Positions 1 to 64,000 of a DNA stretch of 64,000 bases are shown one piece after another. The translations under genes were made by a program, and so were the position numbers. The notes beneath the pieces were generated by a model. It ran no database searches. It saw only the letters and a program-made list of their open reading frames with translations, and was not told the origin of the DNA. The stretch is from Chloroherpeton thalassium ATCC 35110. Its GTDB lineage: Bacteria; Bacteroidota; Chlorobiia; Chlorobiales; Chloroherpetonaceae. The stretch is from positions 2,462,001 to 2,526,000 of the forward strand of contig NC_011026.1 of assembly GCF_000020525.1 (NCBI RefSeq). Direction: 5' to 3'. Positions within the stretch are counted from its first letter, which is position 1; every line of letters starts with the position of its first letter.

Positions 1-692
1 AAACCACACCATTTTATCCCCGCAGTCCTTATGCTGTTGCTAAACTTTATGCGTATTGGATTACAGTTAATTACCGCGAGTCTTACAATATGTATGCTTG
101 TAATGGTATTCTTTTTAATCATGAATCACCGCGACGAGGTGAGACTTTCGTCACACGAAAAATCACTCGTGGTCTGACCAATATTGCTCAAGGCTTAGAG
201 AAATGTCTCTATATGGGCAACTTGGCTTCACTCCGAGATTGGGGGCATGCTAAAGATTATGTTCGCATGCAATGGATGATGCTTCAGCAAGATACACCGG
301 AAGACTTTGTGATCGCAACTGGTTATCAATACTCTGTTCGTCAGTTTATTGAGTGGTCAGCCAAGAAATTGGGCATAGCGCTCCGCTTTGAAGGTGACGG
401 TGTAGATGAGATTGGTGTTATTGATGCAATCACTGGAGAGGACGCTCCTGCGTTGAAAGTTGGAGATGTAATTGTTCGGGTTGACCCACGATATTTTAGA
501 CCAGCGGAGGTCGAAACTCTTTTAGGCGATCCGACCAAAGCCAAGCAGCAACTTGGCTGGACACCGAAAATCACAGCTCAAGAAATGTGTGCGGAAATGG
601 TCGCCGAAGACCTGATTATTGCTAAACGGCATGCCCTTTTAAAACAGCACGGATATCAAGCACCGATTTCAATAGAAAATTATCATGGCTAA
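1..692 (+). CDS. gmd: GDP-mannose 4,6-dehydratase, C-terminal part (gene runs off the left edge)
   Basis: Converts GDP-mannose to GDP-4-keto-6-deoxymannose, the first step to GDP-L-fucose; an NAD(P)-dependent short-chain dehydrogenase of the cytoplasm. The reading frame is open from base 3, so the ATG at 90 is internal and the start lies outside the window. The first visible residues contain the SDR active-site motif YAVAK followed by the family stretch [16 protein letters not shown] and [16 protein letters not shown], which is diagnostic of GMD. The end overlaps the next gene (fcl) by 8 bases, as expected for translationally coupled gmd-fcl. Identity is secure; only the N-terminal NADP-binding half is missing, because of the window edge and not a mutation. 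Confidence 0.97.
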
Positions 693-1656
693 TTTAGAAG
701 CAAAAATTTTTGTCGCGGGTCATCGCGGCATGGTCGGCAGCGCGATTGTTCGCCGCTTAAAATCCTTAGGGTATTCGAATATCGTTACGCGGACTCGCTC
801 CGAGCTTGAGCTGCTCAATCAAAAAGCCGTTCAGGATTTTTTTCAGAGCAAAAAGTTTGACGAAGTTTATTTAGCGGCGGCAAAAGTCGGCGGCATTCAC
901 GCAAATAATACTTATCCCGCCGAGTTCATCTATGAAAATATGATGATTGAGGCCAATATTATCCATGCGGCTCATCAAAACGAGGTGCAAAAGTTACTTT
1001 TTTTAGGGAGTAGTTGTATTTACCCAAAGTTTGCTCCTCAGCCAATGAATGAAAACGCATTGCTAACGGGACAGCTTGAAGCCACCAATGAGCCTTACGC
1101 GATTGCGAAAATTGCCGGAATCAAGTTGTGTGAAAGTTATAATCGTCAATATGATCGAGATTATCGTAGTGTAATGCCGACAAATCTTTATGGGCCTGGA
1201 GATAATTTTCATCCTGAAAATAGTCATGTGATACCAGCTCTATTACGAAGATTTCACGAAGCGGTGAATAGTAGAGTAAAAGAAGTTGTAATTTGGGGAT
1301 CTGGGAAACCAATGCGTGAGTTTTTGCATGTGGACGATATGGCGGCAGCAAGTGTGCATGTGATGAATTTAGATAAATCCATTTACGATACACATACCGA
1401 ACCGATGCTTTCCCATATTAATGTAGGAACAGGCGTAGATTGTACGATTCGAGAGCTTGCCGAGACCGTTGCAAAAGTGACAGGGTTTCAAGGCGAATTA
1501 AAATTTGACGCCTCCAAACCGGACGGGACGCCAAGAAAATTGTTGGATGTTTCGCGTCTTGCTTCGCTTGGGTGGAATGCCAGTATTTCATTAGAAGAAG
1601 GGCTTGCTCAGACATACAGATGGTTTTTGGAACATCAAGAGATTTTTAGAAAGTAA
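685..1656 (+). CDS. fcl: GDP-L-fucose synthase (GDP-4-keto-6-deoxymannose 3,5-epimerase/4-reductase)
   Basis: Completes GDP-L-fucose synthesis from the Gmd product using NADPH. The 323 residues match the usual family length. The Rossmann glycine motif GHRGMVGSA is at residues 12-20; the catalytic triad is visible as Ser109/Ser110 in LGSSCIYP, Tyr138 and Lys142 in YAIAK, which are the positions known for the E. coli enzyme within two residues. The start ATG at 685 overlaps the gmd stop. Together the pair shows that the downstream glycan contains fucose or a derivative. A strong terminator follows before the AT-rich flippase gene, so gmd-fcl seems to be a separate transcription unit from the following genes. 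Confidence 0.97.
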
Positions 1657-1694
1657 AGAACATCGTTACCATAAAATAAATTATTTAGTATAAT

Positions 1695-1728
1695 AGCCGT
1701 AAAACAACTTTGTTATACGGCTTTTTTT
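1695..1728 (+). terminator. Rho-independent terminator after fcl
   Basis: A 13-base stem with one mismatch (1695-1707 with 1710-1722) with the base-paired core AGCCGTA/TACGGCT is followed directly by a run of T. It separates gmd-fcl from the AT-rich glycan genes. Confidence 0.85.
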
Positions 1729-1752
1729 ATTAAAAACACGTGAAAAATTTTG

Positions 1753-3003
1753 ATGAAATTAAAATTTATTATAAATAATCAAGAAAAGAAAAAAATTTTA
1801 GCAAATTTTTTTTCCTTATTTTTATTGCAGGGAATTAATTATCTAATTCCGTTAATTACATTTCCATATTTGGTTAGAGTTGTTGGTGTTGAAAAATATG
1901 GGCTTTTATCTTTTACTGTTTCTATAATAAATTATTTTAGTGTTGTGATTGATTACGGTTTTAATCTCACGGCAACAAAAGATGTGGCGATAAATAGGGA
2001 AAATAAAGAAAAACTAAAAGAAATTTTTAGTTCAGTAATGATTATAAAATCCATGATGATGTTTGCTTCTTTCGTTTTTTTATTTGTTATGGTTGTTAGT
2101 GTGAGGAAATTTAGACAAGACTACTTGATTTATTTTTTAAGTTTTGGAATGGTAGTTGGCCAGATGTTATTTCCTGTTTGGTTTTTCCAAGGAATTGAGA
2201 AAATGAAGTATATTACCTATCTGAATGTGCTATCGAAAGCTGTTTTTGCGATTTCAATATTTTTATTTGTAAAGCATGAAAGTGATTTTTACCTTGTCCC
2301 TACATTTACATCAGCAGGATTTATTATTTCTGGCATATGGGCACTTTTTTTGATGAAAAAGAAATTTGGAATTTTATTTGAATGGCAAAGTTCAAAAACA
2401 ATAAAATATTATTTGTTTGATGGTTGGGATATTTTTGTTTCTAGGGTTTTTGGGGCAATGTATAGAAATTCAAATGTTGTCATACTTGGTTTTTTGACGA
2501 ATAATATGTTTGTTGGATATTACTCTATTGCCGAGAAGATAATAAAAATATTGCAAAGTATGCAAGATGTATTTGGAAATGCTCTTTTTCCATTTCTTGG
2601 AAGAAAAAATGATGATGATAAATCTGCTTTTTTGAAATTGAATAATCGGTATATTAAATATATAGTTTTTCTTTATGCGGTTATGACCATTTTGCTGTTT
2701 TCTTATTCTGATTTTTTAAGTCTTTTGTTTTTTGGTGATTATAATGATAACGTGATTCTGAATGTTAAAATAATGAGTTTGGTTGTTTTTATTGGCGGTA
2801 TGAATTATTACTACGGTATTTTAGGATTGGTTTCAATGGGGTATAAAAAAGAATTTTCAAATTATGTTGTTGTGATTGGTGTTTTGAATTTTGCTTTATG
2901 TTATTTTTTTGTTGCTATGTATCAAGATTTAGGTGCTGTTATAGCTTTTGTTGTTAGCGAATGTTTATTGCTGATATTAATAGGTAAAAAATTTATAAAT
3001 TGA
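1753..3003 (+). CDS. Wzx-like polysaccharide (O-antigen) flippase
   Basis: Multi-pass inner-membrane protein of about 416 residues, in the range for MOP-superfamily flippases that move undecaprenyl-linked repeat units across the membrane. The N-terminus has the family pattern: an amphipathic start, then FFSLFLLQGINYLIPLITFP and YLVRVVGVEKYGLLSF, which is typical of RfbX/Wzx proteins. About a dozen hydrophobic segments can be seen. An alternative TTG lies one codon upstream at 1750; the ATG at 1753 is preferred. The gene is strikingly AT-rich compared with fcl, as are the next five genes, suggesting horizontal acquisition. Substrate cannot be read from sequence. Confidence 0.9.
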   Translation: MKLKFIINNQEKKKILANFFSLFLLQGINYLIPLITFPYLVRVVGVEKYGLLSFTVSIINYFSVVIDYGFNLTATKDVAINRENKEKLKEIFSSVMIIKSMMMFASFVFLFVMVVSVRKFRQDYLIYFLSFGMVVGQMLFPVWFFQGIEKMKYITYLNVLSKAVFAISIFLFVKHESDFYLVPTFTSAGFIISGIWALFLMKKKFGILFEWQSSKTIKYYLFDGWDIFVSRVFGAMYRNSNVVILGFLTNNMFVGYYSIAEKIIKILQSMQDVFGNALFPFLGRKNDDDKSAFLKLNNRYIKYIVFLYAVMTILLFSYSDFLSLLFFGDYNDNVILNVKIMSLVVFIGGMNYYYGILGLVSMGYKKEFSNYVVVIGVLNFALCYFFVAMYQDLGAVIAFVVSECLLLILIGKKFIN

Positions 3004-3012
3004 CAAAAAAAT

Positions 3013-4011
3013 ATGAAAACAATTGTAGTGATTGTGACATACGGAAATAGATTTTGCTTTTTGGAAAAAGTAATAAATAGTGTGTTCGATGAAGGTATTC
3101 AAAAAATTATTGTTATAGATAATAATTCTGTAGAAGAAAGTAGGATGAAATTAAAAGAATATGAAGATAAAAATAAAGAAAAAATAAAAGTCGTGTATCT
3201 TGATGATAATTATGGATCAGCAGGTGGGTTTAAAAGAGGATTGCAAGAAGCATATAATGATAATAATTGCGATTTTATTTGGCTATTAGATGATGATAAT
3301 ACTCCTAAAAAAGGTGCTTATATCGCATTAGTGGATTTTTGGGAAAAAAATAAAATGAATAAACATAAAAATATCTTGATCTCATTAAGAAAAGATAGGC
3401 GTGTTTACTTTGATTCTATAAAATATGACGATCCGGAAATTTTAATTGGTAAGCCAAATAGTTTTATGCAGTTTGACATTCTTGAGTATTTAAAAAATAA
3501 ATTTCGCAAGCGAGATGAGGATGACTCTTTTCTCTTTGGGAAAAATTATGGAGAATCTTATCAAGCTCCTTATGGAGGAATGTTTCTAAATAAAAAACTT
3601 ATTGATATAATTGGTTATCCAAATGAGAAGTTTTTTTTATATACTGACGATACTGAATATTCTTATAGAGTGATTCAAAATGACGGAAAAATTTATGTTG
3701 TTCTAAATAGTTTAATAGAGGATATTGATACATCATGGCAAAATACGTCTAATAAAAATTTTTTTTCTTTACCCGTATTAGATACAGAATTTGATTTTAG
3801 AGTATTCTATTCTTTTAGAAATAGAACTTTTTTTGAAATAAAAAATAGAGTAAATAATAAGTTTTTGTATTTTTTAAACATGTTGATCTTTTTAAGTTTT
3901 ATATTTTTATTTGCTTTATTGAGATTTGATTTTAAACGGTTTCGGTTGGTATGTAAAGCTACTTATGATGGTTTATTGGGGGATCTCGGTAAAAAAGAGG
4001 ATTTTAATTAA
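3013..4011 (+). CDS. Family 2 glycosyltransferase with C-terminal membrane segment
   Basis: A 332-residue GT-A enzyme. The N-terminal nucleotide-binding region reads TIVVIVTYGNRF then IIVIDNNS; the metal-binding acidic motif is LLDDDN near residue 93; the acceptor region has YGGMFLNKKL and the acidic pair FFLYTDDTEYSYRV. A hydrophobic segment (FLNMLIFLSFIFLFALL) near residue 287 should tether it to the inner membrane. It starts 9 bases after the flippase stop, so the two are in one operon. The sugar donor is unknown. Composition is AT-rich like its neighbours. Confidence 0.9.
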   Translation: MKTIVVIVTYGNRFCFLEKVINSVFDEGIQKIIVIDNNSVEESRMKLKEYEDKNKEKIKVVYLDDNYGSAGGFKRGLQEAYNDNNCDFIWLLDDDNTPKKGAYIALVDFWEKNKMNKHKNILISLRKDRRVYFDSIKYDDPEILIGKPNSFMQFDILEYLKNKFRKRDEDDSFLFGKNYGESYQAPYGGMFLNKKLIDIIGYPNEKFFLYTDDTEYSYRVIQNDGKIYVVLNSLIEDIDTSWQNTSNKNFFSLPVLDTEFDFRVFYSFRNRTFFEIKNRVNNKFLYFLNMLIFLSFIFLFALLRFDFKRFRLVCKATYDGLLGDLGKKEDFN

Positions 4012-4031
4012 AAATTCTATTATCACTTATT

Positions 4032-4802
4032 ATGGAATATGTATATAATGCTGACACACTTGTTGTGTATACAGCTTTATTTGGTGATTATGATGATTTA
4101 GTTGAACCGCAAAAAAAATTTCAAAAATGTGATTTTATATGTTTTACTGATCAAAAAAATTTAAAATCAAGCATATGGAAATTCATTTTTGTGGAAAATT
4201 CTGAGCTATCCCCAAGTATGATGAATAGAAAATATAAGATACTTCCACACTTGTTTTTAAAAGAGTATAAGTATAGTTTATATATTGATGCTAATATCGG
4301 TATTATAGAAAATCCGTATGATTTACTCAAAAAATATATGGATGAATATGATTTTGTTGCTCCAAAGCATTTTGAAAGAGTATGTCTGTATGAGGAAGCG
4401 AAAGAATGCGTAATATTGGGAAGAGTAAGCTATTCAGAAACATTAAATCAAATGAAAGAATATAGAATAAAAAAATTCCCTAAGAATTTCGGTTTATCTG
4501 AGAATAATATATTACTCAGAAAACACAATTATAGAAATGTTATTAATTTAATGACTGATTGGTGGGCTGAGCTAAATAAATGGACTAAAAGAGATCAGTT
4601 GAGTTTAGGTTATGTATTATGGAAAAACGGTTCTGTCTTTCGTTTTATGAATGAAAGTGCGAGAAAAGGAATGTATTTTAAATATTTCTTTCATAGATTT
4701 ACGAAAAAAGAAGTGTTCCTATTCAAAGTAAAATATAGAACTTTAATTTCTTTAAGAAGATTATATTATGCATATAAATTTGAAAAAGACTTATCTAAAT
4801 AG
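4032..4802 (+). CDS. DUF616 (TOD1/MUCI70-like) glycosyltransferase-related protein
   Basis: A 256-residue protein. The start YTALFGDYDDLVEP, then CDFICFTDQ, then MNRKYKILPH and LYIDANIGI match the DUF616 family found in capsule and O-antigen clusters and related to plant TOD1/MUCI70 glycosyltransferase-like proteins. There is no signal peptide, so it is probably cytoplasmic or peripheral. It sits 20 bases after a family 2 glycosyltransferase and its 3' end overlaps the polymerase gene by 35 bases. It most likely adds one sugar of the repeat unit; donor and linkage are unknown. Confidence 0.8.
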   Translation: MEYVYNADTLVVYTALFGDYDDLVEPQKKFQKCDFICFTDQKNLKSSIWKFIFVENSELSPSMMNRKYKILPHLFLKEYKYSLYIDANIGIIENPYDLLKKYMDEYDFVAPKHFERVCLYEEAKECVILGRVSYSETLNQMKEYRIKKFPKNFGLSENNILLRKHNYRNVINLMTDWWAELNKWTKRDQLSLGYVLWKNGSVFRFMNESARKGMYFKYFFHRFTKKEVFLFKVKYRTLISLRRLYYAYKFEKDLSK

Positions 4803-5790
4803 ATTGAAGATAAGTAAAAGTTTTTTTATTTATTTTCCAGTAGTCGCATTAATTATTATTGTTGCTGGATTTAGGCCTATTGGGTTAGATCTTGATTCTA
4901 ATGCTTATATTGAGGCATTGAGTTTTAATGTGAATTTTATTGATAAGGAACCAACGTTTTGGATTATTCGTTATATGAATAATCTTTTTTTTCAAGGAAA
5001 TATACATTTTTTTTTTTTGATTTATGCTATTATTGGTGTAAGCATAAAACTATATGTGATTCGGAAGTTTTCTGTTAGCCCCATTTTTAGCTTTGCAACG
5101 TACATTTCTATGTTTTTTATCCTCCAAGAAATGACTCAAATACGAGCAGGAGTTGCAATCGGTATTGTTTTTTGGGCTATTAATGATGTTGTAAAAAAGC
5201 AGGCAATGAGTTTTTTGTTGAAAATATTTATGGCTACATTGTTTCATTATTCTGCGATTATAATGCTGATTTTTTATTTTTTTTCGACAGAAAAAAAAAT
5301 AATGGTTTTTTATTTTCTGTTACCTATAATCGGTATTGCGATGTCATTTAGCCATGTTCTTTTTTTTGCTACACAATATCTTGCCTCGGTACTGCCGGAG
5401 TTTTTATCTGCTAAGTTAAAAATTTATTTGTTTTTAATGAAAGAAAAACAGTTAAAGTCTGTAACTCCTTTTAATTTTGGAAACTTTTTTATGTTGAGTG
5501 TTTATTATCTGAATTTTATTTTTTTTGATAAGCTAAAGTTGAGTGAGTTTTATAAAAAGTATTATTTGTTGTGTTTGAAATTGCTGGGATGGGGATTCTT
5601 TATTTTATTTGGTTTTTCTTTTATTGAGGTATTTGCGTATAGACTAGCTAACTACTCTTTTTTTTCATTGGTTTTTTTATTGCCTTTAGTGATTGAATTT
5701 TTTTGTGAAAAGTATTTTATGTTTTTTTTCTTGACTATATATTTGATATACACTTTGGTGAAAAATATTAATATAATGCTTAAATTTTAA
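4768..5790 (+). CDS. EpsG/Wzy-like polysaccharide polymerase
   Basis: A 340-residue very hydrophobic protein with about ten membrane segments. The stretch FRPIGLDLDSNAYIEAL followed by EPTFWIIRYM resembles the EpsG family of polysaccharide polymerases, in which the D-x-x-x-Y and EP motifs lie in the first periplasmic loop. It would polymerise flipped repeat units. The ATG at 4768 overlaps the previous gene by 35 bases; a TTG at 4804 is an alternative that would remove the overlap. It is the only polymerase candidate among the glycan genes in view. AT-rich composition as in neighbours. Confidence 0.75.
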   Translation: MHINLKKTYLNRLKISKSFFIYFPVVALIIIVAGFRPIGLDLDSNAYIEALSFNVNFIDKEPTFWIIRYMNNLFFQGNIHFFFLIYAIIGVSIKLYVIRKFSVSPIFSFATYISMFFILQEMTQIRAGVAIGIVFWAINDVVKKQAMSFLLKIFMATLFHYSAIIMLIFYFFSTEKKIMVFYFLLPIIGIAMSFSHVLFFATQYLASVLPEFLSAKLKIYLFLMKEKQLKSVTPFNFGNFFMLSVYYLNFIFFDKLKLSEFYKKYYLLCLKLLGWGFFILFGFSFIEVFAYRLANYSFFSLVFLLPLVIEFFCEKYFMFFFLTIYLIYTLVKNINIMLKF

Positions 5791-5792
5791 AT

Positions 5793-6668
5793 ATGAATTT
5801 AGATGTCATATATGTAACGTACAATCCAAATTTGAATTTTTTAGAACAGTCAATTAACAGCATTGTACGAAATGTTAGAAAAGTGTATGTGGTAGATAAT
5901 ACTCCAGGTAAAGCAAAATATTTAGAGAATTATGCCAGTGATAAAATTGAAGTGGTGTATTTGAATGCTAATATGGGTATTGCCTATGCTCAAAATGTAG
6001 GGATAAAAAAATCCATTAAGAATGGATCTGATTATGTTCTTTTATCGGATCAAGATACAATATATCCTGAAGATTATTTGTTTGATATGTTGAAATCTTT
6101 TGAGTTAAGTGAAAATGCGATAGCGTGCGTGCCGCTTTTTAGAGATATTAATCAAAAAAAAGCAAATGAAGGCTTTATAAGAAAGTATCCTTTTGGATTT
6201 AAAAAATTTTACCCGGCTAAAGGAAAATATGAAGTTTTTCAAGCTATTGCATCTGGAAAAATTATTAGCATGAAGCTCCTAAAAAAAGTGGGTTTCATGA
6301 ATGAGGACTTGTTTATAGATTGGGTTGATTTGGAGTGGTGTTGGAGAGCACATAAAAAGGGGTATAAAATAATTGGTAATGCTGATGTCACGATTACCCA
6401 TCAGCTGGGTGATAATGCTAAAGATATAGGGTTTAGGGAAGTAAATTTACGCAGTCCATTTAGGCATTATTACATAACAAGAAATGCTTTTTATTTGTCT
6501 CTGCAAAGCCCTGATTTGGATTTGTTGCATAGAGCGATTTTGTTTCTAAAATCAATTCGCTATATAATAGGATTTCCTCTGTTGTCAAAGCCTCATCTTA
6601 CCCATTTAAGATATGTTTTATTAGGGTTTTTTCATGGAATAATAGGGAAATTAGGTGAATTAAAATGA
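5793..6668 (+). CDS. Family 2 glycosyltransferase, rhamnosyltransferase-like
   Basis: A 291-residue GT-A protein. It starts two bases after the polymerase stop. Motifs: DVIYVTYNPN at the N-terminus, VYVVDNT, NMGIAYAQNVGI, the DxD-type LLSDQDT near residue 87, and a WVDLEWCWRAHKKGY segment followed by a histidine (THQLGD), an order common in rhamnosyltransferase-type enzymes of O-antigen clusters. No membrane anchor is obvious apart from a hydrophobic C-terminal stretch. The substrate assignment is inference from family resemblance; the fold assignment is firm. Confidence 0.88.
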   Translation: MNLDVIYVTYNPNLNFLEQSINSIVRNVRKVYVVDNTPGKAKYLENYASDKIEVVYLNANMGIAYAQNVGIKKSIKNGSDYVLLSDQDTIYPEDYLFDMLKSFELSENAIACVPLFRDINQKKANEGFIRKYPFGFKKFYPAKGKYEVFQAIASGKIISMKLLKKVGFMNEDLFIDWVDLEWCWRAHKKGYKIIGNADVTITHQLGDNAKDIGFREVNLRSPFRHYYITRNAFYLSLQSPDLDLLHRAILFLKSIRYIIGFPLLSKPHLTHLRYVLLGFFHGIIGKLGELK

Positions 6669-7486
6669 AAATATCGGGTTCGGTTGTATTATTTCATAAT
6701 AAAAAAGAAGAAGTATTAAAATCCATAAGAAGTTTTTTAAATACTGAGTTGGATGCTAAAATTTATCTTTTAGATAATTCTTTTGTTGATGATCTGAAAG
6801 AACTTTCAGCATATGATCAGCGAATAGTGTATACTTTTAATAATATTAACTTAGGATATGGTTCTGCTCATAACATTGCGATAAAAAAAAGCATTTCCGA
6901 TGATGTTCATTACCATTTGGTTCTGAATCCTGATGTTTATTTTGAAAGAGGTGTATTAGAAAAATTGATTTCTTTTATGGAAAAAAACAAGGATATTGCA
7001 AATGTTATGCCGAATATTCTATATCCTGATGGCTCAACTCAATATTTATGTAAGTTACTGCCTTCACCAGTTGATTTGATTTTTAGGAGATTTATTCCAT
7101 TGAAGGCGTGGAAAGAAAAAAGAAATAATATGTATGAACTTAGGTTTACTGATTATAAAAATATTATGAATGTTCCTTCATTATCAGGTTGCTTTATGTT
7201 TCTTAGAATAGAAGCTTTGAAAAAAGTCGGGATATTTGATGAGAATATATTTATGTATTTAGAAGATGTCGATTTGAATAGACGACTTCATCAAAAATAT
7301 AAAACAGTGTTTTATCCTGCGGCAAGCGTATACCATGCGTATGGAAAAGAATCATACAAAAATAAAAAATTATTAATGTATCATATTCGATCCGCTATTT
7401 ATTACTTTAATAAATGGGGATGGTTTTTTGATTCTGAACGGAAATTCATAAATAGAAGGACATTAAATGTTATTTCAAATGAGTAG
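6665..7486 (+). CDS. Family 2 glycosyltransferase
   Basis: A 273-residue GT-A enzyme. The start ATG overlaps the previous stop as ATGA, so translation is coupled. Motifs: GSVVLFHNKKEEV, IYLLDNS, NLGYGSAHNIAI, the NPD metal-site variant in LVLNPDVYF, and the acceptor segment GCFMFLRIEALKKVGIFDE followed by MYLEDVDLNRR, all typical of the WbbL-type rhamnosyltransferase group. It is the last AT-rich gene of the polysaccharide operon. No clear terminator lies directly after it. Confidence 0.88.
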   Translation: MKISGSVVLFHNKKEEVLKSIRSFLNTELDAKIYLLDNSFVDDLKELSAYDQRIVYTFNNINLGYGSAHNIAIKKSISDDVHYHLVLNPDVYFERGVLEKLISFMEKNKDIANVMPNILYPDGSTQYLCKLLPSPVDLIFRRFIPLKAWKEKRNNMYELRFTDYKNIMNVPSLSGCFMFLRIEALKKVGIFDENIFMYLEDVDLNRRLHQKYKTVFYPAASVYHAYGKESYKNKKLLMYHIRSAIYYFNKWGWFFDSERKFINRRTLNVISNE

Positions 7487-7768
7487 TCTAATTAACAGGT
7501 GAGAGATTTTTTTGCTATGAACGCGTTAGTTCTTGTCGTAACAGAATCGGTTAGGCTGCTTTTTTGATTCCCTATGGGATTTTTTGATTAAATCTGCTTT
7601 TCTCCCCATTAAATTAAATATCTGAAAATGAAATATACAGTGCGCTATTTTCCACAAGGTTTTATTGTGGATTTTGGCGCGTTTTTATTCGATTTTCAAA
7701 TAAAAGTGTATCTTTGCAGGATATTTTTGAACCAAAAATCACTATAAGCAGTCCTCAGAAAAGCGGTT
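7487..7768. other. Intergenic region between glycan operon and bchI leader
   Basis: About 280 bases without a supported gene. It contains a weak TCCC/GGGA hairpin followed by T near 7568-7586 that may end the glycan operon, and the larger inverted repeat listed separately. TATCTTTG at 7709-7716 fits the Bacteroidota -7 consensus TAnnTTTG, but no TTTG lies at the proper distance upstream, so it is only a weak bchI promoter candidate. Confidence 0.4.
7642..7680. repeat. Two-tier inverted repeat upstream of bchI
   Basis: TCCACAA (7651-7657) and TTGTGGA (7665-7671) form a perfect 7-base inverted repeat around a 7-base loop, enclosed by GCGC at 7642-7645 and 7677-7680. A run of T follows on the plus strand. 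It may be an operator for bchID or a transcript hairpin. Function is not known. Confidence 0.5.
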
Positions 7769-7831
7769 ATGAGTAAAGCAATTCAAGTGTTTTTCACCGC
7801 AAGGATGGGGCAATCCAACCGAGAAGAATAA
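7769..7831 (+). CDS. Possible 20-residue leader ORF before bchI
   Basis: An ATG at 7769 opens a 20-codon frame (MSKAIQVFFTARMGQSNREE) ending in TAA two bases before the bchI start codon. The tight spacing suggests translational coupling or a leader peptide. There is no strong Shine-Dalgarno sequence and no recognised family, so this could be chance. Confidence 0.3.
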   Translation: MSKAIQVFFTARMGQSNREE

Positions 7832-7833
7832 CT

Positions 7834-8913
7834 ATGAGTGCAGCATCCAAGACAATTAAAACAAAAGCAAAAGCATCAAAAGCTAAGAAAAAAACACCGG
7901 TATTTCCTTTTACCGCCATTGTCGGTCAAGAAGAAATGAAACTGAGTTTGTTATTGAATGTTATTGACCCGAAGATCGGTGGTGTCTTGGTTATGGGCCA
8001 TCGTGGAACAGGTAAAAGTACGACAGTTCGTGCTTTGGCAGACGTGCTTCCAATGATTTCAAAAGTCGAGGGTGACCCATACAACCGGACACTTGAAGAT
8101 TTTAAAAAAGCTCCTGAAAATGCGCGTTTGCGTCCAAAAGAAGAAGATGTTCCGGTTCCGGTAGTGGACTTGCCACTGGGTGCGACAGAAGATCGGGTTT
8201 GTGGTACCATCGATATCGAAAAAGCTCTCACCAGCGGTGTGAAGTCCTTCGAGCCTGGCTTGCTTGCTCAAGCGAACCGAGGGTTCTTGTATATTGACGA
8301 AGTTAACCTGCTCGATGATCACTTGGTCGACGTCTTGCTTGACGTAGCGGCAAGTGGCTGGAACGTGGTTGAGCGTGAAGGTATCAGTATCCGTCACCCC
8401 GCTCGTTTTGTGCTTGTTGGCTCTGGTAACCCTGAAGAAGGTGAACTTCGCCCACAACTTTTAGATCGTTTTGGGTTGCACGCACGAATTAACACTATTA
8501 CAGATGTTCGCCTCCGTGTTGAAATTGTAAAGCGCCGTCGTGAATACGATGAAGATCCATTTGGTTTTGTAGAAAAATGGCAGGATAAACAAGAAGAACT
8601 TCGTGAGCAGGTTACCAAAGCGAAAGAACTTGTTCAAGAGGTTGACATGCCAGATGATGTTCTAACGCTCGTTGCTCAGCTTTGCATGAACCTTGGCATC
8701 GATGGTCACCGTGGTGAATTGACTATTACTCGTACTTCACGTGCATATGCAGCACTTCAAGGTAGAAAAACGGTTACATTAGAAGATATTAAAGCAATTG
8801 CCGTGCCAGCGCTTCGCCACCGCCTACGCCGCGATCCATTAGAAACAATTGACGCGGGCGAAAAAGTTGAAAGAGAACTCGAAAAAGTACTTGGTTCTGT
8901 GGAGGTAGCATGA
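7834..8913 (+). CDS. bchI: Magnesium chelatase subunit I (AAA+ ATPase)
   Basis: ATPase subunit of the complex that inserts Mg into protoporphyrin IX, committing it to bacteriochlorophyll. The 359 residues show the AAA+ core: Walker A GHRGTGKS at 55-62, Walker B FLYIDEVNLL at 151-160, and the GNPEEGELRPQLLDRFGL sensor region after residue 205, which is the characteristic BchI/ChlI stretch. A lysine-rich extension occupies residues 8-20 before the core. The start ATG at 7834 follows the purine-rich GAGAAGAA. The stop overlaps bchD by ATGA, so I and D are co-translated. No bchH is present in the window, so the large subunit must be encoded elsewhere. Confidence 0.96.
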   Translation: MSAASKTIKTKAKASKAKKKTPVFPFTAIVGQEEMKLSLLLNVIDPKIGGVLVMGHRGTGKSTTVRALADVLPMISKVEGDPYNRTLEDFKKAPENARLRPKEEDVPVPVVDLPLGATEDRVCGTIDIEKALTSGVKSFEPGLLAQANRGFLYIDEVNLLDDHLVDVLLDVAASGWNVVEREGISIRHPARFVLVGSGNPEEGELRPQLLDRFGLHARINTITDVRLRVEIVKRRREYDEDPFGFVEKWQDKQEELREQVTKAKELVQEVDMPDDVLTLVAQLCMNLGIDGHRGELTITRTSRAYAALQGRKTVTLEDIKAIAVPALRHRLRRDPLETIDAGEKVERELEKVLGSVEVA

Positions 8914-10763
8914 TTGCCTTTACTGATATTGTCGGATTAGATATGGCTAAGCAGGCTTTGCTCCTGCTTGCCGTAGACCCATCGTTAGGAGGTGCGATTA
9001 TTCCCGCATCGGTAGGATCGGGAAAGTCGACTCTTGCGAGAGCCTTTGCTGATGTTTTGCCTGAAGGGACGCCCTTTGTGGATCTGCCACTAAATGTTAC
9101 AGAGGATCGTTTGATTGGCGGACTTGATTTAGAAGCGGCTATCGCAACAGGAGAGCGCGTCATTGAGCAGGGGTTGCTTTCTAAAGCTCATAAAGGGGTA
9201 CTTTATGTCGATTCATTAAGCTTGCTTGAAGGTTCGGCAACATCACACGTGATGGATGCAATGTCGCGCGGCGCCGTGCTTGTTGAGCGCGAAGGATTAA
9301 GTGAAGTGCACCCGGCTGAGTTTATGTTAGTTGGCACTTACGACCCAACGGATGGGGAAGTTCGAATGGGATTACTCGACCGAATTGGGTTGATCGTTCC
9401 TTTTACCAAACAGAATGATTATCGCGCACGCAAAGAAATTGTGCGAAAAGTGATGCGCGAAACGCCAAATGAAGATGCTCAAGATGAAGTTCGCATGATT
9501 GCCGGTTTGGTGCAAGCCGCACGTGAACAGCTTGGCAAGGTGGCAATAACGCAAGAGCAAATAGAAGGCTTGGTTCAATCTGCCTTAACGCTTGGCGTAG
9601 AAGGTAACCGTGTAGATATTTTTACTATAAAGACGGCAATTGCCAGCGCAGCGCTTTCCGGCAGAAACGATGTTGAAGAGGAAGACCTAAAGATTGCAGC
9701 CAAACTGGTTTTGGTGCCGCGTGCCACGCGAATGCCTGAAAGTGAAGAAGAAATTCAGCAAGAGGCGCCGCCGCCACCGCCGCCAGAAATGGAAGAGCAA
9801 GAAACGGCAGGAGAAGCTTCCGATGAAGATACTCCAGATACTGAGCCGCAGGATAAAGACAATCAAACACCGGAACAAATTGAAGAGCTTTTGATGGAGG
9901 CGGTGGAAACCGAATTGCCAGAAAGTATTTTAAATATTTCGGTTGCTGTAAAAAGTAAAAGTCGCTCCGGTCACCGTGGTGAGGCTTTGAACGGACGGCG
10001 CGGTCGTTATATCCGTTCTCAAATGGGGGAAATTCGTAGTGGAAAAATTGCAATTATCCCGACATTGATTGCCGCATCTCCTTGGCAGCGAAGCAGGCAA
10101 AACGAATATCCGCATCGGAAAGATTCCCTCATTATTTTGAAAGATGATGTCAGAATCAAGCGTTTTCGGGACAAAGCGGGTACTTTGTACGTGTTTATTG
10201 TCGACGCTTCAGGCTCAATGGCGCTAAATAGAATGCGTCAGGCTAAAGGTGCCGTTGGACAACTTTTGCAAAGTGCGTACGTGCATCGCGATCAAGTTTC
10301 TTTAATTGCGTTTCGTGGTCAAGTCGCTCAGGTTTTGTTACCACCTTCGCAAAGTGTTGAGCGTGCCAAGCGTGCATTGGATGTGTTGCCTACGGGTGGA
10401 GGCACGCCGTTAGCATCGGCTTTGTATATGGGTTGGCAGGAAGCTGTGCAAATGCGCACGAAGGGCATTCATCAAGCCATGTTGGTTGTCATAACCGACG
10501 GTCGCGGCAATATTCCATTTAATGTTGAAGTTGATGCTCAGAACGGTTCTACAAAGCCGACAAAAGAGCAAATTCAACAGGAAATCGAGAAGTTTGCTAA
10601 AGCCATTAATATAGACGGCATTGATTCAGTTGTTGTGGATACTCAGATGAACTATCTATCCCGAGGCGAAGCGCCGAAATTGGCTCAAGCTTTAGGTGGG
10701 AGATATGTTTATTTGCCGAACGCGAAAGCTGAGCAGATTGTAAATGCTGCATTAGGGGAGTGA
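8910..10763 (+). CDS. bchD: Magnesium chelatase subunit D
   Basis: Partner of BchI in the Mg-chelatase motor. Of 617 residues the N-terminal third is an AAA+ domain whose P-loop region (PASVGSGKS, residues 32-40) keeps GKS but has Ala where the first Walker glycine is expected. A linker rich in proline and acidic residues follows at about 277-320 (including six consecutive prolines), then the conserved KSRSGHRGEA segment, then a C-terminal von Willebrand A domain with the MIDAS motif DASGS near residue 431 and VVITDGRGN later. Order and length are those of BchD/ChlD. Translationally coupled to bchI (4-base overlap) and closed by a strong terminator. Confidence 0.96.
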   Translation: MIAFTDIVGLDMAKQALLLLAVDPSLGGAIIPASVGSGKSTLARAFADVLPEGTPFVDLPLNVTEDRLIGGLDLEAAIATGERVIEQGLLSKAHKGVLYVDSLSLLEGSATSHVMDAMSRGAVLVEREGLSEVHPAEFMLVGTYDPTDGEVRMGLLDRIGLIVPFTKQNDYRARKEIVRKVMRETPNEDAQDEVRMIAGLVQAAREQLGKVAITQEQIEGLVQSALTLGVEGNRVDIFTIKTAIASAALSGRNDVEEEDLKIAAKLVLVPRATRMPESEEEIQQEAPPPPPPEMEEQETAGEASDEDTPDTEPQDKDNQTPEQIEELLMEAVETELPESILNISVAVKSKSRSGHRGEALNGRRGRYIRSQMGEIRSGKIAIIPTLIAASPWQRSRQNEYPHRKDSLIILKDDVRIKRFRDKAGTLYVFIVDASGSMALNRMRQAKGAVGQLLQSAYVHRDQVSLIAFRGQVAQVLLPPSQSVERAKRALDVLPTGGGTPLASALYMGWQEAVQMRTKGIHQAMLVVITDGRGNIPFNVEVDAQNGSTKPTKEQIQQEIEKFAKAINIDGIDSVVVDTQMNYLSRGEAPKLAQALGGRYVYLPNAKAEQIVNAALGE

Positions 10764-10798
10764 AAACAGCCCAACCTTGTTTTTCAGGTCAGATATAA

Positions 10799-10832
10799 AG
10801 AGACGCTCGATAAAGAGCGTCTCTTTTTTTTT
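10799..10832 (+). terminator. Strong Rho-independent terminator of bchID
   Basis: Perfect 10-base stem AGAGACGCTC/GAGCGTCTCT with a 6-base loop and nine T following. It ends the bchI-bchD transcript. Confidence 0.95.
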
Positions 10833-10835
10833 CGA

Positions 10836-10865
10836 CAAAAAAAGGCGGAATAAAATATTCCGCCT
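10836..10865 (-). terminator. Terminator for the leftward GLUG-protein gene
   Basis: Perfect 10-base stem AGGCGGAATA/TATTCCGCCT with a 3-base loop; on the minus strand it is followed by seven T. It lies 40 bases past the stop of the minus-strand gene and sits back to back with the bchID terminator. Confidence 0.93.
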
Positions 10866-10904
10866 CATGAAATTGTATGTTGATATTAGCCTTGTTAGCA
10901 AGTT

Positions 10905-12782
10905 TTACTTCAGCAACATCATTTTCTTAACTTTTGTGTAGTTATTTGTTTCAAGGCGATAAAAATACATACCACTGGTTGCAATCCGAGACGCATCAAA
11001 AGTGATATTATGGCTTCCTGCCGATTGATAGCCATCAACTAACACAGCAACAACGCGTCCAAGCATATCAAAGACTTGCAACTTAACATGACCACTTTCT
11101 TTAAGGCTATAATTGATAAGTGTGGTTGGGTTGAATGGATTTGGATAGTTTTGATCCAATTCGTACTCAACCGCTTTCGTTTCGCTTGTTGTGGTTTCAG
11201 TGACTTTTACGGTAACATCAGTGGTGTATATGTACCGATCGCCGCTAATGTCTTCACTGACGAGTGTGTAAGTATATGTCTCGCCAAGAAGAACGTCGCT
11301 ATCAATAAATGTATAGCTTGTTTCGCTGCTTTTTGTTCCTTGACCTAAAAGCGCATCGTTTGTCGAGTAGCTTGCAATGGCGTTTTCGTTGCGATAAATG
11401 GTAAATCCTTTGTTGTTTGTTTCAGAAGCAGTTTTCCAGTTAAGGGTTACGCCTGATGCTGAAGATGATCCTGTAAATGATGCAATTTCAACTGGTAATG
11501 GGTTGTCTCCGGTGGTTGTTCCAATCGCAAACTCTGAAAAGCTTGTGAAGCTATTGCTGACTAAATACCCTGAAGTAATCGTTCCTCCAATATTTTCCCA
11601 GTCATCTCCGGCGTTTGAGCGTTTCAGCCAAACGAGGGTGGTTTCGTCATAAACACCGCTAAGATCCGCAATAAGAACGCTAATCGAGGCTTCGTTGAAA
11701 GAGGTTAGCCCTGATGCGTCGATAATCCAGTAATAGCCGCTAACGTGATCAATCCCAGTTGGGAAGTTGCCGCTAACGGGGTTTGACGGCGCTGAGTTTT
11801 GGAAAGAAATCGTGGGCATGGTGCCAGTTGCTCCAACAACTTTCAAAACCAAATTCATTTGGGTTGCATTTGATGGTCCGTTTTGCTCGGTGGTTATTGG
11901 TTGCCATTGCAGTTCAGGATATGAGTTTCCTTCATCGATTCGCCAAATAGTGGCAAAATCCCAGCCTGCGTTGGTGAAAGTGCTTGCTTGCATCATTTCA
12001 GCAGTTGTTTTGCCGGTTCCTCCTTCGCTGCTGGATTGCCCAGAAGTTTCTGTATCCCAAAATGAATTTGTTACAGTGCCTGAATTTCGTCCTACCAGGC
12101 CGCCATAAGGGTTGATGGTGCCAGTAACAGCGCCAGTACTGTAGGAGTTTTCAACGGTTGAAGCCGAGCCATTTTGACCTACCAGTCCACCTACATAGCG
12201 AGATCCCTCAACAGTTGCTGTACTGTAGCAGTTTTCAACAGTAGCGCCATTGTAAGTGTACGCAGCGATGCCGCCAACTTGCTGTATGCCAGAGATTTCA
12301 CCCGTGGCGTTACAACTCGAAACTTGTGAGTCGCTATTGTAGCCAACAATTCCTCCCGTGTAGTAAGATCCGGTGATAGATGCATTTCTTAATCCTAAAT
12401 CTGTAATTTCAGCGCCATCTGTGTAGCCAAACAACCCGATGTTGTTGGTCGTCGAGCGATTGATAACCAACCCATAAATGGTGTGTCCGTTACCATCATA
12501 ATGGCCTTTAAATGCTTTACTTGAAGAAGTGCCGATTGGAGAAAACCCGTTTCCGCCATCCCAGCCCGAAGTGGTCGATGCGTCGATGTCCGCAGTTTGT
12601 TGGTAATACACTGTTTTTCCCCACTTGCCTGAATTTTGGGAGAGCCAGTAAAGGTTGTTCAAAGTTGCAATTTCGTATGGGGAACTGGAAGATCCACTTC
12701 CTGAGGGCTGAACAGCGGTTTGTGCAAACGTCAAAGCGGCCCCCAAAAACATAAACGCAAGTAAAAGAGTAATTTTTTTCAT
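10905..12782 (-). CDS. Secreted GLUG-repeat protein with type IX secretion C-terminal domain
   Basis: A 625-residue exported protein. A signal peptide MKKITLLLAFMFLGAALTFA ends at a cleavable AQT. Residues about 85-240 carry GLUG-type repeats (variants of GGIVGYN, GGLVGQN, GGLVGRN with intervening ENCYSTATV/ENSYSTGAV), which fold as a beta-solenoid and occur in adhesins. A region with fibronectin-III-like features (LPVEIASFTGSSSASGVTLNW) follows. The last ~85 residues are a type A T9SS sorting domain: QNYPNPFNPTT, then LQVFDMLGRVV and a GMYFYRL-KKMMLLK end. It should be exported by Sec, moved across the outer membrane by T9SS and anchored to the surface. Its partner upstream, transcribed away from it, carries the same kind of sorting domain. 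Ligand unknown. Confidence 0.9.
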   Translation of the reverse strand: MKKITLLLAFMFLGAALTFAQTAVQPSGSGSSSSPYEIATLNNLYWLSQNSGKWGKTVYYQQTADIDASTTSGWDGGNGFSPIGTSSSKAFKGHYDGNGHTIYGLVINRSTTNNIGLFGYTDGAEITDLGLRNASITGSYYTGGIVGYNSDSQVSSCNATGEISGIQQVGGIAAYTYNGATVENCYSTATVEGSRYVGGLVGQNGSASTVENSYSTGAVTGTINPYGGLVGRNSGTVTNSFWDTETSGQSSSEGGTGKTTAEMMQASTFTNAGWDFATIWRIDEGNSYPELQWQPITTEQNGPSNATQMNLVLKVVGATGTMPTISFQNSAPSNPVSGNFPTGIDHVSGYYWIIDASGLTSFNEASISVLIADLSGVYDETTLVWLKRSNAGDDWENIGGTITSGYLVSNSFTSFSEFAIGTTTGDNPLPVEIASFTGSSSASGVTLNWKTASETNNKGFTIYRNENAIASYSTNDALLGQGTKSSETSYTFIDSDVLLGETYTYTLVSEDISGDRYIYTTDVTVKVTETTTSETKAVEYELDQNYPNPFNPTTLINYSLKESGHVKLQVFDMLGRVVAVLVDGYQSAGSHNITFDASRIATSGMYFYRLETNNYTKVKKMMLLK

Positions 12783-13139
12783 ATTTTCAAAGTAGATTTA
12801 GAGCACTGAAGATTGACAAATAACCTTATTATATATAAAACATTAGAAAATAACAGGCTATAAATAGTTTTTCAAAAGTTTTGTTGTTAAGTTTTTATTT
12901 ATGTTAGGATGGCTACACGATATACTGTGGTAAAAAGCGAATCGTTTATTATTTTTAACGAAAAAAGTTGTAAAAAAAGGTGATTTCGTTTTATGTTTGG
13001 CATACAGCACTGAGAAAATGATTCTTTAGTTGCCTTTCCCTAAGGCAAAATTAATCAAGATTATTGAATGCGAACAAGCGCTTGGCGTCCAAAGGTTAAA
13101 GATCGACCGTTGCAGCACTCAAAAACTTTAAATAACAGT
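12783..13139. other. Divergent intergenic region between two type IX-secreted proteins
   Basis: About 357 bases, AT-rich, between the two gene starts. A rightward promoter candidate is listed separately. An ATG at 13068 is in frame with the giant gene but is not the preferred start. No RNA gene or repeat is evident. Confidence 0.5.
12813..12839 (+). promoter_or_regulatory. Candidate sigma-70 promoter for the giant surface protein
   Basis: TTGACA at 12813-12818 with a 15-base spacer before TATAAA at 12834-12839. The consensus match is good but the implied 5' leader is about 290 bases, so the assignment is tentative. Confidence 0.35.
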
Positions 13140-16100
13140 ATGGAAAAGGTATTCGGATTTAAGGCGAATAAAAATACTCTGCTAATGCTTGTAGCTTTTG
13201 TGTTTTCAATGCTGGCGCGTCCAGTGTTTGCGCAAAATGCTAAGGTGTTCTCTGAAGGAGGAAATGCGAAGCAAGATTCGTTATACTATTCCCCAGCAGA
13301 TTATGTGACGCCTATTGTTCCTCTTGATAGTACGTTTTATGTAGAGCCAATAAAAAAAAGCGCCAGCAAAAGTACTCTTGGAAAAACAATGGCGGATATT
13401 ACCTGGACAGGTGCTGGTGACGGAGTAAGCTGGAATGAAGGGGCTAACTGGGAAGGTGCTGTCCCGACAAGCTCTGACAACGTGATTATTCCGAACGGCG
13501 CAAATGTTCAGCTTATCGACGGTAGCAACGGCGTTTGTAACACTTTGACCATTGAGAATGGCGGTTCTTTAACCGTTGGCTCTAAGACATTAACGGTTAC
13601 GGGCGATGTAGATATTCAATCAGGTGGTTCTTTGAGCAACTCAGGAACCATTACCCTTGGGGGAAATTGGCTAAATAGCGGCACGTTATTTTCCAACACG
13701 GGTTCTGTTGTTCAGTTTACCTCAACTGGGGATCAAACCATTGAAGCTTCCAGCTTTTATGATTTGCATCTTTATGGTACAAGTGGTACCAAAACCGCTT
13801 TGGGCGATTTAGACATCAATGGTGATTTGCGAATATATCAGGGTGTCAGCTTTGACCCAGGCTCTCACGATATATACATTGCTGAAAGTTTTGAGAATGA
13901 CGGTACACTTATTCTCGGTACGGGAACTTTCATATTTGATGGTACGGTATGGCAACAAATTTATAGTAACCAAGCTGGTTACGCCCCAGGCACGTGGAAT
14001 TTTAATGATATTGAAGTTACGGGTAATGCAGGGGGAATCGCTATTTATGATACCTTGTCTATAAATGGAGACGTCACCGTTGGGAGTAGTGAATATATAT
14101 GGCTCATTCACTATGCGCTAACTAATACGACGAGTGAAGGAATCATGAATGGCAATGGTGGTTCGCTAACCTTTGCAGCGAATTCATACATTGTTGTGCG
14201 TACCCAAATGGCAAATGGAGCAGGTGGCGCAGATGATAACTTCCCCAATAACTTCAATACCATTTCCTTTGCGACAGGGGATAACGCTGCGCTCTGCTAT
14301 TATCGTACAACTGACGCAAGTCACAATCAAATAATCCGAACCCATGATGCGAATGGAGATCAAATCGCATATGGGCGCTTGCGTTTGGATGTGGACGATC
14401 ATGATCCCTCTTACAGTTCAATAAAATCGCTTGATGGTGATTTAAATGTAGATCAGTATATCTATATCGATTCGGAAGTGACTTTTGATGTAACCGCGTC
14501 AAACTATAGCATTAACGTTTGGGGAAATTGGCAGAATGATGGTGTTTTTGACGCCCAGGGTGGAACAGTCACATTCGATGGAGATTACCAATATATTCAA
14601 GGCGATAATACAACCACGTTTAACAACCTCGTATTTTCCGGCGATTATGGAAAAATATTACAGGTAGGCACCGAAGTTTCTGGTAATTGTACCGTCTCTT
14701 CAGGGGTTCAATATCTAAACCTTCAAACATACACACTAACAGGATCTGGCGCTTCTTCAACCCTCACATTAAATGATGAGGTGCTTCTTTATGTAAGGGA
14801 TCAATACAATTTTCCTGATTTTCCTAATTATTCTTTTACTGCATTATCTGAGGTTCGATATGATCGAAGTGGCGACCAGCAAATTAAAACAGGTATTACG
14901 TATGGTGGTCTGTACTTAGGCAATGGTGGCGGTAAGGACTTTGATGCTTCTACTGATAATTTGACTGTTAAAGGTGATTTGACGATTGCAAGTGGCACAA
15001 CGCTGGGTATATATATGCCTAGCAGCGCTGCAAATTTTACCTTGACTTTAGAAGGTGATTACACAAATGCAGGTACGGTACAGGATTATGCTACTAATAC
15101 AACTTTTGTATTGTCCGGATCTGATGACGCTTCTTTTAATCCAGGCGGTGACGGCAGCGGGCAGATTATCAATAATTTGACGGTTAGTAAATCGTCATCA
15201 GCGACGGTGACTTTAGACAATAACATCCGAATTGATGGCGATTTCTTACTCAGCTCAGGTACATTTGGCATGGCCGCCTATAACCGAAATGTTACGGTTA
15301 ATGGAAACTGGACGACAAATTTAGGTGCTGAATTCGATCATGGAACAGGGACTGTGTACTTTACTGGAAATGGGCAAGTCATCACGGCAAATGGCGATGG
15401 TGATTTCTGGAATGTTGATTTATCTGGCGGTACAAAATCGTTTGGTTCAGATGTTGATATCAATAATAATTTGATCATTGAATCAGATGGTAGCCTTGAC
15501 TTGAATACCGGTAACTTGTATTTGGGCGGTAGCTTTAATAACAACAATGGAGGCTCGTTCGATGCGAGCAACCAAACAGTTGTGTTAGACGGTTCTTCCA
15601 ATATGAACTTCTACATCGGACCCAACGATAGCTTGTGGAATTTGACGGTAAACAAGTCAGGGGGCGCGTATGTCAATTATGATGAGCATGACCTAAAAAT
15701 AGGTGGGAATTTTTCACTTCTAAGTGGTGAAATGAATCGTGGCTATAATAGTTCTACCAGCCAGTATACTGACATAATTATATATGGAAACTGGAGTCGC
15801 ACAGGTGGTACTTTTCTCTCGAATGCCACAGATACTGTTTTCTTTATGGGGGCAACGCAGAGCATCGCTGGATTAGGAACAGATGACTTTGCCAACATTT
15901 GGTTTGGTGGTGGCGGTACGAAAACGATTACGGCTAACGTGGATGCCGATCGCAGCATCAATATTGAATCTGGTACAACAGTTGCAGTCTCTGGTACAAA
16001 AACGCTAAAAGTGGGCAGAGATTTTATCAATGATGGAACATTTACATGTAATCAATCTACCCTTGTATTTGAGGAATATGCAGGATGGAATCCGGTATAT

Positions 16101-19100
16101 CTGAAAACAAATGGCTCTTCTCTTTACAATCTTACACTGAATATGTATGGTAGTGGTTACAGGGTTGATTTGAGCGATGATTTGGATGTTAATAATAACA
16201 TCAAAATTACGCAAGGTACACTTGATGTCACTACTGCTGGTAATTATGACATAAATTGCGGTGGCTCGTGGACAGTTGGGACAAACGGGGCATTTAATGA
16301 ACGAAGTGGAATTGTAACTTTTGATGGAACATCAACCTCCAAAACGATCACAACCAACGGCGATAATTTCTATCGTTTGGTATTTAATGCAAGTAATTCT
16401 GTTTATTCTTTGAATGATAATCTCGCCACAACAGAAGATGTGTTGGTTCAGAACGGCACGTTAAACCTAAATGGAAACAGTTTGCTGGTTGGAAACGGCT
16501 CTGGCGATAGCCTTGTCGTGAGTGATACGATCATTGTAAATGAAAATGCAATGCTTCGCATGGCAAGTGGTTCGCAGATATCGGTGGCAAGTGGAGGATA
16601 CATGCAAGTTGCAGGTGCTGTGTCAAATCCGGCAACTGTTACCAATCAGGGAAGTGGACGATATGCCTTTGATATACAAAGTGGTGGTACTATTGCTGCT
16701 GAGTACTATACCTTTGAATTTATGGATACGGACGGCTTAAATGTAATGAATGGCGCGCTCGTAGATGCCACGATGAATTTTTCAAATGGTGTCTTTACAA
16801 ATGGAGCAAGTGCAGGTACTTTCCTGACTTTAGAGAATAATCAAGCGATTGGAACGGTAACAGGCGTCTCTTTTCCAACCAATCCTGGCGGAACGGGTGT
16901 CAGCAACGTGAAAAAGACCGTGAACCAGGGATCAATAACGTTTCAAAACGCATCAGGCGCATTTCAAGGTGAAAGTTATGATAATGATACTTATAATCTA
17001 ATTAATTGGACATATACCAGTACATTATGGACATGGACAGGTTCGGTTTCAACAAATTGGGATACACCAGGTAACTGGGATCTGGGGACTATTCCTACAA
17101 GTTCAGGCCGTGTCACAATTCCTAATACTACGAACAAACCTGTTATCACATCAACTTCCGATAGTTGTTATCACTTAACCATTGCCTCAGGGGCTACTTT
17201 AACCCTTGGTGATGCGTCTAACGTCGGAAAGTTGGTTGCGACTGGTGATGTGACGATTCAAGGAACGCTCACTTTTGCTCATACCGACGATACTTTGAAA
17301 GTTGAGGGCAACTGGTCTAATTCAGGCACATTTACCCATAATAATTACGGTGCGGTTGTATTCACCGGCTCAGGTGAACAAAGTATCTATTCGAGTGGTA
17401 CAGGAAAATCATTTAGTTATATCGTCATTGAAAAAGAAGGTGGGCAAGCAGTGCTTGCATCCGCTTTGAATGTCAATAGAATGATTTCTCTTATTGATGG
17501 TACGTTAAATGTCAGCGCTGCTAACTATGCCATTACAGTCACTGGTTCTTGGTTAAAAGCTGACAGCGCATCGTTTAACGCTCAAAGCGGTACGGTGACC
17601 TTTAACCAAGCCGATTCGACAATCTACGGTTCTGGGACGGATGACTTTTATAATCTCGTCATTTCAGCAAATCCCGTCATTTTGGGTGGCTCTTTAGATA
17701 TTAGTGGCGGCTTAACGATTAGTTCAGGGGCGGATTTGGACGCATCATCTACCAGTTACGGAATTACTATCCTTGGGAACTGGACTAATAATGGTGGAAC
17801 ATTTACGGCTCAGTCAGGAAACGTCATTTTTGGTGGCGTGTCTCAATCCATTACTGGTACTGGAACGACGACATTTTACAATTTGACTATCGAAAGTACG
17901 GTTACTTATCTGAGTGCCGACGCGAATGTTAGCAACACGTTTTCTCTTAATAGTGGGCGTTTCGAGTTAAACACCAGCACTTTAACAGGATCAGGCTCTG
18001 CCGATTTGTTTGTCATGAGCAGCAGTACTCAGCTCTATGTTGAGGATAATAATTTCCCAAGTGGCTTTGAAAATTTTTCATTAGACCAAACGAGTTATGT
18101 TCGCTATCGCTCATCAGGTGATGAGGATGTAGTTGGTCAAGATGCCAGTGGAAATCAAATCAGTTTTGGGTATTTGTACTTGGAGGTAGGCGGTACCAAA
18201 ACGGCACAGGATGATTTAGATGTGAATGGCAGTCTTTACATTGCTGAAAATGTGACTTTTGACTTGAACTCAAAGGATGTGACTATCGAACTAAATTGGG
18301 ATAACGACCAAGGCGGCTCGGTCACTAATACCGGAAGCAGCGGCACCGTAACTTTGGATAGAGACGATACACAGTACATTTATGCTAATACTACCACAGG
18401 TGATGCGTTTCCAAACTTGGTTTTTGCAGGAAGTGGTGCTAAAGTATTAGCGGGCAATATTTCTGTAACCGGCAATCTAACACTTAATACAGGTGTTAGT
18501 TACCTAAATTTGCAGACATACACTATTACCGGAACAGGGTCTTCTAATTCATTTAATCTTAGCTCCAATGTAACCCTTTATGTCAGAGGAGCAAATAACT
18601 TCCCGTCAGGGTTTGAGTCTTTTAATCTGGCGCAGAATAGTATTGTTCGTTATGATGCCAGCTTAGCTCAGGTTGTCACGACGCACGATGCAGATGGAGA
18701 CCAGATTCAGTATGGATATATTTATTTCCAATACAATACCAAAACGCTCGATGGTGATTTAAATGTCCGAGATCAGTTTTATGTATATGGAAGTACCACC
18801 TTGGAAGTCACATCTGCTAACAATTACAATATTAGTATCGGTGGAAATTACTACAATTTGGGAACAATAAATTTCCATTCCAACACCGTTACTTTTGATG
18901 GTGGGGATGAGCAGATCGTGTATTCTTATGGGACAACATCAGCCAAAACGTTTAATAATCTGCGTATCAATAAACCGGGCGGTAGCACGCTAAGAATATA
19001 TACGTATGATGTTAAGGTGAATGGTGATTTTACCTTTGATGCCGGCTTGTTGGCTAATCACGGGCGGACTCTTACTGTGGCTGGTAACTGGACATCAACC

Positions 19101-22100
19101 AGTTCAGCGACCATGGATGACCGAGCAGGGAATGTCACATTTACGGGTAGCAAGAAAGTTATTACTACTGGAGGCACAGCCGATTTTTATGATGTGAATT
19201 TTACCGGATCCGATACAACTTTTCTTGGTAGTGACATTGACGTATTACATGATCTTACCATCGGTAGTTCGGCAAAGTTGGATGTCACAGAGAATAACTA
19301 CAAGATTGGCATTTTAGGGGATTACACCAACAATAACATCTTTGTTCCAAGAAATGGTCTGGTTGAGTTTTATGGAACAACAACTCAGTATATCAATACA
19401 GGTGGTGATGATACTGATGAGAATGCATTCTATGATCTGAAAATTAATAGGGAAAGTGGTTACGTTTATTTGAATGGTAATCTTTTTGTAAAGGGAAATA
19501 TTGAGTTTGCGGGATCCACTTCAGCGGAAGCTCAATTCCGAATGGATGGAAATGATATAGAAGTTCAGGGATCGTGGTTAAATCCAAAAGCTGTTTATGT
19601 TGTCCCGAATAATGGAGATGAAACCGTAACATTTAGTGGCACTTCTAAAGATACCATCGAAACAGGTTATTTTTCTACCAGGCCTTCACGATTTGCTTAT
19701 TTGGTAATTAACCACCAAGATTCCGTTATTCATATAGATGATATCCGCGTGGATCATGGTTATGAAGTTCAGCAAGGAAAAGTTTATCTGAATGGTCATA
19801 ATTTCTACTTCGGTAGCACGTACGATGCAGATGAAAATTTCGCGCTTTCGTCCTCAAATGGTGTAGCGTTGTTTGATATCGGTGCTGGAGGTACGCTGAA
19901 TATTCGCGGAGGCAATAACGTGAATATTGAAAGCAGCTCAACCGATACGAGTGTCTTTCGAATGGTGGGAACAGATGATAATGCAGCGGAAGTTACCTAT
20001 TGGGGTAATCGCTACTACCGATTTAATGTAAATAGTGGTGGCCGCACCTATGCTCGTTATTATCGTTTCTCTGGTATGGATTCAAGTGGTGTGCGTATTG
20101 ATGGCGGGGTAATTGCTGGAACGGGCGCTGATACAACAGAAGATTTTAGTAATGGCTACTTTAACTTAGGTCAGAATGCGGGACGCTATCTTTACATTGT
20201 CAATAATAGTCAGACGCTACAAATTGATAGTGTTGGTTTTGTAAATAGTCTTGGTGCAAGTGGTGCAAACGTTGAAAAATTAAACGATGCTGGTAGAATT
20301 ACTTTCTACAATGCAACGGGTGAATATGCAGGTGAAGATTATGAACGAGATACACATTCACGTGTTGATTGGGCAACGGTTTTTACCGGCATTACTTGGA
20401 CTGGAGCAAATGGAACAAATTGGCATGATGCTGGAAACTGGAGCCCAGCTCAAGTTCCGACATCAAGTGACGATGTTACAATTCCTAATGTGACAAATAG
20501 ACCATTAATTAGTAATAATGATGCTGTATGTCGGAATCTAACAATTGAAGATGTCGCAGAACTACAGATTGGGAACAGCAAGGATCTTGATGTGAATGGT
20601 GGTATCCAAATTAACGGCACGCTGAAAATATTTGGTCAGGATTCTGTCTTTGTGAGTGGGGATTACCTGAATGCTGGAATTTTAAATGCGGGTCAAAGTA
20701 CATTTATATTTGACGGCGATATTCAAAAAATCAATTCAGGTGGCATTACCAATAACTATGTGTTCTACAACATATATATAACAGATACTTCAAGTGTGCT
20801 CCTTGAAGATAATGTGCAGTTAAGTAATGATTTGACAATTGATGTGGAGTCCAGTTTAGACGTAGATGTTGATCGCGCTATTTATGTTAAGGGTGATTGG
20901 AGCAACTCGGGTAGCTTGGTATACCATGAAGGAACGGTTACATTTAACGGTGAATCGGCTCAATCTATTTCAGGAAGCGGAACAAACGACTTCTATAATG
21001 TTTACTTTTCAGCTTCAGGGGTGAAATCCTTATCTGGGACAATTAATATCTATGGGAGTGTCCGCATAAACACAGGTGCTACTGTAAATGGCGGTAGCGC
21101 GACGGTCAACTGTAGTAGTAACTTTTACAACTATGGTTCCTTTGATGGTGGTAGTGGCACATTCAATTTCAATGGATCGGGCGGCGTCAATATTTATGGT
21201 GATAATATTCCAACATTTCATAACGTCCTTTTTTCCAACGGTGGTTATACAACACTTTATACCAGCATCAATGTTGATAGTCTCTTATTAGTGGAGGATG
21301 ATGTCAACTACATCAACTTGCAAACCTACTCGATAAATGGTACGGGTTCAAATGATTCTCTTTTTCTCGGCGCTAGAGTAAGAATGTATGTTCGTGGATC
21401 GGATAACTTCCCTAAAAACTTCTCTGCTATAAAGTTAGCCGATAGTAGTTATGTTCGGTATGATGCTTCTATGACCCAAACCGTTCGTACGAAAACATCG
21501 GGCGGTGATCCGTTCTATTATGGATATTTAGAGTTAATGCATATCAGTACAGGTAGCCGCAAGGTGCTCGAAGGGGATTTATATACAAATAATGAGATTC
21601 AAATAAATGACCCAGATACTTTGGATATCACAAGCAATAATTATGATATCACTTGCGGAGGTCGCTTTGACCTGTATGGGTATATTTTAGCAGATTATGA
21701 CACGGTGGCAAATACGCTTACCATGAATGATCAAGTCGACAATTATTTTACATCACCAGGCACTGGTTACGGAAAAGTTTTACATAATATCGTTTTTGAT
21801 GCAGGCGATGGAAATACAATGATTTTTGCAGGTTCTGATGAATTGATATGTAATAACATTACGATCAATTCAGGCATGGTTAATCCAAATGGAAATAGAG
21901 AGATCACTCTGACCGGTAATTTCATTGTGAATGGAAATGGGGAGTTTTTGCCAAGCACATCTCATTTAATCTTTGCTGGCACAGGTGATTTAACTTTGAA
22001 AGCCAATGGCTCAACCCTCTATAAGGTCACATTGGATGGAAATGGGAAAACCGTATCGCTTGGCGATGAACTCAATATGAACAGTGATCTCATTATTAGT

Positions 22101-24974
22101 TCAGGTGACACGCTAACTTTAAATGGGCAAACCTTTAATTTTGGAAATGGCAGCGATGCGATTACAGTCAATGGTGTATTAGATGTAGATGAAGGTGCTC
22201 AACTGAGCATTTATAATACAGGTACATTACTTGTAAACTCTGGTGGTCGCTTGAACGTCCTTGGCGTTTCAGGTAATACGGCTCAGCTAAGTGGTGCAAA
22301 TGGGTATTATTCTCTGGAAGTGCAAGGAACAATTGCTGCAAAATATTACATCTTTGAAGATATGAACCAGCAGGGCATATACATCAATGGTGGCACAATT
22401 GACACTACGAATAATTTCAGCTATGGTACATTCACAAATGGAGAATCAAATGGAAAATTCTTGCACATCAACAATAACACTCAGAGTCTGACGAGCGGAA
22501 AGAAAATTGTAGAGGTGCAATTTCCATCAAATCCAGGTGGAACATCATACAACGTTTATGTAGAGAACTCGGCTTCTGGCGCTTATGCGTTTGATGATGC
22601 GTCAGGTGTTTTTGCGGGTGTTTCTTATGAGTATGATCCTGATGACGTGGTAGAATGGACATATACAACGGTAACAAGGCAGTGGACAGGGTTAAAGAAT
22701 AGCGACTGGCATACAGCGAATAACTGGTCGCCACAAGCTGTTCCAACCAGTGCAGAAAATGTAATTATTACCTCGAAAAGCAATTTACCGATTATTAGTA
22801 AAAGTAGTGCAGCGTGTAAAGATTTAACCATAAGCGGTGGAAGTCTAACTCTGAAAAATGGAGATACCTTAAGTATTTTGCGGGATATTACAATTGGTTC
22901 GGGTGCTTCATTTACCGTATCGTCTGATTCTGATGTCGTGAAAGTTCAAGGAACTTGGACGAATTCAGGGACTTTCAGAAACGGAAGTGGAACTGTGATA
23001 TTTGAGGGAAGCAATTCTCAATCGCTTTCATCGGGAGGCATCAGCACAGGTAAACAATTTTATAACCTAACAATTAACAAAAGTGTATCAACAGCAGATC
23101 TAAATCTGGCTGATAACAATTTGTATGTTGCCAAAGACCTTGTTATTACTCAAGGGCGCTTAAACACAGGTAGTCAAGATATTTATGTGGGAGGGGATTG
23201 GCGAAATACAGGTGGAGACTTTAACGGTGGTACCAGCCAAGTTACTTTTGTTGGTAGCGAAGTGGATACCGTTTTGACCGGTGGCAGTACATTTTACGAT
23301 CTTGCTATTAGTGCTTCAAGTGGCAGCGTTAGGGCTCTGGATAATGTGAGAGTGGAAAACGATCTCTACATCAACTCAGGAACTTTCTATGTGGATGACG
23401 ATACATTATCAGTTGGTAGTGCATCGGGCGATAAACTCTCCATTCAAGGTTCGTTGGCATTAGGTGAAAAGTCTGTTTTAGCTTTAAAAGGCGGCTCTGA
23501 TGGCGTTGCTGTTGAAAGCGGTGGTATCTTGCAAGCTATTGGTACAAGCTCATCTGATTTAGCGTTAGTGACGCGATATGGCACTTCAGGAAACTACCCG
23601 ATTATTTTAAATAGTGGGGGAAGCATTAAAGCCCAATATGCCAAGTTCAGCCACACGGGTGGTTCAGGAATTTGGGTGAAATCTGGGGCTACTATTGACG
23701 CAACCGATAAACTGCACTACTGCGTTTTCGAAAATGGCAATGAAAGTAGCTATATGCAGATTTCAAATAGTCAGGAGGTTGGGACAATCTCTGGGGTGAC
23801 ATTTAGTTCTGCAGGTACAACTTCCCCAACAAATAATGTCGTTTATGATGGTACTGGTAGTGTTCATTTTAATAATTATACAGGAGGGCTTAGTGGGGCT
23901 CGTTATGAACATGACAACGGTTCTGACCCTGTTGGAAATGTAAGATGGACTTTTACAGAGACGAAATCTTCTCTTTCAGCAGGTCAAACTTATACCTTTG
24001 GTAACGATATGACCATTAAAATCAATTCAATAGGTGATTTGTCTTCTATCACTGTTGAATTAGTGGATGAAAAACCAAGTGAGTTATTAACAGGGGTGTT
24101 CCATCGTTATTACGATATTACAACGGTTCCTGTATCGCCATCTGGCTACAATGTAAATGTTAAACTTTATTATGCAGATGGAACGGATGGCACCAGTAAT
24201 GAGATTCCGTTCAGCCAATCTGATTCGTTAGCAAGTGCGTGGGTTTCTGCTGAAAATGATTACCTTGGGCCACTTTCTGGATCCAGAAGTGCTTCCCAGA
24301 ACTGGGCTATGGCCAGCAATGTGGTTGGCAGCACATCAACAGGTTATCTAAATGGTATCTGGTTCATTTCAAATGCTCAGGATGATGCGGCATTGCCAGT
24401 TGAACTATTGTCATTCAATCTGGAAAATGACGGAGTGGGCGTGAAAGTTACATGGTCGACGGCATCAGAGGTCGATAACTTGGGCTTTATCCTGGAGCTT
24501 TCAACTTCATCGGATAGTGGTTTTGTAGAAGTCGCATCTTATCAAACCAATGATGCGCTTAAAGGTCAAGGTACTGTTTCGGTACAAACAAATTATGAAT
24601 ACACCAATTACAGTTCTTTCGAGACAGGCAAGACGTACTACTATCGTTTATCTGATGTAAACTTGTCGGGAACGAAAACTGTGTTGGAAACGCAGTCAAT
24701 TACTCGGCCAAATGTGTATAGTTTGGAACAAAACTATCCAAATCCATTCAATCCTATAACGACGATTCAGTTCAACTTGCAAAAATCTGCACGAACTGTT
24801 TTGGAAGTATATGATATTTTAGGCCGGAAAATCACAACTCTCGTCAATGATAACTTAGACGCAGGGGCGCATGTTGTGCAATGGAATGCAAAGGGTGTCG
24901 CTTCGGGTGTTTATTTCTATCGCTTGAGAAGTGGCAACTATACAGCCGTGAAGAAAATGATGGTATTAAAATAA
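13140..24974 (+). CDS. Giant secreted multi-repeat surface protein with type IX sorting domain
   Basis: About 3,944 residues from the ATG at 13140, chosen because it begins a good signal peptide (MEKVFGFKANKNTLLMLVAF to a cleavable VFAQ); the in-frame ATG at 13068 would put 24 polar residues in front. Four large modules each open with a W-T-G ... W ... NW ... P-T-S segment (residues about 88, 1298, 2418, 3180), continue with degenerate repeats of about 60-70 residues of the type LDINGDL..GNW.N.GTF..GTVTFDG..Q.I, predicted as beta-solenoid, and close with an F..G..NG...Y..D...W segment. Residue 3752 on is fibronectin-III-like (LPVELLSFNLENDG), and the final ~85 residues are a T9SS type A domain (QNYPNPFNPIT, YDILGRKI, GVYFYRL, KKMMVLK). 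Probably a surface adhesin or stalk-like filament; function not known. A strong terminator follows. Confidence 0.9.
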   Translation: MEKVFGFKANKNTLLMLVAFVFSMLARPVFAQNAKVFSEGGNAKQDSLYYSPADYVTPIVPLDSTFYVEPIKKSASKSTLGKTMADITWTGAGDGVSWNEGANWEGAVPTSSDNVIIPNGANVQLIDGSNGVCNTLTIENGGSLTVGSKTLTVTGDVDIQSGGSLSNSGTITLGGNWLNSGTLFSNTGSVVQFTSTGDQTIEASSFYDLHLYGTSGTKTALGDLDINGDLRIYQGVSFDPGSHDIYIAESFENDGTLILGTGTFIFDGTVWQQIYSNQAGYAPGTWNFNDIEVTGNAGGIAIYDTLSINGDVTVGSSEYIWLIHYALTNTTSEGIMNGNGGSLTFAANSYIVVRTQMANGAGGADDNFPNNFNTISFATGDNAALCYYRTTDASHNQIIRTHDANGDQIAYGRLRLDVDDHDPSYSSIKSLDGDLNVDQYIYIDSEVTFDVTASNYSINVWGNWQNDGVFDAQGGTVTFDGDYQYIQGDNTTTFNNLVFSGDYGKILQVGTEVSGNCTVSSGVQYLNLQTYTLTGSGASSTLTLNDEVLLYVRDQYNFPDFPNYSFTALSEVRYDRSGDQQIKTGITYGGLYLGNGGGKDFDASTDNLTVKGDLTIASGTTLGIYMPSSAANFTLTLEGDYTNAGTVQDYATNTTFVLSGSDDASFNPGGDGSGQIINNLTVSKSSSATVTLDNNIRIDGDFLLSSGTFGMAAYNRNVTVNGNWTTNLGAEFDHGTGTVYFTGNGQVITANGDGDFWNVDLSGGTKSFGSDVDINNNLIIESDGSLDLNTGNLYLGGSFNNNNGGSFDASNQTVVLDGSSNMNFYIGPNDSLWNLTVNKSGGAYVNYDEHDLKIGGNFSLLSGEMNRGYNSSTSQYTDIIIYGNWSRTGGTFLSNATDTVFFMGATQSIAGLGTDDFANIWFGGGGTKTITANVDADRSINIESGTTVAVSGTKTLKVGRDFINDGTFTCNQSTLVFEEYAGWNPVYLKTNGSSLYNLTLNMYGSGYRVDLSDDLDVNNNIKITQGTLDVTTAGNYDINCGGSWTVGTNGAFNERSGIVTFDGTSTSKTITTNGDNFYRLVFNASNSVYSLNDNLATTEDVLVQNGTLNLNGNSLLVGNGSGDSLVVSDTIIVNENAMLRMASGSQISVASGGYMQVAGAVSNPATVTNQGSGRYAFDIQSGGTIAAEYYTFEFMDTDGLNVMNGALVDATMNFSNGVFTNGASAGTFLTLENNQAIGTVTGVSFPTNPGGTGVSNVKKTVNQGSITFQNASGAFQGESYDNDTYNLINWTYTSTLWTWTGSVSTNWDTPGNWDLGTIPTSSGRVTIPNTTNKPVITSTSDSCYHLTIASGATLTLGDASNVGKLVATGDVTIQGTLTFAHTDDTLKVEGNWSNSGTFTHNNYGAVVFTGSGEQSIYSSGTGKSFSYIVIEKEGGQAVLASALNVNRMISLIDGTLNVSAANYAITVTGSWLKADSASFNAQSGTVTFNQADSTIYGSGTDDFYNLVISANPVILGGSLDISGGLTISSGADLDASSTSYGITILGNWTNNGGTFTAQSGNVIFGGVSQSITGTGTTTFYNLTIESTVTYLSADANVSNTFSLNSGRFELNTSTLTGSGSADLFVMSSSTQLYVEDNNFPSGFENFSLDQTSYVRYRSSGDEDVVGQDASGNQISFGYLYLEVGGTKTAQDDLDVNGSLYIAENVTFDLNSKDVTIELNWDNDQGGSVTNTGSSGTVTLDRDDTQYIYANTTTGDAFPNLVFAGSGAKVLAGNISVTGNLTLNTGVSYLNLQTYTITGTGSSNSFNLSSNVTLYVRGANNFPSGFESFNLAQNSIVRYDASLAQVVTTHDADGDQIQYGYIYFQYNTKTLDGDLNVRDQFYVYGSTTLEVTSANNYNISIGGNYYNLGTINFHSNTVTFDGGDEQIVYSYGTTSAKTFNNLRINKPGGSTLRIYTYDVKVNGDFTFDAGLLANHGRTLTVAGNWTSTSSATMDDRAGNVTFTGSKKVITTGGTADFYDVNFTGSDTTFLGSDIDVLHDLTIGSSAKLDVTENNYKIGILGDYTNNNIFVPRNGLVEFYGTTTQYINTGGDDTDENAFYDLKINRESGYVYLNGNLFVKGNIEFAGSTSAEAQFRMDGNDIEVQGSWLNPKAVYVVPNNGDETVTFSGTSKDTIETGYFSTRPSRFAYLVINHQDSVIHIDDIRVDHGYEVQQGKVYLNGHNFYFGSTYDADENFALSSSNGVALFDIGAGGTLNIRGGNNVNIESSSTDTSVFRMVGTDDNAAEVTYWGNRYYRFNVNSGGRTYARYYRFSGMDSSGVRIDGGVIAGTGADTTEDFSNGYFNLGQNAGRYLYIVNNSQTLQIDSVGFVNSLGASGANVEKLNDAGRITFYNATGEYAGEDYERDTHSRVDWATVFTGITWTGANGTNWHDAGNWSPAQVPTSSDDVTIPNVTNRPLISNNDAVCRNLTIEDVAELQIGNSKDLDVNGGIQINGTLKIFGQDSVFVSGDYLNAGILNAGQSTFIFDGDIQKINSGGITNNYVFYNIYITDTSSVLLEDNVQLSNDLTIDVESSLDVDVDRAIYVKGDWSNSGSLVYHEGTVTFNGESAQSISGSGTNDFYNVYFSASGVKSLSGTINIYGSVRINTGATVNGGSATVNCSSNFYNYGSFDGGSGTFNFNGSGGVNIYGDNIPTFHNVLFSNGGYTTLYTSINVDSLLLVEDDVNYINLQTYSINGTGSNDSLFLGARVRMYVRGSDNFPKNFSAIKLADSSYVRYDASMTQTVRTKTSGGDPFYYGYLELMHISTGSRKVLEGDLYTNNEIQINDPDTLDITSNNYDITCGGRFDLYGYILADYDTVANTLTMNDQVDNYFTSPGTGYGKVLHNIVFDAGDGNTMIFAGSDELICNNITINSGMVNPNGNREITLTGNFIVNGNGEFLPSTSHLIFAGTGDLTLKANGSTLYKVTLDGNGKTVSLGDELNMNSDLIISSGDTLTLNGQTFNFGNGSDAITVNGVLDVDEGAQLSIYNTGTLLVNSGGRLNVLGVSGNTAQLSGANGYYSLEVQGTIAAKYYIFEDMNQQGIYINGGTIDTTNNFSYGTFTNGESNGKFLHINNNTQSLTSGKKIVEVQFPSNPGGTSYNVYVENSASGAYAFDDASGVFAGVSYEYDPDDVVEWTYTTVTRQWTGLKNSDWHTANNWSPQAVPTSAENVIITSKSNLPIISKSSAACKDLTISGGSLTLKNGDTLSILRDITIGSGASFTVSSDSDVVKVQGTWTNSGTFRNGSGTVIFEGSNSQSLSSGGISTGKQFYNLTINKSVSTADLNLADNNLYVAKDLVITQGRLNTGSQDIYVGGDWRNTGGDFNGGTSQVTFVGSEVDTVLTGGSTFYDLAISASSGSVRALDNVRVENDLYINSGTFYVDDDTLSVGSASGDKLSIQGSLALGEKSVLALKGGSDGVAVESGGILQAIGTSSSDLALVTRYGTSGNYPIILNSGGSIKAQYAKFSHTGGSGIWVKSGATIDATDKLHYCVFENGNESSYMQISNSQEVGTISGVTFSSAGTTSPTNNVVYDGTGSVHFNNYTGGLSGARYEHDNGSDPVGNVRWTFTETKSSLSAGQTYTFGNDMTIKINSIGDLSSITVELVDEKPSELLTGVFHRYYDITTVPVSPSGYNVNVKLYYADGTDGTSNEIPFSQSDSLASAWVSAENDYLGPLSGSRSASQNWAMASNVVGSTSTGYLNGIWFISNAQDDAALPVELLSFNLENDGVGVKVTWSTASEVDNLGFILELSTSSDSGFVEVASYQTNDALKGQGTVSVQTNYEYTNYSSFETGKTYYYRLSDVNLSGTKTVLETQSITRPNVYSLEQNYPNPFNPITTIQFNLQKSARTVLEVYDILGRKITTLVNDNLDAGAHVVQWNAKGVASGVYFYRLRSGNYTAVKKMMVLK
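13401..23980 (+). repeat. Four-module internal repeat array of the giant gene
   Basis: Module openings are at about 13401, 17031, 20391 and 22677, so the modules are about 3.6, 3.4, 2.3 and 1.3 kb and shrink toward the C-terminus. All four share the same opening (tryptophan-rich, P-T-S) and closing segments; they differ in the number of inner beta repeats. The repeats are diverged at DNA level, pointing to old duplication and not recent expansion. Confidence 0.75.
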
Positions 24975-24995
24975 AGTAAGGGAAGCCTTGTCGTT

Positions 24996-25037
24996 AAAAA
25001 GGCCTTGAAGGAATCTCCTTCAAGGCCTTTTCTTTTT
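24996..25037 (+). terminator. Terminator after the giant gene (bidirectional in structure)
   Basis: A perfect 12-base core stem GGCCTTGAAGGA/TCCTTCAAGGCC extended by A/T pairs, loop ATC, with T runs on the plus side and A runs upstream, so it could also end the leftward ribE transcript. Confidence 0.93.
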
Positions 25038-25074
25038 TATAAAAATTTGTGTCCTTTTTCCCGGGAAGCTTAGT

Positions 25075-25740
25075 TCAGTAGCCAAGCTCTTTAAGGCGGC
25101 TCTCTGTAAGTATAGATTCGGGGGTTGTGTAGGGCAGGGCGCTTCCGCGATTTAGCTGTAATTGATGCGCAATATATTTTCCCAATATGTCAAACTCCAA
25201 GTTAACAGCATCGCCGGGAAGGCGCTCAGCAAGGGTTGTATGGGCAAAAGTGTATGGGATAATCGCGAGCGTGAAAACGGATGCGCTGACTTCCGCCACG
25301 GTGAGACTGATGCCATCAACGGCAATAGATCCAATAGGAACTATAAACGGGTTGAACTTGCTCTCGTAACGAATTTTATACTTCCAACTGGCCGACTGTT
25401 TTTCTATCGAGAGAATTTGTCCAACGCAATCAACATGGCCTTGCACAATATGCCCGCCCATTCTATCTATTGGGCGAATTGCGCGTTCAAGGTTCACTCG
25501 TCTGCCAATTTTGTAACTGCCGAGCGTCGTTTTTTTCAAAGTCTCTTCAACCGTATCTACTTCAAATGCCTGGCCGGTTACGGCAACAACTGTTTGGCAT
25601 GCGCCGTTAATGGCCACGCTCTCATCAATGGCAAGATCGGCGAAATCAGGGCTATTTATTTTAACGCTAAATCGTAAGCCATCTCCGCGTTTTACCACAG
25701 AAATAATTTTCCCAACGTCTTTAACAATTCCTGTAAACAT
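25075..25740 (-). CDS. ribE: Riboflavin synthase alpha chain
   Basis: Dismutates two 6,7-dimethyl-8-ribityllumazines to riboflavin. The 221 residues form the two expected lumazine-binding barrels: the first opens with the signature MFTGIVKDVGKI, the second with MGGHIVQGHVDCVG near residue 93. Slightly longer than the usual 200-215 residues because of a C-terminal tail (PYTTPESILTESRLKELGY). It lies 26 bases after ribD and is the last gene of the leftward operon. Riboflavin and FMN supply matter here because ApbE and RibD products meet in flavoprotein assembly, but no FMN riboswitch is seen upstream of the operon. Confidence 0.95.
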   Translation of the reverse strand: MFTGIVKDVGKIISVVKRGDGLRFSVKINSPDFADLAIDESVAINGACQTVVAVTGQAFEVDTVEETLKKTTLGSYKIGRRVNLERAIRPIDRMGGHIVQGHVDCVGQILSIEKQSASWKYKIRYESKFNPFIVPIGSIAVDGISLTVAEVSASVFTLAIIPYTFAHTTLAERLPGDAVNLEFDILGKYIAHQLQLNRGSALPYTTPESILTESRLKELGY

Positions 25741-25766
25741 GCAAATCGATTGGTTTGTGAGAAAAG

Positions 25767-26873
25767 TCAGTGATTAAAATATCCTTCAATGAAAATGTCG
25801 CCATCAAGCATTTGAACCTGATGAAAACGGAGCGAAACAGCTTCTGCCATGTTTGTGATTTCCAATGGCCTAAAAGTAGCGAGCCCGTCGCCGCCTACGA
25901 TTTTAGGTGCGATGAACCCATAAAATTTCTCGCAATAGCCTTCTTGAATCAAGCGGCTATAAACGCCACTGCCTCCTTCAACATAAACCGAAAGCAATTT
26001 TTTTTCATAAAGAACCTGAAATATCTCCGAAAACGAAAGTCCTGCTTCATTTTCCGTCACAAAAAAGACCTCAACATTTTTCTCGTTTAATTTCCCAACT
26101 TTTGGATGATTCGTGTTTTGCGACGAAGTAAAAACAAGCGTGTTGGCTGCAGCATTAAAAATTTTGGCCGTTAAAGGCACAGAAAGTCGACGGTCTAAAA
26201 GCACCCTAACCGGATTTTTCCCTTCCACATGCCTGACGGTGAGTTCAGGATCGTCGGCTAAAGCTGTGTTTGTGCCAATCAAAATTGCACTGTGCCAACT
26301 TCGCAATTGATGCCCGAGCGTGCGAGAGGCTTTGTTGGTAATCCACTTTGAATCGCCGCTCGTTGTGGCGATTTTGCCGTCGAGCGTTTGGGCGAACTTC
26401 AGCGCTACAAAAGGGCGCTTTTGGATATGGAAATGAATAAATGCTTCGTTCAGGCGCAAAGCTTCCGATTCGAGCACGCCAACTTTCACTTCAACACCTG
26501 CGTGCCTGAGTTTTTCAGCGCCCTTGCCCGAAACGTGTTCAAACGGGTCGAGGCAACCAATAACAACGCGTGGGATTTTGTGCCGAATAATGAGATCGGC
26601 GCAAGGCGGTGTTTTGCCGAAATGAGCGCACGGCTCTAAATTAACATACAGGGTGGATTCCTGAAGCAGTATCGGCTGCGCGACTGAGCCAATCGCATTG
26701 ACTTCGGCATGAGGTCCGCCGTATACTTCGTGGAATCCTTCGCCGATAATTTTTCCGTTATGGACGATTACTGAGCCCACGAGCGGATTTGGACTCACAA
26801 AGCCGGCGCCTTTTTTGGCAAGCTTCAAGCAACGATCTATGTAAAACTCGTCTTCCGAGAAGTTCTTCTGCAA
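25767..26873 (-). CDS. ribD: Bifunctional diaminohydroxyphosphoribosylaminopyrimidine deaminase / 5-amino-6-(5-phosphoribosylamino)uracil reductase
   Basis: Second and third steps of riboflavin synthesis. The N-terminal deaminase domain has the zinc motifs H55-A-E57 and P-C82-AHFGKTPP-C91; the C-terminal reductase domain follows with LKFAQTLDGKIAT and YVEGGSGVYSRLI. Length 368 is usual. The frame has no ATG near the N-terminus: after the stop of the upstream gene the only plausible start is TTG at 26873, giving MQKNFSEDEFYIDRCLKLAK, which aligns well with the family start. No Shine-Dalgarno is evident, so it may rely on coupling to the upstream gene 27 bases away. Confidence 0.95.
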   Translation of the reverse strand: MQKNFSEDEFYIDRCLKLAKKGAGFVSPNPLVGSVIVHNGKIIGEGFHEVYGGPHAEVNAIGSVAQPILLQESTLYVNLEPCAHFGKTPPCADLIIRHKIPRVVIGCLDPFEHVSGKGAEKLRHAGVEVKVGVLESEALRLNEAFIHFHIQKRPFVALKFAQTLDGKIATTSGDSKWITNKASRTLGHQLRSWHSAILIGTNTALADDPELTVRHVEGKNPVRVLLDRRLSVPLTAKIFNAAANTLVFTSSQNTNHPKVGKLNEKNVEVFFVTENEAGLSFSEIFQVLYEKKLLSVYVEGGSGVYSRLIQEGYCEKFYGFIAPKIVGGDGLATFRPLEITNMAEAVSLRFHQVQMLDGDIFIEGYFNH

Positions 26874-26900
26874 TTTTAAAAAGAATTCAGGTTCGAAAAT

Positions 26901-27860
26901 TTATTTCAAGGCCCTCAAGCGTACCAGTGAGTTTTTGATATACTTGTTGATAATGTCTTTCGGCAAGGTGATGTAAAAATCCTCGCTTGAAAAATCCAGC
27001 AAACGATATGAAAAATTAATTAGCGGATGTGGATTATTGTTATCAATCACATCCAGGCAAAAGCTATAAATATGGTAATCAAGTTGATATTTAATTTTGG
27101 GCAGCACCCATTTCAGCATCGCGTTGCATTCGATGGTAATGTCGAGAAGTTTTTCGCAGCGCTTTAGGTGAATGTCATTATGTCCGCCGGGCGGCAATTC
27201 ATAGTATAAAATGTATTCCATTGTTGCTTCGTAAAGAAACTTCGACATAACTTTGAACGACATGCCCGCAAAATATTCCCAAAACTCGTCATCCAGCCGC
27301 ATGGTAATGCCTTTATAAGCTGGATTTTCAAATTTTTCATAAACCCAATTGAGCAAAATGTAGGACGGTTCAATCGGAATATTTTTCGTAAACGTAAATT
27401 TTTGAATGGTTTCCAAAATGCGCTGCATGGTTGAAAGAACCATTGGGACTTTCAACAAATAGGCGGTAATGCGTACGGGCTCAAAATTGATGTCAGTAAT
27501 TTCGTCTTTGGGTCTTGGTGCCGAATTTTCAATGCCTGGCATAGCGTCGAGCACCTTCATGGACTTGGCAACTTCGGAGAGCAATTTTTGTTGATCCGAA
27601 GAAATCAAGTTGAACTCGCCTTGTTTTAAAATTTCAGCTTTAGCTTTGGTTTCCAGCCCTTCTTCGCGAGATTCTCCGCTAACAAAAAGCAAACTGAGCA
27701 TGTAAGTCCACTTCTTTTTTTCATTTCTGTCGGTTGCTTCGCGAAGTTTGTAAATAATGGACTCCGTTAGGTTATCAGGAATGAGTTCATTATCTATCGC
27801 CCAAAGTTCGAATGCTGTATTCATGTTATAGCGTCGTGTGGTCAGGGTTTGAAAGCTCAT
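26901..27860 (-). CDS. Conserved-looking protein of unknown function in the rib operon
   Basis: 319 residues with no family I recognise. No signal peptide and no clear membrane segment, so probably cytoplasmic; it is mostly helical in appearance and rich in aromatic residues (Trp, Tyr, Phe). The start ATG overlaps the stop of the dCMP deaminase gene as ATGA, which fixes the start by coupling and shows co-expression. The downstream neighbour is ribD. Segments such as [19 protein letters not shown] and [20 protein letters not shown] might help a profile search. The position between a nucleotide deaminase and riboflavin enzymes does not by itself assign a job. Confidence 0.75.
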
Positions 27861-28396
27861 TTTTCATCATTGATAATGCGAATATTTTCTACATGAACTT
27901 GAATCAGCTTTACGCCGGTTTTGTGTAGCATGTCGGAAATATTCTCAATTTTGTAAGGCTTATCGTAATATATTTGTTTAATGCCCACATTGATAAGCGC
28001 TTTCAAGCAATTTATGCACGGGCTGGCTGTAACATAAATATCCGCGTCTTTTATAGAAACACCATGTTTCGCCGCTTGAATAATGGCGTTCATTTCCGCA
28101 TGAATCGTATTCATGCAGTTTTGCTCGATGGTTCCGTCGGGATGTGTAGAGGTGTAGATAAGGCAATTGTCATCGTCGCAATGTGGCAGGCCGGAGGGAG
28201 CGCCGTTATAGCCAGTTGCAAGGATGTTATTATCCCTAACAATTACGGCACCAATGTGTGCTCGTTTGCATGTAGCGCGTTGAGAGATCAAGTGTGCAAC
28301 GCTCATAAAATATTCGTCCCAGCCCAACCGTTTTGGGCGGAGTTGCAAATTCTCAGGATGGCCTGAGCTGCAATTGTGATGTTCGTGTTCCGACAT
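27857..28396 (-). CDS. Deoxycytidylate (dCMP) deaminase family protein
   Basis: Zinc-dependent deaminase that converts dCMP to dUMP for thymidylate synthesis. Of 179 residues, the catalytic zinc site is H99-A-E101 and P-C127-INC130, and the dCMP-specific features are [12 protein letters not shown] at 62-73 and C94 in the [11 protein letters not shown] stretch. The N-terminal 20 residues are His/polar-rich and specific. It starts four bases after the DUF547 stop. ComE-type proteins are close relatives, but the cytosine-nucleotide signature makes dCMP deaminase the better call. Confidence 0.9.
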
Positions 28397-28400
28397 AAGG

Positions 28401-29135
28401 CTATTTCAATTCATTAAGACGCCAATCGTACTCAAGATACTCAATTTTTACGTCACCTTTTGCGAGCCATTCTTTTTGTTCGCCGGTAAAGTATTGTGCC
28501 AGAAAGCCAGTAACCGAGCCGTATTGTTTCTCAAAATCCGATTTGTACCAATCAAAAATCTTGGAAAGATAAAGCGTTTTTCCTTCCCATTTGAACTGAT
28601 TTTTTAGCGTATCCGATAAAAAAGCTTCTGTTTGACTGGTCAGTTGTTCTTTAAGTTTTTTGGCCGAATAGGCTTCGTCGCGAAGAATCGGGCACGAATT
28701 TGATGCACAAACCACCGCAAAATGAACGCCCGTTTCCTGAAGTTCGCCGCGCAAAATGTCGTGTTCAATTTCATCAAGCGTATAAACATTTCCTGCCACA
28801 GCACAAAAACGTTTTTTCCAAGGACTGTTGATAATTAGCGTGCCAAGGAAGCTTAAATCTTTGATGCTTTTGATAGGGTAGTTGTCAAGAATAAGCTTGA
28901 GTGTGTAGGCGTTGTAGGCATTAATCCAAAAGGCGACTTTCTCTTCACGGCTTTGAAAAACGGAAAGATCGGCCTGTTCAAGATCTTGAAGGTAAGCCGA
29001 AAACTCCTCGTCGTGTTTCAGCGCTGTGTAATTCACCTTGCCGTGTTTTACATGTTTTTTTAAAACCCTATCAAATTTACGGTGGTCAAAATCGCTGGAA
29101 TTTTGGTTAATTTCTTGGAGTTTTTCCTGTTGCAT
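28401..29135 (-). CDS. DUF547 domain protein
   Basis: 244 residues. The segment [20 protein letters not shown] followed by [35 protein letters not shown] and [14 protein letters not shown] is the DUF547 signature. In the family the cysteine of ...CASNSCP... is often conserved, but no reaction is established. Many DUF547 proteins have a signal peptide; this one does not from the ATG at 29135. It is the first gene of the leftward operon that ends with ribE and is transcribed away from the NFACT gene 94 bases upstream. Confidence 0.85.
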
Positions 29136-29229
29136 AGCTCAATTTGGTTATAGTGACGTCAAAATAGAGAATGGCAGGAGCGCCAGTAGCTACGAGGTTT
29201 GCAGGTTAAATCTAACGTATTAAGGAGTT

Positions 29230-30879
29230 ATGGTTAAAAATTACTTTACCCTTTATCATCTTTCGGCTGAGATGAAAACGACGATTGAAGGCGGATACAT
29301 ATTTGAAATTTTCACGCGCCAAAAAAATGAACTTTACATAAGTCTTCTTACAAAATCAAAGGAACGGCTTGCGCTGGTTGCAACAGCCTCTCATGCCAAG
29401 CTCGCTCTTTATTTTCAGCAAGAATCACTCTCTCGAAGGAAAAACGCCGTAACGCTGATGAAAGTTCTGAATGATTTGCAGATTCAGCGGTTTTCTATCT
29501 CCGAGTTTGAGCGAATTCTTTATTTAGATTTGGAGCAGAATTATCGACTGGCTCTTCAAATTTATAGTTCCGACACCAACTTTTTTTTGCTGAAAAATAA
29601 TGTGATTATTGATGCGTTTAAAAATTCAAATGATGTGATTTGTGAAAAATTAATTGAGAAAAATCAGACACATATATTTTCTAATTTAGAGTCACTTATA
29701 AATAACTTTAGTGTATTTAAAGCAAATTTTAATACGGTTTTCAATGGAAATATTATCTCGTGTTTGCAGGAGATTTTGCCGGGATTTGATCGTCATTTGA
29801 TCAAAGAATTGATCTTTCGTTCGGATTTTAAAAATGGCACTGAACCAAATTTGGAAAAACTTCATGTCGAATTAGAGGGGCTTTTTTACGAACTAATTTC
29901 TCCAAATCCACGAGTTTATTATGAAAATGGTCGTTTAGCTCGGATGTCCATCATTGACGAATCAGGGTTAAATGAAAATGATTCTGAACGTTTTGATTCC
30001 GTTGGGGAAGCGTTCCGGTTTTATAGTTATCGACTTTATCAGGAGGAAAATTCAGGCAAAGAACGCGATGATTTGATAAAAAAAGTGGAGAAGCAAAAGG
30101 ATAAAACATTACGAAAAATAGCAACGATAAATGATGAAAAAAGCTCGGATAGAAGTCAAAAGTATGAGCAGTATGGTAAGCTTATTTTGATGAATTTATA
30201 CTTGTTAAAGAAAGGTTTAAAAGAGATAAATATTCAAAACGTTTTTGAAAATAACCGAGAAGAAAAAATTCAATTAGAGCCATCAAAAACGCCATCTGAA
30301 AATGCGGAAGTCTATTTTTTAAAAGCGAAAAAATCTAAACAAAGTGCCTCGTTAATAGCGTCGAGAATTGAGAAAACAAGAAGTGTTTTAGCCGAGCAAG
30401 AAAAAATATTGCAAGAACTTTTGGCGATGGAGAAACCGAGAGATTTTCAAAAATGGCATCGCCAAAATCTTTCGCGTTTGGGAAAGCTTGGACTCATTTC
30501 CCAAGATGAAGTGACACAGGATATGTTGTTTCGGCGATTTACGATTTCAAAATCGGCCGAGCTGTGGGTGGGGAAAAATGCGGCCAACAACGATTTGCTG
30601 ACGTTTCGTCATGCGCGGCCTAACGATATTTGGCTGCATGCTCGCGGCGTTTCCGGCTCACATTGCGTTCTGAAAACAGCTGGCATTTGTGCCCGTCAAG
30701 ATATTGAACGCGCTGCAGAAATTGCGGCATACTATTCCGCTGCAAAGTCTTCAGAGTTTGTGCCAGTGATTTACACGCCAAAAAAATACGTGCGCAAACC
30801 GAAAGGCGCATTGCCAGGCGCCGTAAAAATTGAACGAGAAGAAGTTTTGCTTGTTAGGCCGCGCATCATAGAAGAATAG
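29230..30879 (+). CDS. NFACT-domain protein, RqcH/fibronectin-binding-like
   Basis: 549 residues. The C-terminal NFACT-R domain is clear: SAELWVGKNAANNDLLTF, then PNDIWLHARGVSGSHCVLK, then the end segment YTPKKYVRKPKGALPGAV. In RqcH/Rqc2 this Asp-x-x-x-x-Arg region binds tRNA and 60S/50S-nascent chain complexes, adding C-terminal alanine tails to stalled peptides. A coiled-coil middle (residues about 270-400) fits the family. The N-terminal third is more diverged but has the length of NFACT-N. The start ATG follows GGAG, six to eight bases upstream. Likely cytoplasmic, in ribosome quality control; the older label of fibronectin-binding protein is less likely. Confidence 0.85.
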   Translation: MVKNYFTLYHLSAEMKTTIEGGYIFEIFTRQKNELYISLLTKSKERLALVATASHAKLALYFQQESLSRRKNAVTLMKVLNDLQIQRFSISEFERILYLDLEQNYRLALQIYSSDTNFFLLKNNVIIDAFKNSNDVICEKLIEKNQTHIFSNLESLINNFSVFKANFNTVFNGNIISCLQEILPGFDRHLIKELIFRSDFKNGTEPNLEKLHVELEGLFYELISPNPRVYYENGRLARMSIIDESGLNENDSERFDSVGEAFRFYSYRLYQEENSGKERDDLIKKVEKQKDKTLRKIATINDEKSSDRSQKYEQYGKLILMNLYLLKKGLKEINIQNVFENNREEKIQLEPSKTPSENAEVYFLKAKKSKQSASLIASRIEKTRSVLAEQEKILQELLAMEKPRDFQKWHRQNLSRLGKLGLISQDEVTQDMLFRRFTISKSAELWVGKNAANNDLLTFRHARPNDIWLHARGVSGSHCVLKTAGICARQDIERAAEIAAYYSAAKSSEFVPVIYTPKKYVRKPKGALPGAVKIEREEVLLVRPRIIEE

Positions 30880-30899
30880 TTGGAATCAGCAATCATGCG

Positions 30900-31154
30900 C
30901 TACCGGCGAATGCCCGTGATTTTTTCCAACTCGAAGATCGCTTCGGAGACATCATCCAATTTTCGTTTCAAAATGGCTTGTGCATCATAAAGTCCTCGAT
31001 TGTAAAAATAAGCGCCAATTTCTTTCGACATAAAGTCCAAAAGGAAGAGCGCGTCAAAATTGCCAATTTCTTGATCGAGCTCGTCTTTAAAATAGTCCTG
31101 AAGCTTCTGGATAATCACGTCTTTTTCTTCTTTCGAAAATTCAATTTCGGCCAT
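30900..31154 (-). CDS. DUF2164 family small protein
   Basis: 84 residues that match the DUF2164 pattern from end to end: IEFSKEEKDVIIQKLQDYF, then ELDQEIGNFDALFLLDFM, then EIGAYFYNRGLYDAQAIL. Predicted all-alpha cytoplasmic protein of unknown function. It is convergent with the NFACT gene (20-base gap) with no evident terminator between. Confidence 0.88.
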   Translation of the reverse strand: MAEIEFSKEEKDVIIQKLQDYFKDELDQEIGNFDALFLLDFMSKEIGAYFYNRGLYDAQAILKRKLDDVSEAIFELEKITGIRR

Positions 31155-31189
31155 AAGATTCTATTTGTCGGCGGTTAAGAAAAGAAAAC

Positions 31190-31244
31190 TTCGACTTCGC
31201 ACAGCGCACTGAAAAAAAACAATAGCGCTCAGGGCGAAGTCGAA
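31190..31244. repeat. Long hairpin with nested stems
   Basis: TTCGACTTCGC (31190-31200) pairs perfectly with GCGAAGTCGAA (31234-31244), and inside it AGCGC (31203-31207) pairs with GCGCT (31225-31229). It resembles the GCTCAG/CTTCG repeats seen near 45.5 kb. Located between the acyl-CoA synthetase stop and the DUF2164 start, it could act as a terminator or be a REP-type element. Confidence 0.6.
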
Positions 31245-31272
31245 AAGCTGCGGCGTAGATGGTTGTAAAAGC

Positions 31273-33096
31273 TTACTCCGAATCATAAGCCACGCCTTTA
31301 TAAAGGTCGTGAATCTTTTGCTTGAATTTTTCTTCGATTTTGCTACGGCGCAGTTTTAACGTCGGTGTCATGTGCCCGTCTTCGATAGTGAAAGGTTCGC
31401 TGAGCAGCAGAAATTTCCGAACTCTTTCATGGCTGGCCAGTTCGCGCGAGATGTCTCTCAGAATGTTTGTATAGAGCTGGTAAATTTCATGATGTGAAAT
31501 TAGCTCTTCAAAATTTGAATATGCCAGGCCTTTTTGTTTGGCCAAAGCTTCAAGGTTTTCAAAATTTGGGACGATCAGCGCAATTAAAAATGGGCGCTTT
31601 TCGCCAACAACCAAAGCTTGATCGATATACTTATTGGCGTGAATGCGATTTTCAATTGGGAGCGGCGCAATGTTTTTGCCACCTGAGTTTACAATGATGT
31701 GCTTTTTTCGGTCGGTGATTTTCAAATACCCTTCGCTGTCGATTTCGCCGATGTCGCCGGTGTGAAACCAGCCGTTGCGAATAACTTCTGCCGTTGCGGC
31801 GTCATCTTGCCAATAGCCTTTCATAATGTTTGGCCCGCGAAGCAAAATTTCGCCATCATCTGCAATTTTCACCTCAACGTTCTTGAGCAGTGTTCCCACT
31901 GTGCCAAATTTGACTTTACCAGGGCGATTAACATGCGTAACTGGAGCTGTTTCTGTAAGGCCAAATCCTTCAAGAATGGTGATGCCCAGCGCCTCGAAAA
32001 ACAGGCCAGTGTCTGGTGGAAGCGCCGCGCCGCCAGAGACAAAAAAGCGCAGCCGTCCGCCAAAGCGTTCGCGAATTTGTTTTAAAATTAGCAAGTTGGC
32101 AAGGGCGTATTGGCTTTCAACGAAAAAGTTTGAGCGCCCAGAGCGTTGGTCGGCATGGTGTTGGTAGCCTAAATGAAGCGCCCAATAGAAAAGCTTCTTG
32201 CGAACTTCAGCGCCATTATCAACATTTTTAAGAATGCTCGATTTGATTCGTTCAAAAAGGCGAGGGACGGTAATCACCACCGTTGGCCGTACTTCACTAA
32301 TATTTAAACTGATCGTTTCGATGCTTTCCGCATAGTAAATTTTGATACCGCAGGCAAACATCAAGTAATAACCCACGGTGCGCTCATAAGCATGCGACAG
32401 CGGCAAAAAGGAAAGGCAGGCATCGTCTTCGCTTAACGGCAGAATTGCCGAACAGGATTTGATGTTTTCGCAAATGTTTCGGTGCGTGAGCATCACGCCT
32501 TTTGGATTTCCGGTTGTGCCGGAGGTGTAAATCAGCGTGGCTATGTCGTCTTCGGAGATTGTAATAGTTTTTAAGAAATCAGGGTCGTTTTTCAACTTCG
32601 CCTCTCCGGTTTTGAGCGCAGCGGAAAAATTACATTCGCCATCTTCCTTTGCTTCGAGCGGATTGATGGAAATAAGCGTTTTGAGCTCGGGCAGCTCGTT
32701 TTTTACTCTGCGAATTTTATTGGTTTGAAGCTGAGTTGAGGTAACAATCGCTTTTGCGCCGGAATCTTGTAAAATATAGGCGAGTTGATTGGCGGGCGTG
32801 CTTGGATACAAGGGAACATTAATAGCGCCAATCTTCAGTGTTGCCATGTCGGTAATGACCCATTCGATTCTATTTTCGGAAAGAATGGCCACCCGATCAC
32901 CTTTTTGAATGCCGATCGCTTTTAAGTAGGCTGCCAGTTCATAGACATGATTAGCAATATACTTATAGCTAATCCCATGATATTCCCCATCAACTTTTCT
33001 TGAAAATCCATAATTTTGAGGTTGCTCTTTGTAGTGAGCCAAAATAGCATCAAATAGTTCTGCAAGCGTTTTAAACGATGGATTAATAAGTCCCAT
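31273..33096 (-). CDS. Long-chain fatty-acid CoA ligase (AMP-binding)
   Basis: 607 residues from the ATG at 33096 (MGLINPSFKTLAELF); a longer frame to 33138 adds 14 hydrophobic residues that do not resemble the family start. The AMP-binding P-loop YTSGTTGNPKG lies at about 190-200, SLFLPLSHAYERT-like SFLPLSHAYERT follows, EGFGLTETAP is the adenylate motif, and DRKKHIIVNSGGKNIAP marks the C-terminal hinge and lysine region. Architecture is that of FadD15-type enzymes of Bacteroidota. It activates long-chain fatty acids to acyl-CoA via acyl-AMP at the inner membrane face. Monocistronic as seen here. Confidence 0.94.
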   Translation of the reverse strand: MGLINPSFKTLAELFDAILAHYKEQPQNYGFSRKVDGEYHGISYKYIANHVYELAAYLKAIGIQKGDRVAILSENRIEWVITDMATLKIGAINVPLYPSTPANQLAYILQDSGAKAIVTSTQLQTNKIRRVKNELPELKTLISINPLEAKEDGECNFSAALKTGEAKLKNDPDFLKTITISEDDIATLIYTSGTTGNPKGVMLTHRNICENIKSCSAILPLSEDDACLSFLPLSHAYERTVGYYLMFACGIKIYYAESIETISLNISEVRPTVVITVPRLFERIKSSILKNVDNGAEVRKKLFYWALHLGYQHHADQRSGRSNFFVESQYALANLLILKQIRERFGGRLRFFVSGGAALPPDTGLFFEALGITILEGFGLTETAPVTHVNRPGKVKFGTVGTLLKNVEVKIADDGEILLRGPNIMKGYWQDDAATAEVIRNGWFHTGDIGEIDSEGYLKITDRKKHIIVNSGGKNIAPLPIENRIHANKYIDQALVVGEKRPFLIALIVPNFENLEALAKQKGLAYSNFEELISHHEIYQLYTNILRDISRELASHERVRKFLLLSEPFTIEDGHMTPTLKLRRSKIEEKFKQKIHDLYKGVAYDSE

Positions 33097-33188
33097 AACC
33101 AGAAAATTAAGGTTAAAACAAACATCAGCCAGTGTCAAACAATATCAGAAATAAGTGAAGGAAGGGCGTTGGATAGATTTTATTTATG

Positions 33189-33216
33189 TTGAAACGTAAT
33201 AAAAATGACTTATAAT
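33189..33216 (+). promoter_or_regulatory. Sigma-70-type promoter for the THUMP-like methyltransferase gene
   Basis: TTGAAA (33189-33194), a 16-base spacer, and a perfect TATAAT (33211-33216), placing a start site near 33223, about 70 bases before the ATG at 33294. Confidence 0.55.
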
Positions 33217-33293
33217 GCAATCATTTTAAGCAGTTATTTATTGTGATTGTTTGATTTAAAATTAAATGATTTTCGTTTAGTTCGTTTGCAAGC

Positions 33294-34559
33294 ATGTTAG
33301 AGATCGAATTCAGCGCGCTTCTAAAAACCGAAGCGCAGGCTTTTTTGCAGCAGCATCTCGCCGAAGATCCAAGCAGCGTGGCGCTGAAATATCACGGTGA
33401 GAAATCACTTCCCATTCGTGCCATTGCCGAACAGATTCGTTGCATTAAAAAAGCGAAGAAAAAGCTACCAAATTTTGTTCGCGAGGATATGATTTTTACC
33501 GAGCAAAGTTTGGAACAATGTTCCAGCGAGCAGACAGCGCTTTATAAATCAAGGTTGATGCAAGGTCGACGATTGATTGATCTAACAGGTGGCTTGGGCG
33601 TGGACACAATCTTTCTGGCAAAATCTTTTGAATCTGTCACTTATGTCGAGCAAGACGCCATTTTGGCTAAACTGTTTCGCCATAACCTTGAAAAGATCGA
33701 CGCAAAAAATATTGCAATTGTAAACGAAGAAAGCCTGGCTCATCTGCAAACTTATCCTAACAAATTTTTTGATTGGCTTTACATTGATCCGTCAAGGCGA
33801 AAAGACGGGCGTAGGCTGTATTCTTTAGAAGATTGTTCGCCGAATGTGTTGCTACATCAAAATTTATTGATGGCAAAAGCAGCGCAAGTTTGCATCAAGG
33901 TGTCGCCGCTGATGGATTTAACCGCGATTCAAAAAACAGTTTCCAATCTGAAGGAAATTCATGTGGTTTCGGTGGATGATGAATGTAAGGAAATTTTGAT
34001 TGTCTTAAGTGATTTGCAACTTGGCGCAGCGCCCGTTGTAAAAGCTGTGAGTTTATCCAGGAAGCAAAGTGTGCCGTCTTTTGAGCTAAGTGCAGCGGCC
34101 AGTGATGCGTTTGAGAAAAAAATTGTAGATGAACTGAGGCCCTATTTTTATGTCCCGGATGTGGCGTTAACGAAAGCAAATTTGACACCAAAGTTGGCCG
34201 CAGCGCGTGGGCTCTATTTCATCAATCCGGCGATTGATTATCTCACGGCGGATGTGTTTGATAAAGGATTTCCAGGTCGAGTGTTTCAAGTGGAGCGAGT
34301 GTTAGCGTTTAAGAAAAAAGGTTTGCGAAAGCAGCTTGTGGAAGCCGGATATGCAGCGGCGAGTCTTGCTCGTAGAGATTTTCCGTATTCGCCAGAAGAG
34401 CTCCGAAAATTGCTAAAATTGGAAGAGAGTCGTGAGGCGTTCTTGTTTTTTACAAAAACGAATTCGAAGAAGCTGGTATGTATTTGCTGTAAAAAGATGA
34501 GTGAAGCTATTGAAAGCCTTTCGGTTGAACCCTTTTCAGAAAGTAATATGGGGAAGTAA
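33294..34559 (+). CDS. Class I SAM-dependent methyltransferase, THUMP-like (PG_1098 type)
   Basis: 421 residues. A helical N-terminus (about 1-90) leads to SAM motif I LIDLTGGLGVDT at 94-105, and VTYVEQD as motif II; the active-site-like segment is DWLYIDPSRRKDGRR near residue 160. The C-terminal region matches the ferredoxin-like/THUMP-like tail of the Porphyromonas PG_1098 family. The probable substrate is RNA, by the THUMP-like and DPSR features, but no specific site is known. A good promoter stands upstream; no operon partner. Confidence 0.85.
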   Translation: MLEIEFSALLKTEAQAFLQQHLAEDPSSVALKYHGEKSLPIRAIAEQIRCIKKAKKKLPNFVREDMIFTEQSLEQCSSEQTALYKSRLMQGRRLIDLTGGLGVDTIFLAKSFESVTYVEQDAILAKLFRHNLEKIDAKNIAIVNEESLAHLQTYPNKFFDWLYIDPSRRKDGRRLYSLEDCSPNVLLHQNLLMAKAAQVCIKVSPLMDLTAIQKTVSNLKEIHVVSVDDECKEILIVLSDLQLGAAPVVKAVSLSRKQSVPSFELSAAASDAFEKKIVDELRPYFYVPDVALTKANLTPKLAAARGLYFINPAIDYLTADVFDKGFPGRVFQVERVLAFKKKGLRKQLVEAGYAAASLARRDFPYSPEELRKLLKLEESREAFLFFTKTNSKKLVCICCKKMSEAIESLSVEPFSESNMGK

Positions 34560-34649
34560 AAGGTTTTTCTTATCTTCACGCAGTTTTTGCGTTAAAAAGT
34601 AAAGGTAATTATGAAATAAGCGAAGTCGTCAGGGTAGGCATATTTATAG

Positions 34650-35705
34650 ATGGAAGGTTCAAAAAAGGGATGGAGTCTCTCGCTAAAAATCGGCGGGATT
34701 TTGTTAGGTGTTGTAACGTTAGGTGTTCTTTTTCACGAGATTGATACCGGAAAAGCTTTAGACCTAATCAGTGGGTTGGGTTTTTCGGGGATACTGATCT
34801 TTCTGCCATACATTGTGGTTTCTATGCTTGATACGTTGGGTTGGAAAGCCGTTTTTGGAGAAACAACGCAGCGCATCAATTTTGGCAAGTTGATGAAGAT
34901 CCGAATTATCGCAGAAGCCATGATGATGAGTATTCCTGCAGGCGTAGCAGTGGCTGAAACGGTAAAGCCGGTTTTGTTAAAAAGATGGCTTGGGGTTCCG
35001 ACGGCGCAAGGGGTGGCAAGTGTTGCAATAAAGAAAATGCTGTTAGGCTTTGCGCAAGGAATTTATTTGGGACTTTGTGCAACGTTTGGTTATGGAATGT
35101 TGAAATATAGTTCTCAAAGTGTCATCGGTTTTGATGGCTTACCTTGGATCGTTGTGTTGGCCTCCCTAATTTTTCTCCTTTTTTTTGGAATAGGAACTTA
35201 CATTTTTATTAACGGAGACGTGGCCGCGCGCCTGCATAAGCTGCTTATTGCTATTCCAATTAAGCCTTTAAGGATTTGGCTCGTTTCGAAGGAAACGAAA
35301 TTTGAAGAAATAGACCAGCAGCTAAGCGCGTTTCATGGTATGGGCAAAGAAAAAGCCATTCTTTCCGTTGTTTATTTCACGTTGGGCTGGTTGATGGAAA
35401 CGATGGAGACCTTTGTGATTCTATGGGTTTTGGGCGTTGATTTAAGTTATACAGATGTTCTTGCTTTTGAAACAATTTTATCCTTGATTCGCTCAATCGT
35501 ATTTTTTATCCCAGCAGGCTTAGGGATTCAAGATTTTGGATATGTGGCTTTTCTAACGGCGTTTGGCGTGGCCGACCCGTTGGCGGTAGGAGGCGCTTTT
35601 ATTTTGCTGAAACGGTTTAAAGAACTTCTCTGGATTGCACTTGGTTACTTATTGTTAGTTATTACAGGAGTTCGACTGAAAGAAATTGCGGTACAAACTT
35701 CTTAA
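34650..35705 (+). CDS. Lysylphosphatidylglycerol synthase transmembrane/flippase-like protein
   Basis: 351 residues with about eight to nine membrane segments. The order LKIGGILLGVVTLGVLFHEI at the start, then LDTLGWKAVFG and RIIAEAMMMSIPAGVAVAE, then PAGLGIQDFGYVAFLTAFGV near the end matches the UPF0104/LPG_synthase_TM family, which moves lipids or glycolipids across the inner membrane (MprF N-domain, HpnL, AglD relatives). The catalytic MprF domain is absent. It begins a rightward set with glycan-type genes, so transfer of a lipid-linked sugar is plausible. Substrate unknown. Confidence 0.82.
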   Translation: MEGSKKGWSLSLKIGGILLGVVTLGVLFHEIDTGKALDLISGLGFSGILIFLPYIVVSMLDTLGWKAVFGETTQRINFGKLMKIRIIAEAMMMSIPAGVAVAETVKPVLLKRWLGVPTAQGVASVAIKKMLLGFAQGIYLGLCATFGYGMLKYSSQSVIGFDGLPWIVVLASLIFLLFFGIGTYIFINGDVAARLHKLLIAIPIKPLRIWLVSKETKFEEIDQQLSAFHGMGKEKAILSVVYFTLGWLMETMETFVILWVLGVDLSYTDVLAFETILSLIRSIVFFIPAGLGIQDFGYVAFLTAFGVADPLAVGGAFILLKRFKELLWIALGYLLLVITGVRLKEIAVQTS

Positions 35706-35721
35706 CTTTGCATAATTTGCT

Positions 35722-36798
35722 ATGAAAAAGAAAATTTTGTTTATCTGCGGATCGATTAATCAGACAACCCAAATGCATCAAATTGCTCAGGAGCTTCCTG
35801 AGTATGAGCATTCCTTTACGCCGTACTATGCAGACGGTATGATGGAATTGCTGCGAAAATGGAAGCTGGTTGAGATGTCGATTTTAGGGGATAAACTTCG
35901 GAATAGATGTTTGGCCTATCTCAACTTGCACGATTTGCCGATTGATATGAGCGGCGCGGCAAATGATTACGATCTGGTGATTACTTGTTCTGACTTAATT
36001 GTCCCGAAAAATATTATTGGTAAGCCAACTATTTTGGTGCAAGAGGGAATGACCGACCCCGAAAATCTCATGTATCATCTTGCTAAACGCTTCAAATGGA
36101 TTCCCAGATGGCTCGCAAGCACTTCTACAACAGGCTTAAGTGATGCGTACCAGTATTTCTGTGTTGCCAGTGAAGGTTATCGCGATTTGTTCTTGAGAAA
36201 AGGTGTGAAACCGGAAAAGATAAAAATTACCGGCATTCCAAATTTTGACAATTGCAAAAGATTCTACGATAATAATTTTCCGCACAAACATTATGTGCTG
36301 GTTTGCACATCCGATACGCGAGAGACTTTCAAATATGAGAATCGAAAAAAATTTATTGAAAAATGCGTATCGATTGCAAATGGACGGCAGCTTATTTTTA
36401 AATTGCATCCGAATGAAAAATTCGATCGTGCCACGCGGGAAATCAACAAATATGCACCAGGTGCGCTCGTGTATTCATCTGGCAACACCGACGAAATGAT
36501 TGCCAATTGCGATGCGCTCATCACGCGCTTTTCTACGACGGTTTATGTCGGTTTGGCGCTTGGAAAAGAAGTGTATTCCGATTTTCCGGTTGAGGAACTC
36601 AAGCGCATGACTCCGATTCAAAATAACCGTGCGGCAAAAAATATCGCGGAAGTTTGCCGTGAAGTTTTGAGTGGAGGAAATAGAATTAAAAGAAAATCTA
36701 TGGAAACCATTTCGCGATACGATGATAAAAATGCGCTTGCGGCGATAAAAAGTGGTTATAACCAACTGTTTCAAAGCTTTTTTCTAAAAAATTCATGA
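35722..36798 (+). CDS. GT-B-fold glycosyltransferase-like protein
   Basis: 358 residues, not closely matched to a family I can name. The overall look is of a GT-B or UDP-GlcNAc 2-epimerase/CDP-glycerol transferase-like fold: MKKKILFICGS at the N-terminus, a mid-protein KIKITGIPNFDNC, then LIFKLHPNEK and, near the C-terminus, NCDALITRFSTTVYVGLALG, a segment where nucleotide-binding residues normally lie. The stop overlaps the SpsF-like start as ATGA, showing coupled translation. Likely role: transferring a sugar in the pathway built by the genes that follow. Confidence 0.6.
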   Translation: MKKKILFICGSINQTTQMHQIAQELPEYEHSFTPYYADGMMELLRKWKLVEMSILGDKLRNRCLAYLNLHDLPIDMSGAANDYDLVITCSDLIVPKNIIGKPTILVQEGMTDPENLMYHLAKRFKWIPRWLASTSTTGLSDAYQYFCVASEGYRDLFLRKGVKPEKIKITGIPNFDNCKRFYDNNFPHKHYVLVCTSDTRETFKYENRKKFIEKCVSIANGRQLIFKLHPNEKFDRATREINKYAPGALVYSSGNTDEMIANCDALITRFSTTVYVGLALGKEVYSDFPVEELKRMTPIQNNRAAKNIAEVCREVLSGGNRIKRKSMETISRYDDKNALAAIKSGYNQLFQSFFLKNS

Positions 36799-37598
36799 AG
36801 ATATTAGTTGTTGTTCAGGCTCGCTCTGGTTCAACACGTTTGCCGAATAAGGTTTTAATGCCGCTTGCTGGCGAACCTCTTTTGGTTAGGCAGCTTGAGC
36901 GGATTCAAGCTGCTTCCGTTCCGTTTCAGCTTGTGGTGGCCACCACGACGGAAGCCAAAGACCAAGTTATTCGCGATATTTGTAAGTCGGTTGGCGTGCA
37001 ATGTTTCGATGGCCACCCAACCGATTTGCTAGATCGGCATTATCAAGTGGCTGCACAAGAACAGCCCGACGCCGTCGTCAAAATTCCTTCCGATTGTCCG
37101 CTTATTGACCCTGCGATTATTGATAAAGTTCTGACCGCTTACATTGAAAATCACGATAAATATGATTTTGTAAGCAACTTGCATCCGGCTACCTATCCCG
37201 ATGGCAATGACGTGGAAATTTTTTCTATGAGCGTACTTGAAACTGCGTGGCGCGAAGCTAAGAAGGAACTTGAACGTCAACACACAACGCCCTTTATTTG
37301 GGAACAGCCAGAACGCTTTAGAATTATGAATGTCGAGTGGGAGAGCGGATTGGATTATTCCATGTCGCATCGCTTCACGATTGACTATCGGGAAGATTAC
37401 GAGTTTATCAAAGCTGTGTATGATGCGCTTTGGCGCAAAGATCGCCCTATTTTTACACTCGAAGATATTTTAGATTTGTTGGAAAATCATCCAGAGATTT
37501 ACGAGATGAATTCAAAATATGCCGGAGTGAATTGGTACAGAGAGCACATCGGCGAACTGAAGACCATTACAAGTAAACAAACCAAACAACTTTTATAA
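36795..37598 (+). CDS. SpsF/CMP-sugar-type nucleotidyltransferase
   Basis: 267 residues with the cytidylyltransferase N-terminus VVVQARSGSTRLPNKVLMPL (residues 5-24) and the acidic metal motif KIPSDCPLIDP near residue 98, as in SpsF and acylneuraminate cytidylyltransferases. SpsF-type enzymes activate sugars or polyols with CTP for surface glycans. It is coupled to the upstream GT-B gene and is 25 bases from the transketolase gene. The C-terminal part (DYREDYEFIKAVYDAL) is also of the SpsF type. Substrate unknown. Confidence 0.85.
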   Translation: MKILVVVQARSGSTRLPNKVLMPLAGEPLLVRQLERIQAASVPFQLVVATTTEAKDQVIRDICKSVGVQCFDGHPTDLLDRHYQVAAQEQPDAVVKIPSDCPLIDPAIIDKVLTAYIENHDKYDFVSNLHPATYPDGNDVEIFSMSVLETAWREAKKELERQHTTPFIWEQPERFRIMNVEWESGLDYSMSHRFTIDYREDYEFIKAVYDALWRKDRPIFTLEDILDLLENHPEIYEMNSKYAGVNWYREHIGELKTITSKQTKQLL

Positions 37599-37623
37599 GA
37601 AAGATTCCATCCGAAATACATTT

Positions 37624-38481
37624 ATGGATAGCGAAAAACAAAAGGAACTGGAGGCTTTAGCGCTTCGTGTTAGGGAGCACATTATTAAGATGTCAACAGA
37701 TGGCGGCTGCTTTATCGGCGCGTCGCTTTCATGTGCAGACTTGATCGTGTACTTATACAAAGAAGTGCTGAATGTCACGCCGGCTACTGTGAAAGATGAA
37801 AACCGTGATTATTTACTTCTCTCCAAAGGCCACGATGTGCCAGCGCTTTACGGCACGCTCGCCGAGCTTGAATTTTTCCCGAAAGAGCGTTTGAAAAATC
37901 ACCTCAAAACCACAGATTCCATTTACTGGCATCCAAACACCCAAATTCCTGGCATCGAATTTCATTCTGGTTCGCTTGGGCATTTGCTCTCAGTTTCCAT
38001 CGGCATTGCCATGGACATTAAGCTGAAAAAAGCTTCAAATAAAGTTTATGTCATTTTGGGCGACGGCGAACTCAACGAAGGTTCGGTTTGGGAATCGTGC
38101 CAAGTAGCTGCTGCGAAAAAGTTGGATAACTTGGTTGCGATTGTCGACCGAAACGAATTTCAGGCAAATATTCGCACCGAAGAACTCAGCCCGTTAGAGC
38201 CAATTGAGAAGAAATTTGAAGCCTTCGGCTGGACAACCAAACGCGTGGCTGGACACGATTTTCAAGCGTTGGAAGAGGGGTTTGCCAAATTGCCGCTTGA
38301 AGAAGGAAAGCCGACAGTCGTGATTGCCGACACCGTTCGTGGCAAAGGGTTGCCGAGCATCGAAAAACGCGCCGACCGCTGGTTTGTGAATTTCACCCAC
38401 GAAGAAATCAAATCGCTTTTAGAAGAACTTCATGGTGGAAGCACAACGGAACTGAAATCCAAAGCTTTGCACGTCAGATAA
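37624..38481 (+). CDS. Transketolase, N-terminal (thiamine pyrophosphate-binding) subunit
   Basis: 285 residues. The TPP motif is seen as GDGELNEGSVWES near residue 146 followed by NLVAIVDRNEFQ; SKGHDVPALYGTLAE and HSGSLGHLLSVSIGIAM are further family marks. Split transketolases (separate N and C subunits) are common in Bacteroidota and archaea, but this pair sits among sugar-nucleotide genes and not with pentose-phosphate genes, so it may transfer a two-carbon unit in a specialised sugar pathway. Pairs with the next gene (30-base gap). Confidence 0.92.
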   Translation: MDSEKQKELEALALRVREHIIKMSTDGGCFIGASLSCADLIVYLYKEVLNVTPATVKDENRDYLLLSKGHDVPALYGTLAELEFFPKERLKNHLKTTDSIYWHPNTQIPGIEFHSGSLGHLLSVSIGIAMDIKLKKASNKVYVILGDGELNEGSVWESCQVAAAKKLDNLVAIVDRNEFQANIRTEELSPLEPIEKKFEAFGWTTKRVAGHDFQALEEGFAKLPLEEGKPTVVIADTVRGKGLPSIEKRADRWFVNFTHEEIKSLLEELHGGSTTELKSKALHVR

Positions 38482-38511
38482 AGAACCTCGCAAGATAAGC
38501 CAGAGAAAAAA

Positions 38512-39432
38512 ATGACATATCAAGATTTATTATTACAAATATCGAAAGAAAACGATAAGCTGCTCGTCATGACGGCGGAAAACCGCGCGGCCATCAGAGG
38601 CTTACCACAAGAAATCGGCGATAAGTTTGTGGACGTTGGCATTGCCGAGCAAACCATGATTGGTGCGGCTGCTGGTCTGGCATTGCGCGGACGCGTGCCG
38701 CTCGTTCATGCGCTCGCGACGTTTTTAACCTTACGCGCGTTTGAATTTATCAGAACCGATGTAGGCATTGCCAATTTGCCGGTGAAAGTTATCGGTGGCG
38801 TGCCGGGCTTTCTTTCCGACGGAAATGGCCCAACGCATCAAGCCATCGAGGATATTTCCTTGATGCGAGGCATTCCAAATATGAAGGTCTTTTGTCCGGC
38901 GGATGAAGAAGAACTGGTTCAAGGCATGAAACTCATCATCGATGATCCTGCGCCTTGGTATGTTCGCTACAACGCGATGAAGCCATGCGTGGAGCATAAA
39001 GCGCCGGTCGAGCTTGGCAAAGCGGAAGTGTTGTCGGAGGGCTACGATGTTGCGCTGCTCGTTTATGGATTTTTGCTGAAAGAGGCGCAAGTCGCCAAAG
39101 AATTGCTTGAAAAAGAAGGCCTAAGCGTCCGTTTGGTCAATGTCAGAACCTTGAAGCCGATTGACGGGGAAGTGATTTTAAAAGCGGCAAGGGAAACCCG
39201 CTTGCTCGTGACGGTCGAAGATCATTTCCTAACAGGCGGTCTTTTTTCCATCCTTTCCGAGTTGCTCGTCCATGAGCAAACGAAGGTAAATGTTTTGCCA
39301 ATTGCTTTGAAGGAAAAATGGTTCAAGCCGGCCTTGCTGCCTAATGTCTTGCAGCATGAAGGCTTTACTGGCGCACAGCTTGCCACGACGATTATGAATT
39401 ATGTCAAAGATGCGCAGCATAGCGTGCTTTAG
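38512..39432 (+). CDS. Transketolase, C-terminal (pyrimidine-binding) subunit
   Basis: 306 residues. The catalytic glutamate that protonates TPP is E46 in DVGIAEQTMIGAAAGLA; HQAIEDISLMRGIPNM and PADEEELVQGM follow; the C-terminal domain holds VRTLKPIDGEVI and TVEDHFLTGG. It forms the active heterodimer with the product of the previous gene. Same operon. A perfect palindrome lies about 70 bases after the stop. Confidence 0.92.
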   Translation: MTYQDLLLQISKENDKLLVMTAENRAAIRGLPQEIGDKFVDVGIAEQTMIGAAAGLALRGRVPLVHALATFLTLRAFEFIRTDVGIANLPVKVIGGVPGFLSDGNGPTHQAIEDISLMRGIPNMKVFCPADEEELVQGMKLIIDDPAPWYVRYNAMKPCVEHKAPVELGKAEVLSEGYDVALLVYGFLLKEAQVAKELLEKEGLSVRLVNVRTLKPIDGEVILKAARETRLLVTVEDHFLTGGLFSILSELLVHEQTKVNVLPIALKEKWFKPALLPNVLQHEGFTGAQLATTIMNYVKDAQHSVL

Positions 39433-39503
39433 TTGAAAGCCACCCTTCGTCTCCGCAGCGCCGATGACAACTTTTTTTCAATCGAGTTGAGCGGACACGA
39501 CAA

Positions 39504-39534
39504 TGTAGGGGCGGGTTTAAAACCCGCCCCTACA
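39504..39534. repeat. Near-perfect 31-base palindrome
   Basis: TGTAGGGGCGGGTTT (39504-39518) and AAACCCGCCCCTACA (39520-39534) are exact reverse complements around one base. This GTAGGGGCGGGTTT-type hairpin recurs in many bacterial genomes as a dispersed element; it may also stop transcription after the transketolase pair. Confidence 0.8.
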
Positions 39535-39708
39535 GATAGGCGAGATTTTTCCATTTGCCATTCATAAATTCATTTTTTCCCAAATAAAAAATCATTTATT
39601 CGATTCAATAAAGAAAAATAATAATTTCTCTTTCGAAGAATGAAAATGATTTTCTAAATCTAATAAAGAATCTTACACAAAAATAAGAATTAAAAAGAAA
39701 GAACTGTT

Positions 39709-41049
39709 ATGCCAAATACCGTTTCATTTAATGAGAACTATCCGGTTATTACCGTATCCGATGAATATTATAAAAGAGCGTTAGGATTGATTCCTGCGCT
39801 GACCCAAACACTTGCTAAAGGTCCAGGTCAATATGTAAAAGGCGTGGCGCCAAAGTTTGTGAAAAAAGGCAAAGGCGCTCATGTTTGGGATGTAGACGGC
39901 AACGAATACATCGACTTTAACATGGCCATCGGGCCGCTTTCGCTCGGTTACGCTTACGAGACGGTAGATAATGCCATCAAAGCGCAGCTTGAAGATGGCA
40001 TTACATTTTCATTGATTCATCCGCTTGAAGTTGAAGTTGCCGAACTCGTGCGCGAGGTGGTGCCAAACGCAGAAATGGTGCGTTATAGCAAAACCGGCGC
40101 AGATGTGACAAGCGCAGCCATTCGTCTTGCGCGTGCTTACACCGGTAGAACCAAAGTGCTTTGCTGTGGCTATCATGGCTGGCACGACTGGTACATTTCG
40201 GTCACCGATAGAAATAAAGGCATTCCTGACAAAGCGCAAGAACTCACCTTTACCATTAACTACAACGACATCGATTCCGTCATCGAGTCCATCGACGAAG
40301 ACATTGCGTGCATTATTTTAGAGCCGATTGTTTTTGAAGCGCCGAAGGATAATTTCTTGCACAAGCTCCGTGAAGTTTGCGACAAAAACGGCATCTTACT
40401 TATTTTTGATGAAATGTGGACAGGCTTTCGCTTGGCACTTGGTGGCGCACAGGAATATTTCGGTGTGAGAGCCGACTTGATTTGTTTCTCCAAAGCGGTT
40501 GCAAACGGAATGCCGATTTCAATTTTGACCGGTCGTAAAGATATCATGCAGCTTTGCGAGAAGGACATTTTCTTCTTCACAACTTTCGGCGGCGAAGCGC
40601 TTTCGCTCGCGGCCACGAAAGCCACGATTACGGAACTTCGTGATAAGAAAGTTCCCGAATATTTGGCCACAAAGGGAAAAATCTTGAAGGACGGTTACAA
40701 CGCCATTGCGGCTGAGCTTGGCATGGATTATACAAGCTGCTCTGGATTTAATTGCCGCACGATTATGACCTTTGACGCCAAAGCCGGCAACCCGCTTGAG
40801 ATGAAATCGCTGGTTCAGCAAGAGATGATTAAGCGCGGCGTCCTTTGGGGCGGCTTCCACAATATGAGCTATTCGCACACGGACGCGGACATTGAATACA
40901 CGCTATCGGTGTATAAAGAAGTCCTCCCGATTCTGAAAAAAGCCGTTGATGAAGGCAATGTCAAAGGCTATCTAAAAGGCGAGCCGGTAGAGCCGGTCTT
41001 TCGGAAAACGAGCAATTTCCACACGAAGCCGAAGCAGAAGAAGGCGTAA
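39709..41049 (+). CDS. Glutamate-1-semialdehyde-aminotransferase-type PLP enzyme (class III)
   Basis: 446 residues of the class III aminotransferase fold. The PLP lysine is K262 in DLICFSKAVANGMP, preceded by LIFDEMWTGFRLALGG with the cofactor-binding aspartate. MVRYSKTGADVTSAAIRLARAYTG and CCGYHGWHDWY are close to HemL-like sequences, but this group sits with SpsF-type cytidylyltransferases and transketolases, so an amino-sugar or amino-polyol role is more likely than tetrapyrrole synthesis. The genome, being a phototroph, must have another hemL. A separate promoter is possible (276-base gap), and a terminator follows. Confidence 0.85.
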   Translation: MPNTVSFNENYPVITVSDEYYKRALGLIPALTQTLAKGPGQYVKGVAPKFVKKGKGAHVWDVDGNEYIDFNMAIGPLSLGYAYETVDNAIKAQLEDGITFSLIHPLEVEVAELVREVVPNAEMVRYSKTGADVTSAAIRLARAYTGRTKVLCCGYHGWHDWYISVTDRNKGIPDKAQELTFTINYNDIDSVIESIDEDIACIILEPIVFEAPKDNFLHKLREVCDKNGILLIFDEMWTGFRLALGGAQEYFGVRADLICFSKAVANGMPISILTGRKDIMQLCEKDIFFFTTFGGEALSLAATKATITELRDKKVPEYLATKGKILKDGYNAIAAELGMDYTSCSGFNCRTIMTFDAKAGNPLEMKSLVQQEMIKRGVLWGGFHNMSYSHTDADIEYTLSVYKEVLPILKKAVDEGNVKGYLKGEPVEPVFRKTSNFHTKPKQKKA

Positions 41050-41079
41050 GATTTTTTCAAAAATAGGATTTGATAATAA

Positions 41080-41111
41080 AAGGGATTCAAGGGATTGAAT
41101 CCCTTTTTTTT
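41080..41111 (+). terminator. Rho-independent terminator after the aminotransferase
   Basis: An 11-base stem AAGGGATTCAA/TTGAATCCCTT with GGGA loop and eight T. It closes the SpsF-transketolase-aminotransferase set. Confidence 0.93.
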
Positions 41112-41159
41112 GGGGAATGCGTTTGTTATGGGGAAATAATTATAAATCAATTTTAAAAT

Positions 41160-41387
41160 ATGACTTTATTTGACTATACAATTTCAGAGTACGAATCAGA
41201 AGATGAAGACAAACAAGTTAAAACAGTCTACGCGTGTTTTGGTTCGGCTGTTTATCATGCGCAAGTTTTAGAAAAAGAATATCAATTAATGTTAATAAGA
41301 AGTCGCTTAATTAAGAGAAAGCCAAAGTCAAGGGTTGAACACGAAAAAATTATTGATAAAATTGAAAAGTCAATAAATACAATTTAA
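41160..41387 (+). CDS. Small hypothetical protein, probably an N-terminal remnant
   Basis: 75 residues from ATG 41160. The segment YACFGSAVYHAQVLEKEY resembles the beginning of a family of about 150-180-residue proteins, but the frame stops after a lysine-rich tail, so this may be a truncated gene. A short ORF after it overlaps a terminator and is not supported. No ribosome-binding site is evident. Function unknown. Confidence 0.5.
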   Translation: MTLFDYTISEYESEDEDKQVKTVYACFGSAVYHAQVLEKEYQLMLIRSRLIKRKPKSRVEHEKIIDKIEKSINTI

Positions 41388-41529
41388 AAGGAAATAAGAT
41401 GATGATTACCCCAAGGGCGACAAGCGAAAACATGAAGGAAAAAAAATCCTTATTCAGCCGTTGCAAAAGTGATTGCGATAAGCCCGATGAATTTGTGTTT
41501 TTATCGATAGAAAACAGCTCGATTTGCAA

Positions 41530-41560
41530 GTGCCTGACTAAAAATCGGGTGCTTTTTAAT
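41530..41560 (+). terminator. Terminator hairpin after the small remnant gene
   Basis: GTGCCTGA (41530-41537) pairs with TCGGGTGC (41545-41552), including three G-U pairs, then five T. It shares 23 of 28 positions with the terminator at 42535-42562, all five differences being transitions. Confidence 0.7.
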
Positions 41561-41654
41561 TTTGGTCTTCAAGTAGATTTTTTATAAAATCCTCAAAGTA
41601 GAAAGCCCATTTTCTTTTCCCTACATCATCCGAACTGTTCTATTTTTCTTTGTT

Positions 41655-41672
41655 ATGAAGATTCATCTTCAT
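41655..41672. promoter_or_regulatory. Perfect inverted repeat upstream of the PAP2 gene
   Basis: ATGAAGAT and ATCTTCAT are exact reverse complements around TC, 50 bases before the PAP2 start. It could be an operator. No bound factor is known. Confidence 0.35.
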
Positions 41673-41722
41673 ATGAATAAGAATTTACAGATGAAAATTT
41701 TATAAAAAATTCCGAGTTAAAA

Positions 41723-42487
41723 ATGAAATCTCTAAGAATAATAATGTTAATCCTGTTGGGTTTTGGTTATTTCTCTGATGCAAACGCTCAGTTCAATTCA
41801 CTGGAAATTGATTCCCTGGAGCATTCAGGAAGTTTGACGTTTAAATATACAGATTTAGTGATTCCAGCAATATTGGTTGGATATGGCATAATCGGCCTTG
41901 AAAGCCATAGCTTATTATCGATTAATTCTGAAATAAGAGAGGAAGTGAATGAACATATAGATGAAAAAGTCACCATTGATGATTTTTCGCAATATGCGCC
42001 GGTTCTTTCTGTTTATGGATTAAATGCTTATGGAATAAAAGGAAAAAATAATTTCGGAGATAGGACGGTTGTTTTAGCAACAGCCTATTTGATCATGTCG
42101 CCAACCGTATACGCGCTGAAAAAAATGACACGAGTAGAGCGCCCTGACGGATCGTCAAAAAATTCGTTTCCGTCTGGCCATACGGCAACTGCATTTGTTG
42201 GAGCGGAGTTTCTTTGGCAGGAATACAGCGACGTTTCTATTTGGTATGGCATTTCAGGTTATGCGGTTGCTGCTGGAACTGGGTTTTTTAGAATGTATAA
42301 TAATAAACATTGGCTAACAGATATCGCAGCCGGTGCCGGAATTGGAATATTAAGCACCAAAATTGCTTATTGGATTCATCCATTCATAAAAGAAAAAATA
42401 TTTGGAAATGAAAATGGTGGGATTGGTATTTTAATGCCATTTTATAACGGGAAAGAATATGGTGTCGAAATGATGCTTTCGCTTTAA
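41723..42487 (+). CDS. Exported PAP2-family lipid phosphatase
   Basis: 254 residues with a cleavable signal peptide (MKSLRIIMLILLGFGYFSDA to a NAQ end). The three phosphatase motifs are visible: KKMTRVERPDG at about 132-142, PSGHTATAF from 150, and RMYNNKHWLTDIAAG at about 190-204, with the catalytic histidine in the second and third. It may dephosphorylate undecaprenyl or lipid phosphates at the periplasmic face. The N-terminal region beyond the signal peptide is specific to this protein. Monocistronic, ended by a good terminator. Confidence 0.9.
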   Translation: MKSLRIIMLILLGFGYFSDANAQFNSLEIDSLEHSGSLTFKYTDLVIPAILVGYGIIGLESHSLLSINSEIREEVNEHIDEKVTIDDFSQYAPVLSVYGLNAYGIKGKNNFGDRTVVLATAYLIMSPTVYALKKMTRVERPDGSSKNSFPSGHTATAFVGAEFLWQEYSDVSIWYGISGYAVAAGTGFFRMYNNKHWLTDIAAGAGIGILSTKIAYWIHPFIKEKIFGNENGGIGILMPFYNGKEYGVEMMLSL

Positions 42488-42531
42488 AGCAAATACATTT
42501 GAAAAAACGCGGACAGTTCGCATATAATGCA

Positions 42532-42563
42532 AAAGCGCCTGGCTGAAAGTCGGGCGCTTTTTT
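42532..42563 (+). terminator. Terminator after the PAP2 gene
   Basis: A GCGCCTG/CGGGCGC stem, loop, and six T. It is nearly the same sequence as the hairpin at 41530. Confidence 0.88.
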
Positions 42564-42697
42564 CATGATAGAGCAATTGTCAGGTGCTTTTGAAAGGGAA
42601 CATTTTTAGCTTTCGAGCGCCGTTTTCAGGGAAATGTTTTAGGGTTTTGTGAGATTATATTTAATATTATCGATTTGTGTAACTTCAAGAATTCATT

Positions 42698-43780
42698 ATG
42701 AACATTTCTGAGAATAGCCACGCGCCAAAAATAAGCTTTGATGTGTGGAGCCCCTTGTTCAACCTGATTCAAGACGCAACCCACATTATCCTATCTACTC
42801 ATGAAAATGCAGATGGCGACGGGCTTGGCTCGGAAACCGCCATGTTTGACTTTTTGACCCAGTTGGGTAAAAAAGTTGAGATTATCAATCCGACGCATGT
42901 CCCCGAACATTACAAATTTTTGCCGCCTGTTCGTGAGGCTATCGCATTTGATGCCGAAAATTCGGCGCATCGGGGGAAACTTGAGGCGGCGGATTTATTT
43001 CTCTTGCTCGACACGAATCATCTTTCGCGCACGCGGGCAATGGCCCCCATTCTTCTTTCGCAGAAAAAAAATGGAAAAATAAAACTCGGCTGCATCGATC
43101 ACCATCTCGATGAGGAAGACTTTGCCGACGAAATGGTTTGCATGAGCAGTGCTTCTGCAACCGGCGAATTGATTTACAATTTCCTCAAATATGCCGGTCA
43201 ACGTTTAACTCGTGACTTTATCAATGAAACAACGGCCATTGGGCTTTACACCGCCATTATGACGGACACTGGCTCGTTTCGTTTTCCAAAAACCACCGCG
43301 TTTGTACATCAGATTATTGCCGAGTTAATTGGTAAAGGAGCAGACCCCTATCAAATTTATGAAAATGTGTATAATACCGTTTCCCTATCGGCGCTGAAGC
43401 TGTTTGGCCTTGCCATGAATAGCATTCAATTGGCTGCCCAGGGGAAGGTGGCTTATGTGGTGATTACGCAGGAAATTTTTAAGCAAACCGGCACAACGAA
43501 GGACGACACCGAGCGGATGGTTCAGCAACTGATGGCCATTAAGACGATTGATGTGGGAATTTTATTTGTGGAGTTGAATAACGGGGGCACAAAGGTAAGC
43601 CTGCGCTCGCGTGGTGATGTTGGCGTGAATATCGTGGCCCAGCAGTTTGGCGGCGGCGGGCATAAAAACGCTTCCGGCTGCACGATGTCAGCACCGCCGC
43701 AATTGGCCGCCGAGCAAGTGCTGGGCAAAATAGACGAGCTACTTTTTCAGCAAAACCCAAAAAATGAATCACTTTTATGA
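42698..43780 (+). CDS. NrnA-like DHH phosphoesterase (oligoribonuclease / pAp phosphatase)
   Basis: 360 residues. The first DHH-domain motif is STHENADGDGLGSE with aspartates near 39 and 41, the DHH motif itself is IDHHLDEE near 134-136, and the DHHA1 glycine signature GGGGHKNASG is near 318-327. These match NrnA enzymes that degrade nanoRNA and 3'-phosphoadenosine-5'-phosphate with Mn. Cytoplasmic. The stop overlaps the pepA start as ATGA, so the two are co-translated. Confidence 0.9.
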   Translation: MNISENSHAPKISFDVWSPLFNLIQDATHIILSTHENADGDGLGSETAMFDFLTQLGKKVEIINPTHVPEHYKFLPPVREAIAFDAENSAHRGKLEAADLFLLLDTNHLSRTRAMAPILLSQKKNGKIKLGCIDHHLDEEDFADEMVCMSSASATGELIYNFLKYAGQRLTRDFINETTAIGLYTAIMTDTGSFRFPKTTAFVHQIIAELIGKGADPYQIYENVYNTVSLSALKLFGLAMNSIQLAAQGKVAYVVITQEIFKQTGTTKDDTERMVQQLMAIKTIDVGILFVELNNGGTKVSLRSRGDVGVNIVAQQFGGGGHKNASGCTMSAPPQLAAEQVLGKIDELLFQQNPKNESLL

Positions 43781-45306
43781 AAGTTTCAGTCACAAAAAAC
43801 ACAATTCAGTCTCTCAAGCTTGATGCTGTTGCTTTTCCAATTTCGAAATCGGAAAAGGACAATGCTTTGAAAGAGGTGGCCGCAAAAACCGGTGTAACGG
43901 TTGCCTTGTTTGAAAAAGATTTTAGTGCGGATGAAAGCAGCCTCATGATGCTCTATCCAGATTTAGAGCTGTGCGCTTTCAAACGGGTCTTTTTGGTCGG
44001 TTTGGGCGATAAGCCTGGCTTGGATGCGTGCCGTTCGGCGATGGCGTCGCTTGCCAAAAAGGTCAAGGAATTGAAGCTCGCAACGGTTGGCGTCGACCTT
44101 TCCGGTGCAAAAGCGCTGAGTGAAACAGCAAACGACTCGGTTGACTATATCGCGCAAACGGCGGTTGAAGGATTTCATTCGGGGCTTTACGATTTTAATC
44201 AACTCAAAACCAACCGCGTGAAAGAGTTGAAATCTGGCAAGTCGGAGGATGATGAGCCAAAGCAAGCGGTTGAAGAACTCGTGCTGGCAACGGATGCCAA
44301 AATTTTGAGCGATGTAAAAAAAGGTGCGGAAACGGGCGATATTATTGCGACCTCGCAAGCGATGGTGCGCGATTTGGTCAATTCGCCGAGCAACTACATG
44401 ACGGCGCTCGATTTTGCAGAGCGCGTAAAAGCTTCCGGCGAAAAACACGGCTTCAAGGTAACGGTGTTCGACAAAGCCAAAATTGAGGAACTCAAAATGG
44501 GCGGCTTGCTTGGCGTCAATAAAGGCAGCGTCATTCCGCCGACCTTTTCCATTATGGAATATAAGCCGGAGGGCGAATCGCTCGGGCGCGTTGCGCTGGT
44601 CGGAAAGGGCGTTATGTTCGACACGGGCGGCATTTCCATTAAGCCATCTTCGGGCATGGGCGACATGAAGGCCGACATGGCGGGCGGCGCGGATGTGCTT
44701 GGCGCGGTAGAAGCGGCGGCTCGTTTGAAACTGCCGTTGGAGGTCATCGGCATTGTGCCAGCGACGGACAACATGCCAAGCGGTTCGGCGCAAAATCCCG
44801 GCGACGTGCTAACCACGTATTCCGGCATCACGGTTGAAGTCGACAACACCGACGCCGAAGGCCGCTTAATTTTGGCCGATGCGTTGACCTATGTCAAAGA
44901 AACTTACAATCCCGATACCATCATCGATTTGGCGACTTTAACCGGCGCGTGCATCGTCGCGTTGGGCGAAACAACCGCCGGACTTTTTAGCAATAATGAC
45001 GAGCTTGCCGAAAAACTTTATAAAGCTGGGCAACGCGCGGGCGAAAAAGTCTGGCGAATGCCGATTTGGGACGAATACGACAAGCTCATCAAATCCAATG
45101 TGGCGGATGTGAAAAATGTGGGTGGTCGCTCAGCAGGCTCGATTACCGCCGCGAAGTTCCTCGAGAAATTTGTCGGCGACCATTCGTCTTGGGCGCACCT
45201 TGACATCGCCGGCCCCGCTTTTCCGGGCATGACCAACGGTGGCGGCTCGGGCAGCACCGGCTTCGGCGTCCGCTTGCTCGTTGAGCTGATGAGAAACTGG
45301 AAATAA
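43777..45306 (+). CDS. pepA: Leucyl aminopeptidase (M17 family)
   Basis: 509 residues, usual length. The metal and catalytic region carries GKGVMFDTGGISIKPSSGM and MKADMAGGADVLGA, then NTDAEGRL near residue 357, which are the M17 signatures (two-metal site and PROSITE motif). An N-terminal macro-like domain precedes. The enzyme trims N-terminal residues from peptides in the cytoplasm; some PepA proteins also bind DNA, but no evidence for that is seen here. The second gene of an nrnA-pepA pair. Confidence 0.95.
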   Translation: MKVSVTKNTIQSLKLDAVAFPISKSEKDNALKEVAAKTGVTVALFEKDFSADESSLMMLYPDLELCAFKRVFLVGLGDKPGLDACRSAMASLAKKVKELKLATVGVDLSGAKALSETANDSVDYIAQTAVEGFHSGLYDFNQLKTNRVKELKSGKSEDDEPKQAVEELVLATDAKILSDVKKGAETGDIIATSQAMVRDLVNSPSNYMTALDFAERVKASGEKHGFKVTVFDKAKIEELKMGGLLGVNKGSVIPPTFSIMEYKPEGESLGRVALVGKGVMFDTGGISIKPSSGMGDMKADMAGGADVLGAVEAAARLKLPLEVIGIVPATDNMPSGSAQNPGDVLTTYSGITVEVDNTDAEGRLILADALTYVKETYNPDTIIDLATLTGACIVALGETTAGLFSNNDELAEKLYKAGQRAGEKVWRMPIWDEYDKLIKSNVADVKNVGGRSAGSITAAKFLEKFVGDHSSWAHLDIAGPAFPGMTNGGGSGSTGFGVRLLVELMRNWK

Positions 45307-45355
45307 TTATCCTCAAAATGGTTACCGTTTAAACGGGCACGTTTTTTGTCTATTT

Positions 45356-45383
45356 CGTAGAGGCGCAAAAATGCGTCTCTACG
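45356..45383. repeat. Hairpin repeat after pepA
   Basis: CGTAGAGGCGCA (45356-45367) pairs with TGCGTCTCTACG (45372-45383) with one G-T wobble and a 4-base loop. Like the element at 39504, this is a GC-rich dispersed hairpin and may serve as the pepA terminator. Confidence 0.75.
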
Positions 45384-45481
45384 AGTTTTATGTAGCTTGA
45401 TTTTTAATGACTTATATGTGCGCCCTGAGCCAGTAATTTTTTCGAAGCGGAAAAGAAGAACTGCTTGAACGACAGAAACTT

Positions 45482-45732
45482 TGTCATGCTGAGCCTGTTT
45501 AGGCAAAGCATCCATCGCGTCCGCTCAGGTTGGATTCTTCGGCTCAGAAGCCTCAGAATGACACTTTGATTTGTCATGCTGAGCCTGCTTAGGCGAAGCA
45601 TCCATGGCGCGTCCGCTCAGGTTGGATTCTTCGGCTCAGAAGCCTCAGAATGACACTTTGATTTGTCATGCTGAGCCTGCTTAGGCGAAGCATCCATGGC
45701 GCGTCCGCTCAGGTTGGATTCTTCGGCTCAGA
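45482..45732 (+). repeat. Three tandem copies of a dispersed inverted-repeat-ended element
   Basis: Copy 1 45482-45563 (82 bases) and copy 2 45572-45655 (84 bases) both run from TGTCATGCTGAG to CTCAGAATGACA, so each ends in an imperfect inverted repeat. Copy 3, 45664-45732, starts alike but ends early. Eight-base joints CTTTGATT separate them. The rest of this 460-base gap (45307-45766) holds the hairpin above and the upstream part of a composite repeat; no gene is supported in it. Confidence 0.85.
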
Positions 45733-45766
45733 ATCAACATCCGAAAATTTAAAATTCTAGCAAATC

Positions 45767-46471
45767 ATGGCAGAGATTTCAGGCAATCCGGTTGTGATCA
45801 TTGAGGGCGTCGGTTTTTGGGACTCGCTCTATGATGAGATGAAAGACGCACTTTCCGCAGCCGTTCCTAAGGAGAAAATTTTTATTACGCCGGTTTCGGT
45901 CATTGATTGGATCGGGTTTCCGCCAAGCCCCGAGCGTTCTACCAACCGCGTGATGAAGTCGCTTGACGAAACACTTCGCCGCGTGGCGCAAGCTTTTCCG
46001 AACGAGCCGGTCACGCTGGTGGCGCATAGCGGCGGCGGCACAATTGCAATGATCTATTTGCTCGGAAAGTCGTTTCAAGGCGATGCCTACGAACCCTATC
46101 CGATGATTCAAAAATTAATCACGTTAGGCACGCCGTATCACACGCTGGAAACTTATGGCAAAATGAAATCCGATTTCATTTTCGAGCATCTCACACCGGA
46201 TTTTTTCCAAAAAATTGAAGTGATTTCTATCACCAGCGATTCATGGATGGGCAAGCAAATCGGTTCGGTCTCGGAAATGGCGTCGTATTATTTTTACCAA
46301 AATGTCTCCGGTCGCGGCGATTTGCCGGGCGACGGCATCGTGACCGTAGAAAGCTGCACTTTAGACGGCGCAAGAAATGTCGTGATTCAGGGCATCGAGC
46401 ATTTGCCGACGCCGAACACGCCTTGGTACGGTGCAAGCGTCGGCGTGAAGCAATGGATTGAATTTCTATAA
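45767..46471 (+). CDS. Alpha/beta-hydrolase esterase-like protein
   Basis: 234 residues. The nucleophile elbow AHSGGG centres on Ser88; a later acidic region GDLPGDGIVTVES and the histidine in QGIEHLPTPNTPWYG can complete the triad. No signal peptide, so cytoplasmic. It resembles uncharacterised lipase/esterase-like proteins of cyanobacteria, plants and green bacteria more than a named enzyme. Flanked on both sides by the dispersed repeat family. Substrate unknown. Confidence 0.78.
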   Translation: MAEISGNPVVIIEGVGFWDSLYDEMKDALSAAVPKEKIFITPVSVIDWIGFPPSPERSTNRVMKSLDETLRRVAQAFPNEPVTLVAHSGGGTIAMIYLLGKSFQGDAYEPYPMIQKLITLGTPYHTLETYGKMKSDFIFEHLTPDFFQKIEVISITSDSWMGKQIGSVSEMASYYFYQNVSGRGDLPGDGIVTVESCTLDGARNVVIQGIEHLPTPNTPWYGASVGVKQWIEFL

Positions 46472-46477
46472 CAATTT

Positions 46478-46553
46478 TGTCATGCTGAGTGAAGAGAAGC
46501 ATCCATCCGTTAGGTCATGTTAGATTCTTCGGCTCAGAAGCCTCAGAATGACA
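46478..46553 (+). repeat. Dispersed repeat, fourth copy
   Basis: 76 bases from TGTCATGCTGAG to CTCAGAATGACA, the same orientation as the copies at 45482 but with a different middle. A 15-base word CGCTCAGCCCGACAC follows at 46613-46627; its exact reverse complement is at 47585-47599 on the other side of fabL. Confidence 0.8.
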
Positions 46554-46769
46554 GGGTTCTTTTTTGGTCAACGATAGCGGGACGAAGGACGCGAACAGCC
46601 AGTCTTCGTCTCCGCTCAGCCCGACACAAAGATTTAGTATTTTGGCATCCAAAAATTTATGCGCTTAACTATAAATCGCAGCCGTTGAATTTTCAGGATT
46701 TTCAGCTCTGCGCTTTTCTTGCTTTCTTTGTACATTGAAAAAAAATTAAATCAATCAGTTGATAGGTGT

Positions 46770-47528
46770 ATGGTAAAAGTATTAGATGGTCAGGTGGCAA
46801 TTATTACCGGAGCATCTCGCGGGATCGGTCGGGCGGTGGCGCTCAGGCTGGCAGAGATGGGGTGCAATGTGGTTGTCAATTATGTCAGAAATGACGAAAT
46901 GGCCAATGCGCTTTTGAAGGAATTGCAAGCGTTTGGCGTGGAAGCCATCAAGGTGAAGGCCGATGTGCGTTATTCCGAAAATTTGAAGACGGTTTTTAAC
47001 GAGACGAAAACCTATTTCGGTCGGCTGGATATTTTCGTAAGCAATGCGGCCAAAGGTGTGTTCGGACCTGTTCAGCGAATTGGTGCGAACGGATTTGACC
47101 TTGCGATGGCGACTGGGCCAAAAGCATTACTCGTCGGGGCGCAAGAGGCAGCAAAGCTTTTTGGCGAAAAGGGTGGAAAAATCGTGGCGCTCTCGAGCAT
47201 CGGCAGCCTGCGTTGCTTGCCTGCGTATGCAGCGGTTGGCACGGCCAAAGCCGGTTTGGAAGCGATGGTGAAATATTTGGCGGTTGAATTGGGTCCGAAA
47301 AATGTTCATGTGAACGCCGTTTCCGGCGGCCCGATTGACACCGACGCACTGGACGATTTCGGCGACCCGGATAGCCTAAAAGTTTCATGGGCGGAAAAAA
47401 CCCCGCTGCGCCGTGTCGGCACGGTCGATGACATTGCTGGAATCGTCGCGTTCCTTTGCACCAAAGATGCACAGTGGATTCAGGGGCAAACCATCGTCGC
47501 CGACGGCGGACTGACTTTGACGATGTAG
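46770..47528 (+). CDS. fabL: FabL-type enoyl-ACP reductase (SDR family)
   Basis: 252 residues from the ATG at 46770; a frame extending to 46719 adds 17 residues but the family starts at MVKVLDGQ. The Rossmann motif TGASRGIG is at 13-20; the active-site segment SSIGSLRCLPAYAAVGTAKAG and the family-specific VNAVSGGPIDTDALDDF match FabL (YgaA) of Bacillus subtilis, which completes each round of fatty-acid elongation with NADPH. FabL has the tyrosine-lysine spacing of an ENR and not of FabG. Repeats in inverted orientation stand on both sides. Confidence 0.88.
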   Translation: MVKVLDGQVAIITGASRGIGRAVALRLAEMGCNVVVNYVRNDEMANALLKELQAFGVEAIKVKADVRYSENLKTVFNETKTYFGRLDIFVSNAAKGVFGPVQRIGANGFDLAMATGPKALLVGAQEAAKLFGEKGGKIVALSSIGSLRCLPAYAAVGTAKAGLEAMVKYLAVELGPKNVHVNAVSGGPIDTDALDDFGDPDSLKVSWAEKTPLRRVGTVDDIAGIVAFLCTKDAQWIQGQTIVADGGLTLTM

Positions 47529-47904
47529 TCTTGGCTGCAACCCGGATTATCGCTAAGCGCATAATGATTTGCATAGTGAAATCCGTGTCGGGCTGAGCGA
47601 AGGCGAATTGCTTATTTAAGCGGCTTCGTTTTCACTGCCAATGACAAAAAAGAATCATGTCATTCTGAGGCTTTTAGCCGAAGAATCCAACGTGACCTGA
47701 CAAATGGATGCTTCTCTTCGCTCAGCATGACAAAGTTTTTGTCATTCAACGATTTTTTCCGCTCCGGAAAAACTACCGGCTCAGTGCGAAACATATAAGT
47801 CATTTTGATTTTTGCTATATTTCAAATTGACTTTTTTTTGAGTTTTGTGGGATTGAAATTAACACCGATTCGTTAAAACGCCTCACAAATTAGATTTAAA
47901 AATT
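47529..47904. other. Intergenic region with inverted repeat copy
   Basis: 376 bases without a gene. It holds the reverse complement of the 15-base word from the left flank of fabL (47585-47599), the inverted dispersed repeat at 47658-47732, and the composite-repeat flank to 47804. The remainder before 47905 is AT-rich and should hold the promoter of the lipoprotein gene, but no clear -35/-10 pair is seen. Confidence 0.5.
47658..47732 (-). repeat. Dispersed repeat, fifth copy, inverted
   Basis: 75 bases from TGTCATTCTGAG to CTCAGCATGACA, which read on the minus strand is the same element as at 46478. Its outer flank to 47804 (reverse complement) matches the flank 45406-45481 of copy 1, including the shared 14-base word AATGACTTATATGT. 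Confidence 0.8.
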
Positions 47905-48768
47905 ATGCCGTTTTTTATCCTTTTATTGATACTTTTTTTCGTCGGCTGTACTGAAGATAATTCCTTAAAGCAAGAATTTCATGAGCTTAAAAAGGAAAAA
48001 CAAAAAGCCAACGAGCTGGTGCAAAAGCAGCAAGCGTTTGTTGAAGAAGTAACGCAGGATTTGGTTGAAATTCAACGCAATCTAAACCAAATTCATCAGA
48101 AGCAAGAGCACCTAACCAAAACATCCTCCGATATAGAAAAATACAAGCGTGAGGGCAGCAAGTCCTTGAAGGATAGCATCGTCAAGCAAATTGCCGATAT
48201 TGATGTGTTTTTGAAGAAAAACCAGGAGCGCTTAACCGATTTGGAGCGAACGGTCAAAAACTCGGATATCAAAATCTCACATCTTCAAAGCTTGATTAAT
48301 GAGTTGCGCGAGGCGATTATTGAAAGGGAAGAGGAGATTTATTTGCTGAAAGAAGAGGTGAAGCATCTCAATATTCAAATCGCCGCGCTCGAAAGCACGG
48401 TAGATGTTTTAGACGAGGTCATTGAAAAGCAAGAAAAAGAATTGACCACGGCCTATTATGTGATTGGCTCAGAACAGGAGCTTTTGGCGGCGGGAATTGT
48501 GGAAGTAAAAGGTGGGATTTTGGGACTTATCGGCCAAAGTGTGATGCTATCAAACGATTTTAATTTGAGCAAATTCAACGAGTTGGACATCGTGCTAAAT
48601 ACCGATTTTACAATTGATAGGCCGGCTGAAAATATTCGTATTTTGACTTCCCATAGCAAATCCTCGTATGAATTAAAACCTCGTGGCCCAAACGTCACTC
48701 AGTTGGTTATTAATGACATCGATACATTTTGGAAAAAATCCAAATACTTGGTGGTGCTGATTGATTAA
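47905..48768 (+). CDS. Coiled-coil lipoprotein, Cbp1-like
   Basis: 287 residues. The start MPFFILLLILFFVGC has a lipobox with Cys15, so it is a lipid-anchored envelope protein. Residues about 20-185 are a long heptad-rich coiled coil of Glu/Lys/Gln (many LxxL... spacing breaks), followed by a compact C-terminal domain (YYVIGSEQELLAAGIVEVKG, then GILGLIGQSVMLSNDF, ending WKKSKYLVVLID). This combination resembles the Cbp1-type adhesin lipoproteins of Bacteroidota. The following gene begins 18 bases after in the same frame, so they are likely co-transcribed. Confidence 0.75.
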   Translation: MPFFILLLILFFVGCTEDNSLKQEFHELKKEKQKANELVQKQQAFVEEVTQDLVEIQRNLNQIHQKQEHLTKTSSDIEKYKREGSKSLKDSIVKQIADIDVFLKKNQERLTDLERTVKNSDIKISHLQSLINELREAIIEREEEIYLLKEEVKHLNIQIAALESTVDVLDEVIEKQEKELTTAYYVIGSEQELLAAGIVEVKGGILGLIGQSVMLSNDFNLSKFNELDIVLNTDFTIDRPAENIRILTSHSKSSYELKPRGPNVTQLVINDIDTFWKKSKYLVVLID

Positions 48769-48786
48769 TTAAATGAGCAAAGACTT

Positions 48787-49728
48787 GTGGCAATCTTTGA
48801 AGTAAAGAACGGAACCGTTAAACCGGTCAAGCTAAGTCAATTCAATTCTGAAAAGGAGTTGCAACGGCTTGTTGAAACAAATTTAGGGGCGATTTTTAAC
48901 TGCCGTTTCGTTGCTTCCGAATTTTCAACCGGTAATGTTCATGCCGGGCGAATTGATTCGCTGGCTATTTCTGAAGACTCAAATCCTGTCATCATTGAAT
49001 ATAAAAAAGTCGCTTCATCGGAGTTGATTACGCAAAGTTTGTATTATTTGCATTGGATGAAAGACCATAAAGGCGATTTTGAGATGGCGGTAAACAAGGC
49101 GTTAGGAAACGAAATTGAAATAGATTGGTCTGATATTCGCGTGATTTGTTTAGCGCCTGAATACAAAAAATATGATTTACATGCAGCGCAGGTCATCGGC
49201 GCAAATATTGAACTATGGCAATACAAGCTTTATGAAAACGGAGTTTTTAATATCGAAGAAGTTCATCGCAAGATAACGACGGCGACAAGCCATGAGCATG
49301 AAAGTAATAATGGAAAAAATCCCGTAATGGTTGAGGCCGGACGAAAAGCTGCAATTACAAGAAAAACAGCAACTTATACCATCGAGCAGCATTCCGAAAT
49401 TTTAACCGAGCCGCTTAGCGACTTGTTCAACGACGTTAGGGAATACATTATCGGATTGAATGAAGCCGTTGAAGAAGTCCCTAAAAAACGTTATGTCGCG
49501 TATAAAACCAGCCAAAATTTTGCTTGTCTCCAAATATACAAAACAAAAATAACGGTTTATCTCAAACTAAATCCTGATGAGGTCGGCACGATGCCTACGC
49601 AGGGCAGAGATGTGAGGGCGATTGGGCATTTCGGCACAGGCGATTTTGAACTGACTATCAAGTCTTTTAGCGACTTTGAAGAGACAAAACACCTCATTAA
49701 CGAAGCTTTGAAAAACATCGGCGGATAA
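48787..49728 (+). CDS. DUF5655 / NucS-like (PD-(D/E)xK) nuclease-related protein
   Basis: 313 residues beginning with GTG at 48787: after the upstream stop this is the only plausible start, giving MAIFEVKNGTVKPVKLSQF. The N-terminal half has the PD-(D/E)xK-like order GRIDSLAISEDSNPVIIEYKK, with the likely D/E-x-K catalytic residues in IIEYKK; the C-terminal half (after about 200) contains DUF5655, DVREYIIGLNEAVEEVPKKRYVAYKT. Members lie near defence or repair genes, but the present neighbour is a lipoprotein. The molecular role is uncertain. Confidence 0.75.
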   Translation: MAIFEVKNGTVKPVKLSQFNSEKELQRLVETNLGAIFNCRFVASEFSTGNVHAGRIDSLAISEDSNPVIIEYKKVASSELITQSLYYLHWMKDHKGDFEMAVNKALGNEIEIDWSDIRVICLAPEYKKYDLHAAQVIGANIELWQYKLYENGVFNIEEVHRKITTATSHEHESNNGKNPVMVEAGRKAAITRKTATYTIEQHSEILTEPLSDLFNDVREYIIGLNEAVEEVPKKRYVAYKTSQNFACLQIYKTKITVYLKLNPDEVGTMPTQGRDVRAIGHFGTGDFELTIKSFSDFEETKHLINEALKNIGG

Positions 49729-49740
49729 ATTTCCTGCAAT

Positions 49741-50442
49741 TCAAACTATCATTTTTCGCCCGGCAATCTGCCCGTTTGCGCTGAAGCGTTCTGTTTCGTG
49801 CGAAATCGGGCAGAAGCGCGTGTCGCGAAGGAAATAATTTAGCTCAACCCGTTTTTTCATCTTTCCCGACCACAAATGAACATTGCCGTATTGGCAGATT
49901 TGGAAAATCAACGGTTCGTGCTGCGGGTGAAAATAAATCGGCGGCATCGAGGCGTTGCAGCGGCCAATCCAGAACGCAATTTTCAAAAATCGCTCGAGCG
50001 AGTTTAAATCTACCTGAAAGGCTTCGCTATAATTCATGTCGCCGGTGATTTGAAAAAGGTCTTGAGTGATACGCCGAACCGACTTGTAGCTGTTTGTTTG
50101 TTCAAACCACGAACATTTTTGCGCTGTAAAAAAGAAAACCTGTGGTGTTTTCAGTCGCGCGATGAGTGAGGTGATTTCCGCTGCCAATTTGCGAATTAGG
50201 CCGTTCACGTTGGCCGCATCGATTTGCAAAATATGTTCATGAAAGGAGTTTTCTGTGGAGAGCAACTTTCCGTGGTTAAGCGCATCGAAGCGTGGGGCTA
50301 TGGCGCGCTGCAGTTCCAGTTTTTCCGCCTCATCCGTGCAATTTTCCAGAAAAGCCTGGAAGTTGCTCTGCTGAGTTGAATAAAGAAACCTCCGAACAAA
50401 CTTAATCTTAAACAATTCCTGGCGTGCAATAAAATGAATCAT
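49741..50442 (-). CDS. Hypothetical protein
   Basis: 233 residues with no family I recognise. The N-terminus is basic and aromatic (HFIARQELFKIKFVRRFLYS) without a clear signal peptide. It contains a run of aromatic residues, FFFTAQKCSWFEQ, and ends in a basic segment. It is convergent with DUF5655 (12-base gap). The codon usage is coding-like and the frame is long, so it is probably real. Confidence 0.6.
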   Translation of the reverse strand: MIHFIARQELFKIKFVRRFLYSTQQSNFQAFLENCTDEAEKLELQRAIAPRFDALNHGKLLSTENSFHEHILQIDAANVNGLIRKLAAEITSLIARLKTPQVFFFTAQKCSWFEQTNSYKSVRRITQDLFQITGDMNYSEAFQVDLNSLERFLKIAFWIGRCNASMPPIYFHPQHEPLIFQICQYGNVHLWSGKMKKRVELNYFLRDTRFCPISHETERFSANGQIAGRKMIV

Positions 50443-50742
50443 CAGTCGTTGGCGCTACATTTTTCATAAATTTCTCAATCAAGCTTTTAAGAAAAGAATT
50501 TCTCGGGATTAAAAAAAGTAAATGCAAATAGGATGCCTCGCAAGGCGTTGTTATATAGATTCAAAAATAGGTGGTTCTTATCAAGTTCTCGGCATTGTGC
50601 TGGCGGGTTTTTCGGCGTCAGGAATTTGTGCAGCCGTGCATCGTGCTGGTTCAAAATAAAATTCGCGGCATAAATTTTTTGAAAAAAAGATACCCATTTG
50701 CGTATATTTAGGTTTCCTAAAACTAAACAATTAGAAAAAGAG
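50443..50742. other. Intergenic region upstream of rpmG
   Basis: 300 bases. A longer leftward frame here overlaps rpmG and its promoter and is a shadow. Apart from the promoter below nothing is recognised. Confidence 0.4.
50679..50708 (+). promoter_or_regulatory. Promoter candidate for rpmG
   Basis: TTGAAA (50679-50684), 18-base spacer, TATATT (50703-50708), 35 bases before the rpmG ATG. Confidence 0.5.
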
Positions 50743-50925
50743 ATGGCAAAGGGCAAAGGAAATCGTATTGTTATCACACTTGAATGTACTGAGGCAAAAG
50801 GCGCTGGTGTTCCACCGTCAAGGTACTCAACCACGAAGAACAAGAAAAACAACCCTGAGCGCCTTGAGATTAAGAAATATAGTCCATACCTCAAGCGCCA
50901 CACGGTTCATAAAGAAATCAAGTGA
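50743..50925 (+). CDS. rpmG: 50S ribosomal protein bL33
   Basis: 60 residues from ATG 50743, which gives the normal start [15 protein letters not shown]; a longer frame from 50698 adds an unlikely tail. The end [20 protein letters not shown] is the universal bL33 tail. Only one cysteine remains, so the zinc-binding four-cysteine set is absent: this is the zinc-independent (C-minus) form. A promoter precedes and a terminator follows, so it appears to be a single-gene unit. Confidence 0.96.
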
Positions 50926-50960
50926 GCCTTTGGTTTAAATCAACATACAAGTATCTTTAT

Positions 50961-50996
50961 AGGGCGTGTATCACTATTGAAACCGCCCTTTTTTTA
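50961..50996 (+). terminator. Terminator after rpmG
   Basis: GGGCG (50962-50966) with CGCCC (50984-50988) around a 17-base loop, then seven T. Confidence 0.75.
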
Positions 50997-51013
50997 TTTT
51001 ATTTCTTGTTAGG

Positions 51014-53902
51014 ATGAACCACCAAAAAAACTTTCGTTGGCTAACCTTTCTGCTCTTCTTTTCATTCTCAACTCAAATTGTCTTTTCTAAACCGAATGCC
51101 GACAATTGGAGCTTCATTTCCAAGCAAACCTGCGGAATCGATGCGTTCCTGGATGCGCATCCAAATGCGGATGGTCGCGGCGTTATTATCGTAATTTTAG
51201 ATACAGGAATTGATCTTGGCGCGCCAGGTTTGCAAAAAACATCGTTAGGTACGCGAAAAGTCATCGATGTGCAAGATTTTTCGGGAGGCGGAGATGTTCG
51301 GTTGCGCAAGCCGATTGTTGTGAAAACTGATTCGGGCATTGTTGTTCAGGATTCTTCAAAGATGGTTTCTGCGGTTGGCGTTGAAAAGTTCGGTTTATCC
51401 GTAGATACAGATTCACTGCTTTTTGGCTACTTTGATGAACAGCAGTTTCAAAATTCGGATTTCAATGATTTTGATGGAGATAACAGGTCGAGATCGCGGT
51501 TTGTCATTTTAGCGTTTAAAACCGATAGCGGCTACGTGGCGTTAATTGATGCAAATGGCAACCATCGGCTTGATGATGAAACGCCAATTCGTTCCTACAA
51601 GCGTAATTTTGATACCTTCACTTTTTCGCAAAAAATTTCCGGCAAAAGGCCTCCTATAACCTGTGCGTTAAATCTTTTTCCCGAAAAGCAATTGGTTGTT
51701 CTGCATTTTGATGATAGCTCGCATGGAACACATGTTGCCGGAATTGCTGCTGGTCACAACATTTTTTCAACAAATGGCGAGGACACTTACGACGGCGTGG
51801 CGCCAGGTGCTGAATTGGTTAGTTGCAAAATTAGCAAGGGCGCAATTGGCGACCTAACAACTACCGGTAGCATCAAAGCGGGATTTGATTATGCCGCAAA
51901 ACTTTCTGAAAGTCAAGCAAAACCGGTGGTCGTGAATATGAGCTTTGGCGTGCCATCGGTCATTGAGGGAAATTCCGACATTGAAAAGTACATCGACAAA
52001 CTGATTTTAAATCATCCAAATTTATTTGTGTGTTTGTCAAATGGAAATGAAGGCCCTGGACTATCGACTACAGGATTGCCAGCTGCTTCATTTCGGGCAA
52101 TCTCTGTTGGCGCGCTGCTCAATGTGGATATTGCGCAAAGCAGTTTTGGCTCGCTGCAGCAAAAAAATCGAATGTGGAATTTTAGCAGTCGGGGCGGAGA
52201 AGTTCCAAAACCGGATATTGTAGCGCCAGGCTCAACCCATTCTAGCGTGCCAAATTACACATCCAGAACGTTAAGCAGCGGCACAAGCATGTCCTCGCCC
52301 TATGTGGCAGGAAGTGTTGCCTTATTGTTGAGCGGCCTTTACGAGTATGATCAACCTGGTCTTTTGCGCCATGAATATCCTCAGCATGTGGTGAAAGCGG
52401 CCATTCGAACTTCGGCAACCGCAATGCCAGGTTATACAGAACTTGATTGCGGCGCAGGGCTTTTAAATGTTCCCAGCGCTTTTGCGCGGCTGTGCGCTTA
52501 TCAAAAAAGCGGATTTAACAAAAGTTTAGTAAATTATAAACTTGAAACCACTTGTTTTAATCTTGGAACGGATGTTGAGTGTCCGGCATCGTATTGGCGC
52601 GCGGCTGTTTTGCCCGATGAAAATACGCCAAGAATTTTTAATGTTTCAGCAGCGTTTCCTGATAGTATCTCCCTTGAGGCGCGGTCAGACTTTTTTAGGA
52701 TTTACGACCTTCGCGCAACCGAGCCTTGGCTAAAGCCTTTTCAAAAAACGATTTTTTTGAAAGGTGATAAGCCCTCTTCAGTGAGTCTTTTGTACGATAA
52801 AAAAAGATTGCAAAAGCCTGGCCTGTATGTGGGAAAAGTGGTTGCAACCAGAACGAACAAGCGCCTCGCGAAAAGCAAAAGAAAAGTTAAGGACGAAGTG
52901 GAGTTCGAGCTTCTAAACACAGTCATTGTCCCATATACCTTTTCCCTGAAAGATAATTATCAAGTGTTGTTAAAAAAGCAGCGTCTCAATTCGGGCGAAA
53001 TTGGGCGCTACTTTTTTGCCGTTCCCAATGGTTGTTCCTCTTTTCGTGTGCGTTTGATTTCGGAAAATCAAGAGCCGATAAACCTGAGCGCGTCGATTAG
53101 TAATCATGAAGGATTTGTGGTTGGATACGTGCCGCCAATGGCCGAAAATGAGCTGGCAACAGAAGAAAACATTACCGGTGATGAATTAGAGCCAGGTATT
53201 TATGAAGTTACCGTAGATGCGGATCGGTTTGGCCGTCCAAAAACCATTTCATACACGCTGCAAGCGACGATTGATTTGGTTGACATGAAAGAAGAATTTC
53301 AGTTGCCGAATAAGCTCCAATTTAAAATTGTGAATTCCGGTAGCCGAAATATTTACGGTACGTTCAATAGCAGCGTTGATGGCTACGAGCGCACTTGGTC
53401 TGATTCGGTTTTCGCGCGTCAGGTTTATCGAAAACCCATCAAATTCTATGAAAATGATAGAGCAATAAACCTTGAGATTCGTGTAACGCCAGAAGATTAT
53501 AATAAGAACACCGATGTTGCGTTGATCGTCGTAGATAGTTCAGGTAGAAAAGTTGCCTTTAAAACGCTTGAGCACACAACCGAATCACTATTTATTTTTA
53601 ACCCTTACAAAAAAGGTGTCGAATCCACAGTTTTCCTTGAAATTGACTACGGATTTGCCTTAGACGATAAAGAAGATTTTGTCGTTTTTTTGGCAAAAGA
53701 ATTTCATCATATACCGGTCAATTTATTGGATTGTGTGCCCGGCGCCACCCACTTAATCCCTTCTCAGCCGCAAACCATTGAGGTGAGCGTCCCAGAATTG
53801 CCTGCTGTGCCGGAAGGTTTTCGCCCGCGCGGATTTATTCGGTTTGAAGAAGCCACAAGCGGGATACTTCATTTACAGCGATATTTCTATTTTGATAAAT
53901 AA
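51014..53902 (+). CDS. Exported subtilisin-like protease, tripeptidyl-peptidase II-like
   Basis: 962 residues with signal peptide (MNHQKNFRWLTFLLFFSFST to VFSK). The S8 triad is Asp63 in IVILDTGIDLGAPGLQ, His237 in SSHGTHVAGIAAGH and Ser425 in SSGTSMSSPYVAG, with CLSNGNEGPG as oxyanion segment. The 174-residue insertion between Asp and His and the GAPGLQ/VIDVQDFSGGGDV words match tripeptidyl-peptidase II, which removes tripeptides from N-termini. The large C-terminal part (residues about 520-960) is predicted beta-rich and also fits TPPII. A cytoplasmic giant in eukaryotes, here an exported shorter form. No T9SS sorting domain is present. Confidence 0.85.
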   Translation: MNHQKNFRWLTFLLFFSFSTQIVFSKPNADNWSFISKQTCGIDAFLDAHPNADGRGVIIVILDTGIDLGAPGLQKTSLGTRKVIDVQDFSGGGDVRLRKPIVVKTDSGIVVQDSSKMVSAVGVEKFGLSVDTDSLLFGYFDEQQFQNSDFNDFDGDNRSRSRFVILAFKTDSGYVALIDANGNHRLDDETPIRSYKRNFDTFTFSQKISGKRPPITCALNLFPEKQLVVLHFDDSSHGTHVAGIAAGHNIFSTNGEDTYDGVAPGAELVSCKISKGAIGDLTTTGSIKAGFDYAAKLSESQAKPVVVNMSFGVPSVIEGNSDIEKYIDKLILNHPNLFVCLSNGNEGPGLSTTGLPAASFRAISVGALLNVDIAQSSFGSLQQKNRMWNFSSRGGEVPKPDIVAPGSTHSSVPNYTSRTLSSGTSMSSPYVAGSVALLLSGLYEYDQPGLLRHEYPQHVVKAAIRTSATAMPGYTELDCGAGLLNVPSAFARLCAYQKSGFNKSLVNYKLETTCFNLGTDVECPASYWRAAVLPDENTPRIFNVSAAFPDSISLEARSDFFRIYDLRATEPWLKPFQKTIFLKGDKPSSVSLLYDKKRLQKPGLYVGKVVATRTNKRLAKSKRKVKDEVEFELLNTVIVPYTFSLKDNYQVLLKKQRLNSGEIGRYFFAVPNGCSSFRVRLISENQEPINLSASISNHEGFVVGYVPPMAENELATEENITGDELEPGIYEVTVDADRFGRPKTISYTLQATIDLVDMKEEFQLPNKLQFKIVNSGSRNIYGTFNSSVDGYERTWSDSVFARQVYRKPIKFYENDRAINLEIRVTPEDYNKNTDVALIVVDSSGRKVAFKTLEHTTESLFIFNPYKKGVESTVFLEIDYGFALDDKEDFVVFLAKEFHHIPVNLLDCVPGATHLIPSQPQTIEVSVPELPAVPEGFRPRGFIRFEEATSGILHLQRYFYFDK

Positions 53903-53934
53903 CTGTGTTTAGCCCTTAAATCTGTAAAAAAAGT

Positions 53935-54058
53935 CCTTTGATGCAAGGTGTTTATTTAGCTATTTTGCAAGAAAAGATAAAGATTGTTAGCCGAGAAGGC
54001 TAAACGCAAAACGAATCATCTTTAATTTAAATTCGTAAATTCCCCCCTGCATCAAAGG
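53935..54058. repeat. Long-range inverted repeat before the DUF4921 gene
   Basis: CCTTTGATGCA (53935-53945) and TGCATCAAAGG (54048-54058) are perfect 11-base reverse complements 102 bases apart in an otherwise non-coding gap, close to the DUF4921 start at 54095. May be an RNA stem, a remnant of an insertion or chance. Confidence 0.4.
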
Positions 54059-54094
54059 TAAGCGGTCACTTTAACACTAAAATTGTAAGAAGAA

Positions 54095-55468
54095 ATGACA
54101 AGGCCTAAGAAACAATTTGTAGAAGATGTAGTTGGTGCTATTCCTTTGATGCGTTATGACGTGTACTATCACTACATGCCAGATGGCACCATTAAACAAA
54201 TTAATCCTTTCACCGGAAGCGAAGTTTGGTCTGTTCCTGGCAGAGGCAATAAGCCGCTGGCCAATGAAATTCCCGAAACGGCCAAAGAACTGCCATATAA
54301 AGAAAAAGAAGATTATTGCTCTTTTTGTGAGTCGCGTTATTACGAGACACCGCCAGAAAAGGCACGTATCATAAAGGAAAACGGCCAATACAAAACGCTG
54401 CAAGCCGTGCCTTCTTCAAAATATTTCGAGACGCAGGCCGAGTTTCGCCGCACGCCGAATCTGTTTGAAATTGTCTCGTTGGATTATTGGCGCAAGAACT
54501 ACGGTTATAAAATGAATCAAGTGCAGAATGCGTGGCGCGAGCAGTATTTAAGCGATAGTGACGGCGTGAAGCATATATGCGAAGTTGTGGATTATAAACT
54601 TTCCCGAATGGGACGGTCGTATGATGCCATCAAGTCTGTTCCGCTGGATGAAAAGCTATCCATTGCCGATGCGTTTTTTGGTGGAAGTCACGAGTTAATT
54701 ATTGCAAAGCGCCACTACATCGATAAGGCGCGCTACGATACACAATTGTATAGCTCGGGTGAGATGACGCCAGAAGAGCATTATCAATACTTCAAATTTA
54801 CAACCGAAGCATTAAGCGATATTTATACAAACAATCGTTATGTGCGTTATGTTAGTGTTTTTCAGAACTGGCTCAAACTTGCAGGCGCATCGTTTGATCA
54901 TATTCATAAGCAGCTTGTCGGTTTAGATAGCTGGTCGTTGAGCATTGAGAACCAAATTCAAATGGTTCGTGACAATCCAAATATTTTCAACGAATACGGG
55001 CCGAATTTCGCTATTCATCATAACTTGGTATTTGCCGAAAATAACTACGCCATTGCTTATGCGGCGATTGGTCATCGTTACCCAACCATCGCAATTTATT
55101 CAAAATCAAATCATCCGAGACCGCAAGAGCACAGCGATGAAGAAATTCGCGGCGTAAGCGACTTGGTTCATGCGTGCCATGTGGGGATGGGCAATCAAAT
55201 TTCCTGCAACGAAGAGTGGAATTACACGCCAATTGACTCTGTTTATAACATGCCTTGGCGCATTTTAATTAAGTGGCGAATCAATATTCCAGCGGGATTT
55301 GAAGGCAATACAGGCATTTACATCAATCCGATTAGCCCTCATCAGCTTCGCGACAAAATGGTTCCGCGACTTTATGAAATGCGTGCGCAAGGTTTAATCG
55401 CGTTTGGCGTGAGCATTGCTGAAGAGTGCCCTTGCAAATTCAATTGCTTGACTTATCATTTTCGTTAA
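54095..55468 (+). CDS. DUF4921 family protein, GalT/HIT-like
   Basis: 457 residues. Start MTRPKKQFVEDVVGAIPLM, CSFCESRYYETPPEK, then FQNWLKLAGASFDHIHKQ with His269 and His271 in the H-x-H of the HIT/galactose-1-phosphate uridylyltransferase superfamily, and the C-terminal PCKFNCLTYHF. DUF4921 is of this fold: a nucleotidyl-transfer or phosphorolysis role is plausible but no reaction is shown. Cys-x-x-Cys at residues 74-77 may bind zinc. Cytoplasmic by lack of signal. Confidence 0.85.
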   Translation: MTRPKKQFVEDVVGAIPLMRYDVYYHYMPDGTIKQINPFTGSEVWSVPGRGNKPLANEIPETAKELPYKEKEDYCSFCESRYYETPPEKARIIKENGQYKTLQAVPSSKYFETQAEFRRTPNLFEIVSLDYWRKNYGYKMNQVQNAWREQYLSDSDGVKHICEVVDYKLSRMGRSYDAIKSVPLDEKLSIADAFFGGSHELIIAKRHYIDKARYDTQLYSSGEMTPEEHYQYFKFTTEALSDIYTNNRYVRYVSVFQNWLKLAGASFDHIHKQLVGLDSWSLSIENQIQMVRDNPNIFNEYGPNFAIHHNLVFAENNYAIAYAAIGHRYPTIAIYSKSNHPRPQEHSDEEIRGVSDLVHACHVGMGNQISCNEEWNYTPIDSVYNMPWRILIKWRINIPAGFEGNTGIYINPISPHQLRDKMVPRLYEMRAQGLIAFGVSIAEECPCKFNCLTYHFR

Positions 55469-55481
55469 AACTTTCAAATCT

Positions 55482-55511
55482 GCGCTAAAATCAGCCGACG
55501 GATTTTAGCGC
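55482..55511. repeat. Hairpin overlapping the stop of the M14 gene
   Basis: GCGCTAAAATC (55482-55492) pairs perfectly with GATTTTAGCGC (55501-55511), 8-base loop. It sits in the convergent gap and includes the last codons of the leftward carboxypeptidase. Without T runs it is not a standard terminator. Confidence 0.5.
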
Positions 55512-56549
55512 CAGCTCGATGGTGTGAAGCTGAATTTTAACGGCGGTTGCAATCGGCAGCGATTTTATTTCAAAATCATCGAGCAAATCGTCAATTGTTT
55601 CATTTCGTTCGAGCCGCAATTTCATTTCCGGAAGGCGCGATTTCAATTTCAAGTAAGCTTCCGGCACACCTTTCAGCTTCACTTTTTCACCTCTCTTTTT
55701 AACTTCAAAAAGCGGCAATTCTGTGACCAAACAAAGCGGCGAGCCGCCGAGCGATTTCACGTATTCCATTGACGTTTGGTGAAAAAGCCGAGCGGTGTCC
55801 GGGTCGTTTTGTTCGAGAAAAAACTTGCGCATGGCTTCCGATTCCGGCGTGGAGGAAAATCCGGAGCGAATGTAAATGAAGCCTTTTTCGCCATGCCGGT
55901 CGTGGTCGTGCATGTCCAAGCCCTCCGCTCGGGAAAAGCGTTCGACTTTGTCTCGAAAGAATTCTGTTATTGCAATGTTGTCTTTATCGATAAGAAACAT
56001 CGCGCCTTCCGAAAATCCCATGCCATGCAAGCTTAAATGCGCATGAAACGGCGCAAAATCCTTCAAAAACTGGGCGACGGCTTCGTTTTCAACGCGCATG
56101 TTGGGGAAGCCGAATTCCAAATCCCTGCCGGGCAATTCGCGAAACGCATGTTGCATATAAGCGGGGAAGTCCGGCCACTTATCTTTCCAAATTCGATTAC
56201 GAAACTCGCCGTCGGGATTGATATGCGGAACGACGGCAAATTGATAGGCTTCCAAATAATGCCGATAAGCATCGGGATTGTCGAGCAGTTCGGAGATGAG
56301 AAGCGAAAGCGTTTCCGTGCCGACCGGTTCGTCGGAATGTGCGCCGGCTATCAGGCTGATTTTTTTTGCCCCGTTACCCAGCACGAAGGCATCAATCGGG
56401 CGCGATTCCTCACTTTCACCGATTTGGACATATCGCCCCAAATCCGCATGTCGTTCGGCAAGCGCAATCAGCTCGTTGCGCACGTCTGAAAAATGGCGGA
56501 AGCGATTGTGAGGGAAGCGGTTCGAATTGATCAAATCGGAAAGCGGCAT
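55491..56549 (-). CDS. M14-family zinc carboxypeptidase-like protein
   Basis: 352 residues from the ATG at 56549 (MPLSDLINSNRFPHNRFRHF); a frame to 56603 adds 18 residues. The zinc motif is H71-S-D-E74 in LIAGAHSDEPVG, then HINPDGEFRNRIWKD with the arginines, then LSLHGMG as third zinc ligand and LVTELPLF with the catalytic glutamate. No signal peptide, so it seems cytoplasmic; it is of the succinylglutamate desuccinylase/carboxypeptidase type rather than a secreted digestive form. Substrate unknown. Separate from the ApbE gene by 84 bases. Confidence 0.85.
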   Translation of the reverse strand: MPLSDLINSNRFPHNRFRHFSDVRNELIALAERHADLGRYVQIGESEESRPIDAFVLGNGAKKISLIAGAHSDEPVGTETLSLLISELLDNPDAYRHYLEAYQFAVVPHINPDGEFRNRIWKDKWPDFPAYMQHAFRELPGRDLEFGFPNMRVENEAVAQFLKDFAPFHAHLSLHGMGFSEGAMFLIDKDNIAITEFFRDKVERFSRAEGLDMHDHDRHGEKGFIYIRSGFSSTPESEAMRKFFLEQNDPDTARLFHQTSMEYVKSLGGSPLCLVTELPLFEVKKRGEKVKLKGVPEAYLKLKSRLPEMKLRLERNETIDDLLDDFEIKSLPIATAVKIQLHTIELALKSVG

Positions 56550-56633
56550 AGGAACAGTGGATGAATAATAAGTTGATGGTTTCTTGATGAAGAAAAATAA
56601 CATTTACATTCGGCTTAGAAAGATATTTCCCAA

Positions 56634-57671
56634 CTAATTCCCCCCAATCGGAAACTTTGTCAAAGTCCTCAACTTGTAGCGGTGAACCAATGTGCTGTCT
56701 AAGTGCAAATTGCCGGTTTCGTCCAAAATTAAGTAATTCTTGAAAGTCCCGGCGGCGCGAATCTCTGCGATGCCTTTGATGAAAAGCGTTGTGGAAAGCA
56801 CGTCGGTGGCTTCGGCGGAGGTTTCGGAAAGGACGCTGACGCTTTTGCAGCGGCGCGAGGGACGACCGGTTTTCGGGTCTAAAATGTGATGATAGCGCAC
56901 GGCGTCTTTCATAAAAAAGCGTTCGTAATCGCCGCTTGTGGAAATCGCGCAATCCTTTATCTCCATGATGGCAAAAATTTCGCCCGGCGCTCTGGGGTGG
57001 CGAATCCCGATTTGCCACTTTTCGGTCGCCGATTTCATCCCCGAAACGAACATATCACCGCCCGCCTTGATGATGAAATTTTCAACCTTGTTGCGTCTTA
57101 AAATCTCAACGGCGCGGTCTATGGCATAGCCTTTTGCAATACCGCCCAAATCCAAGCGCATGTTTTTTCGGGTTAAAAAAGCGGTGGTGTCGTTTTCGCT
57201 TAAAATCAGTCGGCGATAATTGACGAGTGGGAGAGTTTGTTGAAGGTCTGCGTCTTGGGGCAGTGACGGCGGGCGATTGAGGTTAAAGCCCCAAAGTTCG
57301 GCAATTGCGCCGATGGTTGGGTCAAAGTCGCCCTGATATTTTTCCGCGTAAGCTTTTGCGCGAGCCAAAAGCCGGAAAGTTTCCGCGCCGATTTTCACGG
57401 GATGCTTTCCGGCAAAATCGTTGATTCGCGCCACATCGCTTCCGTTGCCTTGATAGCCCAATCGCTTATCAATGCGCTCGATTTCCTTGAACGCGAAATA
57501 AATGCCTTTTTTCGCCTCCAAAATGTCGGGATGAACGGCCTTGATTTCGACCGTCGTTCCCATCATGTATTTTTGAAGGTTGATTTCGTATAGCACTGCC
57601 GGGTTTTCCTGCGCCGAGACCGGGCGGGAAATCAGGCATAAGAACAAACAGAGTCTAAAAAACAATCGCAT
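56634..57671 (-). CDS. apbE: ApbE family FAD:protein FMN transferase
   Basis: 345 residues from the ATG at 57671, which starts a signal peptide (MRLFFRLCLFLCLISRPVSA); a longer frame to 57764 adds 31 residues. ApbE motifs are present in order: YMMGTTVEIK at 35-44, GNGSDVARIND, DLGGIAKGYAIDRAVEIL, GGDMFVSG and STSGDYERFF, then HHILDPKTGRPS. ApbE uses Mg and FAD to link FMN to a Ser/Thr in a D-x-x-S/T-G-A-T/S-like sequence of exported proteins. Its start overlaps the end of the NusG-II gene by 17 bases. As the last gene of the leftward redox set, it probably modifies a product of that set; see the DUF3570 entry. Confidence 0.93.
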   Translation of the reverse strand: MRLFFRLCLFLCLISRPVSAQENPAVLYEINLQKYMMGTTVEIKAVHPDILEAKKGIYFAFKEIERIDKRLGYQGNGSDVARINDFAGKHPVKIGAETFRLLARAKAYAEKYQGDFDPTIGAIAELWGFNLNRPPSLPQDADLQQTLPLVNYRRLILSENDTTAFLTRKNMRLDLGGIAKGYAIDRAVEILRRNKVENFIIKAGGDMFVSGMKSATEKWQIGIRHPRAPGEIFAIMEIKDCAISTSGDYERFFMKDAVRYHHILDPKTGRPSRRCKSVSVLSETSAEATDVLSTTLFIKGIAEIRAAGTFKNYLILDETGNLHLDSTLVHRYKLRTLTKFPIGGN

Positions 57672-58335
57672 CGTTTTTTCCCGAACCCGAAAGCGCAACG
57701 GTGATTTGATTCGGAATGCAAACGAGCGAGCGTCCGGCCTCTTTGACCGTTCCCATTTGCACACAAGTTTTGTGCCTGCAAGACGTTTCCGCCACGCTCA
57801 CCGCGCCGTTTTTGATTTGAACGGACATCGCGCCTTTTAAGCCTTCCACCGTAAATATTTTATCCTCTTTCGCAGAGAACGAAACTTCCTCAATCAGCGT
57901 GTTTTGTCTGAAAACGCGCACTTTTTCCGGCTGCGAACTCGGCGCTCCCGAAGTGAATTGAAGGCAAGTCGGGTTTTTTACTTTTGTTAAAACATCCAGT
58001 TTTCGAGCCATGCGGGCGAGGTCGCGAGATAAGGCGTCGCCTTGAAGTTTGTAATTTACCAGACGGCTGTTTTTGACAAGCGCAATTTCGCCGATATTTT
58101 CACCTGCTACTGCAAATTCGGAATATTGAACCTGTCCCGCCGTTCCGAAATGCCGTTGAATCAGGCTTTGTGCCATGTCGAGCGCCTGCTCGGGCGAGCC
58201 GGTTAGGATGCTCAAGCTAAATCCGCTCTCAGCCGGTGCGTGTTCCACCGCCGAAAGCAGCCCTGTCGCCATGCCGGTGAAGGGCAACGCAACCAGCATT
58301 TGCATACTTCTCTTTAAAAAAATCCGTCTATCCAT
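57655..58335 (-). CDS. Tat-exported protein with C-terminal NusG domain II
   Basis: 226 residues from ATG 58335 (MDRRIFLKRSMQMLVALPF); a frame to 58359 adds 8 residues. D-R-R-I-F-L-K is a twin-arginine signal, implying export of a folded, possibly cofactor-bearing protein. After about residue 130 the sequence fits the NusG domain II: VQIKNGAVSVAETSCRHKTCVQMG, then SLVCIPNQITVAL. Domain II proteins of this kind often sit beside ApbE and FMN-binding or thioredoxin-like partners. The middle part is not recognised. The sequence TSGAPSS looks a little like a flavin site but has Pro where Thr/Ser is required. Confidence 0.8.
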   Translation of the reverse strand: MDRRIFLKRSMQMLVALPFTGMATGLLSAVEHAPAESGFSLSILTGSPEQALDMAQSLIQRHFGTAGQVQYSEFAVAGENIGEIALVKNSRLVNYKLQGDALSRDLARMARKLDVLTKVKNPTCLQFTSGAPSSQPEKVRVFRQNTLIEEVSFSAKEDKIFTVEGLKGAMSVQIKNGAVSVAETSCRHKTCVQMGTVKEAGRSLVCIPNQITVALSGSGKNDAIVF

Positions 58336-58373
58336 TTGGCCTCCGTGATTTCCAATCAAAATAATTGCCTTGT

Positions 58374-59621
58374 TTAAATGGGAATTTTAAATCCGAGCGT
58401 AAGAATATACGCATACAAATTCCGGTATCTGATAAACCAGTCCGGCGAATCCACATGCCGGTGATAAAAATTGATGCCGAGTATCATTTGCGAGCCGTCG
58501 CTTTGGAACGGGAAGCCGATGACCGGCGTCTCTCGGAAAAGCGACCCGTTGAATTTCAGGCTAACTTCATATTCATAGGAGTAGCCGGAATTGAGTTTGC
58601 TATCGACCGTAAAGTAATTTCCCGCATTTACCCACGCCATGTCGTAGGTCGGCTTAAAGAAATATGCCGCCGTTTGCGTGTAGTGACGAATGCCGATGCC
58701 GAGCGTAATTTGTCTATCGGAAAGATAGTGCTGCACCGATGCGTTCACCGTATGCGAACGAATCTTCCAATCGTCCCAATAGTAGCGGTAGCCTAACTGT
58801 AAGGAAGTTTCTTCGAAGAGCGCATAATTGGCACGAAGCCCCATGGCTTTGCGCTCGCGGCTGTCAGGATGGTAATCGTTGTAGAGCTTCACCGTATTGC
58901 CGTCGACAATCGAAACCACTTGATAGGCATCGGACAAAAAGCCCGAATGGTTTGAATACGACACGTTCAGTTGCGTGATAAGGCTGCGGCTTAAAACTTG
59001 CGTCACGCCCGTGCTGATGGAGTAGACGTCTTTATTTTTTTCCCAAGAAGCGGCTTTCATTTGCGCAATATCGGGTGTGATGTTGTCCCAACTGCGCACA
59101 AAGCCCAACTGCAACACGGTATTTTTCTTGGCAAACGGTTGCGAAAAACTGACGGCCATCGTCTTGGAGTCGTAGTCGTGCTCGGTGCTGTAGATGCCGT
59201 TGAGCGAAATCGTGGTTTGTCCGAAAATCTGTGTGACGCCGGCGATCAGTTCGTGGCGAATATCGTCGGGGTCGGTAACCGACGGGGAAATTTGGGATGC
59301 CGAAGAAACCGCGTCGGGGCTTAAATTTTTCGGCGAGGCCGAGCTGATGCCGTCGGGTGAAAACGGTGAGCGGCTGACATTTTCAAAACTACTTTTCATA
59401 GACGCCGCGCTGACCATATCGAGTTGATATTGGGCGCGAACGGCGGTGTTGTCATTAATCCGCTTGGACACCGAAACGGACGGATAGACGATGCTCACCT
59501 CGGCATTGTCAAAATATCCGTCAAAATTGATCTGAACCGCGTCTTCCGGCAAATCTTGCGCCGCGAGCAGGGTTGCCCAGACAAGAAAAACGAAGATCGG
59601 AAGTTGAATTTTTTTAACCAC
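58374..59621 (-). CDS. DUF3570 outer-membrane beta-barrel protein with three putative flavinylation motifs
   Basis: 415 residues: signal peptide (MVKKIQLPIFVFLVWATLLA), then residues 40-110, then an amphipathic beta-barrel of alternating-residue strands (YEYEVSLKFNGSLF, LQLGYRYYWDDWKI) ending in LYAYILTLGFKIPI, as in DUF3570. Three copies of D-x-[VI]-S-x-A-S are at 68-74 (DMVSAAS), 90-96 (DGISSAS) and 103-109 (DAVSSAS). The ApbE consensus is D-x-x-[ST]-G-A-[TS], so only the Gly is replaced. Whether DUF3570 is flavinylated at these sites is inference. Overlaps the DUF4266 gene by 8 bases and precedes the NusG-II gene by 38. Confidence 0.85.
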   Translation of the reverse strand: MVKKIQLPIFVFLVWATLLAAQDLPEDAVQINFDGYFDNAEVSIVYPSVSVSKRINDNTAVRAQYQLDMVSAASMKSSFENVSRSPFSPDGISSASPKNLSPDAVSSASQISPSVTDPDDIRHELIAGVTQIFGQTTISLNGIYSTEHDYDSKTMAVSFSQPFAKKNTVLQLGFVRSWDNITPDIAQMKAASWEKNKDVYSISTGVTQVLSRSLITQLNVSYSNHSGFLSDAYQVVSIVDGNTVKLYNDYHPDSRERKAMGLRANYALFEETSLQLGYRYYWDDWKIRSHTVNASVQHYLSDRQITLGIGIRHYTQTAAYFFKPTYDMAWVNAGNYFTVDSKLNSGYSYEYEVSLKFNGSLFRETPVIGFPFQSDGSQMILGINFYHRHVDSPDWFIRYRNLYAYILTLGFKIPI

Positions 59622-59826
59622 AGCCGCACCCTCCGCTTTGCGAGCCGGTGCCGCCTTCCGACCCCTCTCGATAGTTGATATGATGTTCTTTCAGCCCCTT
59701 TTCGATAGGATTTTCATCAAAAATCATAATGGGGTCGGCCAATTTTTCTCGTTCCCAAGGTTGCACGGTCGCGCAGCCTTGCAAAACGGCGAGCAGTAGG
59801 AAAAATATCAGATAGGTCTTTTTCAT
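59614..59826 (-). CDS. DUF4266 lipoprotein
   Basis: 70 residues from the ATG at 59826. MKKTYLIFFLLLAVLQGC has a lipobox with Cys18, so the mature protein is about 53 residues on a lipid anchor. The segment CATVQPWEREKLADPIM and the glycine-rich Cys-Gly end GGCGCG identify DUF4266, which recurs in gene neighbourhoods with DUF3570, TlpA and ApbE. A longer frame to 60054 overlaps the TlpA gene and is not the real gene. Role unknown; likely anchors or assists the outer-membrane partner. Confidence 0.88.
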   Translation of the reverse strand: MKKTYLIFFLLLAVLQGCATVQPWEREKLADPIMIFDENPIEKGLKEHHINYREGSEGGTGSQSGGCGCG

Positions 59827-59848
59827 GACAAGCGAGCGGCTGCGATTT

Positions 59849-60374
59849 TTAAAACAACTGTTCCAAATCCGATTTGTAATCGTCCGTGTTTGACGGATGA
59901 AACCCCTTGTAGCGATAGCGAATTTTGCCCTCGCGGTCGATGAAAATCGTCGTCGGCATGGCTTCCGGGCTATATTTTTCGGCGATTGTCGCTTCGGGGT
60001 CGGGTACGATTTTAAAAGAAATCGGCCGGTCGCTTTTGGCATTGACCTGTTCAATAAACCGCTTCATGTTCTTTTCTTTTGTATCCATGTTTATCGCCAA
60101 AATCTCGAAGCCTTTTTCTTTATAGGTCTCATATAGCTCAATCAAAAACGGCATTTCCATTTTGCAAGGCGCACACCAGCTTGCCCAAAAATCCAGCAAT
60201 ACGACTTTGCCTTTCAAATCGGAAAGCGAAACCTTATTGCCGTTCATATCGGTTGCGCTGAAATCCGGCGCGTCGCTGCCGACGGTTTGCGAAAGTGCGG
60301 GTTCGGCAAAAAACATTCCGGCAATCGCAAGCAAAAAGAGCGTGCCGACGGCTTTTTTTTAATAATTTTTGCAT
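59849..60374 (-). CDS. TlpA-like periplasmic thioredoxin, with apparent frameshift at an A8 run
   Basis: Thioredoxin-like domain with the redox motif WCAPC, ASWCAPCKMEMPFL, and a signal-peptide-like N-terminus. In the main frame the only early starts are TTG at 60334 or ATG at 60313, and a TAA stands just upstream at 60361-60359. An ATG at 60374 with AGGAG at 60387-60383, eight bases upstream, opens MQKLLKK; removing one A from the run of eight A at 60353-60360 joins it in frame to AVGTLFLLAIAGMFFAEPAL, a good signal peptide. The true gene probably spans 60374-59849 with a frameshift (slippage, phase variation or sequence error). It lies 14 bases after the cytochrome stop and 22 before DUF4266. 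Confidence 0.85.
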
Positions 60375-60388
60375 CGAAAAAACTCCTG

Positions 60389-60778
60389 TCAATTTTGATT
60401 GATAATCGGCGACCGATTGGCTTGTAGAAAGTCAACCGTCGGATTTGACGAGTTCGAACTACGAAACAACAAACTTGCCAAATTCGGAGCCTCGTTTTCG
60501 CGCCGAGCGTCGATTTCCCAAATGCTGCCGTGACATTGATAGCAAGACGGGGTTGCTTGCCCTTCGGATACGCCGCCTTTTAAGTTATCTCCATGGCAAT
60601 CCTTGCAGGTCGTAACATCGTTGTTCGGCATGGGCGCGTGGTAGGCGTAGCCTCGTTCGTCCGTATGGTCTGCGGGCAACGCTTCTTTGGTTTCCGTAGG
60701 AAAAAGTCCGCATCCGCCAATTGCGAGCAAAAGCGTCAAGGCGACAAGAAAAACGGTTTTATCGGCGTCTATTTTCAC
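60389..60778 (-). CDS. Di-heme c-type cytochrome lipoprotein
   Basis: 129 residues. The N-terminus carries a lipobox, LAIGGC with Cys23, after a hydrophobic stretch, and two heme sites: C58-KD-C61-H62 and C79-YQ-C82-H83. It is a small lipid-anchored two-heme cytochrome of the envelope. It heads the leftward set TlpA, DUF4266, DUF3570, NusG-II, ApbE, all in close spacing. Together they suggest an electron-transfer chain in the periplasm or outer membrane. The C-terminal 40 residues are polar and not recognised. Confidence 0.87.
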   Translation of the reverse strand: MKIDADKTVFLVALTLLLAIGGCGLFPTETKEALPADHTDERGYAYHAPMPNNDVTTCKDCHGDNLKGGVSEGQATPSCYQCHGSIWEIDARRENEAPNLASLLFRSSNSSNPTVDFLQANRSPIINQN

Positions 60779-61105
60779 TTATGGGTAGCAAGAAAATTAA
60801 AAAGTATTTAGTAAGCTCGGGCTGATGGGAAGAGCTTATCATAATAGAAATTGAGAAACAAGAAAAGATACTTCAAAAGATAATTTTAAATAAGTGACAT
60901 ATCAAATAGAAAGTTATCAAATAAATTGAGTTTTAATATTAAAAATGGCCTTTGGAATGAAGTGGGGCGGGGGTTGAAAAAATTTGTTAGGAGCATTTTT
61001 ATTGAAGTAAATGCGGCAAATCGTGAGGATTTTTCGATTCATAGCTGAATTTGAAAATCAATTTCTTTGATTTTTATGAAAAAGTCGTTAGATTGCCTAA
61101 TTAAT
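60779..61105. other. Intergenic region between cytochrome operon and tRNA-Leu
   Basis: 327 bases, AT-rich, with divergent promoters expected. For the tRNA, TTGATT (61067-61072), a 16-base spacer and TAGATT (61089-61094) place a start near 61101, just before the mature tRNA. A longer rightward frame across the tRNA is a shadow. Confidence 0.45.
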
Positions 61106-61187
61106 GCCCGAATGGCGGAATTGGTAGACGCACTCGTTTCAGGTGCGAGCGCTGAGAGGCGTAGGAGTTCGAATCTCCTTTCGGGCA
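61106..61187 (+). tRNA. tRNA-Leu (anticodon CAG)
   Basis: 82 bases with the acceptor pairs GCCCGAA/TTCGGGC, a D arm GCGGAATTGGTAGACGC, anticodon stem CTCGT/GCGAG with loop TTCAGGT (anticodon CAG at 61140-61142), a long class II variable arm CGCTGAGAGGCG, and T arm AGGAGTTCGAATCTCCT. Leucine is supported by the class II shape and anticodon. CCA is not encoded (A then CAA). Confidence 0.97.
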
Positions 61188-61289
61188 CAAATCAGATGGT
61201 CATGTTTCAAATTGATAAATATCGAAGATACTTGAGCGGAGAGCGGTTTTATTTCGGCCAAAGTCAAATTAAGCCAAATAGAAAGAAAT

Positions 61290-61322
61290 AATGCACCTTT
61301 CATAATAAAGGTGCATTTTTTA
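61290..61322 (+). terminator. Terminator after tRNA-Leu
   Basis: AATGCACCTTT (61290-61300) pairs perfectly with AAAGGTGCATT (61307-61317), loop CATAAT, T run following. Confidence 0.92.
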
Positions 61323-61380
61323 TTTCGAGCGAATGGATTTTTTGTGATGGATACTTTCTTAACTCAAACTATTGCTAATT

Positions 61381-62190
61381 GTGGATCATAAGAAATTAAA
61401 ACTTATTGTTAGGCTTCAGCAACTTGATGATGAACTGGACTTAATTTTAAGTGAACAGAAAGGTTTGCCTGAAGAAATTCGTGATCTTGAAGACGATGTG
61501 GCGTCGATTAATCGACAACTGGATCAAAGAAAGAAGCTATCGGATGAGAATGACATACGTAAAAAGCAGCTAAAAGCTGAAGTGCTCTCCGCAATGGAAA
61601 AGATTTCAAAGTACAAAGATTCTCAATCCTCAGCTCGAAATAACAAAGAATATGATGCGTTGTCAAAACAAATTGAGTATGAGGAACAGGAGATCAAAAA
61701 ATCTGAGGCGCAAATCCGAAATATCGAGGAAGCTGCTGAACGAAAAGCAGCGTTAGAAGAAAGAGGGCGTCAAATGATGGAGGAAAATCGCTTTGATGAA
61801 ATTTCAGAGGATATGATGCCGATGGATATTCTTCAAACGCAACTTAAGGATGTGACCGAAGAGCTCGCGCATAAAAAAGCTGAGCTTGATTCCATCATTC
61901 AAGAAACGGAAGACGAAGTACAGGAAATTGAAGCAAAGATTGAGCGGCAGCGTGTAATTGTCGAAGCGGAAGCAAAACAAATTTTGGGCAAATACGATCA
62001 TTTGCGCAATGGCGGTGTGCACAACGCCGTTGTCAAATTACATCGTCATGCGTGTAGCGGGTGCAATACGCGCGTCCCGACGAATCGTCATGCGTTTATT
62101 TTGCAAGGTGGTTTTTATTCTTGCGAAACCTGCGGGCGAATTGTAGTCCACGAGCGTTTATTTGAAGAAGCGCTTTCAATGGAGGCATAA
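61381..62190 (+). CDS. C4 zinc-ribbon coiled-coil protein (CT398-like)
   Basis: 269 residues from a GTG at 61381 (a TTG at 61372 is also possible; both are weak, and an ATG at 61347 is in another frame). Residues 1-200 are a long coiled coil that opens LKLIVRLQQLDDELDLIL; the C-terminal 60 residues hold four zinc cysteines in CSGCNTRVPTN and YSCETCGRIV. Proteins of this family (HP0958/CT398 type) bind sigma-54 partners or flagellar mRNAs in some bacteria. Which applies here is unknown. It precedes rnpB by about 20 bases. Confidence 0.83.
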   Translation: MDHKKLKLIVRLQQLDDELDLILSEQKGLPEEIRDLEDDVASINRQLDQRKKLSDENDIRKKQLKAEVLSAMEKISKYKDSQSSARNNKEYDALSKQIEYEEQEIKKSEAQIRNIEEAAERKAALEERGRQMMEENRFDEISEDMMPMDILQTQLKDVTEELAHKKAELDSIIQETEDEVQEIEAKIERQRVIVEAEAKQILGKYDHLRNGGVHNAVVKLHRHACSGCNTRVPTNRHAFILQGGFYSCETCGRIVVHERLFEEALSMEA

Positions 62191-62210
62191 ATCCATTTCT
62201 TGTTTAGGTA

Positions 62211-62612
62211 GAGCAAGGCTGTATCTTGGCAATCGCTGTATTGCATAGGCAATGCAGAGGAAAGTCCGAACATCATAGGGCAGGGTGCCGGACAAGATGT
62301 TTCATCAAGTTCGGGCAAAAAGGCTGAAGAGCCTTTTTGACAGAAAGTGCAACAGAAAGCAAACCGCCATTCCGTTGGAATTGGTAAGGGTGAAACGGTG
62401 GTGTAAGAGACCACCAGGCAATGTGGTAACACGTTGTGCTCGGTAAACCTCCCCGGTGCAAGGCTAAGTAAGAAAGCTTCCTTTTGGGAAAGAGCTGCCC
62501 GCTCAATTTACTTCGGTAAAAGTTTTCGGGTGAGCCGCATTAGATAAATGGTTGCCGACTGCTTCATTATTGAAGTAGTACAGAATTCGGCTTAAAAGAT
62601 GCAGCTTTGCAA
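62211..62612 (+). ncRNA. rnpB: RNase P RNA (bacterial class A)
   Basis: The conserved core reads GAGGAAAGTCCG near 62256, ACAGAAA near 62340, GGTAAGGGTGAAACGGTGG near 62383 with GTAAGAGACCACC, and AGATAAATGGTTGCC near 62542 with the final ACAGAATTCGGCTTA. The P1 helix is formed by GCAAGGCTGTATCTT (62213-62227) pairing with AAGATGCAGCTTTGC (62596-62610) through several G-U pairs, and fixes both ends within a few bases. A T run follows. Confidence 0.96.
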
Positions 62613-62635
62613 TTTTTTTACACAAAGCCCCCGCT

Positions 62636-63409
62636 TTAAAGGCTAATTTGGACGTGCATATCACGAAATTTGGTGACTAAGTCATCAGCAGTTAGGCAAT
62701 ACTTCTCATCATTAGATACGTCCCACGCCACTTTTCCCTGATTCATCATAATAAGTCGGTTTCCAAATCCAACAGCTTGTTCCATCGAATGCGTAACCAT
62801 GAGAGCGGTTAGGCCATAAATGGCGATAATTTTTTCAGTCATGTATAAAACTTGTTCTGCGGAGGCCGGATCGAGCGCTGCGGTATGTTCGTCAAGCAGT
62901 AAGATTTTGGGACGGTGCAGCGTAGCCATTAAAAGTGTAAGCGCTTGGCGTTGTCCGCCGCTTAAAAGGCCAATCGGTGTATCCATGCGATTTTCGAGTC
63001 CCATGCCAAACTCGGCAATGCGTTCTTGGAGATGTTTTCGCTGATGTTGGGTGAGACCAATCCGAAATTGTTTGGGTTGGCCTCGCAAGTAAGCTAATTG
63101 AAGGTTCTCTGCAATCGTCATGGAAGAAGCCGTTCCAAGGTAGGGATTTTGAAAAACCCTACCTAAAAATTTAGCGCGCTTATACTCTTGCCACGAAGTA
63201 ACATCGACATTATCGATGATAATTTTTCCAGCGTCTCCGAGAAAACTTCCAGCAATCGCATTCAGCAAAGTCGATTTGCCACTTCCATTTGAACCAATTA
63301 ATGAAACGAATTCGGCAGTTTTAATATCGATATCGACGCTGTTTAGCGCAGCTACTTCGTTCGGTGTTCCTCGACCGAATGTTTTTGAAAATTTGCTAAT
63401 CGATATCAT
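62636..63409 (-). CDS. ABC transporter ATP-binding protein (COG1101 type)
   Basis: 257 residues. Walker A GSNGSGKS at 39-46, the Q-loop GRVFQNPYLGT, the signature LLSGGQRQALTLLMA near 148, and Walker B KILLLDEHTAALDP followed by MVTHSMEQAVGFGNRLIMM. The Q-loop, signature and H-loop are those of the COG1101 (PhnK-like) ATPases that act with a membrane permease and a periplasmic binding protein of the TrpX type. Those partner genes are not in the window. Leftward, possibly with the WD40 gene upstream. Confidence 0.88.
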   Translation of the reverse strand: MISISKFSKTFGRGTPNEVAALNSVDIDIKTAEFVSLIGSNGSGKSTLLNAIAGSFLGDAGKIIIDNVDVTSWQEYKRAKFLGRVFQNPYLGTASSMTIAENLQLAYLRGQPKQFRIGLTQHQRKHLQERIAEFGMGLENRMDTPIGLLSGGQRQALTLLMATLHRPKILLLDEHTAALDPASAEQVLYMTEKIIAIYGLTALMVTHSMEQAVGFGNRLIMMNQGKVAWDVSNDEKYCLTADDLVTKFRDMHVQISL

Positions 63410-63506
63410 GAACTCGTGTGCCGGATGTAACTATATCGTTTTATGGCCAAATATTAAACGCCGGACTTTATGGTAGTTCATTTAAGAACACCGTCAAGCT
63501 GCTGAT

Positions 63507-64000
63507 TTATTTTCTTCTGTCGTCGCCAGAGCGTCTATCGCCATTTCCAAGCCAGAATCCGCCGATACGGCGCTCGCCTTGGGTGCGGCGTTCTTCGTCT
63601 GTTTCATCATACTCGTCTTGCACGATGACCTCGTTTGTTTCTGGGTGTATTTCAAACACGGCCTTATTATTTCTTTCTAACTCGATAAAGTTTTCAATTG
63701 GCAAAAGTGGGGCAGACCAGAGTTTAACTGTTTTATCACGGCTGGCGATCGCCAAGGTGCTGCCATCGGGACTAAATTGAACGCCATAGAAGTTGCCGGC
63801 AATTGTTTCATCCTCTTTTCCTGTGGCAACGTCCCAAAGCTTCACGATGCAAAGCTTGCCGCTTCTATTATAGCTGGTCGAAACAATGCGTTTTCCATCC
63901 GGGCTAAACTTGACAGATTCAACGCCGTTTGCATGTCCTGTAAGTGTTTTGATTTCTTCGCCTGTGCTAACGTCCCAAAGTTTAATGGTTTTATCCCAGC
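63507..64000 (-). CDS. WD40-repeat protein, C-terminal part (gene runs off the right edge)
   Basis: The frame is open to base 64000, so the N-terminus is outside. It reads WDKTIKLWDVSTGEEIKTLT then GHANGVESVKFSPDGK, then KLWDVATGKEDETI and GVQFSPDGSTLAIASRDKTV, i.e. two to three blades of a beta-propeller. A GTG at 63845 is internal. The last 40 residues are a charged tail with repeated arginines (EERRTQGERRIG, GDRRSGDDRRK) that is not propeller-like. Function unknown; probably a scaffold. Confidence 0.85.
   Translation of the reverse strand, partial: WDKTIKLWDVSTGEEIKTLTGHANGVESVKFSPDGKRIVSTSYNRSGKLCIVKLWDVATGKEDETIAGNFYGVQFSPDGSTLAIASRDKTVKLWSAPLLPIENFIELERNNKAVFEIHPETNEVIVQDEYDETDEERRTQGERRIGGFWLGNGDRRSGDDRRK

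What the first reader, a model, noticed from the sequence alone, without database searches (positions are those of the whole stretch)
56634..60778. Candidate flavin/heme envelope electron-transfer system: ApbE beside a DUF3570 protein with three flavinylation-like motifs
Seen: six leftward genes in tight spacing encode a di-heme cytochrome lipoprotein, a TlpA-like thioredoxin, a DUF4266 lipoprotein, a DUF3570 outer-membrane barrel, a Tat-exported NusG-II protein and ApbE. The DUF3570 protein carries D-x-[VI]-S-x-A-S three times in 42 residues before the barrel (59400-59420, 59334-59354, 59295-59315). Known: ApbE attaches FMN to Ser/Thr in D-x-x-[ST]-G-A-[TS]. Inference: the barrel's N-terminal region is multiply flavinylated, bridging heme in the periplasm to the outside of the cell. 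The glycine is replaced by Ala or Ser in all three copies, so the enzyme would have to accept a relaxed motif.
Basis: partly seen in the sequence, partly recalled or inferred. Interest (0 to 1): 0.82.

Follow-up and report, generated by a model that had tools for sequence, protein, structure and literature searches.

The report
Heme-linked flavin outer-membrane barrel operon
A six-gene operon builds an outer-membrane protein that probably carries two or three chemically attached flavins on an outward-facing loop, next to a heme protein; this is a new, conserved variant of an already described flavin-based electron-transfer system.

Summary
That ApbE flavinylates DUF3570 is already published: Meheust et al. 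2021 (PMC8238504) showed it on Chlorobium luteolum DUF3570 at two [S/T]GA[S/T] sites and described ApbE/DUF3570/thioredoxin/DUF4266 clusters. So the core idea is known.

What I add is a distinct variant. The window's DUF3570 belongs to a 21-member clade (support 1.0; Chloroherpetonaceae, Kapaibacteria, Ignavibacteria, Calditrichota, others). Its clusters also encode a small c-type heme lipoprotein and, in most, a Tat-exported NusG_II protein. In the clade two motifs are invariant at Asp, Ser/Thr, Ala and the acceptor Ser/Thr, yet the textbook Gly is never present (0 of 44 sites; 15 Ala, 29 Ser), against 64 of 65 in Chlorobium-type proteins. The third site occurs only in the window and one family relative. 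In four relatives the cluster's ApbE is the only one found and no FMN_bind protein was found.

AlphaFold gives a confident 16-strand outer-membrane barrel. The motifs sit in a disordered loop between strands 3 and 4, not before the barrel, and on the predicted outer face. Flavinylation is likely; the heme-to-flavin path and its direction are inferred.

The parts
60389..60778 (-). di-heme c-type cytochrome lipoprotein (2 CxxCH)
   Evidence: ORF; Cytochrom_c3_2 just below cut-off; homologues directly upstream in all clade members with upstream sequence
59849..60374 (-). TlpA-like thioredoxin (CAPC), exported; frame broken at an A8 run near the start (ATG 60374 out of frame with the body; in-frame TTG at 60334)
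   Evidence: AhpC-TSA/Redoxin; for the frame
59614..59826 (-). DUF4266 lipoprotein ending in CGCG
   Evidence: C-terminal GGCGCG invariant in 21 aligned proteins
58374..59621 (-). DUF3570 outer-membrane 16-strand barrel, predicted flavinylation substrate
   Evidence: AlphaFold pLDDT 86.2, pTM 0.81; Foldseek hits are outer-membrane barrels
59400..59420 (-). site A, DMVSAAS (predicted FMN on Ser74)
   Evidence: D, S/T, A and final S in 21 of 21 clade sequences that cover the loop
59334..59354 (-). site B, DGISSAS (predicted FMN on Ser96)
   Evidence: D, G, S/T, S, A and final S/T in 21 of 21 clade sequences that cover the loop
59295..59315 (-). site C, DAVSSAS (predicted FMN on Ser109)
   Evidence: only in the window and its family relative L073/L033
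59265..59411 (-). disordered loop 71-119 between strands 3 and 4 that carries the sites
   Evidence: pLDDT below 50 at residues 76-117
57655..58335 (-). Tat-exported NusG_II protein with conserved Cys/His; N-terminal domain of unknown family
   Evidence: (R3, R4, C186, H188, C191, C206 invariant)
56634..57671 (-). ApbE, FAD:protein FMN transferase with secretion signal
   Evidence: aligns over its catalytic region to solved ApbEs such as 1vrm and 7esa

Best explanation
The operon makes a flavin/heme electron relay of the outer membrane. ApbE attaches FMN to the last Ser/Thr of Gly-less D-x-[VI]-[ST]-[AS]-A-[ST] motifs in one long loop of the DUF3570 barrel (two sites across the clade, three here), most likely while the chain is still unfolded in the periplasm. 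After insertion the loop is displayed on the outer face. Electrons pass between a periplasmic reductant (thioredoxin, DUF4266 CXC lipoprotein, heme lipoprotein) and these flavins, and so between the periplasm and something outside, for example ferric iron. Shown here: gene content, motif conservation, predicted fold. Established in a homologue: DUF3570 flavinylation. Inferred: modification of this protein, loop outside, heme as partner, direction outward.
For: C. luteolum DUF3570 is flavinylated by its cognate ApbE at two sites (PMC8238504). Motif residues are invariant in 21 clade sequences while mature-protein identity averages 0.55. The clade is monophyletic with support 1.0 and has 0 of 44 Gly against 64 of 65 in Chlorobium-type proteins. 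In this genome the only other ApbE lies in the Rnf cluster, next to the only FMN_bind hit. In four relatives the cluster ApbE is the sole ApbE hit and no FMN_bind was found. The ApbE aligns to solved ApbEs. The barrel has 16 strands: gaps on the motif-loop side are 4, 49, 2, 13, 26, 4, 29 and 10 residues, on the other side 4, 2, 4, 2, 2, 4 and 19, so the motif loop is on the usual outer face; PDB hits are outer-membrane barrels. The cytochrome is next to the cluster across the clade and has 11 CxxCH in the nearest relative. Gly to Ala still gives about 50% flavinylation in another target (PMC12052999).
Against: No flavin has been shown on any Gly-less DUF3570. No inner-membrane electron donor lies in the cluster; the only DsbD-type hit is elsewhere. 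Four clade members lack adjacent ApbE and NusG_II, though their genomes hold an ApbE elsewhere. The outward loop rests on a predicted fold and a length rule. No gene in the cluster names the outside partner. NusG_II has no explained role.
Confidence: 0.62

Rival explanations
1. The Gly-less motifs are a degenerate remnant: the loop is conserved for another reason (Ser/Ala-rich turn, carbohydrate or metal binding) and is not flavinylated.
For: All three sites lack the Gly of the textbook motif; Gly to Ala halves flavinylation in another system.
Against: Asp, Ser/Thr, Ala and acceptor are invariant at both sites in 21 proteins; cluster ApbE retained with no FMN_bind substrate in four relatives; Ser at the Gly position is also common in Bacteroidota DUF3570 beside ApbE.
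Confidence: 0.12
2. The flavin loop folds into the barrel or faces the periplasm, so the system is a periplasmic relay or an FMN-gated pore rather than an outside-facing conduit.
For: The loop is disordered in the model (pLDDT below 50), so its position is not seen; ApbE acts in the periplasm.
Against: Termini and short turns lie on the opposite side from the motif loop; DUF3570 from C. luteolum was flavinylated in E. coli although mostly found in the pellet and purified denatured, so a folded, inserted barrel seems not to be needed.
Confidence: 0.2
3. The heme lipoprotein, thioredoxin and NusG_II are maturation or redox-repair helpers (thiol reduction, cofactor loading) and do not exchange electrons with the flavins.
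For: TlpA-like proteins often serve cytochrome maturation (own knowledge); a CcmF-like gene follows the cluster in L033 (my reading of the sequence); NusG_II carries conserved Cys and His.
Against: Thioredoxin and DUF4266 accompany DUF3570 far outside the heme clade, and the heme protein stays beside them even where ApbE and NusG_II are not adjacent.
Confidence: 0.25

Closest known systems
DUF3570/ApbE/thioredoxin/DUF4266 clusters ('DsbD systems', Meheust et al. 2021, PMC8238504)
   Same: Same four protein families side by side; DUF3570 as flavinylation substrate; more than one site in one protein
   Different: Adds a c-type heme lipoprotein and usually a Tat NusG_II protein; motif lacks Gly at every site; a third site in Chloroherpetonaceae; no DsbD in the cluster
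Multi-flavinylated FMN_bind proteins (PMC8238504, PMC10339131)
   Same: Several covalent FMN on one extracytosolic protein, possible longer-range electron transfer
   Different: No FMN_bind domain; sites are in an outer-membrane barrel loop
Porin-cytochrome conduits such as MtrCAB (own knowledge)
   Same: Would move electrons across the outer membrane with a barrel and c-type hemes
   Different: 16-strand barrel, not a large sheath; covalent flavins; small heme protein in most members

Membership tests
ApbE-flavinylated DUF3570 system | DUF3570 protein above Pfam cut-off | tested here: met
   172.1 bits against cut-off 25
ApbE-flavinylated DUF3570 system | adjacent secreted ApbE | tested here: met
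   268.5 bits; overlaps the NusG_II gene
ApbE-flavinylated DUF3570 system | thioredoxin-like and DUF4266 neighbours | tested here: met
ApbE-flavinylated DUF3570 system | [S/T]GA[S/T] sites as worded by Meheust et al. | tested here: not met
   SAAS, SSAS, SSAS; Gly absent in 44 of 44 clade sites. The wider pattern D-x-x-[ST]-x-A-[ST] is met
ApbE-flavinylated DUF3570 system | covalent FMN on the protein | not testable with these tools
   needs mass spectrometry; shown for the C. luteolum homologue only
ApbE-flavinylated DUF3570 system | DsbD in the cluster | tested here: not met
   only DsbD_TM hit is at G000:C1:279008; Meheust et al. also report 316 such clusters without DsbD, so it is not a required feature
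Outer-membrane beta-barrel | closed antiparallel barrel with even strand number | tested here: met
   16 strands counted from the predicted model's secondary structure; Foldseek hits to outer-membrane barrels
Porin-cytochrome outer-membrane conduit | multiheme cytochrome inserted in a large barrel | tested here: inconclusive
   2 hemes here, 11 CxxCH in L033; no complex modelled

The most novel reading that the evidence does not exclude
A new kind of outer-membrane electron conduit in which a c-type heme lipoprotein passes electrons to covalent FMNs tethered on an outward-facing barrel loop, written by an ApbE lineage that works on Gly-less motifs.
Probability: 0.25. Interest if true: 0.75.

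Novelty: new variant of a known kind. Interest (0 to 1): 0.5.

Why it matters
It widens the recognised flavinylation motif: searches for [S/T]GA[S/T] would miss this clade. It also links covalent flavins and c-type hemes around one outer-membrane barrel, and it makes a question that seems open in the papers I could read, what DUF3570 does and on which side of the membrane its flavins sit, directly testable with a compact operon from a single-contig genome.

Tried and rejected
Literature searches for NusG domain II with ApbE, and for DUF4266, gave nothing beyond Meheust et al.. Profile search of the PDB with DUF3570 found no sequence relative. I looked for ApbE residues that go with the Gly-less motif: nine positions separate the heme clade from Chlorobium-type ApbEs (for example His against Cys at 261), but phylogeny confounds them, so no claim. 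I compared di-heme proteins upstream of DUF3570 in Sulfurimonas; they are not the same family as the clade's heme lipoprotein. I rejected 'already fully known' because the papers read do not mention Gly-less sites, NusG_II or a c-type cytochrome with DUF3570; their supplements were not readable here, so this is not proof of absence. Precise matching of sites A to C with the two Chlorobium sites was dropped because the loop aligns poorly. A second genome of the same genus, to test the A8 frame break, is not held.

Full report
OBSERVATION. The window is G000:C1:2462001-2526000 of a single-contig genome of 3,293,456 bases; by size I take it for Chloroherpeton thalassium (own knowledge, not tested). 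On the minus strand, in tight or overlapping order, lie a di-heme lipoprotein, a TlpA-like thioredoxin, DUF4266, DUF3570, a NusG_II protein with a twin-arginine start, and ApbE. The three motifs are at the stated coordinates. In 20,000 shuffles of the protein the pattern D-x-x-[ST]-[AGS]-A-[ST] was never found twice.

WHAT WAS ALREADY KNOWN. Meheust et al. 2021 (PMC8238504) identified DUF3570 as an ApbE substrate, showed flavinylation of the Chlorobium luteolum protein by its cognate ApbE at two [S/T]GA[S/T] sites, and described ApbE/DUF3570/thioredoxin/DUF4266 clusters with and without DsbD. DUF4266's CXC end was noted there. In the papers I could read, Gly-less sites, NusG_II and a c-type cytochrome with DUF3570 are not mentioned; the supplements could not be read.

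CONSERVATION. DUF3570 relatives were taken from phylum genomes and from a GTDB-wide scan (369 relatives, best 80 kept). A tree of 137 sequences puts 21 of them, the window included, in one clade with support 1.0. Members come from MAGs labelled Chloroherpetonaceae, Kapaibacterium, Ignavibacteria, Calditrichota, Gemmatimonadetes and Latescibacterota, among others. All members with enough upstream sequence have the heme lipoprotein beside the cluster; most have NusG_II and ApbE downstream; four do not (L078, L080, L087, L088), but their genomes hold an ApbE elsewhere. Two members (L044, L052) have no TlpA gene between the heme protein and DUF4266, and none was called in L085 and L086.

THE MOTIFS. 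Site A is D-x-[VI]-[ST]-[AS]-A-S and site B is D-G-[IV]-[ST]-S-A-[ST]; Asp, the first Ser/Thr, Ala and the acceptor are invariant at both in the 21 sequences that cover the loop, against a mean identity of 0.55 for the mature protein. Gly is absent at all 44 Asp-led sites (15 Ala, 29 Ser); in Chlorobium-type DUF3570 it is present at 64 of 65. Many Bacteroidota DUF3570 beside ApbE have Ser at this position, usually without the leading Asp. Site C is shared only with the family relative L073/L033, so two sites are general and the third is a lineage addition. A review of ApbE reports about 50% flavinylation when Gly was changed to Ala in the Klebsiella fumarate reductase (PMC12052999), so loss of Gly does not by itself forbid the reaction.

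SUBSTRATE BY EXCLUSION. The genome has two ApbEs and one FMN_bind hit; the second ApbE sits between Rnf genes, and the FMN_bind hit lies about 1.5 kb from it, as expected for RnfG (gene names are my reading of the sequences). In G400, G404, G405 and G406 the cluster ApbE is the only ApbE hit and no FMN_bind was found. These are draft genomes, and DUF2271 and other substrates were not searched, so this is support, not proof.

STRUCTURE. AlphaFold with 69 sequences gives pLDDT 86.2 and pTM 0.81. I count 16 strands, and the best PDB matches are outer-membrane barrels (FepA, PelB, AlgE, OprD-type, OmpG). The motif loop, residues 71-119, follows strand 3. On that face the gaps are 4, 49, 2, 13, 26, 4, 29 and 10 residues; on the other face 4, 2, 4, 2, 2, 4 and 19. 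By the usual rule (termini and short turns periplasmic) the motif loop is outside. The loop itself is not resolved (pLDDT below 50). The NusG_II model is weaker (77.4): its C-terminal domain matches NusG_II/DUF1312 structures such as Lin0431, and its N-terminal part has no clear match.

MECHANISM. Most likely: secreted ApbE loads FMN onto the unfolded chain (inference; the Chlorobium protein was flavinylated in E. coli although mostly in the pellet and purified denatured), the barrel inserts, and two or three flavins hang on an outer loop. Electrons are exchanged with the periplasm through the heme lipoprotein and/or the thioredoxin and DUF4266 cysteines. Outward flow to an acceptor such as ferric iron is my preferred direction because the clade is wider than phototrophs, but nothing here tests direction. 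My estimates: sites A and B flavinylated 0.85, site C 0.7, loop outside 0.6, direct heme-flavin exchange 0.5, ferric iron as acceptor 0.25.

VERDICT. A real and well-conserved system, correctly spotted; its central chemistry is published for the family. New here are the Gly-less site pattern as a clade rule, the heme and NusG_II partners, the third site, and a predicted outer-loop position.

Noticed in passing
window 60334-60374 (minus strand): The thioredoxin ATG at 60374, behind a good ribosome-binding site, is out of frame with the body across a run of eight A's; with seven A's the frame would read a normal signal peptide. Reference error, slippage or a TTG start at 60334 are all possible.
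   Followed up: partly
L033:5955-7133 (same as L073): In the family relative the heme lipoprotein is expanded to about 392 residues with 11 CxxCH, and a CcmF-like gene follows the cluster.
   Followed up: partly
phylum genomes, genera g3 and g4: Many genomes of the same order carry several DUF3570 matches, up to nine in one genome, suggesting paralogue expansion.
   Followed up: no
L169:148-1925: A further NusG_II-ApbE gene pair without DUF3570 in the 3.4-kb locus, on another contig of the genome that holds L076.
   Followed up: no
L078:11528-14778: Two open frames with about 20 CxxCH each lie downstream of the DUF3570 cluster in a Calditrichota genome.
   Followed up: no
window 56637-57671, residue 261 of ApbE: The residue before the conserved His of ApbE is His in the heme clade but Cys in most Chlorobium-type DUF3570-linked ApbEs.
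   Followed up: partly
window 55491-56603 (minus strand): A zinc-carboxypeptidase (Peptidase_M14) gene begins about 30 bases after apbE; it was not found beside the cluster in the family relative.
   Followed up: partly
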